Below are positions 1-43,025 of a DNA stretch of 43,025 bases, one piece after another. The notes beneath the pieces were generated by a model, which was not told where the DNA came from, did not search any database, and saw only the letters and a program-made list of their open reading frames with translations. Every line of letters begins with the position of its first letter. The stretch's first letter is position 1. Source of the stretch: Candidatus Tayloriibacteriota bacterium. GTDB taxonomy: Bacteria > Patescibacteriota > Minisyncoccia > Phycocordibacterales > PALSA-1337. The translations under genes and the position numbers were made by a program. The stretch covers positions 303,441 through 346,465 of the forward strand of contig PLXZ01000004.1 of assembly GCA_003151615.1 (NCBI GenBank), written 5' to 3'.

Positions 1-712
1 TGTCGGTCGTTTTGAACCAATGACCTTCTTTCGCTTGGTCGTCCTTATGGGCGCGTACGGTGAATTGTATCCAAACCTGCTGATTTACGCCGATGCTTCC
101 GAGAAATTCCAAAAGAGGCGCCAGAGGGTCAACTTTGAACTCCTCTTTCGGATCCTTGTCGAGGCCGTAGTCGACATATGTTTTTATCGGGTAGTGATTG
201 CCTTTCGCGAATTTAAACTCGCAGCCCCAGAGGCTGTTTTCCTTCGGATCAAAATGTACCGATTTTGCGTAGTCGTCGGTTTCGTGTACTTCAACTCCCG
301 GAAACTGGGCATAGAGGCTCGTCTCGATAAATGTTTTCAATGCCGCGCGGGTCCATATGAAAAAATGAACCTGACCCTCGATTGAAACCATTTCGAGCGA
401 GAACCATGCGCGCACTTTCCCGAGCCAATATTTGTCGTACCAGCTTCCCTCGCCTCCGGTTTGGTGAAGCGCTGTCAAAAACAATTCCATGGCGGCCGGC
501 GATTTCATGGTCTCCTTTGGCAGGCGGATTTCAAGGACGACGTATTTTTCCTTGTAAAAACTTTCGGCGCGGATGTATCTGACCCATACATCGGCGAATA
601 TCGCCAACAGGACGATCATGAGAAGTATCGGCGAAATGCCGATGAGAATGCCCACTGACGGCGCGAGCGAGCCGAGGCTGTTTGAATAGAAATGAATCAA
701 TGAAGCGAACAT
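1..712 (-). CDS. Membrane-anchored CPR conserved protein, DUF8128-like (3' part missing)
   Basis: Open frame from an ATG at 712 to the window edge (237 codons seen, no stop). Residues about 18-42 form one hydrophobic segment (VGILIGISPILLMIVLLAIF), followed by a soluble domain beginning KYVVLEIRLPKE and rich in aromatic residues. I recognise this as the type of protein widespread in Patescibacteria and annotated DUF8128, often next to VirB4/TraD-like ATPases, but that match is from memory and the neighbour lies outside the window. It probably sits in the inner membrane with the large domain in the cytoplasm. The function is unknown. No Shine-Dalgarno is visible. A TATAAT at 724-729 lies 11 nt before the ATG, which implies a leader of only a few bases. 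Confidence 0.7.
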   Translation of the reverse strand, partial: MFASLIHFYSNSLGSLAPSVGILIGISPILLMIVLLAIFADVWVRYIRAESFYKEKYVVLEIRLPKETMKSPAAMELFLTALHQTGGEGSWYDKYWLGKVRAWFSLEMVSIEGQVHFFIWTRAALKTFIETSLYAQFPGVEVHETDDYAKSVHFDPKENSLWGCEFKFAKGNHYPIKTYVDYGLDKDPKEEFKVDPLAPLLEFLGSIGVNQQVWIQFTVRAHKDDQAKEGHWFKTTD

Positions 713-723
713 AATGTGTGATT

Positions 724-729
724 ATTATA
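724..729 (-). promoter_or_regulatory. -10 box (TATAAT) of the DUF8128-like gene
   Basis: TATAAT on the minus strand ends 11 nt before the ATG at 712. Transcription would start about 4 nt before the start codon, so the mRNA is essentially leaderless. No convincing -35 box was found. Confidence 0.6.
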
Positions 730-749
730 CCCCAATAGTTACCCAAAAC

Positions 750-773
750 AAAAAAGCCCGTCTGGGCTTTTTT
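750..773 (-). terminator. Intrinsic terminator of the sigma-4/HARE gene
   Basis: AAAAAAGCCC and GGGCTTTTTT form a 10-bp perfect stem around a 4-nt loop, with a T-run on the minus strand, just after the stop at 778. The symmetric A/T runs could let it work in both directions. Confidence 0.8.
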
Positions 774-777
774 GTAC

Positions 778-1827
778 TTACGCTGCAACCGCTGCCCCTA
801 CCGCATGATATCTGTTTTCCTTGTCTTTCTTGAAATATTTGTGGTTCTGGAGATTGACGATGATGGTATTTTCCTTGACGTAGCGTTCTTTGAGTACTTT
901 TTCGATGATTTCCTCCTTTGTCATCGGGCCGTTCTTTTCGAGAACCGATTTGATGACGTCACGGACGACGCCGCTGACATATCCCCATTCCTTCAATGCA
1001 TACAAACCGCGGCCGACCAAAACGAAACGAGGGTCTTTAATGAGTTCATTGTGAGTTGTCGCGACGTGAGCCTTCTTTTTGAAGACTTTGCTGATCTGGT
1101 TTGCGACTTCGCGGAAATGGATCGGCGAACCGTGCTTGCGGATGACGAGGAATGCGTAATCTCGCATACCTTTCGTGTGGATGTTCGGAGAGTGAGCCAC
1201 ACCCCATTCGCCAATCGCATTCTTGCCTACTTTCTTTGAAAGTCCCAGCCATCGGCGCAGAATTTCCTGATTTTTATATTTTTCGGAAACGCCTTCGAGA
1301 TGTTCGAGGAATGTGTTGACCATTTCAGATTCAGGCAAAAGATCCTGGTCTGAAAGATTATTGTAAAGTTTTCGGAGAGACGCTTCAACCTGTCCGGCGA
1401 GTTCGTCGTTTACATGCCATCGGTGTCGGAATTCGTCGTCTTCCTTGCGCTTCTTGAAACCGTCGCCGAGGACGAGGAGAAAATTGATGGCGTTCTGGAT
1501 GCTCTCGTCGCTCGAAACGTGACCGAGGAAATCGTCCTCAACGACAATGCCGCCGAGTGAATGGATGAGATTTTCGAGCTCTTTGAAAACCGAAGTTTCG
1601 GATTTGTAGGCGTCTGATTTGCGGATATTGTTGAGAGCGTAATTTTCGATCTGGCGGACGCGTTCGCGGGTGATGCCGTAGGTTTTTCCGATGGCGTCAA
1701 GAGTCATTTTTGTCGTCGAAGCACCCAATCCGTAGCGGGATGTCAAAACGGCGCGTGCGCGCTCCGGAAGGACGGCGAGAAGGCGCTTGACTGACTGCTT
1801 GGGCTTGAATTGGATTGGTGTGGCCAT
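778..1827 (-). CDS. Sigma-70 region 4-like / HARE-HTH transcription protein
   Basis: 349 aa. Residues about 8-70 resemble sigma-70 region 4: a helix-turn-helix with the signature YGITRERVRQIENYAL, the part of sigma that contacts the -35 element. No region 2 or 3 (core binding, -10 melting) is present. Residues about 215-340 look like a HARE-HTH domain (GSPIHFREVANQI, then DPRFVLVGRGLYALKEWG), the winged-helix domain also found in the RNA polymerase delta subunit. A second winged-helix-like stretch (PMTKEEIIEKVLKERY) ends the protein. The family and this domain order are known from CPR genomes, so it is probably a DNA-binding transcription factor or polymerase accessory subunit rather than a true sigma factor. 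It has its own promoter overlapping the 3' end of leuS and a good terminator, so it is a single-gene unit. Confidence 0.82.
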   Translation of the reverse strand: MATPIQFKPKQSVKRLLAVLPERARAVLTSRYGLGASTTKMTLDAIGKTYGITRERVRQIENYALNNIRKSDAYKSETSVFKELENLIHSLGGIVVEDDFLGHVSSDESIQNAINFLLVLGDGFKKRKEDDEFRHRWHVNDELAGQVEASLRKLYNNLSDQDLLPESEMVNTFLEHLEGVSEKYKNQEILRRWLGLSKKVGKNAIGEWGVAHSPNIHTKGMRDYAFLVIRKHGSPIHFREVANQISKVFKKKAHVATTHNELIKDPRFVLVGRGLYALKEWGYVSGVVRDVIKSVLEKNGPMTKEEIIEKVLKERYVKENTIIVNLQNHKYFKKDKENRYHAVGAAVAA

Positions 1828-1856
1828 GTGAATTAGCGGTGCTTTTTTGTTGGTTT

Positions 1857-1885
1857 AATTTATCACTTTGTTGTCTAGAAGTCAA
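1857..1885 (-). promoter_or_regulatory. Promoter of the sigma-4/HARE gene
   Basis: Minus-strand TTGACT (1880-1885), 17-bp spacer, TAAATT (1857-1862). The -35 box overlaps the last codons of leuS. The predicted leader is about 23 nt and has no Shine-Dalgarno. Confidence 0.65.
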
Positions 1886-4800
1886 ATGTCTGTTGAGGCG
1901 ATGACTATGTTGATAAGCCTACCCTTGACATATATGACTTTCTTGATTTCCTTACCATATATCCATTTCTTGATTTCGTCAAGGGCTACGGCTTTTTCAC
2001 GAGCTCCCTGTTCACTCATTTGACGTTCCTCTTCCGAAGGCATTTCAAAGGAGCTGCGCGTCTTGCCGTTGACCTGAACCGCAATTCTGACCGTTGCTTC
2101 GGCGATTTTTGAAGGATCGAATGCCGGCCATGGCGCCTGATGGATCGATTTTGCGAACTTCCCTTTTCCGAGATTTAATTTTTGCCACAATTCCTCCGTC
2201 ACGTGCGGCGCGAAAGGCGCAAGAAGCGAAAGTATAGCGGCATAATTTTCGCGGGAAATGCCGTTCGATTTTTCCGCAATTTTTTCGAGTTCGTTAACCG
2301 CAATCATGAGCGCCGAAACTGCGGTGTTAAAGCGCATGGCTTCTATGTCCTCTGAAACTTTTTTGATCGTCTTGTGGACGATGGTATCCGATTCGGTCGC
2401 GGCCGGAGTTTCGTCATTTACTTTTTCAGCCAATTTCCAAACGCGTTCGATGAAACGCCGGCAACCCACAATGCCGTTTTCATCCCACGCAATCGCCTGA
2501 TCGAAGGGTCCCATGAACATTTCGTACAGCCGCAATGAATCTGCGCCGACCGCTTCGACAATTCCGTCCGGATTTATGACATTCCCTTTTGACTTCGACA
2601 TTTTCTCGCCGCCCTTCGCCAAAATGAGACCGTGCGAGGTTCGTTTCGTGTACGGTTCCGAGGTCGGGACAAGACCTTGGTCGAACAGGAACTTGTGCCA
2701 GAAACGCGAGTATAAAAGATGCAGGGTCGTGTGTTCATTTCCTCCGTTGTACCAATCTACAGGAGTCCAATATTTCAGTTTGTCAGCAGCGGCAAATGCC
2801 TTTGCATTGTGCGGATCTGTGTATCGCAGGTAATACCAGCTTGAGCCGGCCCAGTTCGGCATCGTGTCAGTTTCGCGCTTCGCCATTCCGGCATTTTCAA
2901 AAAAAGCATGCATGTCCTTGAAATTTTTCAGTATCTGATTTTCAGGCAAAGCTTCGCGTAGTTTTTCAAAGCCGTGGTAACCCCAGGCACAGCCGACGAT
3001 TTTTGACCGGTCAAGCAGATTTTCCAGTTCGTAGACGTCGGCCTTCGTATCGGTGAAGTAATGGATGTCTCGTACCCCGACATTCCAGTCCTTGCAGACC
3101 CATTCGATTTTTTCTTCCTTCGAAGCATGGTCTTCGTACGCCAATATATGGCTGAATTTGAGGCCCGATCCCTCGAGCATCGGCAGAACATACGCCTGCG
3201 AACCGGAAGAAACCACGGCACACTTTGCATTTTTGTGTTTTTTGACCTCCTTTATGAAATCTTTGAACAGCTGCGGCTCGGAATCGACGACGCATTTCCC
3301 GAATTTCCTGATGAAATCGAGGTCGCTTTGAATTTTTTCAGGGGTGCGCTGAACATCGCGCGCATGGTTCGGCTTGCGGTCAAAATATTTAAGCATGCGG
3401 TTCTCGGCTTCTTCTTTCGACGGACTGCCCATTGCCACATGCGCATTGATGGCCGCTTTCCACGTGTCGCCGAGCACGCCGTCGAAATCAAAAATAAAAT
3501 ATTTATTTTTTTGAGCCTGTTTTTTTGAGCCGCATTTCGGGCACTTCACATTAACCCATCCGGAAATGGCGGCGAGCGGAGATTCGCCCGTTTCGGTCGG
3601 CTTATAATTTTTGACTTCCGGAAGCTTGACCGGCAAATCCTTTTCAGGAACCGGAACAATGCCGCATTCCGGACAATGAATCACGGGAATCGGCTCGCCC
3701 CAATAGCGCTGGCGTGAAAATACCCAATCGCGCAGTTTGTAGGTGGTTTTTGGAGTGCCGAAAGCCGCAGCGATTTCTTTTTTAACTGTTTCGCTTTTTT
3801 GACCGTCAAATGATCCTGAATTTATAAGTATGCCCTCGCCCGCATAAGCATGGTCATTCATGCAGTAATCCCAAATCCATTTTTGATTTATATGAGTCAA
3901 GAATTCACGGGCTTTATTTTCATCAATCCAGACAAGGTCGTGCTTTGATTTTTCTTCATCGCTTGTTTCCGCGCGCTCCTCATTTTCAAGCTGAAATACG
4001 ACTCCCCTCGTAATCATGTAGCGATTTTCGTTTTTATGCGGCGCATAGAAAAAGGAATGGACTTGCTGCGCGCTTCCGGACGTCGGAATATGCTTCAGGT
4101 TTTTATAGCCCGTTTCTTCCAGGATTTCACGGCGGCCGGCAGCTACGATATCTTCACCTTTTTCAATCCCGCCCGTGACGAATGAATTCCAGCCTTCCTT
4201 CTTCCAGGTTATAAAAAGATACTTGTTTTCTTTCGGATGCCTTATTATTGCGTGGATATTTTCCCGTCGAATGATTGGCTTGTCTTTTTTCGGTATCAAA
4301 TCCGTCGTATTTTCACGATACGGAGCAATCACCTGCCGCACCGGCAAACCATGTTTCTTCGCAAACTCAAAATCGCGCTCGTCGTGCGCCGGCACGGCCA
4401 TGACGGCACCGGTTCCATAGTCGGACAAAACATAGTCCGCGATCCAGACCGGAACTTTTTCGCCGTTTGCGGGATTGATTGCGGAGAGGCCTTTCAACTC
4501 AACTCCGGTTTTTTCGCGCTTCGCATCGGTGCGGACAATGTCAGTCTGATTTTTTGCCTTCGCAACATAATCCCCGACTTCTTTTTTGTTTTCCAATTGC
4601 GGAAGTACGATTCGAGCCCAGGGATGTTCCGGAGCAAGAACTACATATGTGACACCGAACAAAGTATCCGGACGCGTCGTGAACACAGTCACCGACGGCG
4701 TTAAAGCTTTCAAAATAGTAGGTTCAGTATTACCGTCAAAATGAGGTTCCTCGGCGATTACTTTTTGCACGGGAGTTTGAAGAAGTTCTCCGAGCCGAAA

Positions 4801-6990
4801 CGCCTGACCTTCGTCTACCGCGATGTCTTTTATATCATGAAGCAACTTTATAAAGCCGACATTATTTTTGATTTTGGATGCATCAAATTTCCAATTGAAG
4901 GTTTTTTCGAAAGGCCGCGGGTGATCTTTGAACTTGACGTCGGCAAATCCCCCGGCCAAAACAAGTCCGGCGATTTTTCTCTGCAATTTCTCAACGACTT
5001 TCATGGCGACGACTGTACCGAGACTGTGCCCGTATAGAATAGTATTTTCGTCATAGCCAATTTTTTCCATCGCAGCTAAGGCCGCGGCAACCTGTTCTTC
5101 TTCAACCGGCTTTCCGGGATTTGGCAAAGCCGGTATCAGAACCGCATGACCTTTTTCTTCGAGCTTTTCTTTAAGCCACGGATAGAGTGGATCGGATGGT
5201 TTTGCCTTGTAACCGTGCAAAAGGACGTATTTATATTTTTTTGAACGTGCCGAAAGGACGAAATCAAACTCCGCACCCTCGCTTTTGCCGATCCAGTTTC
5301 TCTGCGATTCCTTGATCGATTCGGGCCAGTCGAGAAGCGGCCGGGGCTCATCAAACCAGCTCGGCTTGCCGAGGAACATCGTGTCCCACATGTATTTCTG
5401 CGCGGCAGGTGAAATGAACGCCGACATTTCTTCTTTTGTCAGCCAAACGACGTCATGGTTCGCTTTCTCTTCCTCGGTCAGTTCGCGTTGTTTGCCGTCT
5501 TTCAATTCAAAATACATTACATCGAAATGCGCCAACCGATTGATGTTTTTTGGATTATGGAAAAATTTCGAATCGACGCGTCCAAGATTGCGCACGAATT
5601 TCGGATGGAGATATCCCGTTTCTTCGATAATTTCTGTGGCGGCCCCTTCCTCCGGCGTTTGATTGCCTTCAGGTCCGCCGGTAATAATCGTTTTCCACGC
5701 GACTTTTTTCCATTTCAGGCCTATATATTTGTCTTCTTTCCAATGCTTCACGATGGCGGCAATCGGATTGCGTTCAACTGTTTCGACCCCTTCGCGGAAT
5801 CCGGAAAGCGAAGATACGTCAATAAAACGCAGCACATTCGAATCTTTTTCGTCGCGCTCGACGCGCACGCTCATGCGAGCCAGCCAGACCGGTAATTCGG
5901 AGTTGACCATTTTGCCAGGAACAAAGTCGGATTCATCAACCCAAATGATTTCATTGCCTTCACCATTGTCGTCGGTGATTGGAACGCGGGCGTCACTTTT
6001 CAATTCGAAATAGACCGCGCGGGCGTGCGCTATGCGATTTTGATCCTTGTGTTTTGCAAAATAAGAGGCTTCGACAGGGCCGCCCAAAATGCGTTTGAAT
6101 TCGATATCCGTATAGCCGGTTTCTTCGCGAACTTCGCGACGCCCGGCCTCAACAGGATTCTCGTTCTCTTCAATGCCACCTATGACAACCGTGTCCCAGC
6201 CATGTTTTTTATTTCTTATAATCAGGTATTTTTTTGTTTTCGGATCAAAAACAATGGCATGGACGTTGTTTCGTTCGACGGTGCGTTTATCCGGTCGTGG
6301 CGGATTAACATGGTCAACAAATTTTGGTTCGGCACATTCAACCGCATCCAGCCCCGCCAATAATTTATCGGCATATTTCGTAATCGCCAGCATCCACTGT
6401 TCTTTTTCGCGTTTTTCAACCGGTGTTCCGCAACGTTCGCATTTACCGTCGATAACTTCCTCGTTGGCGAGACCGATCAAGTCTTTTGGACACCAATTGA
6501 TGGTCATCTTTTTCTTGTACGCCAGACCCTCCTTCAAAAACTGCAAAAAAATCCACTGCGTCCATTTGTAATATTTCGGGTCGGTCGTATTGATTTCGCG
6601 CGACCAGTCGAAGAAAAAGCCGAGCGACTTCAACTGGCGCCGGAACGTGTCGGTATTTTTCTTCGTCACGACCGCGGGTTGGATGCCGGTTTTAATCGCA
6701 TAATTTTCAGTCGGTAAACCGAATGCATCCCAGCCGATCGGATACAAAACATCGTAGCCCTCGCGTCGGCGTTTGTGGGAAATGATATCCATCGCGGTGT
6801 TACTGCGGATATGGCCGACATGGAGTCCGTCGCCGGACGGGTATGGAAATTCGATGAGAGAGTAGAATTTTTTGGCGTTCGCAGCCTTCTTGCCCGCCCC
6901 TTTTTTCGGGTCTTTGGCTTCGCCGACCTTGTTTTTCGCCCAGATTTTCTGCCATTTCTGCTCTATTTGTTTGTGGTCGTAAGGTTGCAT
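1882..6990 (-). CDS. leuS: Leucyl-tRNA synthetase with five inserted enzyme domains (3 Nudix, serine hydrolase, HAD)
   Basis: 1,702 aa, against about 800-870 for bacterial LeuRS. The synthetase is complete: HVGH (57-60), zinc knuckle CERC (184-187), EQWMLAITKYAD (197-208), WPESIKESQRNWIGKSEG (555-572), CP1 editing domain (TTRPDTLFG 771-779; GTGAVMAVPAHDERD 859-873), a second zinc site (CPEC 1106-1109; CPKC 1150-1153), KMSKS (1463-1467), and the anticodon-binding and C-terminal regions. Inserted are: Nudix 1 (about 242-370) and Nudix 2 (about 409-540) before the WPES segment; an RBBP9/YdeN-type alpha/beta hydrolase (about 586-760; LLHGY, nucleophile elbow GHSLG with Ser656) inside the entry to CP1; Nudix 3 (about 911-1045) after the CP1 core; and a HAD phosphatase (about 1160-1366; FDFDGVLGDT, SSGS, FTDTKAD) directly after the CPKC knuckle. 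The Nudix boxes at 271-293 and 940-962 are canonical; that at 438-460 is degenerate. The start is MQPYDHK; an upstream ATG at 7050 lies inside a terminator. The insert functions are unknown. Confidence 0.97.
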   Translation of the reverse strand: MQPYDHKQIEQKWQKIWAKNKVGEAKDPKKGAGKKAANAKKFYSLIEFPYPSGDGLHVGHIRSNTAMDIISHKRRREGYDVLYPIGWDAFGLPTENYAIKTGIQPAVVTKKNTDTFRRQLKSLGFFFDWSREINTTDPKYYKWTQWIFLQFLKEGLAYKKKMTINWCPKDLIGLANEEVIDGKCERCGTPVEKREKEQWMLAITKYADKLLAGLDAVECAEPKFVDHVNPPRPDKRTVERNNVHAIVFDPKTKKYLIIRNKKHGWDTVVIGGIEENENPVEAGRREVREETGYTDIEFKRILGGPVEASYFAKHKDQNRIAHARAVYFELKSDARVPITDDNGEGNEIIWVDESDFVPGKMVNSELPVWLARMSVRVERDEKDSNVLRFIDVSSLSGFREGVETVERNPIAAIVKHWKEDKYIGLKWKKVAWKTIITGGPEGNQTPEEGAATEIIEETGYLHPKFVRNLGRVDSKFFHNPKNINRLAHFDVMYFELKDGKQRELTEEEKANHDVVWLTKEEMSAFISPAAQKYMWDTMFLGKPSWFDEPRPLLDWPESIKESQRNWIGKSEGAEFDFVLSARSKKYKYVLLHGYKAKPSDPLYPWLKEKLEEKGHAVLIPALPNPGKPVEEEQVAAALAAMEKIGYDENTILYGHSLGTVVAMKVVEKLQRKIAGLVLAGGFADVKFKDHPRPFEKTFNWKFDASKIKNNVGFIKLLHDIKDIAVDEGQAFRLGELLQTPVQKVIAEEPHFDGNTEPTILKALTPSVTVFTTRPDTLFGVTYVVLAPEHPWARIVLPQLENKKEVGDYVAKAKNQTDIVRTDAKREKTGVELKGLSAINPANGEKVPVWIADYVLSDYGTGAVMAVPAHDERDFEFAKKHGLPVRQVIAPYRENTTDLIPKKDKPIIRRENIHAIIRHPKENKYLFITWKKEGWNSFVTGGIEKGEDIVAAGRREILEETGYKNLKHIPTSGSAQQVHSFFYAPHKNENRYMITRGVVFQLENEERAETSDEEKSKHDLVWIDENKAREFLTHINQKWIWDYCMNDHAYAGEGILINSGSFDGQKSETVKKEIAAAFGTPKTTYKLRDWVFSRQRYWGEPIPVIHCPECGIVPVPEKDLPVKLPEVKNYKPTETGESPLAAISGWVNVKCPKCGSKKQAQKNKYFIFDFDGVLGDTWKAAINAHVAMGSPSKEEAENRMLKYFDRKPNHARDVQRTPEKIQSDLDFIRKFGKCVVDSEPQLFKDFIKEVKKHKNAKCAVVSSGSQAYVLPMLEGSGLKFSHILAYEDHASKEEKIEWVCKDWNVGVRDIHYFTDTKADVYELENLLDRSKIVGCAWGYHGFEKLREALPENQILKNFKDMHAFFENAGMAKRETDTMPNWAGSSWYYLRYTDPHNAKAFAAADKLKYWTPVDWYNGGNEHTTLHLLYSRFWHKFLFDQGLVPTSEPYTKRTSHGLILAKGGEKMSKSKGNVINPDGIVEAVGADSLRLYEMFMGPFDQAIAWDENGIVGCRRFIERVWKLAEKVNDETPAATESDTIVHKTIKKVSEDIEAMRFNTAVSALMIAVNELEKIAEKSNGISRENYAAILSLLAPFAPHVTEELWQKLNLGKGKFAKSIHQAPWPAFDPSKIAEATVRIAVQVNGKTRSSFEMPSEEERQMSEQGAREKAVALDEIKKWIYGKEIKKVIYVKGRLINIVIASTDI

Positions 6991-7032
6991 GGCAATTGAA
7001 TGTTCATCAATAATACAATAAAAAACACAAAG

Positions 7033-7062
7033 AAAAAAGCCCCCGCACATACATGCGGGGGC
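7033..7062 (-). terminator. Strong intrinsic terminator between the small membrane genes and leuS
   Basis: GCCCCCGCA and TGCGGGGGC form a 9-bp GC-rich stem (7039-7062) followed on the minus strand by six T. It ends the two-gene transcript above it, so leuS needs its own start. The only candidate I see is a weak TATTAT at 7010-7015. Confidence 0.88.
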
Positions 7063-7089
7063 TTGCGAACAGAAATGTTCTTGAAAATA

Positions 7090-7236
7090 TCAATATTTAA
7101 CGCAACTATAAATGACGACGCCTAACACGGCGAAGAGAACGACCGCGGCAATCACAACTTCCACAAATGGAGTTGAATTGAGCGTAGAGGAGAATCGTTC
7201 CGGAGGAAAGGGGTTTTTTGAATTTGTATTCTTCAT
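7090..7236 (-). CDS. 48-aa single-pass membrane protein
   Basis: 48 aa. A polar N-terminus (MKNTNSKNPFPPERF) precedes one transmembrane helix (about 24-43, VVIAAVVLFAVLGVVIY) and a short CVKY tail, so the topology is probably N-in. The start is supported by an AAGGA sequence 5 nt before the ATG, one of the few Shine-Dalgarno sites in the window. It lies 13 nt after another gene of exactly the same length and is followed by the terminator at 7033-7062, so the two form a transcript. No family recognised. Confidence 0.7.
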   Translation of the reverse strand: MKNTNSKNPFPPERFSSTLNSTPFVEVVIAAVVLFAVLGVVIYSCVKY

Positions 7237-7249
7237 AATTTTCCTTATT

Positions 7250-7396
7250 TTAATGGCCTAATCGAAATACCAACACAATCGAGAGGATGACCAGGATAAT
7301 CGCGAGCGGCATTACCGGGATCCTTTGGGATATTTTGAGCATGACCGGAAGTAAATCATGCTTGCGGTTGCTGTAGCGGGTTTTTCTACGCGTCAT
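7250..7396 (-). CDS. 48-aa basic single-pass membrane protein
   Basis: 48 aa from the ATG at 7396. A strongly basic N-terminus (MTRRKTRYSNRKH) is followed by a C-terminal hydrophobic helix (about 29-44, MPLAIILVILSIVLVF). The positive-inside rule predicts N-in with a C-terminal anchor. A longer in-frame version from 7501 is possible, but it would start upstream of the promoter at 7452-7480, so the short form is preferred. No Shine-Dalgarno is visible and the leader is about 50 nt. Function unknown. Confidence 0.65.
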   Translation of the reverse strand: MTRRKTRYSNRKHDLLPVMLKISQRIPVMPLAIILVILSIVLVFRLGH

Positions 7397-7451
7397 AACT
7401 GTATTTTGGTTGAAGTTGTTGTGGTGAACTGAATACTGAAACCGGCTGAGG

Positions 7452-7480
7452 ATGATACCATAAAAATAAGGTCGTGGCAA
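7452..7480 (-). promoter_or_regulatory. Promoter of the twin small membrane genes
   Basis: Minus-strand TTGCCA (7475-7480), 17-bp spacer, TATCAT (7452-7457). It is well placed for a transcript that covers both 48-aa genes and stops at 7033-7062. Confidence 0.65.
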
Positions 7481-7553
7481 GTCCTGCAACAGACATGACA
7501 TACAGTCAAATGTGTGACGGATTTAAGAGCTCAACAAAGCCATTTCCGAGGTG

Positions 7554-8714
7554 CTATATCTTAAATTCAATGCAATCCCCGTCGCGTACAATATATTCCT
7601 TTCCTTCGGTGCGAACGAGACCTTTTTCGCGGGCGGCGGCGAACGAACCAGCATCGAGCAGATCTTTCCAGAGAATTACTTCAGCCCGAACAAATTTTTC
7701 CTTGAAATCGCCGTGAATGGCGGTGCCGGCCTCGGGCGCGGTCCAACCGCGGCGAATCGTCCATGCGCGCGTTTCGTCAACGCCAGTCGTAAAATATGTA
7801 ATGAGATTTAAAAGCTCATAGCCTTTGCGGATCAAATTGTCGATACCGTCGCTCTCCGGGCCTTTTCCCGCGCCGAGGCCTTCGCGCATTTCTTTTTTCT
7901 CCGCGTCGGTCATGTCCTTCAAGTCCTGCTCGATTCCGGCGTCGACAATGACCCACTTGGCATTATGCGTCGCGAAAAAATCCATTAGTTTTTTGAAGCG
8001 GTCGTCGCCGTTGCCGCCACCCGCTCCGACTGCATCATTTTTCGCCATCTCATCCAAATTTTTACCGCCCGCTTTTTTATTCAAAATATACATGAAGGGT
8101 TTCGCCGTCAGTAAATGCAAATGATGCAGAAACGGCTTTTCCAACTCCTCGATTTTTCCTGCGTCAACCAAAGTCGAAGCCAGCTTCCCCGCTTCAAATG
8201 CTGCGACCAATTTTTGGCACAATGCCGTTTCGGCGACTGCCTCTTTTTTTCCCGCTTTGACGTCGCGCGCCAAATTCGACAATCGTTTCGTGACGGTTGC
8301 GAGGTCGGCGAGAATGAGTTCGAGATTAATGACCTCGATATCCTTGACCGGATCGATTTTTCCGTCGACATGGATGATATTGTCGTCTTCGAAAATGCGG
8401 ACGACTTCGGCGATAGCGTCAGTTTCGCGAATGTTGGTCAAAAATTGATTTCCCAGTCCCTCGCCCGCGGAAGCGCCCTTCACCAAACCGGCGATGTCGA
8501 CGAATTCGACCGCGGCCGGAACTGTTTTCAGCGATTTTGAAAATGTCGAGAGGAGTCCGAGCCGTTCATCCGGCACCGCAACGACACCCACCGACGGGTC
8601 AATCGTGGCAAACGGATAATTCGCCACCAAAACGCTCTTTCGCGTGAGCGCATTAAAGAGCGTCGATTTTCCGACGTTTGGGAGGCCGACGATGCCTATC
8701 GAGAGAGATGACAT
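7554..8714 (-). CDS. ychF: Ribosome-associated ATPase/GTPase YchF (Obg family)
   Basis: 386 aa, close to the family's usual ~365. The N-terminus carries the Walker A loop GLPNVGKSTLFNALT, the conserved ANYPFATIDP switch region and DIAGLVKGASAGEGLGNQFL (G3). A helical insertion follows (about 130-180), and the C-terminus is the TGS domain (about 300-386, LITYFTTGVDETRAWTIRRG). YchF is a P-loop NTPase that binds ribosomes and in Escherichia coli prefers ATP. At the fourth nucleotide motif, where YchF normally has NxxE in place of NKxD, this protein reads NKKA (about 209-212), followed by an unusual Gly/Asp-rich insertion. The other motifs look intact. The upstream -10 candidate is TATATT at 8734-8739, leaving a leader of about 12-15 nt without Shine-Dalgarno. 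Confidence 0.95.
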   Translation of the reverse strand: MSSLSIGIVGLPNVGKSTLFNALTRKSVLVANYPFATIDPSVGVVAVPDERLGLLSTFSKSLKTVPAAVEFVDIAGLVKGASAGEGLGNQFLTNIRETDAIAEVVRIFEDDNIIHVDGKIDPVKDIEVINLELILADLATVTKRLSNLARDVKAGKKEAVAETALCQKLVAAFEAGKLASTLVDAGKIEELEKPFLHHLHLLTAKPFMYILNKKAGGKNLDEMAKNDAVGAGGGNGDDRFKKLMDFFATHNAKWVIVDAGIEQDLKDMTDAEKKEMREGLGAGKGPESDGIDNLIRKGYELLNLITYFTTGVDETRAWTIRRGWTAPEAGTAIHGDFKEKFVRAEVILWKDLLDAGSFAAAREKGLVRTEGKEYIVRDGDCIEFKI

Positions 8715-8817
8715 TGATATTTTGTGAACTTAAAATATAGCTTATTTATTGAGTTTTAGGAAGAGACGAGGTGAATTCGGCACGGCACGACGGTTGGAAC
8801 ACAACACAACATTTCTA

Positions 8818-9069
8818 CTAAAGATTCCATTGTAAAAACTGTTTAAAATCTCTTATTGAATCTTCATTGAGATAATTCCCTTTCGGATTGCGATGCGATT
8901 CATCAAGTAAGACATCACCAAGAAGCGGATTATTCGGCAGACTGACTATCGGCGGCCGAAGATCAATTTCAAGAAAAAATGGAATTCGTGGCCAATCTTC
9001 TAGTCGAAATTTGTGTCGAGGTGTTCCCCCGCCATACCTATGGATAGTGACATAGAATAGAAATATAGC
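8818..9069 (-). pseudogene. Remnant of a coding gene without start codon
   Basis: An 83-codon open stretch lies between stops at 9070-9072 and 8818-8820. It has protein-like composition (YGGGTPRHKFRLEDWPRI, then FFLEIDLRPP, LLGDVLLDESHRNPKGNY) but no ATG, GTG or TTG in frame near its 5' end. The upstream neighbour ends at 9099, so there is no room for a normal N-terminus. The segment FRLEDWPRIPFFLEID is loosely like CYTH/CyaB proteins, but I do not trust this enough to name it. It is probably a 5'-truncated relic. Nothing else is seen in 8715-9098. Confidence 0.5.
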
Positions 9070-9098
9070 CTAAATGCTGGACTTTTGAAAGCTTCGGC

Positions 9099-9338
9099 CT
9101 ACTTCTTCTCCCGTAACGCCAACATTTGTATCGCCTTGCTGACCGCGCGCGAATCGACGGGCGGCATGAATTTGGCGATTTCCTTGACGGGGGCGTCGGG
9201 ATGGGACTTTATGAAATCGTGAAGTTCGACGAGAGCCTGCGCCTCCTTTTCAATTTTCCGCTCTTCATCGAGATTGACGACTTGCGCCGCCTGCGGATTG
9301 TGAAGATTCTTGTCAAAAAATGAACCGGCAAATTTCAT
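9099..9338 (-). CDS. Small soluble hypothetical protein (79 aa)
   Basis: 79 aa, charged, mostly helical by eye. Residues about 20-45 (NLDEERKIEKEAQALVEL) could form a short coiled coil, and the C-terminal half (APVKEIAKFMPPVDSRAVSK) has a winged-helix or HTH-like rhythm. It starts 12 nt after the stop of the large surface protein and has no Shine-Dalgarno or promoter of its own, so it is probably read from the same transcript. No family recognised. Confidence 0.6.
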   Translation of the reverse strand: MKFAGSFFDKNLHNPQAAQVVNLDEERKIEKEAQALVELHDFIKSHPDAPVKEIAKFMPPVDSRAVSKAIQMLALREKK

Positions 9339-9350
9339 ATCGATTCAACG

Positions 9351-12300
9351 TCATTGATTGATAATGGAATTCGCGACACTTATCGTCGCCCCGCCGAACG
9401 TTCCGGTGCCGCGGCTCAATCCATACGGCGCAAGTATCACCGCCGCGTTCGCTTCCTGGAATTGCGAAACTGCATTTGCGGTAAGTTCGTCGTATGCGGT
9501 CGTTTCATGTCCCGGCGATTCAGCTCCCGACGAAGCGATTATGAAGCCGTGCGTATTGAGGAATATTTGAAGATTTTTGACTTCCTGACCCGTCGAGCCG
9601 ATTCGCAACGGATCGGTAAACGGCGGGAGAGCGGCTGTTTTAGTTTGAACCGTCGTTGTCACGGCTGAAGTGGCGACAGGAACCGCTGAAGTTGAAGTTT
9701 TTGTCGAAACTGTTGTGGTTGTAGCTACCACCTTTGGTGCAGGGGCGATTATCGTCGGCGTTGTGGTCGATGTCGTCGTTTTTCTCGTATTCGTGGTCGG
9801 CGGAAGTGGCGTCGTCAACGGCGTCTGCACGACAATCGCGAGCCGTGTTTTCAGTCCCAAAACGCCGTATCCGGTAGTTCCCGGCGCGCCCGAGCAAACA
9901 ATATTGGCGTAACATTGATATTTTTGGAGGGCCGATTGCGTGGCCGGTCCGAAAATCGAAGTTTCATTACCGGAAGATCCCGGACCCGTCGCGGCCACTT
10001 CAAAACCAAGTTTGTTGAGAGTTTTTTGAAGTAGCACAACATCGGAACCGTTCAATCCCATATACAAATTACGCGTAAAAGCCGTGGACGAAGCGGCCGG
10101 TACCGCGACAACGGCGGGAGCGGAAGATTGTGATGAAACTCTGCTCCTGCCGCCTCTGTTCAATGCGGCGAGCGTAATCGGTCCAACGGCGCCGACCGGT
10201 GAAATTCCCTGCGATGTTTGATAGTCTTTCACGGCTTGCTCGGTCAGCGGACCAAAGTATCCGCTCGTTGGACCGTTAAATAAGCCGAAACCCGCGAGAA
10301 TCGTCTGCAGGAGAGTAACCTGCGGTCCGGTCGAACCTACGGCAAGATTTTGAGTTAAATCGGCGTTCACCGCAACTGGCATGCATGTCCATCCGAAAGG
10401 ACAAGTCGAAGTAGTTGCCGTCGAAACGGAAGACGCGCTCGCGGTTGAAGTTGAAAGAAGGGATGCCAATTCCGACGCTGGTATCGAACCGCCTCCTCCC
10501 CCGCCGCCGCCAAAAATACCACCGCCGCCGCCTCCCCCTGACGAAGGACATGCTGACGTGGTGAATGATTGATCGGTCGATGAAGCCGTACCCGCTGAGT
10601 TGGTGGCGAAAGAACGGTAGTGATAGGTACTACCGCAAGTGAGCCCTGTGAGACTTTGATTAAATGCGCCCGTAGGATAATAGCCGGCGAAAGAAACAAC
10701 AGTACCATAATTCGTATCCGTGCCGTATTCGAATCCTTCCGCGGTGGCGTTGGCTCCGTCCGATATAGTCAAATTACCGTTGATTGTGGCACTCGTCTGG
10801 GATATTGATGAAGCGGATGCAACCGATATGGTGGGCACGGAACAAGCTCCCGTAGTAAACGTCTGGTCACCGCTCAAACCAGTCCAGTGGGCCGCATTAA
10901 GAGCGTACGCCTGGTAGTGGTAAAGCGTCTCACATGTAAGACCTGTAATCGTAATACTAAATGGTCCCGTGTCGGAAGGAAAATGTTCGGTGGTAAAACC
11001 ACCGTATGAAGTATCAAGACCAAAATTGAAGCCTACCAAAGTAGTAGAAGCGTTACCGTCGTCCGATATGGAACCGTTCAATGTGCTGCTAGTAGCCGTT
11101 ATAGGATATGAAGATGAAACAATCACGGTTGGAGAACTATAAACGATCGGGACTGCCGGTGTGACGGAATTTGATGCGACCGAAACAGAGCTCGTGCCGG
11201 CGGCATTGACTGCATATATCTGAAAAGTGTAGGAAGTATTATTCGTTAGTCCATTAACGACGATAGGTGAAACCGTGGAAGTTGCTATATCGTTATCAGG
11301 AGTCGAAGAAGCAAAATAGTACAGAATAGGTGAGCCTCCATTGGAAGTCGGAATTGCGAAAGAGATCGTAGCATTAGCATTGCCGGCGTAAGCGGACACG
11401 TTCGTCGGAGCCGACGGCGGCAGGCAGGCATTCGTCGTGAAGCTTTGTGACGCACCGAACGCCGTGCCAGCAGAATTCTCGGCATACGGTCGAACATAGT
11501 ACGTGGTATTGCAAGAAAGGTTAGAAAGTGTCGCGTTGAATGCACCAATGTCAAATGAACCTGCTTGAGATGTAGTGGCAGTCGATGCGGTAAAAGTGGG
11601 ATCCGTGCCATATGCGAAACCCGTGAAGCCGGCGATGGCACCGCCTGTGGACGTCATGGTTGAAGAAGCAACGGATGAAGAGGCTGTTATGGATGATATG
11701 GAAGCTTGTGACAATGTCGGAATTACAGCACTTGAGTCATTGGAAACAATGACATCAATTGTGGTCGTGGTGGAATTTCCGATATAATCACTCGACACAG
11801 CTGATATGCTATGGAGACCATTTGACGCTCCTGTCGTATCCCAGCTCATAGTGTACATGTCCGGCCCTGACGTGGCCGTCACCATAGAGCCTATATTTGC
11901 TCCATCTATTTTGAATTGCACTCCTTGAACGCCAGAGTTGAGATAATATGTCGAGGTTGCGGTCAAAGTGAGAGTACCAAAGACGGTCGAGAACGCGGCA
12001 GGGACTGTTATACTGACCAGAGGCGCCGGAGTGTAACCGGCGGCTTGGTATATGGCGCCGAGTTGGGCATTTTGTCCGCTCTGAAACCAACCGTCAAAAT
12101 ACATTAAATTTCCCTGTTTGATGGACTGCACGAGGGTATTAAAATTTGGAGAGGTAGAAGCCAGATTGACCTGTCCCGAATCAACCGGCTGATAGATAAG
12201 GAACGCATTCGGATACAGGGAAAGGGCGGACGAAGATACAAGCGGCGAACTGTTTGCGTCTCCGGGAGCGGAATACACCACTGCGGCACCGGAGGCGGGT

Positions 12301-14162
12301 CCTGCACCTATATTTTCCGGAAAAAATATGCAGTCAGGAAAATCCGTCTGCAGTTGACGGAAAATCTGATAATTAAAACCGCCCTGACCGTCTCCATACA
12401 CCGTACTGTCGACATAGAACATATGAACGCCCCAACGGGTTCTGGCATAACTCACTTTACCTTCGAGATTGCTCAACAAAACACTATCGAGCTCTGATCC
12501 CGTTTGATGACCCGGAGTATATGCTCCCTGCTGGGTCCATGTATTTGTAGCAGTACAAACATACGCCCTGTAGGGAAACGAGGCGGTCGTCCATATATAT
12601 ACGTCGCTGTCTTGATTGCCGCCGTTTGAAGTACTCGGATCGTGGTAGCACGTAGAAGGAAGAATCGGACCGGCTCCAAAATTAGACGGGCGTAGAGTCA
12701 AAGCTACCGGATAGCCGGCATTGCGGAATTGGTTCACCAGAGCATCCGCCGCCGCATCCATTTCAGGAGCTATCGTCGCCAGTTTATTTGGATTGCCGAC
12801 ATATGTGAACGATTGGTTAAACTCCTGTCCTTCCAAATCCCAAATATCGATGGCTTGCGGCTTGGGCCACATGGCATTCATGGTTGCGATAGTAGTCGAT
12901 GCGGCGGCGGTAAGCTGGGCATTGAAATTTGTTTGGTTTGAAACGTCCAGAGTACTGTTGGCAAGATATCCTCGTGGATTGAGAGAACTGTCTTTGCCTG
13001 TACCGTTAGTCAAAAACCATCGGGCGACCGGCGCACGGTTTGGCCAGTTGATAAGATATGGAAAAGCCGTACGCCATGCCGTATAGGATTCCGGCGCCAA
13101 ATCCATCCTCGTGGCAGTAGACGAACCAAAGCGGATATAGTAATCATAGTGATACGTCTGACCGGGCGCAATGGAATCGTAGAGATTATTCAGACTGGAA
13201 CCGCCGGCGTTGGAATAATTTTGGTATGTGAACCATGAGGACTGGCCCGCCGGAATCCATACATCGGATAAATTCGAATTATTTGCATAATTGTCCGAGA
13301 ACATAGCTACGCTACCCCAGTTCCCGCTCCAAACACTGTTTGGGCCCTGAAACTCTCCTATGCCGTCTTTATAGTCAGTGTAGGTTTTACCCGGCATTAC
13401 TAGATACAAGGAATTAAAATGAATTTCAAGGCTTTTCAACGTATCATTGACACTGTTGTTGGTTACATACAGATCAACCTTCAAAGTCTGCGAATCGGGC
13501 GTGGAGTATTGCGTCTTGATGGTATAGTTGTCGGATTGACCATAGTTGAAGACTTGTTGGGAATAATCCGGATTACTCCCGGTGGTTTTCACGGTAGTCC
13601 CCCCCGAAGCCGTGATTGTATCTCCGCCTTGTGTTTGGAAAATGGCCGTCTCGCTGCCGCTATAATTACCGTAGGTATATATTTGTCCGTTGTATGCGAT
13701 AGTATGCGGTGCGACTGGGTTGTTATTGTTATACGCATATGTCACCTTTCCGCAACTCGGATCGGTATTGCCGGTAGTGAGCGTTTGATCAGTCGACGTA
13801 GTCGATGCAAATGTAGTTGTGGACATACCGTTGGAAGCATACACAAAAGCCATAAAGTGATACGTGGTGTTGCAGGCCAGATTGACAGTCGAAGTAAAGG
13901 CACCCGTTCCGTAGGAAGTGGTGGAGGCTATGGAAGTTTCCACGGTATTGCCGTATGTTGTGTCGAGTCCATATTGGAATCCCCTTTCGTATACATTCAG
14001 TCCGCCGGTATCGTCAACGGAACCGTGCATAATGGTTGAAGTGGACGTGGTATTGGTCGCGCCCGTGGAAGAAACAGTCAGCGCCGCGGCAAAAGCCACA
14101 TGCGCTCCGAGAAGGCAAACGGTAAACAAGGCAATACCATAAAAAAAGCAACGCGTGCGCAT
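9351..14162 (-). CDS. Giant secreted cell-surface protein: Fn3-like repeats, TIM-barrel-like domain, three peptidoglycan-binding domains
   Basis: 1,603 aa from the ATG at 14162 (a TTG at 14174 is possible). Residues 1-26 are a Sec signal peptide ending AHVAFA|A. Then follow an Fn3-like repeat (about 28-120), a beta-rich region (to about 350), a region that looks like a TIM-barrel glycosidase (about 376-704; WFLTNGTG, AIDIWDLEG, VHMFYVDS, LMYFDGWF), an Ig-like domain (about 710-805), further Fn3-like repeats (about 807-1200) of the pattern GFxYGxDxxYG ... CxTxYxxRxYAxN, a glycine-rich hinge (about 1206-1227), and three PG_binding_1 domains (about 1267-1332, 1359-1437, 1514-1603; LAVGSTGPQVTLLQ, YMGLNGSDVVLLQ, RIGSTGQEVKNLQ). 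The protein is extremely Ser/Thr-rich. It is inferred to be anchored to peptidoglycan by its C-terminus and to present the barrel outwards; the barrel's activity is not established. Confidence 0.88.
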   Translation of the reverse strand: MRTRCFFYGIALFTVCLLGAHVAFAAALTVSSTGATNTTSTSTIMHGSVDDTGGLNVYERGFQYGLDTTYGNTVETSIASTTSYGTGAFTSTVNLACNTTYHFMAFVYASNGMSTTTFASTTSTDQTLTTGNTDPSCGKVTYAYNNNNPVAPHTIAYNGQIYTYGNYSGSETAIFQTQGGDTITASGGTTVKTTGSNPDYSQQVFNYGQSDNYTIKTQYSTPDSQTLKVDLYVTNNSVNDTLKSLEIHFNSLYLVMPGKTYTDYKDGIGEFQGPNSVWSGNWGSVAMFSDNYANNSNLSDVWIPAGQSSWFTYQNYSNAGGSSLNNLYDSIAPGQTYHYDYYIRFGSSTATRMDLAPESYTAWRTAFPYLINWPNRAPVARWFLTNGTGKDSSLNPRGYLANSTLDVSNQTNFNAQLTAAASTTIATMNAMWPKPQAIDIWDLEGQEFNQSFTYVGNPNKLATIAPEMDAAADALVNQFRNAGYPVALTLRPSNFGAGPILPSTCYHDPSTSNGGNQDSDVYIWTTASFPYRAYVCTATNTWTQQGAYTPGHQTGSELDSVLLSNLEGKVSYARTRWGVHMFYVDSTVYGDGQGGFNYQIFRQLQTDFPDCIFFPENIGAGPASGAAVVYSAPGDANSSPLVSSSALSLYPNAFLIYQPVDSGQVNLASTSPNFNTLVQSIKQGNLMYFDGWFQSGQNAQLGAIYQAAGYTPAPLVSITVPAAFSTVFGTLTLTATSTYYLNSGVQGVQFKIDGANIGSMVTATSGPDMYTMSWDTTGASNGLHSISAVSSDYIGNSTTTTIDVIVSNDSSAVIPTLSQASISSITASSSVASSTMTSTGGAIAGFTGFAYGTDPTFTASTATTSQAGSFDIGAFNATLSNLSCNTTYYVRPYAENSAGTAFGASQSFTTNACLPPSAPTNVSAYAGNANATISFAIPTSNGGSPILYYFASSTPDNDIATSTVSPIVVNGLTNNTSYTFQIYAVNAAGTSSVSVASNSVTPAVPIVYSSPTVIVSSSYPITATSSTLNGSISDDGNASTTLVGFNFGLDTSYGGFTTEHFPSDTGPFSITITGLTCETLYHYQAYALNAAHWTGLSGDQTFTTGACSVPTISVASASSISQTSATINGNLTISDGANATAEGFEYGTDTNYGTVVSFAGYYPTGAFNQSLTGLTCGSTYHYRSFATNSAGTASSTDQSFTTSACPSSGGGGGGGIFGGGGGGGGSIPASELASLLSTSTASASSVSTATTSTCPFGWTCMPVAVNADLTQNLAVGSTGPQVTLLQTILAGFGLFNGPTSGYFGPLTEQAVKDYQTSQGISPVGAVGPITLAALNRGGRSRVSSQSSAPAVVAVPAASSTAFTRNLYMGLNGSDVVLLQKTLNKLGFEVAATGPGSSGNETSIFGPATQSALQKYQCYANIVCSGAPGTTGYGVLGLKTRLAIVVQTPLTTPLPPTTNTRKTTTSTTTPTIIAPAPKVVATTTTVSTKTSTSAVPVATSAVTTTVQTKTAALPPFTDPLRIGSTGQEVKNLQIFLNTHGFIIASSGAESPGHETTAYDELTANAVSQFQEANAAVILAPYGLSRGTGTFGGATISVANSIINQ

Positions 14163-14175
14163 AGTGATGCCCAAG

Positions 14176-14181
14176 ATTATA
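14176..14181 (-). promoter_or_regulatory. -10 box (TATAAT) of the surface-protein gene
   Basis: TATAAT ends 13 nt before the ATG at 14162 and 1 nt before a TTG at 14174. Because transcription would start after the TTG, the ATG is the more likely start and the leader is a few bases at most. Confidence 0.6.
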
Positions 14182-14193
14182 CCATATGAATTT

Positions 14194-14415
14194 CTAGCCC
14201 AAAATTGTCCGTAGCTCGTCCTTGTGCGCGGTCATGAAAGCCTGCATCGCCGCCTCCTGCGACATGCCGCTTTTGACTTTATGCTGGATATCCTCGCCCA
14301 TTTTTTTGAAGAATTCCGGATTTTTCTCGACAATCGTCAGAATTTGCTCAATCTGTTCGTCCGGTACGCCCTTCAATTGCCTCTTTATCATCGCCTTCAT
14401 TAAAAAGTTAACCAT
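14194..14415 (-). CDS. Small helical hypothetical protein (73 aa)
   Basis: 73 aa, no transmembrane segment. Lys/Glu/Gln-rich helices (KRQLKGVPDEQIEQILTIVE, then GMSQEAAMQAFMTAHKDEL) suggest a small three-helix bundle. It lies 40 nt after zwf and just before the promoter of the surface protein, so it is probably the last gene of the zwf transcript or has an AT-rich promoter of its own (14416-14450 is almost all A/T). No family recognised. Confidence 0.6.
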   Translation of the reverse strand: MVNFLMKAMIKRQLKGVPDEQIEQILTIVEKNPEFFKKMGEDIQHKVKSGMSQEAAMQAFMTAHKDELRTILG

Positions 14416-14455
14416 GTTCGTTTTATTATTTTATTTTTATAATACCGCGCCGATT

Positions 14456-15859
14456 TTAAATTTCCTTCGCACCCATTTTGTAGATGGAGAGCGGAAGGTC
14501 CTTCCAGTGCTCGACGATAGGCGTTATGAATTTCCAGGCCGCGATGACTTCTTCGCTGCTTGTAAAAAGGGTCTGATCGCCTTCAATAGCGTCGTGGAAA
14601 ACCCGCTCGTACGCGTCGGGCAATTTGGCGAGCTCCGGAACGTCGGCATAGCGGAATTTCAGGACTTTCGATTCCGTCTCGAGCATCGAATTATGCGAGG
14701 GGTTATTCGAATATCCCGGTTTTTTCAGCCAAAATCTGATTTTGATTCCCTCTTCGGGCTGAATGCGGAACGTCAAAATATTACCGCGTTCGCCTCCGTC
14801 GCCTTTCGGCCCTTTGAAATAGACGTCGATTTCGGAACGGCTTTCGTATAGGCCCTTGCCGCTCTCCAAATAAAAAGGAACGTTTTTCCAACGGGAAGAA
14901 TCGACGTGCGCCTTGATTCGGAAATACGTTTCGGTCTTTGATTCGGGATGGATGCCCTCCTCGCGGGTGAAGCCGTCGTGCTGGCCGCGAACGGTCAACG
15001 CGCCGATTTGTTTTTTCGAGATCGGACGCAGGCGGGAAATGATTTTTGCGCGCTCTTTACGGATGTTGAGGGCGTTCCACGATTTCGGCCTCTCCATCGC
15101 AATGAGGGCCAGCATCTGCAAAACGTGATTTTGACCAACGTCTTTGAGAGCGCCAAAGCTGTCGTAAAAAGCGCCGCGTCCTTCCGCGCCGGTTTTCTCG
15201 ATCAGTTTTATGTGGATTTTTTCAATGTGATCCTTGTTCCAGAGCGGTTCGAACATCTGGTTTGAAAAACGGAACGTCAAAAGATTCTGAACGGATTCTT
15301 TCGCTAAATAATGGTCGATGCGGAAAATCTGGTCCTCGTCGAAAAGAACCGCCAATTTTTTGTCCAGTTTTTTCGCGGTTTCAGTATTCGAACCGAACGG
15401 TTTTTCGACCAAAATTCGGGTCCAACCTTCGTTTTCGCCCGCGCACGGAACGCTCAAATTATTTTTGGCCATGCCGTCCAAAATGGCGTCGTAAAAATCG
15501 GGCGAAGCCGCGAGATGAAAAAGTTTGTTCGAACATTGCCCCCACGAGTCGTCGATCGATTTCAATTTCGTCGCCAAACGGGCATAGCCTTCCGGCGAAT
15601 CGAAAAAACCCTGCTCATAGGAAACGTAATCGAGAAAGTGCTTGACGTCCTCTTCCTTAAATTGTCCCGGCTTCACTGACCAATTGTCGCGGATATATTG
15701 GCGGAAATCCTCGCGCGTAAAATGACGGCGCGAAAAACCGATAATGGAAAATTTCCGCGGAAGCTGTTTCTTGACGTAGAGCGAAAGCAGAGCCGGAACA
15801 AGCTTTCTCTGCGACAAATCGCCGGTGATGCCGAAAATAATAAAAATAGTCGGGTACAT
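14456..15859 (-). CDS. zwf: Glucose-6-phosphate 1-dehydrogenase
   Basis: 467 aa, slightly shorter than the usual ~490. It oxidises glucose 6-phosphate to 6-phosphogluconolactone with NADP, the first step of the oxidative pentose phosphate pathway. Residues 1-15 (PTIFIIFGITGDLSQRKL) form the dinucleotide-binding start with the family's GxxGDL signature. The substrate-binding and catalytic motif is FRIDHYLAKE (normally RIDHYLGKE). ILVEKPFGSN and KIHIKLIEKTGAEGRG are also family segments. No later pathway enzymes lie nearby. The start is set by TATACT at 15866-15871, only 6 nt before the ATG, which predicts a leaderless mRNA. Confidence 0.95.
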   Translation of the reverse strand: MYPTIFIIFGITGDLSQRKLVPALLSLYVKKQLPRKFSIIGFSRRHFTREDFRQYIRDNWSVKPGQFKEEDVKHFLDYVSYEQGFFDSPEGYARLATKLKSIDDSWGQCSNKLFHLAASPDFYDAILDGMAKNNLSVPCAGENEGWTRILVEKPFGSNTETAKKLDKKLAVLFDEDQIFRIDHYLAKESVQNLLTFRFSNQMFEPLWNKDHIEKIHIKLIEKTGAEGRGAFYDSFGALKDVGQNHVLQMLALIAMERPKSWNALNIRKERAKIISRLRPISKKQIGALTVRGQHDGFTREEGIHPESKTETYFRIKAHVDSSRWKNVPFYLESGKGLYESRSEIDVYFKGPKGDGGERGNILTFRIQPEEGIKIRFWLKKPGYSNNPSHNSMLETESKVLKFRYADVPELAKLPDAYERVFHDAIEGDQTLFTSSEEVIAAWKFITPIVEHWKDLPLSIYKMGAKEI

Positions 15860-15865
15860 GCGGAC

Positions 15866-15871
15866 AGTATA
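15866..15871 (-). promoter_or_regulatory. -10 box (TATACT) of zwf
   Basis: It ends 6 nt before the zwf ATG, so transcription would start at the A of the start codon. Confidence 0.65.
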
Positions 15872-15882
15872 TCAAATATAAG

Positions 15883-16008
15883 TTAAAACTCCTCGCCCCA
15901 CTCGACCCATTTCGGGTAAAAGGCGCTCGCCACGAAAACGCACGGCAAAATAAAAATTGCCGCGATGATCCAGAGACAGAAGTGTATGACTTTTTTCGTG
16001 TGTTCCAT
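15883..16008 (-). CDS. 41-aa single-pass membrane protein
   Basis: 41 aa. A basic start (MEHTKKVIHF) is followed by one transmembrane helix (about 9-30, CLWIIAAIFILPCVFVASAF) and an acidic Trp-rich tail (YPKWVEWGEEF). Topology is probably N-in, C-out. It ends 12 nt before the zwf -10 box and starts in a divergent intergenic region shared with the DedA-type gene. No Shine-Dalgarno. CATAAT lies 7 nt before the ATG and TTGGCA lies further upstream. Function unknown. Its membrane-protein composition argues against a chance frame. Confidence 0.55.
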   Translation of the reverse strand: MEHTKKVIHFCLWIIAAIFILPCVFVASAFYPKWVEWGEEF

Positions 16009-16022
16009 TGGGAGAATTATGT

Positions 16023-16028
16023 TACACT
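16023..16028 (+). promoter_or_regulatory. Extended -10 (TGTTACACT) of the DedA-type gene
   Basis: TACACT preceded by TGT, ending 12 nt before the ATG at 16041. This predicts a very short leader. Confidence 0.45.
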
Positions 16029-16040
16029 TAAACGAAAAAA

Positions 16041-16697
16041 ATGCCAAGTTTTGCAACTATTTCCCAAATCGCCCTGACGCATCCGTATCTCATTTACGTC
16101 ATTCTTTTTCCGCTTGCTTTGTTCGAAGGGCCAATTTTGGCTCTGTTTGTGGGCTTTTTGGTGCGGTTCGGATATCTGGATATTTTCGGCGCATATGCCG
16201 TCATGGTCGCCGGAGATTTTTTCCCCGACAGTCTCTACTATTATATCGGCCGTTTGGCGCATAAAAAAGACTGGATCGACCGGCTCTCAAAAAAATTCAC
16301 TTCGAAAACAACATTTATCTTGGAAAATCGCTCTATGCTCGACAATCTCTGGAAAAATCACGGCAAAAAAATGATGCTTTTTTCGAAACAGGCCTATGGT
16401 CTGTCGACTCCTCTTTTAATTTCAGCCGGATTGGTTAATATGTCGTATCGGCGTTTTTTGGCCTATGCTTTTCCAATCACACTTGCCCAATATATCGTTT
16501 TCATATCGCTCGGCTATTTTCTGGGATATTCGTACGACGTTGCCGGACCATATATTGACTATATCCGCTGGCTATTGCTCGTCCTCGCATTCGGCTTCAT
16601 CGCGGTCTACATTTTCATCCAGAAGCGGGTTCGCAAAAATTTCATGAAGATGGAAAAAACCCTGGAAAAAGAACCTGGAAATTCCGAGACGAACTAA
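16041..16697 (+). CDS. DedA/VTT-domain membrane protein
   Basis: 218 aa with about five hydrophobic segments. The DedA signature is present in divergent form: FEGPILALFVGFLVRFGYLD (about 29-48), then GDFFPDSLYYYIGRLAHKKD (about 58-77) with the family's G-D and YxxGR residues. The basic motif before the third segment (MLFSKQAYGLSTPLLISAG) corresponds to the FxGRFxPxxR region, but the usual paired arginines are not obvious. Family members move or scramble lipid carriers such as undecaprenyl phosphate; the exact substrate here is an inference. It is followed 12 nt later by a glycosyltransferase, so an envelope role is likely. Confidence 0.82.
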   Translation: MPSFATISQIALTHPYLIYVILFPLALFEGPILALFVGFLVRFGYLDIFGAYAVMVAGDFFPDSLYYYIGRLAHKKDWIDRLSKKFTSKTTFILENRSMLDNLWKNHGKKMMLFSKQAYGLSTPLLISAGLVNMSYRRFLAYAFPITLAQYIVFISLGYFLGYSYDVAGPYIDYIRWLLLVLAFGFIAVYIFIQKRVRKNFMKMEKTLEKEPGNSETN

Positions 16698-16709
16698 TCA
16701 TTAATTCAC

Positions 16710-17942
16710 ATGAGAATAGCCTTTTACAGCGACAATTTTTATCCCGAACTATCGGGTACGGCCGATTCGGTCATGATGCTCGGAAAGGCCCTTGCGCAAC
16801 GGGGCCATTCAGTTATCTTTGTCGCTCCCCGATATTCAAAAAAAGACTACGCGAAAGCAAAACTTTCCTCCGAAGAAACATATCGCAGCATCAGGATTCC
16901 CTCAATAGGTCAACCGAATTCTCCTACGGGCCAAGCCCGCATTGCATTGCCGCTCGGCCCGTTCGGTTCGGCATTTTGGAAAATCAAAAAATTCAAGCCC
17001 GATATCATTCACGTGCAGTCGCCTTTTGGGACAGGAATCGAAGCGTTGATTGCTTCGAAATTGTTGGGAGTACCGCTTGTCGGAACGAATCATACGCCGA
17101 TATCCGAGTTCATGGCCTACAGCCCGTTTCACCCAAAATGGTTCGTGGAAATATTCGTCCGATTTTATTCCTGGTACTACAATCGTTGTTTATTCGTAAG
17201 CGCGCCATGCGATGCATTGCTCGACGATATGGCGAAACATGGATTTAAAAAAACAAGAAAAAATAAAGGCCTCGGAGAAGCTGTTAAAAAATGTGAAGCT
17301 ATTTCCAATCCGGTTCTTCTCGGTTCATTTGTACCCGTACAAAATGAAGCTGAAAAAACGGCCCTGAAAAAACATTTTTGTTTTTCAGCCCATACTGTTT
17401 TATATACCGGACGCTTGGCTGAAGAAAAACATGTCGACGTCATCATTCGTGCGATTAAAGCTGTTGCGGAACAAATTCACGACATTACGTTTGCCGTAAC
17501 CGGGCACGGAAATGCCGAAACAGCGCTCAAAAAACTGGCGAATGAACTTGGAATTGCGGGCAAGGTAAAATTTCTGGGCTTCGTCGATTTCGCGGAATTT
17601 CCTCTCATATATCAGGCGAGCGATATTTTCGCAGTCATGAGCACGGCCGAAACGCAATGTATTTCCCTGATGCAAGGCTTTTCATGCGGAATGCCCGCTG
17701 TTGTTGCACGGGCATGGGGTTTGCCTGAATACACGGACGTGCGTGCCGGAATCATCGTTGAACCCGGTGATGCCGCAGCTCTCGCCAAAAATATAGTTGA
17801 ACTTTTCAAAAATCCTATGCAGATGAAGGAAATGGGCAGAGCCGGCATTGAATCGGTGAAAAAGTATTCGCCCGGCGCAATTGCGGAAAAGTGGGAAAGC
17901 GTCTATATAAATATCAAACAAAAAAGCCCATCGCGCGTATAA
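16710..17942 (+). CDS. GT4-family glycosyltransferase (GT-B fold)
   Basis: 410 aa, typical length. The N-terminal Rossmann-like domain begins MRIAFYSDNFYPELSGTADSV, with the glycine-rich acceptor loop, KPDIIHVQSPFGTG and GTNHTP. The C-terminal donor domain has LYTGRLAEEKHVDVIIRA (about 231-248) and the E-x7-E type segment STAETQCISLMQGFSCGMP (about 311-329). The closest remembered relatives transfer sugars from nucleotide donors onto lipids such as diacylglycerol or phosphatidylinositol; the substrate cannot be read from the sequence. It lies 12 nt after the DedA-type gene in one operon. Its last codons overlap a terminator that serves the opposite strand. Confidence 0.92.
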   Translation: MRIAFYSDNFYPELSGTADSVMMLGKALAQRGHSVIFVAPRYSKKDYAKAKLSSEETYRSIRIPSIGQPNSPTGQARIALPLGPFGSAFWKIKKFKPDIIHVQSPFGTGIEALIASKLLGVPLVGTNHTPISEFMAYSPFHPKWFVEIFVRFYSWYYNRCLFVSAPCDALLDDMAKHGFKKTRKNKGLGEAVKKCEAISNPVLLGSFVPVQNEAEKTALKKHFCFSAHTVLYTGRLAEEKHVDVIIRAIKAVAEQIHDITFAVTGHGNAETALKKLANELGIAGKVKFLGFVDFAEFPLIYQASDIFAVMSTAETQCISLMQGFSCGMPAVVARAWGLPEYTDVRAGIIVEPGDAAALAKNIVELFKNPMQMKEMGRAGIESVKKYSPGAIAEKWESVYINIKQKSPSRV

Positions 17943-17958
17943 ATACGTGCGACAGGCT
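17920..17958 (-). terminator. Terminator of the frameshifted membrane-protein gene
   Basis: AGCC/GGCT plus TCGCGCGTAT/ATACGTGCGA (one G:T pair) form a long stem followed on the minus strand by six T. It overlaps the stop of the plus-strand glycosyltransferase. It lies about 20 nt past the stop at 17977, which marks that as the true end of the minus-strand gene. Confidence 0.8.
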
Positions 17959-17976
17959 CTGTAAAAGCTTGTAACG

Positions 17977-18571
17977 TTACTGCCTCGAAAGGCGCCACAA
18001 CGTCACGCTCCACACTACAATGGGTCCGACGATTGTTTGAAACAATGCAAACGTATCCATCCGCCAATTGGGATTGAATTTCACGGCTCCGAAAAAGAAA
18101 AACGGCGTCAGGAGCCATCGAAACCCATTTGATGTCATGGCGATAGTCCGCGGACATGCTGATCTTGAAGTAGAACATGAAGAGCACCCATGCCACTATT
18201 AATGCGTAGACTCCGTGGACATATCCGGCCGGTGCCGTTTTGCCGTCATGAGTATGCGCTTCCGGAATTCCGAAGGTTTTGCTTGAGTAAAAGAAACCGA
18301 AGCAGATCAGGGCCACAATTATGCCACAAATGAATGCAATGCTGGTTTTCGAGAGGATCGGCAGTTTGTAATGACTGACGATGTAGGCAACAACGGGAGT
18401 GAGAATGAAAAAATCAAACCACATGCCGCCGTGTTCCATGAACGACCAGCCTTTTATTCCCCGCGACTGCATTTGGGCCTGCGTCAGATAGCCTCCGCCA
18501 TCATAATAGGCCAAGAAACCATGGGACAGGACAAATGCCCAACCGATCAAGAGACAGAATGCAAAGATCAT
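17977..18571 (-). pseudogene. Polytopic membrane protein with a +1 frameshift near 18138
   Basis: The first ~144 residues from the ATG at 18571 encode four hydrophobic segments (FAFCLLIGWAFVLSHGFLAY, FFILTPVVAYIVSHY, AFICGIIVALICFGFFYSS, GVYALIVAWVLFMFYF) with a His-rich loop (PEAHTHDG ... YVHG). The frame then turns into non-membrane nonsense. Skipping one base near 18138 restores membrane protein (FRWLLTPFFFFGAVKF, FALFQTIVGPIVVWSVTLW) up to a stop at 17977-17979, just before the terminator. The unshifted frame would run past the terminator into the neighbouring gene. It is therefore one ~197-aa protein broken by an indel (real or sequencing), or less likely two overlapping genes with a second ATG at 18138. 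AAAGGAAAG before the ATG is a clear Shine-Dalgarno. Family not recognised. Confidence 0.65.
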
Positions 18572-18587
18572 ATGAGACTTTCCTTTC

Positions 18588-18616
18588 TTGTTAAATTGTC
18601 AATTTTCTGTTAGAAT
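18588..18616 (+). promoter_or_regulatory. Promoter of the GT2 gene
   Basis: TTGTTA (18588-18593), 17-bp spacer, TAGAAT (18611-18616). The predicted leader is about 20 nt and carries no Shine-Dalgarno. Confidence 0.5.
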
Positions 18617-18641
18617 TCGACAATATCATATCTTTAATTAA

Positions 18642-19403
18642 ATGTCAAATAGCGCCTACAAACCAAACGTAACTCTCGTCATCCCGGCCCATAACGAAGA
18701 AAAATATATCGGCGAATGTCTGGAGCATGTTCTGCGCAACCGTGATTTTCTCGAAATTATCGTCATCGACAATGCGAGCACGGACAAAACACGGGAGATC
18801 GTGGAAAAAATAGCCCGTCAGCATATGGGCATTAACCTTCGCGTCGTCCATGAACCAAAAAAAGGTCTCGTCATGGCGCGCCAGCGCGGATACCTCGAAG
18901 CCGTCAAAAATTCTCACTGTGACATCATTGCGTACGTCGACGCCGACACGCATATGCCGGAAAAATGGCTCGCGGCTGTCATGCATGAATTTGAAAAGGA
19001 TCCGAATCTGGCGTGCCTTTCCGGCCCGTACATCTATCATGATATTCCCCGCTGGCAGCAAATTTTAATTAAAGTTCTCTACTGGCGAGCGTTGGCGATG
19101 CCTGTTTATTGGCTTGTCGGGTATATGGCGACGGGGGCCAATTTTGCCCTTCGAAAAAACGTTCTGGAAAAAATGGAGGGTTTTGACACAAGCATCGCTT
19201 TTTACGGCGAAGACACAAACATTGCCCGGCGTGCGGCAAAACACGGTAAAGTTAAATTCAAGCCGAACTTCGAAATGCATCTTTCCGGTCGGCGCCTCAA
19301 AAATCAGGGTGTGACAAAAACAGGCCTCGTCTATATGGCAAATTATCTTTCCGAAGTGCTTTTCAAAAAGCCGGCGACAAAAGAATACAAGGATTATCGG
19401 TAA
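18642..19403 (+). CDS. GT2-family glycosyltransferase (GT-A fold)
   Basis: 253 aa. N-terminal NVTLVIPAHNEEKYIGECLE and VIDNASTDKT are the nucleotide-sugar binding start. IIAYVDADTHMPEKW (about 100-114) holds the metal-binding DxD. GEDTNIARRAAKHG (about 188-201) carries the ED catalytic-base region. One hydrophobic patch (YWLVGYMATGANFAL) may dip into the membrane. It probably adds a sugar to a lipid-linked or surface glycan, with the substrate unknown. It is divergent from the frameshifted membrane gene and close to the GT4 and DedA-type genes, so it belongs to an envelope block. The 96 bases after it hold nothing I can name. Confidence 0.93.
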   Translation: MSNSAYKPNVTLVIPAHNEEKYIGECLEHVLRNRDFLEIIVIDNASTDKTREIVEKIARQHMGINLRVVHEPKKGLVMARQRGYLEAVKNSHCDIIAYVDADTHMPEKWLAAVMHEFEKDPNLACLSGPYIYHDIPRWQQILIKVLYWRALAMPVYWLVGYMATGANFALRKNVLEKMEGFDTSIAFYGEDTNIARRAAKHGKVKFKPNFEMHLSGRRLKNQGVTKTGLVYMANYLSEVLFKKPATKEYKDYR

Positions 19404-19499
19404 AAAATGTTTCGCAAAAAATTACTGAGCCGTGACACAGCCCGTGTAGGCAAATATTCCGCACATAAGATTGTGGGACTATTTTAGCATGGATTCTTG

Positions 19500-20117
19500 C
19501 TAATGTTCTTTCGGCATTAACACAATAATATCTTTTTCGACCGACATTTTATAACTATTCTTGCTCAGTTTATCAACTTCTCTTTTTAAGTCATGGAGCC
19601 ACGGGTAGTCATATCTTCCGAGAAACAATCTGGCATCATCGATCAATATGATGTTGTTTTTAATGCCATTGTTGAATATCGCGCACATCTCTTCATAAAT
19701 CGGAGTATCTTTTTTGGCGCGAATCGTATTTCCACCCGAATAATGCCCGTCAAGCCAAAACATGCAGGGAGTTTTTATCGCAGAAAGAACCTCCGCCAAT
19801 TTTTCACCGCTATCACCGTGTACGAGTTTAATGTGAGGGTCATTTTTAAATCTTTCAACGGCGGCCTTAAAACGTTCATCGACCAACTCAATCGAAATTA
19901 ATTTCGGAAATGAATTTTTGAGATATTCCAAAGCATCGCCCTTATACGTGCCGGTTTCAATGAGTGTGCCTAATCGATACTTTTCCTGCATTCCCTTTAT
20001 AAGAGCTCTTTTATCCTCGAGCGAATACATCGTTCCATAAGTCTTTATCGTAATGCCATATATGCGCGATAAAAAATAATAGACTTTGGTTAAATTGTTT
20101 CTTGCGTTGTTTGTCAT
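19500..20117 (-). CDS. Class I SAM-dependent methyltransferase-like protein
   Basis: 205 aa. The SAM-binding start LIETGTYKGDALEYL (about 52-66) and the acidic strand end ISIELVDERFKAAVERF (about 74-90) fit a Rossmann-type methyltransferase. KLVHGDSGEKLAEVL and MFWLDGHYSGG (about 118-128) are the later conserved parts, and IILIDDAR closes the core. The substrate is unknown. It lies between glycan genes and the AT-rich island, and its own AT-richness is intermediate. TATAAT at 20134-20139 lies 16 nt before the ATG. No Shine-Dalgarno. Confidence 0.75.
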   Translation of the reverse strand: MTNNARNNLTKVYYFLSRIYGITIKTYGTMYSLEDKRALIKGMQEKYRLGTLIETGTYKGDALEYLKNSFPKLISIELVDERFKAAVERFKNDPHIKLVHGDSGEKLAEVLSAIKTPCMFWLDGHYSGGNTIRAKKDTPIYEEMCAIFNNGIKNNIILIDDARLFLGRYDYPWLHDLKREVDKLSKNSYKMSVEKDIIVLMPKEH

Positions 20118-20133
20118 TGAACAAGTTTACATT

Positions 20134-20139
20134 ATTATA
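20134..20139 (-). promoter_or_regulatory. -10 box (TATAAT) of the methyltransferase gene
   Basis: TATAAT ends 16 nt before the ATG, giving a leader of about 9 nt. No clear -35 box. Confidence 0.45.
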
Positions 20140-20199
20140 CAAATTTTGTGGAGCTCATTGGGCAAAATTGGAATCGGATTGTTGACAGTATAAGCTTAT

Positions 20200-20829
20200 T
20201 TAAGCAGTTGGAGCTGGGGGAGCCTTTTTCTTCTTGATATTTGCGGGAAATTCATACACCAACTTCAGAAGCATTTCAGAAAATCCGATAAGGTCTTTTG
20301 CATCTTCTTCGCTCATAATTACAATTTCGTGATTTGCCTCGTTTCCTTTTTCTCTGATGTGATCAACCCATTCTTTTGCATCCGGTGGAATATAATTTTT
20401 ATCAGACAAATATTCGACATATTGAATAAAATTTTGGCCTTCGGGTGCACCTTTACTAACTGCAACATGCATAAGTAATTTTCTACAAGAAAGTACTACG
20501 GAAGTAAAAGCATTTTGAGAGAATGAACCTCGTGCTTCATTGTACAATTTTGCAACTTTTTCATCACTAATATCTTTGACTTCATTACCAAATTTTGCAC
20601 CGGGAGTTTGTTCTAAACTTATCGCATTAAAAAATGTCGGTTTTTCACATTTGTGACAAATATAAATGTAAGCCCTGTGTCCTGATTGTTGACTGCCATG
20701 ATTATAATGATCTGCAAGATACCCAACGGCTGACGCGATAGAGTTACCGCAATATCCGCAGATATAACTCTTTGAGTCCAAATTAACTTTTTGATGCCAG
20801 TTTAATATCATGTCTGGATTATTCCACAT
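20200..20829 (-). CDS. Zinc-ribbon DUF4145 protein
   Basis: 209 aa from the ATG at 20829; a second candidate lies at 20811, and an ATG at 20862 is rejected because it lies inside a terminator. The N-terminus has two CxxC pairs (CGYCGN, ICHKCEKP) that should bind zinc. The C-terminal half matches DUF4145: NAFTSVVLSCRKLLMHVAV ... WVDHIREKGNEANHE. DUF4145 is a helical domain often found fused to or beside restriction and other defence enzymes, and the next gene upstream is a superfamily 2 helicase. A line near its middle counts 20 G+C of 60, well below the window average. A defence role is an inference. It ends with a Pro/Lys-rich tail. Confidence 0.75.
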   Translation of the reverse strand: MWNNPDMILNWHQKVNLDSKSYICGYCGNSIASAVGYLADHYNHGSQQSGHRAYIYICHKCEKPTFFNAISLEQTPGAKFGNEVKDISDEKVAKLYNEARGSFSQNAFTSVVLSCRKLLMHVAVSKGAPEGQNFIQYVEYLSDKNYIPPDAKEWVDHIREKGNEANHEIVIMSEEDAKDLIGFSEMLLKLVYEFPANIKKKKAPPAPTA

Positions 20830-20848
20830 TTCATGAAATTTGTACAAT

Positions 20849-20885
20849 AAAAAAACCACCATCGCCTGTCACGCGAATGGTGGTT
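20849..20885 (-). terminator. Terminator of the helicase gene
   Basis: AACCACCAT and ATGGTGGTT form a 9-bp stem with a 14-nt loop and a T-run on the minus strand, six bases past the helicase stop. The DUF4145 gene must therefore be started separately or by read-through. Confidence 0.8.
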
Positions 20886-20890
20886 CTGAC

Positions 20891-22624
20891 CTATTTTCTT
20901 CCGAGGAATTTTTTCCACCCCGGAAAATTTTTGTATTTATTGCGAGGTTTCCCTGGCAATCTTGGGTCTTTAAGCCTTAGACGCGGGTAAACTGTGCAGG
21001 ACTTAATTCCAAGGTCCACAGCTGCTTTTGACGCTTCTTGCCATGTCGGGTAAAGAATTTTCAATCCGAGAAAAATATCCCAGCCTGGAAAATCCTTGTA
21101 GTATAGATGTGGATTACTGTGCAATCTCTCATCGATTCGATAACGCTGCTGGTAATCAAATGAGGATTTGAATCTATACTGCCGTGCAGCTTCACTTGCT
21201 TCTTGCCAAGTAGAGTAGAAACTTCGATTTGTTCCTAGGAACTCAAGCCAACCTGGCCAATTGTGGTAAAAATGCCGAGGGTCGCCAGGCAACTTCTGAT
21301 CCTTAAGATACAAGCGACTATACTCAACATTAGTCTTGGCACCTAGCGATTTTGCCGCAACACTGGCCTCCTGCCATGTCGAGTAAAACTCGCGTTCGCA
21401 GTGTTCAAGAATCTTCATCAAATCTACCACTTTATCAGAGAAGGTGAACTCAAATCCTTTTCCGGACACTTCGAACCGTTCCCGCATGTAGCCTTCACGT
21501 TCAATTTCTCCTTTCGGCGTAAATTTCTCGTGAAGATCGGAGATTTTGTTCATCATCGCAAGCACCAACTGAATCCGTTCAAGATTCCCGACAAAGTCGA
21601 GAACGACAAGCTTGTCCTTCCCGGGACGAAGCCCGCGACCCAACTGTTGGCGGAAGATGGTCAGAACTCCGGTCACCCTACAAAACGCAACAAGTCCGAT
21701 AGACGGCACATTCACGCCTTCATTAAAAGCATTAACTGCGCACACCCGACGAATTGTTCCATTTTTCAGAGCTTCCAAAGTCGCCTGATTTTTCTTCCAT
21801 GTATCCGACTGGCTGTTGCCCGTGTTGGAGTGGAATGTTTTGGCAAGGTCAAGCGTCTTTACCATCCGTTCAGTGTGGCCAATCGAGGAACAAAAGACCA
21901 ATGCTTTTTCGTTGTAGCCATTGATGATTTTCGTAACCTCGACGTCACGCTTCTTGATGAAGATTCGACGATTGACTTCGGCCATGGTGAAACGCCGCTT
22001 GCCGAGATGAATTTCCTTGGCGATTTTTTGAAGCATGTCAGAGTCGAGACTTTCGTCAGTGATGACATGATACTCGATGCGAGGTAACCACCCGCGGGCG
22101 ATTGCTTCTTCCAGAGTAATATTGATGACTTCCGGACCAAAAAACCTACGGATGTCCGTTCCGTCTTCACGATCAGGCGTGGCAGTGATGCCAAGCTTTG
22201 GACCGGTGAAGTGTTCTGCCACCGGCCCATATGTTTCCGCTTCGGCGTGATGAGCTTCATCCACAATAATGAGATCGAAATAATTCCGTCCCCATTTTTT
22301 GAGATTTGCGCCCATTGTTTGCCATGTCGCGAAGACAATGTCAGCCTGCTTTACCCCCCCCTGCGACATTCCATTGTAAACGGCCATTTTGATTTTGTTT
22401 CCGAAAACCAAACGGAACTCGTCCATGGCATGTTTTAGGATGAAGTTGTTGTGAACAAGGAACAGCGTTTTTTTAGGACGCAATGCCTGAGCGATAAATA
22501 CGGCGGTAAAGGTTTTACCTAAGCCGGTTGCCATAACTACAAGCGCTCTTTTAAAAGCCCCGCGTAGACCTTTCAGAGCAGCTTTGATAGCCCACTCCTG
22601 ATAGATGCGTGGAATGATCTTCAT
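20891..22624 (-). CDS. Superfamily 2 DEAH-type helicase with three C-terminal integrase-type repeats
   Basis: 577 aa. Motifs: I VMATGLGKTFTAVF (about 31-44), II DEAHH (about 121-125), III TATPDREDGT, V FNEGVNVPS, VI QQLGRGLRPG. This is the layout of type III restriction-type and DEAH translocases. After about residue 410 the protein carries three tandem ~53-residue repeats starting YSTWQEASVAAKSLG, YSTWQEASEAARQYR and YPTWQEASKAAVDLG, each ending near FPGW/WPGW and FLG. They resemble the phage-integrase repeat unit (the ...P..Y...GW..FLG pattern), a presumed nucleic-acid or protein docking module. No nuclease domain is present. With the DUF4145 gene it looks like a defence or mobile-element gene. 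Its promoter is at 22681-22709. Confidence 0.85.
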   Translation of the reverse strand: MKIIPRIYQEWAIKAALKGLRGAFKRALVVMATGLGKTFTAVFIAQALRPKKTLFLVHNNFILKHAMDEFRLVFGNKIKMAVYNGMSQGGVKQADIVFATWQTMGANLKKWGRNYFDLIIVDEAHHAEAETYGPVAEHFTGPKLGITATPDREDGTDIRRFFGPEVINITLEEAIARGWLPRIEYHVITDESLDSDMLQKIAKEIHLGKRRFTMAEVNRRIFIKKRDVEVTKIINGYNEKALVFCSSIGHTERMVKTLDLAKTFHSNTGNSQSDTWKKNQATLEALKNGTIRRVCAVNAFNEGVNVPSIGLVAFCRVTGVLTIFRQQLGRGLRPGKDKLVVLDFVGNLERIQLVLAMMNKISDLHEKFTPKGEIEREGYMRERFEVSGKGFEFTFSDKVVDLMKILEHCEREFYSTWQEASVAAKSLGAKTNVEYSRLYLKDQKLPGDPRHFYHNWPGWLEFLGTNRSFYSTWQEASEAARQYRFKSSFDYQQRYRIDERLHSNPHLYYKDFPGWDIFLGLKILYPTWQEASKAAVDLGIKSCTVYPRLRLKDPRLPGKPRNKYKNFPGWKKFLGRK

Positions 22625-22680
22625 AATCTGATTTCTTTCTTTGGTTGAATTGTTAAAAAACTATTTAAATTACTGCATAT

Positions 22681-22709
22681 TTAATAGCATATTTTACTAA
22701 AATAGTCAA
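22681..22709 (-). promoter_or_regulatory. Promoter of the helicase gene
   Basis: Minus-strand TTGACT (22704-22709), 17-bp spacer ending TGC, TATTAA (22681-22686), an extended -10. The leader is about 50 nt, AT-rich and without Shine-Dalgarno. Confidence 0.65.
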
Positions 22710-22755
22710 GGAAAATTGAGCACATTCAACCCCTTAATATCACTCGCCGAAGCCG

Positions 22756-23025
22756 TTTAGGAAATTGATGCGCGAGCCGCTTGGGCACGAGGGCGCGTGA
22801 GCGCCGCCCGTTGCCACAGAGGTTTCCCGCGCGTTGCGCATATCGGTGTGGCGGACGCGCCCTCAAGGTCTTTTCCCCAAAAAGAAAAGACGTTGAGGGC
22901 TAGTGCGGGAGCCATACGGATATGCGTCATAAGCGCGCTATCTCTGCTCTGTAAGGGCGGTGGGAACGCGTCCGTCGTATACAATTTCGCACATGGCGGA
23001 AGCGGCCGCGCATGAGTTTCCTAAA
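22756..23025. other. GC-rich, strongly folded non-coding region (candidate origin or structured RNA)
   Basis: A ~26-nt imperfect inverted repeat bounds it: TTTAGGAAA..GATGCGCG.GCCGCTT at 22756-22782, with its complement at 23000-23025 (two mismatches, one bulge). Inside are GGCGC-GTGA-GCGCC (22792-22805), a nested hairpin CCCTCAA/TTGAGGG with TCTTTTC/GAAAAGA (22860-22899), CGGACGCG/CGCGTCCG (22852-22859 with 22967-22974) and CGCATATC/GATATGCG (22837-22844 with 22919-22926). The last two cross, so as RNA they could form a pseudoknot. Short frames on either strand here are not convincing as genes. Its place before rep suggests a replication origin; a non-coding RNA is the alternative. The strand is undetermined. 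Confidence 0.6.
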
Positions 23026-23082
23026 TGGCGCAGGCGCATAAAATCTTTTCTAATCTCATTTAAGATATCCACCACCCGCATC

Positions 23083-23110
23083 TTGACCCCGCCCATTACA
23101 GGTATATAAT
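23083..23110 (+). promoter_or_regulatory. Promoter for rep
   Basis: TTGACC (23083-23088), 16-bp spacer, TATAAT (23105-23110). The start would be near 23117, giving a ~210-nt leader before rep that includes the hairpin at 23226-23262. Confidence 0.6.
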
Positions 23111-23225
23111 TCTCGTATCTAAAGCCCACTGCGGCGCTCTGATGAAGCCATAGCATTGACTGAGATATGTGTTTTCATTTCTTTTCCACGTCTCATAATT
23201 GGTTGATTTCGCATTGATGAGGCGA

Positions 23226-23262
23226 GGGTCGTTCGCGCAGCGCTTGAGCGCGCGGACGGCCC
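23226..23262 (+). repeat. 13-bp hairpin in the rep leader
   Basis: GGGTCGTTCGCGC (23226-23238) pairs over its full length with GCGCGGACGGCCC (23250-23262), counting two G:U pairs, around an 11-nt loop AGCGCTTGAGC. There is no T-run, so it is not an intrinsic terminator. Candidates are the Rep nick-site hairpin or a control element in the rep mRNA. Confidence 0.6.
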
Positions 23263-23325
23263 GAGGTTGACTTGATTATAGGCACACTTAAAGGGAATAA
23301 AATTATTAATCATTTAACCAATCAA

Positions 23326-24154
23326 ATGGCTGACACACTTAACACATTCAAAACTCATCATCGCAGGTTCGACTATCGAGTCGTACGAGTATAAAGAGCG
23401 ATCGCTGGCCTATGGGTTCTCGACGCCCCAAGGAAAATCGAGAAAGAAAATAATCGTCGTTGACGAAACGACCCGACTGAAAAAAATCGAATCGCGACAG
23501 CGTTCCATGCAACGTTCGAATTCCCGTCTACGACGGCTCGTTAATGCAAATGCATGGAAATGGAAAAAACCCGACGGTGATCCGTACCCTCCAATATTCG
23601 CAACCTTCACGTTCAAAGAAGACATTAAAGACATCAAGGCCGCAAATGCGCTATTTTCCCATTTCATTAAGCGCCTCAACTACGAAATTGGCCACACCAA
23701 AAAATCATTCCTGAAATATGTCACAGTCATCGAATTCCAGGACTTCAGCCGTGATGGCGTCGTCCACTATCACACTATATTCTTCAATCTTCCGTTCATC
23801 CTCAAAGACCTCCTCGCCGATATCTGGGGCCAGGGCTTCATTCATATCCGGGCAATTGATCATGTCAACAACGCCGGTGCGTATGTCTCCAAATACATGG
23901 TCAAGCATTTCGAGGACGACCGGCTCGACGGCTTCAAACGATATTTCTCAAGCCGAGGACTTTTGAAAGCAATTGAAATCCTCGACCAATCGAGGGCCGA
24001 TTCGATCATATCGCTCATTCCGATAGCGCACCTCGCCAAGCAAAAAGAATTCACGAGCAAGTACCAGGGAAAGGTCGAATACAAGCAATACCTGCTTGAA
24101 AAAACACAATCAATCGAGGACATAATTCCCGATTTTAACCCACATGGATGCTAA
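23326..24154 (+). CDS. HUH-type rolling-circle replication initiator (frameshifted near its start)
   Basis: The unbroken frame has its first ATG only at 23507 (215 aa), but protein-like sequence continues upstream of it (AGSTIESYEYKERSLAYGF). An ATG at 23326 gives MADTLNTFK and joins this frame if one base of the A4 run at 23350-23353 is removed, restoring about 275 aa. Motifs: FATFTFKED (motif 1), HYH in VVHYHTIFF (HUH metal site), and AYVSKYMVKHF with the catalytic tyrosine (motif 3). This is the REP/G2P-like type that nicks one strand at an origin for rolling-circle replication. The indel may be a sequencing error, a disabling mutation or a programmed shift. It ends inside the next gene (ATGCTAA overlap). 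Confidence 0.8.
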
Positions 24155-24345
24155 GCCTCGAACAATGCCGTCAGATCGAGCCGGATCTCGAAAAAGTATC
24201 CGACGAAGAAGTGACTAGAATCCGCAATCTTCTCTATGGCCTGGGCCAACTCGCCTACGAAACATGGGACAATGACCGAGTCGACGAAAAAAATGATTCC
24301 AAAAGTCCCCTTGGGTTATTGACTCCTCAACCGGAGGTGGAATAA
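24148..24345 (+). CDS. 65-aa accessory protein between rep and recombinase
   Basis: 65 aa, acidic and helical: LSLEQCRQIEPDLEKVSDEE, then VTRIRNLLYGLGQLAYETW, then a disordered Pro-rich tail. I recall similar small proteins beside serine recombinases in CPR genomes, but no function is known. Its ATG overlaps the rep stop (ATGCTAA) and its stop overlaps the next ATG (TAATG), so translation is probably coupled through all three genes. Confidence 0.7.
   Translation: MLSLEQCRQIEPDLEKVSDEEVTRIRNLLYGLGQLAYETWDNDRVDEKNDSKSPLGLLTPQPEVE
24333..24338 (+). promoter_or_regulatory. Strong Shine-Dalgarno (GGAGGT) of the recombinase
   Basis: GGAGGT lies 6 nt before the ATG at 24345 and decides that start over the ATG at 24375. 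It contrasts with the host genes around it, most of which have no Shine-Dalgarno. Confidence 0.8.
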
Positions 24346-25940
24346 TGGAATTATTATTTCTAAAACACATCTCCATGAACACACAAACAACAATTACAAA
24401 AACAGAAACAAAAAACGGAATCATCTATGTCCGTGTATCTTCCTCCGAACAGGTGGACGGTACTTCCCTTGAATCTCAAGAACGTATGTGCCGCGAATAC
24501 GCCGCACGCGAGAATATTTCCGTCTCGCAGGTTTTCATCGAAAAGGGCGAATCGGCAAAAACAGCAGATCGCACCGAATTCCTAAAAGCCATCAGTTTCT
24601 GTTCAATCAAGAAAAACGAAATCAGCTATTTCATCGTCTACAAACTCGACCGTTTCGCACGCAATCAATCCGATCACCTCACCGTCCGGGAAACGCTCAA
24701 AAAATACCACACCGAACTGCGCTCCGTCACTGAACCGATCAATGAGAGTCCTACCGGCAAACTCATGGAAGGAATACTTTCCAGTTTTGCAGAATTCGAC
24801 AATAGCATCCGCACCGAACGCTGCGTCAACGGCATGAAAGAACGCATCAAACAAGGCATCTGGGTCTGGGGCGCTCCTATGGGCTATTTACGGCTCGAAA
24901 AAGGCGCCAATCTCTCCATAGATCCCACATATGCGCCATATATCGTCATGACGTTTGAAAATTACGCCAAAGGCACTTATAGCTATGAATCGCTCGCAAA
25001 ATATCTGACCGCGCGAGGTTGTGTGACCCGACAAGGTCGACCCATGACAAAACAGCTCGTCGAGAAAATAATCAAAAACCCGATCTACTCTGGCGTCATC
25101 CGTGTCTGGGATATGGAGTACAAAGGAAAATTTGAACCGCTCATCAGCGAAGATCTTTTCTATCAATGCCAAAGCGGCGGAAGAAAACGAACCAGTGTTC
25201 CACATCTCAAAGAAAATCATGTCTTTCCACTGCGAAAATTGGCCGTCTGCCAGCATTGCAATCAACCAATGACCGGCAGTAAATCGACCGGACGAAAAGG
25301 CAAAAAATATCCCTACTATCACCACCACAAACAGACCTGCGATCATGCGAAATTCATCCCGAAAGAATCTTTCGAGCAAATGTTCGTTGAATACCTTCAG
25401 GAAATCAATCCGACACTTAACTATATAAAATTGTTTAAGGCAATCGTCCTCGATATCTGGAAAAACAACTTCAAAAAATATGACGAGCAGAACGAACGCG
25501 TCAGATATGAGATGCGGACACTGGAATCGCAGCGTCAAAAAGTATTCGACATGCATCGTGATGGCATTTACAGCAATACAGAATTTCTTGAACAGAAAGA
25601 CCTCATCTCAAAGAAAATTGCGGCAAAATCTCTGCTTATTCAAAAGACTATTGACTCATCATTCAACATGGACGAGGCTTTAACCTACTGCCTTACATTC
25701 GTTGAAAATACCGCCGGTTCATGGCTCTCCTACGAAAAAGATCTTCCGAAGCGCCTCCGGTTCCAAAAATTTATCTTTGAGGATATTGTCCCATTTTCCG
25801 GAGAGAAATTTGGAACCGCTAAACTAACGCCAATCTACAGCATATATCAGCAATATTTACTCAATCCGTCTAACGTTGTGGACCCTACAGGACTCGAACC
25901 TGCCACCCCCTCATTGCAAATGAGGTGCTCTACCAGATGA
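24345..25940 (+). CDS. Large serine recombinase / integrase
   Basis: 531 aa in the present frame. The resolvase-type catalytic domain (about 24-165) has YVRVSSSEQ with the nucleophilic serine (probably Ser32), YKLDRFARN and the E-helix region SSFAEFDNSIRTER. The Recombinase domain (about 180-290) includes GAPMGYLR and IYSGVIRV. A zinc ribbon (about 300-345) has CQHCNQP ... CDH. A coiled coil lies at about 360-440. Such enzymes integrate and excise elements between short att sites without a tRNA-derived homology, so the position beside tRNA-Ala is notable. The last ~20 residues (VDPTGLEPATPSLQMRCSTR) are the antisense of the tRNA gene, a sequence well known as a spurious peptide. The native C-terminus was therefore probably replaced on integration. 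Confidence 0.93.
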   Translation: MELLFLKHISMNTQTTITKTETKNGIIYVRVSSSEQVDGTSLESQERMCREYAARENISVSQVFIEKGESAKTADRTEFLKAISFCSIKKNEISYFIVYKLDRFARNQSDHLTVRETLKKYHTELRSVTEPINESPTGKLMEGILSSFAEFDNSIRTERCVNGMKERIKQGIWVWGAPMGYLRLEKGANLSIDPTYAPYIVMTFENYAKGTYSYESLAKYLTARGCVTRQGRPMTKQLVEKIIKNPIYSGVIRVWDMEYKGKFEPLISEDLFYQCQSGGRKRTSVPHLKENHVFPLRKLAVCQHCNQPMTGSKSTGRKGKKYPYYHHHKQTCDHAKFIPKESFEQMFVEYLQEINPTLNYIKLFKAIVLDIWKNNFKKYDEQNERVRYEMRTLESQRQKVFDMHRDGIYSNTEFLEQKDLISKKIAAKSLLIQKTIDSSFNMDEALTYCLTFVENTAGSWLSYEKDLPKRLRFQKFIFEDIVPFSGEKFGTAKLTPIYSIYQQYLLNPSNVVDPTGLEPATPSLQMRCSTR

Positions 25941-25951
25941 GCTAAGGGCCC
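25879..25951 (-). tRNA. tRNA-Ala (anticodon UGC)
   Basis: 73 nt. Acceptor arms GGGCCCT and AGGGTCC pair with one G:U; discriminator A; D-arm AGCTCATCTGGTAGAGC; anticodon stem CCTCA/TGAGG around TTTGCAA (anticodon TGC); T-arm GGCAGGTTCGAGTCCTG. The CCA end is not encoded. It lies just downstream of ddl on the same strand and its 3' half overlaps the end of the recombinase frame. Confidence 0.96.
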
Positions 25952-25986
25952 AATATGACTTGAAACTAGGCCGAAATATAGTAACT

Positions 25987-26958
25987 TTATTTTCCCTCCA
26001 ATGCAAGCCCGATAATGTGGTCGAGAAATTCGGGCAGATCGGAACCGACGGCGGCCAATGCTTTCGGCACAAGCGAGGCTTCGGTCAATCCCGGCAACGT
26101 ATTTACTTCCAAAACATATACGCCTCGGCGCGGAGAAACGATGAAATCGGTGCGGGAATAATGGCGCAGACCGAGAGTGGCGTGCACTTCGCGTGCCAGA
26201 CGGAGGAGTTCGGCCTTGTCCTTTTCGTTGAAATTGCCGGGGACGATTTCCTCTGTGTCAGGCGAAGAATATTTCGCGTCATAATCGAAAAAGTCTCGTC
26301 CGTGCCTGATTTCAATCGGCGGCAATGCGTACAGTTCTTCCCCGCGAAAACTATTGATGACTCCGACGGTTGCTTCAACTCCGGGAATAAATTCTTCGAT
26401 CAGAACCGCATCGCACACCCAAAACGCCGCTTCAATTGCAGGTTCCAAATCAGCGAATGTACGGACAATTGAAATGCCGACGGATGAACCCGCGGAAACA
26501 GGCTTCACGACCGCGGGCATCGGAAATGACTTGAATATATCAAGTGCATTGTATTTTCTGTCGGCGAGTACAATATAGTATGGGGTCTTGATGCCGGCTT
26601 TTTTGAACGTTTCCTTCGCGAGAGCCTTGTTCATACCGATGGCCGACGCCAGAGAGCGCGACCCGGTATACGCGGCATTGTGATAATCCAAAAGAGTCTG
26701 CAATTTTCCATCCTCGCCGTATTCCCCGTGGAGAGCGTTCACGAAAACATCAGCCCGCGCGAGAATTTCATGCGGAGCGGACGACACTCCCGCAATATGC
26801 CACAGGCCGGCACGGTCGATAAAAATATCAATCGGTTCATATTTTTCGGCGAGGCGTTTGTCAGCCAAATTTTTCAAAACAGCCGATCCGGTTTTGAGCG
26901 AAACTTCATATTCGCTTGAAGGGCCGCCGCGGAGAACTCCGACTTTTGTTCGAGACAT
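25987..26958 (-). CDS. ddl: D-alanine--D-alanine ligase
   Basis: 323 aa from the ATG at 26958; an ATG at 27009 is rejected because the promoter lies between. It joins two D-alanines with ATP to make the dipeptide of the peptidoglycan stem. Seen: VGVLRGGPSSEYEVSLKTG at the N-terminus, LHGEYGEDGKLQ and YTGS, the ATP-grasp segments KPVSAGSSVGI and LIEEFIPGVEATVGV, and the C-terminal RTDFIV ... VLEVNTLPGLTEASLVP with metal and substrate residues. TATAAT at 26966-26971 lies 7 nt before the ATG, so the mRNA is leaderless. Confidence 0.96.
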   Translation of the reverse strand: MSRTKVGVLRGGPSSEYEVSLKTGSAVLKNLADKRLAEKYEPIDIFIDRAGLWHIAGVSSAPHEILARADVFVNALHGEYGEDGKLQTLLDYHNAAYTGSRSLASAIGMNKALAKETFKKAGIKTPYYIVLADRKYNALDIFKSFPMPAVVKPVSAGSSVGISIVRTFADLEPAIEAAFWVCDAVLIEEFIPGVEATVGVINSFRGEELYALPPIEIRHGRDFFDYDAKYSSPDTEEIVPGNFNEKDKAELLRLAREVHATLGLRHYSRTDFIVSPRRGVYVLEVNTLPGLTEASLVPKALAAVGSDLPEFLDHIIGLALEGK

Positions 26959-26965
26959 GCCAAAT

Positions 26966-26971
26966 ATTATA
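26966..26971 (-). promoter_or_regulatory. -10 box (TATAAT) of ddl
   Basis: TATAAT, then 7 nt, then the ATG. The start point would fall at or next to the start codon. It excludes the longer reading of ddl. Confidence 0.7.
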
Positions 26972-27014
26972 GCATGTGAACTAGCAAGTTCATCCCAGGG
27001 ACGAATCAACAGGT

Positions 27015-28304
27015 TTACCCCAGCAATTTTTTGGCCCGCGTCCGCCGGTGGTATGCAATGGCAAATCTGTGGGCTTCAGCATTCGCAAGCAGAATTGCAG
27101 CACGGTGTTCGGATGCCAACTTTTTCGCAGCAGGAGTTGAAGCCATAATGTCGCGCGGCCGATGCCTGTCGTCTTTTACGATTGAAACAACAGGAATCGC
27201 CATGCCGGTTTCCGCAACTACTTTTTCCGCGGCATTTTTTTGCGCGACACCGCCGTCAACCGCAATCAAATCAGGCATTGTCCATTCAGTATGGCCGAAT
27301 CTGCGGCTCAGAATTTCACGCAGACCACCGACATCGTCATTGCCGCCATTTTTATTGTTCGCATTTCCTTGATTCAATTTAAATTTTCGATATTCATTTT
27401 TATTCGGCTCGCCTTTTCCGGAACCGTCGCTGTCGACAACTGTCATGACGCCGACAACCGAACCTCCGCCGAGATGCGCAACGTCGTAGGCTTCAATTCG
27501 AATCGTCGAAAACGAAGCGTCTCGACTTCCCTCCGAAATCTCATTATTCTCCTTGACCAAAGCAACATCCTGAATATGGTTGATGGCATAGAGCGTGTGT
27601 TTGACCTTTTCCGCCTTCTCGAATTCACGGGCTTTTGCGTATGCCTTCATATCGCGAGTGAGTGCCTTGTTCAAGTCTTTTTTTCGGCCTTCAAAAAACA
27701 ATGTGATATTACGGATCGTTTTGGCATAATCTTTTTTCGCGTCAGGAGCTGTAACATCCGGCGACAACCCGATTGAACGGTAGAAATTTTCGGTATGAGA
27801 TTTTCCGGGAATCAAACCGGCCTTCGCGTCGCGAAATGGAAATATTTTTCGGATCAAGGCAAGCGCCTCGCGCAAAAGAGCACCTTGCGGATACGGCCCA
27901 AATTTCGCCCGGATTAAAATTCCTTCCGGCGTATTTTCCAAAACGCGGCCTCGAACCAAAACGACGCGCGGGAATTCCTCGTCGGTGATGACAACGTAAT
28001 TATATGAGCGGTCGTCTTTTTCCTTTGTATTGTATTTCGGCTGATGCTTTTTAATCAGATTGCTCTCCAGAATAATCGCTTCCAAAACCGAATCGGCTTC
28101 TTCCCACTTCATCGAGCTCGCCGACGCAACCATGTCAACCAGAAATTGCCCGCGAGTATCGACAAGATCGTTTTTAAAATAGCTAGCCACGCGGTCGCGC
28201 AACGACGTGGCACGGCCAATATACAGGATTTTTGGCCCTTTTTTGAAGAAATAGATGCCCGGTGTATCGGGCAGTTTGAGTTTTTTGAAGTCTTCGAGTT
28301 TCAT
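27015..28304 (-). CDS. uvrC: UvrC-type nucleotide excision repair endonuclease, shortened
   Basis: 429 aa, against about 600 for UvrC. Present: the GIY-YIG nuclease (PGIYFFKKG ... LYIGRATSLRDRVASYF, about 14-45) for the 3' cut; the UVR helix pair (about 210-250) for UvrB contact; and the RNase H-like domain (AYDVAHLGG, YRKFKL, DLIAVDGG, ANAEAHRFAIAYHRR, about 275-425) for the 5' cut. Absent: the C-terminal helix-hairpin-helix DNA-binding pair, and the cysteines that in ordinary UvrC hold an iron-sulfur cluster (the FYRSIGLSPDVTAPDAKKDY segment has none). It is probably active through UvrB but with weaker DNA binding, an inference. The promoter overlaps that of the opposite gene. Confidence 0.9.
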   Translation of the reverse strand: MKLEDFKKLKLPDTPGIYFFKKGPKILYIGRATSLRDRVASYFKNDLVDTRGQFLVDMVASASSMKWEEADSVLEAIILESNLIKKHQPKYNTKEKDDRSYNYVVITDEEFPRVVLVRGRVLENTPEGILIRAKFGPYPQGALLREALALIRKIFPFRDAKAGLIPGKSHTENFYRSIGLSPDVTAPDAKKDYAKTIRNITLFFEGRKKDLNKALTRDMKAYAKAREFEKAEKVKHTLYAINHIQDVALVKENNEISEGSRDASFSTIRIEAYDVAHLGGGSVVGVMTVVDSDGSGKGEPNKNEYRKFKLNQGNANNKNGGNDDVGGLREILSRRFGHTEWTMPDLIAVDGGVAQKNAAEKVVAETGMAIPVVSIVKDDRHRPRDIMASTPAAKKLASEHRAAILLANAEAHRFAIAYHRRTRAKKLLG

Positions 28305-28323
28305 ATGCCGTTAAATGCCATCG

Positions 28324-28352
28324 ACAATATCCTAACACAAGTTGACTTGCAA
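28324..28352 (-). promoter_or_regulatory. Promoter of uvrC
   Basis: Minus-strand TTGCAA (28347-28352), 17-bp spacer, TATTGT (28324-28329). It overlaps the opposite-facing promoter at 28342-28370, so the two cannot be occupied at once. Confidence 0.55.
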
Positions 28353-28370
28353 TAAATAAAGACGTAGAGT
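28342..28370 (+). promoter_or_regulatory. Promoter of the 149-aa unknown gene
   Basis: TTGACT (28342-28347), 17-bp spacer, TAGAGT (28365-28370). The leader is about 60 nt, AT-rich and without Shine-Dalgarno. Confidence 0.6.
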
Positions 28371-28437
28371 GTTGAAGGCAGAATCTACAAACAGCACAAA
28401 TATTCAACAATAAAAACAGCAAAAGACACACCTAATT

Positions 28438-28887
28438 ATGAGCACGATGAAAAAGATCCATGTCGAGTTCCCTCTCGAGGGACCGGGCATCCGCGCAATT
28501 GTCGGCAAACTGCGGGAACTTTTGAAGGAAGGAAAAGTTTTCGCCGTTCAGGCAAAATTTGGAAGCAAGGAATACTACCGCGAAGCCATTCTGGGAAGCG
28601 AACAAAAGCATCATCTTCAACAGCCCGCCCGCGGACTTGTCCACAACATCCATGCAATTATGGGTGGCACCGACCAAAAAGCCGGCACCGCGGAATCACT
28701 GGAAACGCTCTTCATCGAGGCCTTGGCTTATGCCGACGCCATGGAAAAAGTTTACATAACCGCGGTCGAGGAAGCCCAGAAAAAATATCCGGTCATTCCG
28801 GCGGTTCGGATTTCGAGACGCCACATTCAACATGTGAGCCGCAGCAGTCCGCATGTTCAACATCATTTTACGCGTTCAAGGGCCTGA
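28438..28887 (+). CDS. Hypothetical soluble basic protein (149 aa)
   Basis: 149 aa; no family recognised. The first half is alpha/beta-like (KKIHVEFPLEGPGIRAIVGK, then VFAVQAKFGSKEYYREAI). The middle is helical and acidic (SLETLFIEALAYADAMEKVY). The end is His/Arg/Ser-rich (SRRHIQHVSRSSPHVQHHF) and may be disordered or bind nucleic acid. No signal or membrane segment. It has its own promoter and a strong terminator, so it is a well-defined single gene. Confidence 0.72.
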   Translation: MSTMKKIHVEFPLEGPGIRAIVGKLRELLKEGKVFAVQAKFGSKEYYREAILGSEQKHHLQQPARGLVHNIHAIMGGTDQKAGTAESLETLFIEALAYADAMEKVYITAVEEAQKKYPVIPAVRISRRHIQHVSRSSPHVQHHFTRSRA

Positions 28888-28908
28888 CCCAGCTCGGGAA
28901 AACTCATT

Positions 28909-28946
28909 TCGGACAGTGCTCATTCAGCGCGCTGTCCGATTTTTTT
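28909..28946 (+). terminator. Intrinsic terminator of the 149-aa gene
   Basis: TCGGACAG and CTGTCCGA form an 8-bp stem followed by seven T. Confidence 0.88.
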
Positions 28947-28963
28947 ATGCCTTTTTATTTGTA

Positions 28964-28972
28964 TGCTATACT
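28964..28972 (+). promoter_or_regulatory. Extended -10 of the DsbA-like gene
   Basis: TGCTATACT, an extended -10. The start would be near 28979, about 32 nt before the ATG at 29011. The leader is AT-rich and has no Shine-Dalgarno. An ATG at 28963 would lie before the transcript start. Confidence 0.6.
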
Positions 28973-29010
28973 TTACGTCATCATTTAATCAATTCACACT
29001 TCATTTATAT

Positions 29011-29793
29011 ATGGAACAAAATCAGCCCCAGTTAAAAGCAGTCCTCAACGTGCCGACAGCCATCGTCATAGCCGCCGTCATCATAGCCGTTTCGATAGTT
29101 TGGATAAAAAAACCGACAGGCACGGTTTCTTCGACTGCATCCTCGACCATCAGCATTCCTCCGGTGCAGACTTCGCTCGCTCCGGTCACAAGCTCCGACC
29201 ATATTTTAGGCAATCCAAATGCGCCGATAAAAATCGTTGAATTCTCCGACCCATCCTGCCCTTACTGCAAGGTTTTCTATCCGGTCATGCAGCAAGTCAT
29301 GAACAATTATGGAACAAACGGCCAGGTCGCCTGGGTCTATCGCGCCTTTCCTCTCGACAAACCTGATGCAAACGGGTATGTTCTCCACCCGAATGCCGGA
29401 CACGAATCGCAGGCCATAGAATGTGCCGGAGTTCTGGGAGGCAACGACAAATTCTGGGCCTACGCAAACAGGCTTTACAGCGTAACACCGTCAGTGACGC
29501 CAACGACGCCAAACGGACTTGACCAGAGCCAGTTGCCGGTCATTGCGCAATATGTCGGCCTCAACGTCGCTTCGTTTAATTCCTGCCTTTCCAGCGGTGA
29601 AACAGCGGCGAAAGTCGAAGCGGAATACCAGGAGGGCGTGACCGCGGGCGTTGACGGAACTCCGTATAGCTTCATCATTTCTTCCGGATCAAATACGCTT
29701 ATTCCGATCGCAGGTGCTGAAACATACGCTCAATTGAAAATCATTCTCGACCAGCTCGTCAATCAGGCTACAAGCACGAGTTCAACGCAGTAA
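29011..29793 (+). CDS. Membrane-anchored DsbA-like thiol oxidoreductase
   Basis: 260 aa. N-terminal anchor (about 13-33, VPTAIVIAAVIIAVSIVWI) and a Ser/Thr/Pro linker, then a thioredoxin-fold domain with the active site DPSCPYCKVF (CPYC, about 86-96). The cis-proline loop is DGTPYSFI (about 220-227). A helical insertion lies between, with two further cysteines (AIECAG, SFNSCLSS) that could form a second disulfide. It is the Thioredoxin_4/DSBA type that forms or shuffles disulfides outside the membrane, consistent with the Cys-containing surface protein in this window, though that link is an inference. It ends 1 nt from the opposing helicase gene and no terminator lies between. Confidence 0.9.
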   Translation: MEQNQPQLKAVLNVPTAIVIAAVIIAVSIVWIKKPTGTVSSTASSTISIPPVQTSLAPVTSSDHILGNPNAPIKIVEFSDPSCPYCKVFYPVMQQVMNNYGTNGQVAWVYRAFPLDKPDANGYVLHPNAGHESQAIECAGVLGGNDKFWAYANRLYSVTPSVTPTTPNGLDQSQLPVIAQYVGLNVASFNSCLSSGETAAKVEAEYQEGVTAGVDGTPYSFIISSGSNTLIPIAGAETYAQLKIILDQLVNQATSTSSTQ

Positions 29794-29794
29794 A

Positions 29795-32776
29795 CTAGAC
29801 GTCGCGCAGGCCACACCATTCACACTCGGGATCCGAACATCTTTTGCCTGCAATTTCCCCGCTCCAGACGCTTTCGACAAGCGATTCGATTTCCTCGTTC
29901 ACACGATCTATGTCCGCGGTTTCAACCGGTATTGTAATTATCGGGCATCGGCCCTTGTCGTCGGGCGAAACGAATACGAGTGACGGTATTATTCTGCGGC
30001 TTCTCCAGCGCGCGTCTCCGCCGACCAAAATTTTATAAAAAACGAGCTGGCGGAAATAATTGCCGTCGGAATTGCTCTTTGTTTCGCCTTTTATGGCATT
30101 GACTGACATCGCCTGCCGGGTTTTATAGTCGTATACGGCTGTTTCATTTCCATTGTCGACGAGCGCGTCGAGTTTTCCATGAATGGGGATGCGGACAGTC
30201 TCATCTCTGTCCTTGGTCTCAAATTCATTTCTGACAAAAAATTCAGTCAATATTGAAGTATTTTTCGCTGAGTTGAAATGCAGTTCGAGGGCTTTTGACA
30301 CGACCGGAACATCATCGAGCAATTCCTTTTGCGCCGATTTTTTCTCCGCGGACGGCAAAAAGGACTGCACGAAAAATTCCTGTATCGATTCACTCAAAAT
30401 CTGCTCGATTTGAACAGCCGTGATTTTTCCATCCTGTTTTTCCGATTTCCAAACGCGCGAAATGGCTTCATGCATAGCATTTCCCTTCTCCGACGGCACC
30501 GACGGAGCCTGCGGCATCTTCAAAATGCTTTGATAAATAAATTTGCTTGGACATTCCATGAAATGATTAAGAGCCGTAACCGAAAGTCCCTTCTCAACCA
30601 AAACATGTTTTGCAATGTCGATCAATTTCGCGTCGAGCGAGTTCTGCGCGCTAACCGCCGGAACGGCGCTGTCTTTCGCATGAAGCGTTTCCACTCCCTC
30701 ACGCGGCAATTTCACATGTGCCGTATATTTCTCATCAAGTTCCGAAATGAAACGGAGCGGCGAAAGGGTTTTTCCGTCAGATTCTTCGAGTGAAGTTAGA
30801 ACCGCCGCATGCCGGCGTGCTCGGGTCAAAGCCACGTAAAACAGCCGGCGCACGTCGCGGGCGTCGCTGTCATTTGTATGTTTTTTCGGCAAAATAAAGG
30901 AGGCTCCGCGAGGCCGGCCAATCCATGATTCGTCATTCGCGTACGGGATAAAAACGTAGTCAAACTCAAGGCCTTTACTGCCGTGCGCGGTCATCGCCCG
31001 AAACGGAATATCCGGCGCACCCACGGCAATTTTCACCGTATGGGATTCGGATGACAGCCGGTACGCAAGCATATTTTTAATTAATTCCGAAGGATCCGAA
31101 ATCGCACCCTCGCGCGCCAATGATTCAGCGAGCGACACAATGCCGCGCCACACATGCACATAGGAAGGATCAGTCGCGACCAATTTTGTGAAGCCCGATT
31201 CTTCGGCCGCGTGAATCAGAAAGCCGACCGAATTGTCGGACAACAATCGCGCGCGAATGCCGGCAAGTTTCGGCAACTGCGCCTGCAATTCCGCAGAGGC
31301 ACCGCTGGATAGTTTTTTCACCAACTGGGCAGCTTCTTCAAATTGAAGACTCCACATTCCGGCAATGACAGTTTTCGCCAAAGCATCTATTTTTGTCGGA
31401 TCAACCAAATATTCGATCAAATGAAAGAAAAGCCGGCCGACCGGATGTCCGAAAATATCGATGCTTCGCTCGGACGATACCGGCACTCCATGCGATTCCA
31501 ACAGACGAATGATACGCGCCAAATCGCGGTTTCGTCGGACAATGATTGCAACGGTTGCATCAGGCTCATTCGCTGAAATAGCCTTTAATTGCTTCACCAA
31601 ATAGGTTTCGATGGCTGTTGTGTTTTCACCGGTCACAACGTCGATTGGCCGCGCCTTCATCTTTGCGCCATCCGCGTTTTTTACGCCGGCAGTCAATCTG
31701 ATTCGCAAATCCGCATGCTCGCCTTCCGCGTAATTCTTTTCAATCATGGCAAAGCTGGCGTCGAGAATTCCCTGATGCGAACGGTAATTCATATCAAGAG
31801 AAATGACTTTCATCGCCGGCCAGTGTTTCTGCAGAAGAAGAAAATTTTCCACCGACGCCCCTTGAAAACGGTAAATTGCCTGTTTTTCATCGCCAACGAT
31901 AAAAATATTCGGCGTTTCGAAAAATTCGGCAATGAGCGCGACCAGAATATTTTGCGCGTCATTCGTGTCCTGATGTTCGTCAACGTGAATATACAAATAT
32001 CGTTCCTGAATGAGCCGCAGAAGCAATTCGTCATTGTGAAGCGCGTCCTTCACGTACATGATCAAGTCATTGTAGTCCATGCGTTTCGACGCTAATTTCC
32101 GCTTCTCGTATTCCTCGTAAATATCCCCGAAAATAAGGGTTCTTTCGCATTTTTCGATGGCTTCGCGCGCATCGGCCTTCAATTTGCCTTTCGTTGCGCC
32201 GCGGGTTGAAATCGAATCATCGCTGTTTTCAATGCTCTTTTTTTCCGCTCGCGCAAATTCGCGGACTTTTTCGGGTGTCATGTCTTCGCGTTTTGCATCG
32301 TCAATGCTACGGATAATGCCGGAAACATATGCGTCGGGTTTTCCGGCGGGACGCAAATCCGTAAATTGCGGAAATTTTGGATCGGCTAGAATCAGCCGGA
32401 TTGAAGATTCCTGTTCGATGTCCGTCGCCAACTTCAAATCGTTGATATGCAGGAAATGGTCAGGATATTCGGCAATGATGGAAGAAGCGAAACTATGAAA
32501 GGTGTGCAGCTTCACGTCATGCGCGCGGTCGCCGATAATTTTCTGCAATTTTTCGCGCATCGATTTAACGCCGGATTCTGTATAGGTAATCGCCAAAATA
32601 CCGTTCGCAGGCGTGTCGGTTCGACGCAGAATATTGGCTATGCGCAACGTTAAAATTGTCGTTTTCCCCGTTCCCGGTCCGGCCACAACCATAACAGGCC
32701 CGTCGATGGTGTCGACAGCTTCGCGCTGACGAGTGTTTAGATTTGCATATTGGGCGTCAAAAAGTTTGTCGGACAT
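29795..32776 (-). CDS. UvrD/Rep-type helicase fused to a PD-(D/E)XK nuclease with Fe-S cysteines
   Basis: 993 aa. Superfamily 1A motifs: GPGTGKTTILTLRIA (I, about 33-47), TFHSFAS (Ib), YIHVDEHQDTND (II), GDEKQAIYRFQGA (III), LDMNYRSH (IV), TAHGSKGLEFDYVF (V), VALTRARRHA (VI). The C-terminal domain begins with SVTALNHFMECPSKFIY (about 740) and has the nuclease core AVYDYKTRQ (about 880-890). It ends RCSDPECEWCGL. These four cysteines match the AddB/RecB-type iron-sulfur nuclease staple. Single-chain helicase-nucleases of this kind process double-strand breaks and foreign DNA. No AddAB or RecBCD partner is seen here. TATAAT at 32783-32788, 6 nt before the ATG, predicts a leaderless mRNA. Confidence 0.92.
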   Translation of the reverse strand: MSDKLFDAQYANLNTRQREAVDTIDGPVMVVAGPGTGKTTILTLRIANILRRTDTPANGILAITYTESGVKSMREKLQKIIGDRAHDVKLHTFHSFASSIIAEYPDHFLHINDLKLATDIEQESSIRLILADPKFPQFTDLRPAGKPDAYVSGIIRSIDDAKREDMTPEKVREFARAEKKSIENSDDSISTRGATKGKLKADAREAIEKCERTLIFGDIYEEYEKRKLASKRMDYNDLIMYVKDALHNDELLLRLIQERYLYIHVDEHQDTNDAQNILVALIAEFFETPNIFIVGDEKQAIYRFQGASVENFLLLQKHWPAMKVISLDMNYRSHQGILDASFAMIEKNYAEGEHADLRIRLTAGVKNADGAKMKARPIDVVTGENTTAIETYLVKQLKAISANEPDATVAIIVRRNRDLARIIRLLESHGVPVSSERSIDIFGHPVGRLFFHLIEYLVDPTKIDALAKTVIAGMWSLQFEEAAQLVKKLSSGASAELQAQLPKLAGIRARLLSDNSVGFLIHAAEESGFTKLVATDPSYVHVWRGIVSLAESLAREGAISDPSELIKNMLAYRLSSESHTVKIAVGAPDIPFRAMTAHGSKGLEFDYVFIPYANDESWIGRPRGASFILPKKHTNDSDARDVRRLFYVALTRARRHAAVLTSLEESDGKTLSPLRFISELDEKYTAHVKLPREGVETLHAKDSAVPAVSAQNSLDAKLIDIAKHVLVEKGLSVTALNHFMECPSKFIYQSILKMPQAPSVPSEKGNAMHEAISRVWKSEKQDGKITAVQIEQILSESIQEFFVQSFLPSAEKKSAQKELLDDVPVVSKALELHFNSAKNTSILTEFFVRNEFETKDRDETVRIPIHGKLDALVDNGNETAVYDYKTRQAMSVNAIKGETKSNSDGNYFRQLVFYKILVGGDARWRSRRIIPSLVFVSPDDKGRCPIITIPVETADIDRVNEEIESLVESVWSGEIAGKRCSDPECEWCGLRDV

Positions 32777-32782
32777 AGCACC

Positions 32783-32788
32783 ATTATA
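32783..32788 (-). promoter_or_regulatory. -10 box (TATAAT) of the helicase-nuclease gene
   Basis: It ends 6 nt before the ATG. It is back-to-back with the -10 box at 32830-32835 on the other strand, 41 bp away. Confidence 0.65.
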
Positions 32789-32829
32789 CTGTATACTTCG
32801 CGCTAATCAGAATTAAGGTATTTATAGTG

Positions 32830-32835
32830 TATAAT
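32830..32835 (+). promoter_or_regulatory. -10 box (TATAAT) of the PL14-like gene
   Basis: TATAAT, then TTGGAA, then the ATG at 32842 (6 nt). It fixes the start at MQISFND rather than an ATG at 32827. Confidence 0.7.
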
Positions 32836-32841
32836 TTGGAA

Positions 32842-33621
32842 ATGCAAATCTCGTTCAACGACTTACCAATTGGTCCATATTCTGAAGATTTATGGCGCAA
32901 ACAATGGCCTGGTGTTACAAAACCCCGCGGCGTAGCTGAAGGCCGGTTATCAATCGTTGATATAGATGGCGAACACGTTCTCTGTGCGACCTGCCTTGCC
33001 GGAAAATTTGCCCCAGATGCGGGCGGTAATTCGTGGGGTGCACGATTTGGAAAATCATATGAGGAAGCCACCGTCGAATACAAAGTACGTATCGATGATA
33101 CTTTTAATTTTAAACGAGGTGGAAAATTGCCTGGTTTGTGCGGTGGTTCAAGTCCAATGGGCGGTAGAAGTACGGCAGAAGCCGACGGCTTTTCGGCACG
33201 CATTATGTGGAGAGAGCTCGGTATGCTTGAACAGTATGTTTACCACATGGATAGGGATGCAAAAAAGACATACGGTTCAGATTTTATTTGGACGAAAGCG
33301 GATAACAAGCAGCTCCTCATTACTGAGAAGATGTGGAAGACGTTGGGTACTCGTACTGATGACCGAGTATATTTAACGCCTGGTGTTTGGCATACGATAA
33401 AGACTTACGTCAAAATGAATGCACCCGACAAAGAAGATGGAAAAATAATTTCATGGTTAGACGGTGAAGAGGTATGTAATTTGAATTTACGATTTAGAAA
33501 AGACGCCTCATTCGGAATCGATATGTTCAAGTTTGCCGTGTTCTTTGGTGGCAATGATGAAACATGGGCACCTGAGAAAGACGAGAAAATTTACTTGAAA
33601 GATTTTAAATTTTTGCTTTAA
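32842..33621 (+). CDS. Polysaccharide lyase family 14-like protein
   Basis: 259 aa from the ATG at 32842. The core pattern of the PL14-type jelly roll is present: VEYKVRIDDTFNFKRGGKLP (about 76-95), GLCGG, DGFSARIMWRELG (about 114-126), VWHTIKTYVKMNAP (about 181-194), DGEEVCNL, and the C-terminal FFGGNDETWAP with KIYLKDFKF. Relatives cleave uronic-acid polymers such as alginate or glucuronan; I cannot assign the substrate. No signal peptide, so it would act in the cytoplasm or leave by another route. It lies 2 nt from the next gene. The DNA is clearly more AT-rich than the flanking housekeeping genes, so transfer is likely. Confidence 0.72.
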   Translation: MQISFNDLPIGPYSEDLWRKQWPGVTKPRGVAEGRLSIVDIDGEHVLCATCLAGKFAPDAGGNSWGARFGKSYEEATVEYKVRIDDTFNFKRGGKLPGLCGGSSPMGGRSTAEADGFSARIMWRELGMLEQYVYHMDRDAKKTYGSDFIWTKADNKQLLITEKMWKTLGTRTDDRVYLTPGVWHTIKTYVKMNAPDKEDGKIISWLDGEEVCNLNLRFRKDASFGIDMFKFAVFFGGNDETWAPEKDEKIYLKDFKFLL

Positions 33622-33623
33622 AT

Positions 33624-35030
33624 ATGAAATTGAAACTACCAAATGTAACCCTTCTAGGAGTTGACTGCGTCAATGTCGAACGTCTCCAACGAGCAATGGA
33701 TGTGTGCCAAAAAGACATAGACTTCGGCGCAGTAAAATTATTAACCTCTTTACCAACAGATGACAAGCATCTGGTAAAAATACCTCACATTGGAAGCGTT
33801 CAGGAGTATTCAAGATTTTGCGTAGAGGAGCTGGTGAAGTATGTTGATACAGATTATGTGCTATTGGTTCAGTATGACGGCTTTATTCTTAATCCTAGTG
33901 CTTGGGCGGATGAATTTCTAAAATACGACTATATAGGTGCCCCTTGGCTTGTTGCTAATTGGTCTATAAGAGACTTCAATTTTCCTACACATCTTCTTGG
34001 AACAGAGGTGGTTGGAAACGGTGGATTTTCTCTACGAAGTAAAAAATTTCTAGAAGTATCGGCGAAGCTTATGCGTGAGGGAAAAATTCCACAGATTCAC
34101 CCTGAGGATGTATCATTGTGTGTATGGCATAAGGATCTGTTGGATGCTGAAGGTGTATTGATTGCTCCGGTTGAATTAGCAAGACGATTCAGTATCGAAA
34201 AAGATGATGACGCGGATGTTTATGATACACAGTTTGGTTTCCATGGATTTTCCTGGACGAATATTGATACGTGGATTGATAAGCATCCCGAGTATCCATT
34301 GATAGTGGACGACTATAGAAAAGCAAGATTATCCAGGCTTCATCGAATACTGACGCGAACACGTGAGCAGGCTCTTACCAACGCCCAAAAATTTTTTCAA
34401 GATAAAGCTATTGAAGCGCATGCGTTTGGCTCTGTTGCAAGACGTGATTCTGATCCGTATAGTGACCTTGATGTGTGGTTCACCTTTAAAGATACTGACA
34501 TTGAGGATGTGCTCGAAAAACGTCTGAACTATTATTCACAAATAGGTGAGATTATTCATGTTTGTGAACCGCCACAAAATAGTCCGGTAAATGGAATTCA
34601 TTCGTTCGTCTTATATAAAACATACGCTGGTCTATTGCAGGTTGATTTTTATCTATGCCCGGAATCATCTTCGTTTGTCACCGAAGACAGCAAAAAACTA
34701 TTTGGTAACATAAAACTTCCTATCGGAAAATTAGGTCTCAACCCACAAAAGATTTCAGTCCCTGATTCCTACCGTATTGATTTCATTATTACCTTTATCT
34801 TCATTGCAATAAAAAATCTCAAACGAAATGATGATAACTCCCTACATCAGTTACTGAGTGAATATAAAAATCTCAGTGAGCGATACAGCATCACGGTTGA
34901 ACCGATGACTGATAAAGAAAATAGTTTCGCTACTTTAAGGCAGATTATTACTAATGTGGCTAAAGTTGCTGACACGAAACAACAAGTCGTGTTAACTAAA
35001 ATTAGCGAATTCATCGATCAAGTCGAATAA
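33624..35030 (+). CDS. DUF5672 glycosyltransferase-like domain fused to a nucleotidyltransferase
   Basis: 468 aa. Residues about 1-225 match DUF5672, a GT-like domain: VKYVDTDYVLLVQYDGFILN, DEFLKYDYIGAPW, VGNGGFSLRSKKFL, HPEDVSLCVWH. Residues about 250-380 are a Pol-beta-type nucleotidyltransferase: HAFGSVARRDSDPYSDLDVWF has the GSxxR...SDxD metal site, and a third acidic residue may be in LLQVDFYL. The rest is helical (about 390-468). The first half may add a sugar and the second transfer a nucleotide. Standalone versions of each are common, but I do not recall this fusion. It lies 2 nt after the PL14-like gene in one AT-rich cassette. Confidence 0.8.
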   Translation: MKLKLPNVTLLGVDCVNVERLQRAMDVCQKDIDFGAVKLLTSLPTDDKHLVKIPHIGSVQEYSRFCVEELVKYVDTDYVLLVQYDGFILNPSAWADEFLKYDYIGAPWLVANWSIRDFNFPTHLLGTEVVGNGGFSLRSKKFLEVSAKLMREGKIPQIHPEDVSLCVWHKDLLDAEGVLIAPVELARRFSIEKDDDADVYDTQFGFHGFSWTNIDTWIDKHPEYPLIVDDYRKARLSRLHRILTRTREQALTNAQKFFQDKAIEAHAFGSVARRDSDPYSDLDVWFTFKDTDIEDVLEKRLNYYSQIGEIIHVCEPPQNSPVNGIHSFVLYKTYAGLLQVDFYLCPESSSFVTEDSKKLFGNIKLPIGKLGLNPQKISVPDSYRIDFIITFIFIAIKNLKRNDDNSLHQLLSEYKNLSERYSITVEPMTDKENSFATLRQIITNVAKVADTKQQVVLTKISEFIDQVE

Positions 35031-35050
35031 AAGTTATCCCCACTTTCGCA

Positions 35051-35073
35051 TCGTATAAGTTTGTATTATACGA
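35051..35073 (+). terminator. AT-rich hairpin after the GT/nucleotidyltransferase gene
   Basis: TCGTATAA and TTATACGA form an 8-bp stem with a 7-nt loop, 20 nt past the stop. There is no following T-run, so its role as a terminator is uncertain. Confidence 0.35.
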
Positions 35074-35082
35074 CATCACATA

Positions 35083-35189
35083 CAAAATAACTCTCTTGAA
35101 AGGAACTCTCGGAAGACACGAAGGTGTCTGAGAGTGAGGTAACTTTTCAGTAGAAGAGTATGCCGTTTCCTTAAGAGAGCGTTATTTTG
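35083..35189 (-). ncRNA. Structured RNA element after rpoD (copy 1 of a two-copy motif)
   Basis: A long outer stem (CAAAATAAC with GTTATTTTG, CTCTCTT with AAGAGAG, AAGGAA with TTCCTT) encloses a 70-nt core (35102-35171). The core has two hairpins: ACTCTC..GAGAGT with inner AGACAC-GAAG-GTGTCT, and ACTTTTC-AGTA-GAAGAGT extended by GGT/GCC. The core differs at only 3 of 70 positions from the copy at 40328-40397, while the outer stems are unrelated in sequence. It starts 15 nt after the rpoD stop, so the minus strand is the likely transcript. The basal A/T pairs resemble a terminator with a structured insert in its loop. I do not recognise the family. Confidence 0.65.
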
Positions 35190-35203
35190 TGTGCGGTGTC
35201 GAT

Positions 35204-36400
35204 TTAGTAGTTCCGCAATCTATTAATCTTCTCGTGCTGTCGAATCTTCTCATACGCTTTTGCTTCAATCTGGCGGATGCGTTCGCGGGTGACGGCGAAT
35301 TCCTTGCCTACTTCTTCGAGAGTTCGAGTAACGCCTGTTCCATCCAAACCGCAGCGCATTTCCAAAATCTTGCGCTCTTTCGGAGAAAGCTCGTTCAGAA
35401 TTTCCTTCACCTGGTCGCCCAAAATGCGGCGTGAGGATTCCTGATCCGGTGACAAAATTTTATCGTCCGACAAGAAATCACCGAGAGTCGATTTGCCGTC
35501 GTCGGAATCGTCGCCGACCGGACTTTCCAATGAAACAACATCCTGATCGATTTTTTCGATATTGTAGATTTTATCGACATCAATGCCCATTTCCGTGGCA
35601 ATTTCCTCGGGCAACGGATCACGCCCCAAATCCTGGGTCAAACGGCGAAGAACCTGCTTGTATTTGGCAATCGTTTCAACCATATGCACAGGAACGCGGA
35701 TCGTTCGCGACTGGTCAGCCAACGCACGCGTAATAGCCTGGCGAATCCACCAGGTGGCATATGTCGAGAATTTATAGCCCTTTGTCCAGTCGAATTTATC
35801 GACGGCCTTGAACAAACCGAGGTTTCCTTCCTGAATGAGGTCAAGTAAAGTCAGATCGGGCGAGCGTCCCACGTATTTTTTGGCGATCGAAACAACGAGA
35901 CGCAGGTTGGCGCGGGCGAGCAGATTTTTTGCTTCCTTGTCCCCTGCCGCAATTCGTTTTGCGAGCTCCTTTTCCATCGAACCGGGAATGAGCGGATACT
36001 GTCCGATTTCCTTCAGATACATCTGGATCGAATCGTATGAAGAATCACTGCGCGAACCGTAGCTGTATTTTTTTGCATGCGTCGGTTCCGGTTCGACTTC
36101 GAGTAAACCTCCACCTTCCAAAACGTCGATACCAGCCGTCGACAATTTGCCGTACAAATCGTCAAGAAACGTAATATCAGTTTCGATGTTCGGGAACTCC
36201 TTCAAAATTTCGTCGTATGTGACAAAACCGCGCTCGCGGCCCTTGACCATGAGCTTGCCGGACTTCGTCTCAAACTCCTTATTCTTGGCCTTTTTTTGAG
36301 GTGAAAGTTTACCTTTTCCGGCTTTCGTTTTTTTCTGTTTAGCCGGTCTCGACTTCGCTTTTACTTTTGGCTTTATTTTTTTGTGTTTTTTTGTGGGCAT
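35204..36400 (-). CDS. rpoD: Primary sigma factor of RNA polymerase (sigma-70)
   Basis: 398 aa. A very Lys-rich N-terminus (about 1-45) is followed by a region 1.1-like segment, then region 1.2 ([13 protein letters not shown]), regions 2.1-2.4 ([54 protein letters not shown]), region 3 ([20 protein letters not shown]) and region 4 with the -35-binding HTH ([19 protein letters not shown]). It directs core polymerase to housekeeping promoters. Its intact region 2 agrees with the TATAAT-type -10 boxes seen here. It starts 12 nt after dnaG, the classic dnaG-rpoD order, and AT-rich DNA just before the ATG could give an extra start. The stop is followed directly by the structured RNA element. Confidence 0.97.
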
Positions 36401-36412
36401 AGTATATATAAA

Positions 36413-38350
36413 TTAATGACGTGCGCGTTTCTTGTCTATTTCCGCGACTTTTTTTATGAGAGTATTGATTGACGCTTCAAAAACCGTATCGTTTTGGTGT
36501 TGTGACATGACGGACATTGCCGCAGCCAAATCACCTTTCACGACGTCTTCCTCGAAATTGAGCACGAGTTCGTCGAGCGTTTTCTTAATAGAATGCTCGT
36601 TTTTGCGGATGACCTCGGCGGTGCCGAAGAAAATTTCCGCTTCAAGTATAAGTTCGTCTTTCGACGATTCTGATTTTTGTATTAAATTTTCGTGACGCTC
36701 GGTGCCTGCAATGTTTCGAATGGAGGCGTAATAGCCTTCAACATCGAAAACCTGTTCGCGGGCAAGATATGCCAGAAGTCCAAATAATTTCCTCGAGATT
36801 ATGTCGAGGCGGGACAATTCTGCAGTCGGCGATATTATAGCATTCGGCACCGAGGTCTGTCCAGTGGCTCCAGATTGCCCCTTATCCCGCCGTTCAGCAT
36901 CCAAACGACTCTTGCGCATCATGTTCAAATCGTCCCAAATCGATTGTTCGGTCTCTATATTATTAAGAGCTTTTTCGCGAATCATTTTGACGTAATAACC
37001 CTGCTGGGTCTGGCTCGGCAAGACTTCAATAAACGGATATATTTTGTCGCGCAAAGCCGTGTGGATTTTTCGCTGATCCAACTTTCCTGCCGCAACATCC
37101 GCCAAAATACCATCGAGCAAAAATTCAATGACGGGTTTCGCGGCGCGCAGGACATTTTTCCACGATTCAGGATCGGATAAAACAAGATCAGCCGGATCTT
37201 TGCCGTCCGGCAAATCTGCAATTTTTACGTCCATATCAACGGACAAAGCAATCTGCGCGGAACGCAATGCAGCTTTTCGGCCGGCGGAATCAGAGTCAAA
37301 GGCGAGAATAAGTTTCGGAGAAAGTCGGCGCACCACACCCAAATTGTTGACGACATTGTCACGATTCGTCAGCGAATCCGCCAAAGCCGTTCCCGAAACC
37401 GCCACCGTATTTTTAATTCCGGCCTGATGCGACAAAACCAAGTCCATCTGACCCTCAACCAAAATCGTGTAATCACGCTCGCGAATAGCCTGCTTTGCCT
37501 TGTCAATTCCATACAGAACAGTCGATTTATTGAAAAGTGGTGTATCTGGGCTATTCAAATATTTAGCCGGAATGGAACCATTTTTATTCGGTTCTTCACG
37601 CAAAATACGGCCCGAAAAAGCGATAACTCGACCGCTGGAATCGGAAATCGGAAACATCACGCGGCCGCGAAAACGGTCGTAGAGGGATTTTGGCGCAGTC
37701 GTGCTTGCACTCGTTCCACCCCCTAAACCACTCGATCCAGCATCACCCGCATCCGGCCGCTTTGCCAAACCGGCTTTTTCAATGTCGGAATCGCTGAACT
37801 TTTTCTCGCGCAAATGATTGTAAAGAAGCCTCCACTCATTAGGTACAAATCCTATGCGAAATTCTTTCACCGTTTTTTCGGTAATACCGCGGCGCTTCAC
37901 ATATTCGCGAGCTTCATTCGCTTCCATCGAATAGGTCGTATTACCTTCAATGATTTGATTTTTCCCTTCCAAAGCCGTTTCAAAAAATCGTGCAGCCTCT
38001 TCCATGACCGCCAACAGCCTTTCCTTTTCGCTTTTTGTTTCGGCGTATCCTGAACCCTGACCGCGACCCTGAGTAATATCGACGCCTGCACGTTCGCCGA
38101 GCAATTTCAACGCGCCCATAAAATCCAAACCTTCAAACTGTTCAACGAACGAAAAAATGTCACCCTTCGCCCCGCAGCCAAAACAATAGTACGAGCCGCG
38201 ATCCGGCGAGACATAAAAGCTCGGAGTTTTCTCATTATGAAACGGGCATTTCGCCTTCAGGTTTTTGCCGGCCTTTTCGAGCTTCACATACGAACCGACG
38301 ATTTCCTCAATATTCAGGCGCTCTTTTATCTGTTCGACGGGAGTGGACAT
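36413..38350 (-). CDS. dnaG: DNA primase
   Basis: 645 aa from the ATG at 38350. It makes RNA primers for replication and works with DnaB. The zinc finger has C35, H38, C56 and C59 (CPFHNEKTPSFYVSPDRG then YYCFGCGAKGD). The catalytic core has the DnaG N-terminal subdomain (VKEFRIGFVPNEW) and TOPRIM motifs: LVEGQMDLVLSHQAG, VAVSGTALADS and the DxD of ILAFDSDSAGRKAA. The C-terminal ~180 residues are helical and correspond to the DnaB-binding region. A Gly/Ser/Ala-rich stretch (about 236-251) is a loop insertion. The reading frame stays open 53 codons upstream, but the TATACT at 38360-38365 lies inside that extension, so the short start is right. Confidence 0.96.
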   Translation of the reverse strand: MSTPVEQIKERLNIEEIVGSYVKLEKAGKNLKAKCPFHNEKTPSFYVSPDRGSYYCFGCGAKGDIFSFVEQFEGLDFMGALKLLGERAGVDITQGRGQGSGYAETKSEKERLLAVMEEAARFFETALEGKNQIIEGNTTYSMEANEAREYVKRRGITEKTVKEFRIGFVPNEWRLLYNHLREKKFSDSDIEKAGLAKRPDAGDAGSSGLGGGTSASTTAPKSLYDRFRGRVMFPISDSSGRVIAFSGRILREEPNKNGSIPAKYLNSPDTPLFNKSTVLYGIDKAKQAIRERDYTILVEGQMDLVLSHQAGIKNTVAVSGTALADSLTNRDNVVNNLGVVRRLSPKLILAFDSDSAGRKAALRSAQIALSVDMDVKIADLPDGKDPADLVLSDPESWKNVLRAAKPVIEFLLDGILADVAAGKLDQRKIHTALRDKIYPFIEVLPSQTQQGYYVKMIREKALNNIETEQSIWDDLNMMRKSRLDAERRDKGQSGATGQTSVPNAIISPTAELSRLDIISRKLFGLLAYLAREQVFDVEGYYASIRNIAGTERHENLIQKSESSKDELILEAEIFFGTAEVIRKNEHSIKKTLDELVLNFEEDVVKGDLAAAMSVMSQHQNDTVFEASINTLIKKVAEIDKKRARH

Positions 38351-38359
38351 AGTGGCTGT

Positions 38360-38365
38360 AGTATA
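38360..38365 (-). promoter_or_regulatory. Extended -10 (TGCTATACT) of dnaG-rpoD
   Basis: It ends 9 nt before the dnaG ATG and is preceded by TGC. This predicts a leader of two or three bases for the dnaG-rpoD operon. Confidence 0.65.
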
Positions 38366-38428
38366 GCAAATTTTCTTAGTTATCCACAAAAGACTAAAAT
38401 TTTGATAAAGTTTTCGTGAATTTTGCCA

Positions 38429-38457
38429 TTGCAAACAAATAAAAAAATACTTACCAT
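38429..38457 (+). promoter_or_regulatory. Promoter of the toxin-antitoxin pair
   Basis: TTGCAA (38429-38434), 17-bp spacer, TACCAT (38452-38457), ending 6 nt before the ATG. This again fits a leaderless start. Confidence 0.5.
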
Positions 38458-38463
38458 GATTCA

Positions 38464-38853
38464 ATGCCGAACTACCGCAATTCTTTTGAAGATTATTCCG
38501 GAACGACAATAGTCGTCGACTGGGCGGACGAGTTATGGACTAATCACATAAATAAACATCCGGAAATACGGGATTACGCATTCGCGTCGCGTCTTATCGC
38601 GGAAGCATTACTCCATCCAAGCCTCGTCGTCAGCGGGGAAAAACCGGGAGACAAAGAAAACATCGTATGCTATTATAAGCAGAATAAGAGGTATGAAAAT
38701 GAGATACACTATACGAAAGTCGTCGTCGGCTGCAACTCCAAACCATTCTACGTAAAAACCGTATTCCAACGCTGGGCTTTATTCGATATCGCAGTCCAAG
38801 AAAAAAAGTATGATTTTAAGGAAGTTTATAGAGATCAAAAAACATATTTATGA
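38464..38853 (+). CDS. Putative toxin: phage-type BECR-fold (RelE/Barnase-like) nuclease
   Basis: 129 aa. The pattern HINKHPEIRDYAFASRLIAEAL (about 28-49), then HPSLVV, IVCYYKQN, HYTKVVVGCNSKPFYVKTVF (a beta-strand core ending in a conserved hydrophobic/Thr strand) recalls the PBECR group of Barnase-EndoU-ColicinE5-RelE-like nucleases. The His/Lys/Tyr residues would be catalytic, but I cannot assign them. It overlaps the next gene by 4 nt (ATGA), as toxin-antitoxin pairs do. The gene order here (nuclease first) resembles the RelE-type reverse order. It is divergent from dnaG. Confidence 0.62.
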   Translation: MPNYRNSFEDYSGTTIVVDWADELWTNHINKHPEIRDYAFASRLIAEALLHPSLVVSGEKPGDKENIVCYYKQNKRYENEIHYTKVVVGCNSKPFYVKTVFQRWALFDIAVQEKKYDFKEVYRDQKTYL

Positions 38854-39248
38854 AAAAAATAAACAAAATATTCAACACGGCAAAGCGGGACAAATGGGTC
38901 GTCGAATACGATTCAGATCTCGACACGCTGTATTGGTCAAAACCAAAAATATCCGCGGGCGCGACTTCAAAAAAATTCCTCGATGATTTTTCCATGTACA
39001 TCAATAAAAAAGGCATCGTCGAGGGAATCTTTATCGAATACGCAAAACACAATTTTGTTTCGCATAATACCGAATACAAGGCGCTGTTCGACGAATTAGT
39101 GAAAGTCGGCGGAGACAAATACATAATTCCAAAAGAAAACGCCAAAAACGTCGAAGACCTCCTGCAAGGAATGGCCAACATGGTAGCCAACGAAACCCTC
39201 GACGCCGTCCTAAAAGGAGTCGACCTCAAAAATATGGTTTCGGCTTAG
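38850..39248 (+). CDS. DUF2283-like putative antitoxin
   Basis: 132 aa. WVVEYDSDLDTLYWSKPKIS (about 16-35) and the later INKKGIVEGIFIEYA (about 51-65) follow the DUF2283 pattern (Y-D-x-x-x-D-x-L-Y ... G-x-V-x-G-I), a small beta-sheet family seen as antitoxin partners. The C-terminal half is helical (KALFDELVKVGG, NVEDLLQGMANMVANETLDA). Its ATG overlaps the toxin stop (ATGA), so they are co-translated. The alternative is an unrelated two-gene unit. Confidence 0.6.
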   Translation: MKKINKIFNTAKRDKWVVEYDSDLDTLYWSKPKISAGATSKKFLDDFSMYINKKGIVEGIFIEYAKHNFVSHNTEYKALFDELVKVGGDKYIIPKENAKNVEDLLQGMANMVANETLDAVLKGVDLKNMVSA

Positions 39249-39257
39249 TTTTTTACC

Positions 39258-39292
39258 AAAAGAAAACAGGCCGTCATTGCTGACAGCCTGTT
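39258..39292 (-). terminator. Terminator of the thioesterase gene
   Basis: AACAGGC/GCCTGTT with inner GTCA/TGAC forms a stem followed on the minus strand by TTTTCTTTT. It lies 19 nt after the stop at 39311. On the plus strand it may also block read-through from the toxin-antitoxin pair. Confidence 0.78.
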
Positions 39293-39310
39293 GGAAATCT
39301 CGAGTGGGTT

Positions 39311-40090
39311 TTAAGGTACCACTTCACTACCTTTTGTTTCAGACAGAACTCTTTGGGTGGCTATAAGCCCCTTTGGAATTCGTGCCCGACGATTGCTGCT
39401 CAGGGAGATGAGCGGCATGACTATCTTGCTTTGAATCGCAACTTCATGCGAACCATCCTGCCTGTGAACCTCGACTTCAACATCAAGCTGAACCTCGGTA
39501 GGTCCAGTTTGCCGCATAGTGCCGGCAAAAACCATAACATCTCCTAAACCTATTTGCTTGAGATATTCGGTCCCGACGGATTTAACTACAAACGCCAATT
39601 TATGATCGTCGCGTAGTTTTTCGAGGGAAACAGTCAGTCCTTTTCGCATAAGCTCCTCCCTGCACCAGTCAATATTGAGCATCGAAGCGATATAGTTTAC
39701 ATGCCGATATCCATCAATCATGGAATCAACGACAAGCGATTCAGTCCTCACCGAAACATCTTCTTCGGAAACGGATGAACTAACTACACGCCTCTTTGCT
39801 TCAAACATTGACCCGACTAAGACAACAGCCCCATACATCCCAGCAACAGCTGGAAAAAGAAGCCAAGTCGCAAGATTCACTTTCCAATCCTTAATCTGCG
39901 CGGCCGTAAGTTTATCGTAAGCAGCAGCTTCTGTCTGATTGGCAAAACCAAAATCAGGCATTTGTGCCATCTGATGACGAAAAACCCACAGAGCGCAGAT
40001 CGTGATTGCAAAGACAAGCACTCCCCGAACGAAGATTTGATCATACGAATTCGCAAGACCAGGAACCTTCAAAGAATTCATTGTTTTCAT
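39311..40090 (-). CDS. Membrane-anchored hotdog-fold thioesterase
   Basis: 259 aa. Two transmembrane segments (about 22-38, GVLVFAITICALWVFRH, and about 72-92, LATWLLFPAVAGMYGAVVLVG) are separated by a short polar loop. The C-terminal domain (about 120-250) is a 4HBT hotdog: RHVNYIASMLNIDWCREELM (helix region), VGTEYLKQIGLGDVMVFAGT and VEVEVHRQDGSHEV. Such domains hydrolyse acyl-CoA or other thioesters. The usual catalytic Asp/Glu is not obvious, since the N-terminal signature reads VNYIASM in place of D.N.H. The start is the ATG at 40090 or 40081. It is transcribed from the promoter at 40212-40241 with a ~115-nt leader, long for this window. Confidence 0.75.
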   Translation of the reverse strand: MKTMNSLKVPGLANSYDQIFVRGVLVFAITICALWVFRHQMAQMPDFGFANQTEAAAYDKLTAAQIKDWKVNLATWLLFPAVAGMYGAVVLVGSMFEAKRRVVSSSVSEEDVSVRTESLVVDSMIDGYRHVNYIASMLNIDWCREELMRKGLTVSLEKLRDDHKLAFVVKSVGTEYLKQIGLGDVMVFAGTMRQTGPTEVQLDVEVEVHRQDGSHEVAIQSKIVMPLISLSSNRRARIPKGLIATQRVLSETKGSEVVP

Positions 40091-40129
40091 ATTATGTTGT
40101 CAATTTGTTGTTTTTGTTTAAGTAAGTTC

Positions 40130-40185
40130 GAAAAGACTTTCAAAGCACCTTTTTTGAGACGCTCTCAAAGTCTTCCCGAACCTGA
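40130..40185 (-). promoter_or_regulatory. Folded leader of the thioesterase mRNA
   Basis: In the ~115-nt leader, GAAGACTTT and AAAGTCTTTTC can pair around GAGA-GCG-TCTC and a GGTGCTTTG stretch. It could be an attenuator-like hairpin, since the 3' arm ends in TCTTTTC. No known riboswitch recognised. Confidence 0.3.
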
Positions 40186-40211
40186 CAAACAACAGAATTC
40201 AATCTGTATGC

Positions 40212-40241
40212 ATTATAGCACGCATAAAGCATATCTGTCAA
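40212..40241 (-). promoter_or_regulatory. Strong promoter of the thioesterase gene
   Basis: Minus-strand TTGACA (40236-40241), 18-bp spacer ending TGC, TATAAT (40212-40217). Both boxes match the sigma-70 consensus, the best promoter in the window. Confidence 0.8.
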
Positions 40242-40301
40242 GCACAAAACGACCGCGCAAATAAGGCCTATTTTGACGAAGTGTTGAATAGGAACGCATA
40301 A

Positions 40302-40422
40302 CAAAACCACCGATGACATGTTGGAGAGGAACTCTCGGAAGACACGAAGGTGTCTGAGAGTGAGGCAACTCTTCAGCAGAAGAGTATGCCGTTTCCTCGA
40401 AAACATGTCATCGGCGGTTTTG
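40302..40422 (-). ncRNA. Structured RNA element after rpoC (copy 2 of a two-copy motif)
   Basis: The 70-nt core (40328-40397) matches copy 1 at 67 of 70 positions. The outer stem is different in sequence (CAAAACC and GGTTTTG at the base; GATGACATGTT and AACATGTCATC above) but pairs equally well. The three core differences fall in the second hairpin: one in its loop, one turning a U:G into a C:G pair and one turning GGT/GCC into GGC/GCC. It begins 9 nt after the rpoC stop, so minus-strand transcription is likely, with the basal A/T pairs as a possible terminator. Not recognised as a known family. Confidence 0.68.
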
Positions 40423-40431
40423 ATGTACTAC

Positions 40432-43025
<2,594 letters not shown>

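Follow-up and report, generated by a model that had tools for sequence, protein, structure and literature searches.

A dispersed palindromic repeat with a conserved Y-shaped core follows rpoD, rpoC and other genes in a Patescibacteria genome

The window analysed here is a 43,025-nt stretch of DNA from a Candidatus Tayloriibacteriota genome (labelled G000; 923 kb, 5 contigs), in which a structured palindrome lies close to the 3' ends of both rpoD and rpoC (Table 1). The first half of the open reading frame on the other side of copy 1 contains a DUF5672 domain, and the second half looks nucleotidyltransferase-like by eye. The original prediction had described a core repeated with 67/70 identity 3' of the two polymerase genes and nowhere else in the window, each copy starting 9–15 nt past a stop codon and enclosed by a long stem with A-rich and T-rich feet. 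Both places were right, the core identity was measured at 70/74, and the covariance model matched just these two copies in the window. We found that the outer stems end ~13 nt (rpoD) and ~9 nt (rpoC) from the stop codons, and that A-rich and T-rich feet are present at both copies. The plus strand, antisense to rpoD and rpoC, is the better-folding strand of both: copy 1 folds at -46.6 kcal/mol (z -6.7) and copy 2 at -72.2 kcal/mol (z -11.2), with no shuffled sequence folding as well in either case. In each fold a longer outer stem carries a three-way junction, and the Y-shaped core is made up of a P1 of the GAGGA/TCCTC type, a P2 of CTCTC-GGA-hairpin-GAGAG, and a P3 of GGCAAC-hairpin-GTATGCC.

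Table 1. Coordinates of the two Y-repeat copies and the neighbouring polymerase genes in the window.
Feature	Positions	Strand	Remarks
Copy 1, whole palindrome	35083..35189	+	between convergent 3' ends of ORF 33624-35030 (+) and rpoD (35204-36400, -)
Copy 1, conserved Y-shaped core	35098..35171	+	70/74 identity with copy 2
Copy 1, arm P2	35105..35135	+	CTCTC / GAGAG, GGA bulge, GAAG-loop hairpin
Copy 1, arm P3	35138..35164	+	
Copy 2, whole palindrome	40302..40422	+	directly 3' of rpoC (40432-43011, -); outer stem AAAACCACCGATGACATGTT / AACATGTCATCGGCGGTTTT
Copy 2, conserved Y-shaped core	40324..40397	+	
Copy 2, arm P2	40331..40361	+	
Copy 2, arm P3	40364..40390	+	
rpoD	35204..36400	-	neighbour, outside the element; identity by NCBIfam
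rpoC	40432..43011	-	3' part within the window; neighbour, outside the element; identity by NCBIfam

BLAST of the genome returned six copies of this element, hereafter the Y repeat. A covariance-model scan of practically the whole genome, reaching to within 837 bases of the end of contig 5, found 13 copies, each above 37 bits, and nothing weaker up to an E-value of 0.1; the description as a two-copy RNA therefore holds inside the window and fails genome-wide. Models were built from nine copies and then from 75 copies, the first matching 111 of 297 genomes of the order and the second 39 of 381 genomes of the phylum at E 1e-4. Copy numbers per genome in these two scans are lower bounds, because 11–14 candidates were scored per genome. 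A strict core pattern found 27 stretches in ~85,000 named genomes; those with a named group came from Zambryskibacteria, Yonathbacteria, Kaiserbacteria, Nomurabacteria and Peribacteria, plus a single Lachnoclostridium match that we take as chance, while the remainder are titled merely "uncultured bacterium" or "bacterium". The same pattern was absent from all of IMG/VR, and viral carriage was rejected on this basis. The search of CPR genomes and Rfam proposed with the original prediction thus matched many Patescibacteria genomes and no Rfam family: for the window and the copies in 20 loci, Rfam release 15 gave no match at the gathering score, and the sub-threshold matches were to eukaryotic families only. 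With nothing above that cut-off, we rejected a known Rfam RNA, and no account of such a family turned up in the literature searched on Patescibacteria/CPR palindromic repeats, MITEs and structured RNAs.

Copies usually resemble others of their own genome most closely. For 42 of 54 copies, the nearest relative was another copy of the same genome, and core identity was 0.73 within genomes vs 0.57 between genomes. One relative, G014, is particularly rich in copies (15 in 239 kb). Arrangements resembling BIME dimers, with copies close together and oppositely oriented, were seen at G130:C4:55017-55230, G196:C37:34956-35164 and G507:C65:1221-1465, and a row of partial, decayed copies adjoins a full copy in the congeneric sister genome G001 (C47; L056 3292-3500). 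Divergent relatives of the repeat were also observed next to tRNA genes (L014 1503, L015 1451, L016 1486, L021 1439); in these, one arm repeats the sequence from the tRNA T-loop to the 3' end, resembling an attachment-site duplication.

All 13 copies in G000 are intergenic, and ten of them lie within 45 nt of a gene 3' end, compared with 21.6% of possible intergenic placements (p 3e-5; genes predicted by a simple longest-ORF rule). The 3' ends concerned are those of rpoD, rpoC, nusG, lepA, secY, ftsH, RNase J, mrdA and rpsA, and copies also occur on the 5' side of prfA, dnaB and a murG-like glycosyltransferase gene. A/T feet are found at the rpoD, rpoC and rpsA copies and are lacking at most others; the nusG, secY, ftsH, RNase J and mrdA copies have no T-tract. 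Certain copies lie between co-directional genes. Across all genomes sampled, the modelled strand was antisense to the adjacent gene 3' end in 46 of 68 cases and sense in 22 (p 0.005, with the copies non-independent). The rpsA end carries a copy in four genomes (G000, G001, G070, G150), and orthologous rpsA and recA sites are occupied in both G070 and G150, which vertical inheritance would also explain.

The association with two RNA polymerase genes, which drew attention to the locus, recurs in the family and is not exclusive. Among the 17 family genomes searched, a copy follows rpoD in five (G000, G004, G005, G009, G014) and rpoC in four (G000, G004, G005, G014). For G000, the probability of finding copies at two or more of four rpo genes is 0.001, before correction for looking at many gene sets. 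In G001, a plain terminator follows rpoC and nothing follows rpoD. When we checked whether the other copies in G000 also follow polymerase genes, 11 of the 13 were found to adjoin other genes. Given the absence of rpo copies in G001, the dense distribution in G014 and the shared rpsA ends, it is the ends of core operons that seem favoured, not polymerase as such.

The structure is supported by covariation. In 119 distinct copies, 92.3% of pair cells hold standard pairs, and the covariation score was 0.789 vs 0.202 for shuffled and 0.11–0.14 for slid partners, a score that leans towards the structure because the alignment was fitted to it. A nine-copy MAFFT alignment gave 0.545 vs 0.197. G-U and A-C mismatches were about equal in the core, with no clear G-U excess, whereas the outer stem had 59 G-U vs 29 A-C under a rule blind to G-U. 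RNA-level selection on the modelled strand is therefore possible for the stem only, where the excess hints that one strand is selected as RNA.

In relatives of G000, the repeat also lies in frame within proteins; G000 itself has no such case among its 13 copies. Reading the translations for gene names, we identified in-frame copies in UvrB (G324, G342, G277), DnaE (G021, G028, G030, G257), LigA (G007), RecJ (G057) and TsaD (G246, G342, with a truncated copy in G324), and MutY of G223 may have a copy near its N-terminus. Shorter, element-free proteins at the corresponding sites were found for UvrB (G082), TsaD (G082, G277, G302), RecJ (G239) and DnaE (G023, G026). At two protein sites the core lies in opposite orientations between genomes (L304 vs L299 in TsaD, L126 vs L129 in UvrB), which suggests either repeated insertion or flipping, the outcome expected of recombination between the long inverted arms. 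The UvrB hinge that takes the Y element also holds unrelated palindromic repeats of the CCCTTCCCCTTGCGAAGGGGAAGGG type in congeners (L128, L130, G208, G159), and is a hot spot for in-frame palindromes. DnaE offers a comparable case: in many genomes belonging to a single genus, the variable loop flanked by NES.SQFTV and IRFG is occupied by Y elements or by other palindromes (L285, L277, L292, L294, L284, L293).

The outer stem differs from copy to copy and remains complementary within each. Past the edge of the model, the stem continues for 10.4 further bp on average with its own partner (mode 12–15), against 1.5 bp when the partner is taken from a different copy of that genome and 0.7 bp when it comes from another genome. 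Two groups of recent copies (L077/L079/L085 and L068/L073) have arms in common, and their differences are compensated, i.e. paired. Subsets of copies in G070 and G014 have conserved blocks beyond the variable stem. The plain rpoC terminator of G001 has a stem (AAAACCGC/GCGGTTTT) similar to the outer stem in G000, which fits insertion into a pre-existing hairpin. In UvrB of G324, the native right flank TTGGACTACCCA is mirrored on the left by TGGGTAGTCCAA, which lies inside the inserted part and is absent from the element-free length in G082; in RecJ of G057, native GCGAAA is mirrored by TTTCGC across the element. The LigA and DnaE hinges are too variable for their native flanks to be judged.

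We searched for a candidate mobiliser among genomes rich and poor in the element; the poor set includes G180, in which the first model detects one copy, and dropping this genome changes nothing. A Y1 transposase was present in 17 of 30 element-rich vs 13 of 22 element-poor genomes, showing no excess, and Y1_Tnp was absent from G000, G057, G070, G117, G121, G134, G186, G223, G251, G281, G289, G312 and G318. Reverse transcriptase was present in 15 of 28 element-rich vs 8 of 21 element-poor genomes, and a retroelement driven by this enzyme was rejected for want of co-occurrence. G000 has two reverse transcriptase loci (C5:42621-43232 and C5:74481-75135), one of them interrupted by an internal stop. 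For the Y repeat, we saw no transposition event, junction or mobilising enzyme, nor, by eye, any fixed tetranucleotide, such as an unpaired GTAG or CGTC tag, beside the stem in the listed copies, whose outer arms differ.

Several explanations would assign these copies a function at their sites. Feedback on sigma and beta' synthesis by a structured RNA in the 3' UTR, as originally suggested, would account for both window copies lying 3' of polymerase genes, for the recurrence at rpoD and rpoC ends with its low probability in G000, and for the G-U excess in the outer stem. We consider it very improbable, given the large majority of G000 copies at other genes, the lack of copies at rpoC and rpoD in G001, a modelled strand antisense to both genes, balanced G-U and A-C counts in the core, and in-frame copies within unrelated proteins; a regulatory RNA specific to polymerase genes and in sense orientation was rejected on the first and third of these grounds. 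A wider proposal is that the copies are elaborate terminators or protectors of mRNA 3' ends that selection maintains where highly expressed genes end, with inheritance mainly vertical. Here the preference for gene 3' ends, the A/T feet at rpoC, rpoD and rpsA, the recurrence at rpsA, recA and rpo ends and the compensated stem changes all fit, and the recurrence at rpoD, rpoC and rpsA exceeds random scatter, which we counted against a mobile repeat. This proposal still appears improbable, since the T-tract is missing at most G000 copies, copies lie between co-directional genes or, in relatives, within proteins, presence among congeners is patchy, and copies cluster within genomes. The structure, the site 3' of genes and the terminator-like feet of the original prediction are real.

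Other proposals concern how the element moves. A classical REP mobilised by a RAYT, a Y1 tyrosine transposase, would share with published REPs (PMC3733652) a palindromic form, intergenic sites 3' of genes and intragenic copies in repair genes. It is very improbable in view of the missing Y1_Tnp in G000 and the 12 further genomes listed above, the lack of an excess in element-rich genomes, and the lack of a fixed tag beside the stem. For the site-specific stem, three origins could be considered: insertion into hairpins, inverted copying of the flank, and drift with compensation of arms that belong to the element. If insertion copied its flank, with ~6–15 bp of target DNA duplicated in inverted form by snap-back synthesis or off-centre hairpin opening, the site-specific outer stems would be explained, as would the mirrored flanks in UvrB of G324 and RecJ of G057 and the 12–15 bp mode of own-stem extension. 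We regard this as possible but unlikely; recent copies of one genome have arms in common, conserved blocks lie beyond the variable stem in G070 and G014 subsets, the G001 rpoC terminator is consistent with a hairpin already in place, and the LigA and DnaE hinges do not allow a judgement. On the first two observations, we rejected the view that inverted target duplication alone gave rise to the stem. Because recent copies in one genome share arms, the outer arms are partly the element's own, and we favour element-owned drift with compensation as the general process, plus inverted copying or template switching at stem ends. Flank copying is in any case a refinement of the mobile-repeat reading rather than its opposite. 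A bolder version, to which we give a small chance, is a new class of Patescibacteria mobile hairpin with no recognisable transposase, in which an enzyme recognises the Y core and the stem is rewritten at each site by inverted flank copying or templated correction. If true, such a stem would discard its sequence yet keep its complementarity.

The reading we favour is the mobile palindromic repeat that the original prediction had offered as its alternative. The Y repeat is very probably a non-autonomous dispersed palindromic repeat of ~110–170 bp, REP/RPE/YPAL-like, with a conserved Y core on a long stem. We infer mobile spread from the multiple copies, covariation, enrichment next to stop codons, in-frame copies, presence and absence among relatives, and likeness within genomes. 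The element may spread via an intermediate, either single-stranded or a hairpin, on which enzymes of the host or enzymes acting in trans would work, and would persist where it does no harm, immediately past stop codons and within variable protein loops. A stem with A/T feet that has landed as at rpoC and rpoD could end transcription, and a landed stem could shield mRNA 3' ends. From their position and A/T feet, the rpoC and rpoD copies themselves probably serve as a strong, possibly bidirectional terminator hairpin. The outer stem, at least partly the element's own, probably drifts under hairpin-templated correction and selection for pairing. Very small as they are, Patescibacteria genomes nonetheless carry this widespread repeat at core gene ends, and it appears to have made its way, in frame, into essential proteins of replication and repair. 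Its always-paired, copy-specific stem would preserve a natural trace of the making, correction or selection of long palindromes. With its patchy distribution and no transposase or reverse transcriptase associated with it, the repeat lends itself to a test of what mobilises it.

Comparisons with known systems place the Y repeat near several families. REPs lie mostly 3' of coding regions, with intragenic copies in replication and repair genes, and uvrB of R. conorii carries REPs (PMC3733652). The Y repeat has similar sites, but GTAG/CGTC-tagged REPs are 20–40 bp with an end tag and the GTAG types are tied to RAYTs, whereas the Y repeat is a 74-nt Y core inside 110–170 bp with no Y1 transposase association. 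As regards MITEs, the inverted outer arms are site-specific, and we saw no consistent direct duplication, GAAA at RecJ of G057 being the single instance. SPRITE of Streptococcus pneumoniae is a dispersed terminator-like repeat (PMC10969869), to which the Y repeat is likened by description. YPAL/RU-2 of Yersinia is a structured mobile repeat of similar kind (~168 bp) whose targets span or adjoin dyad symmetry (PMC2229807); it has target-site duplications of 3–26 bp, while none is established for the Y repeat. Finally, the RPE of Rickettsia are ~100–150 bp palindromes, both intergenic and in frame within conserved genes (PMC2229807, PMC10969869), a likeness again drawn from description. The Y repeat differs from RPE in occurring in another phylum and in having a conserved three-way-junction core whose supporting stem varies while staying complementary, an architecture that is new within the REP/RPE kind.
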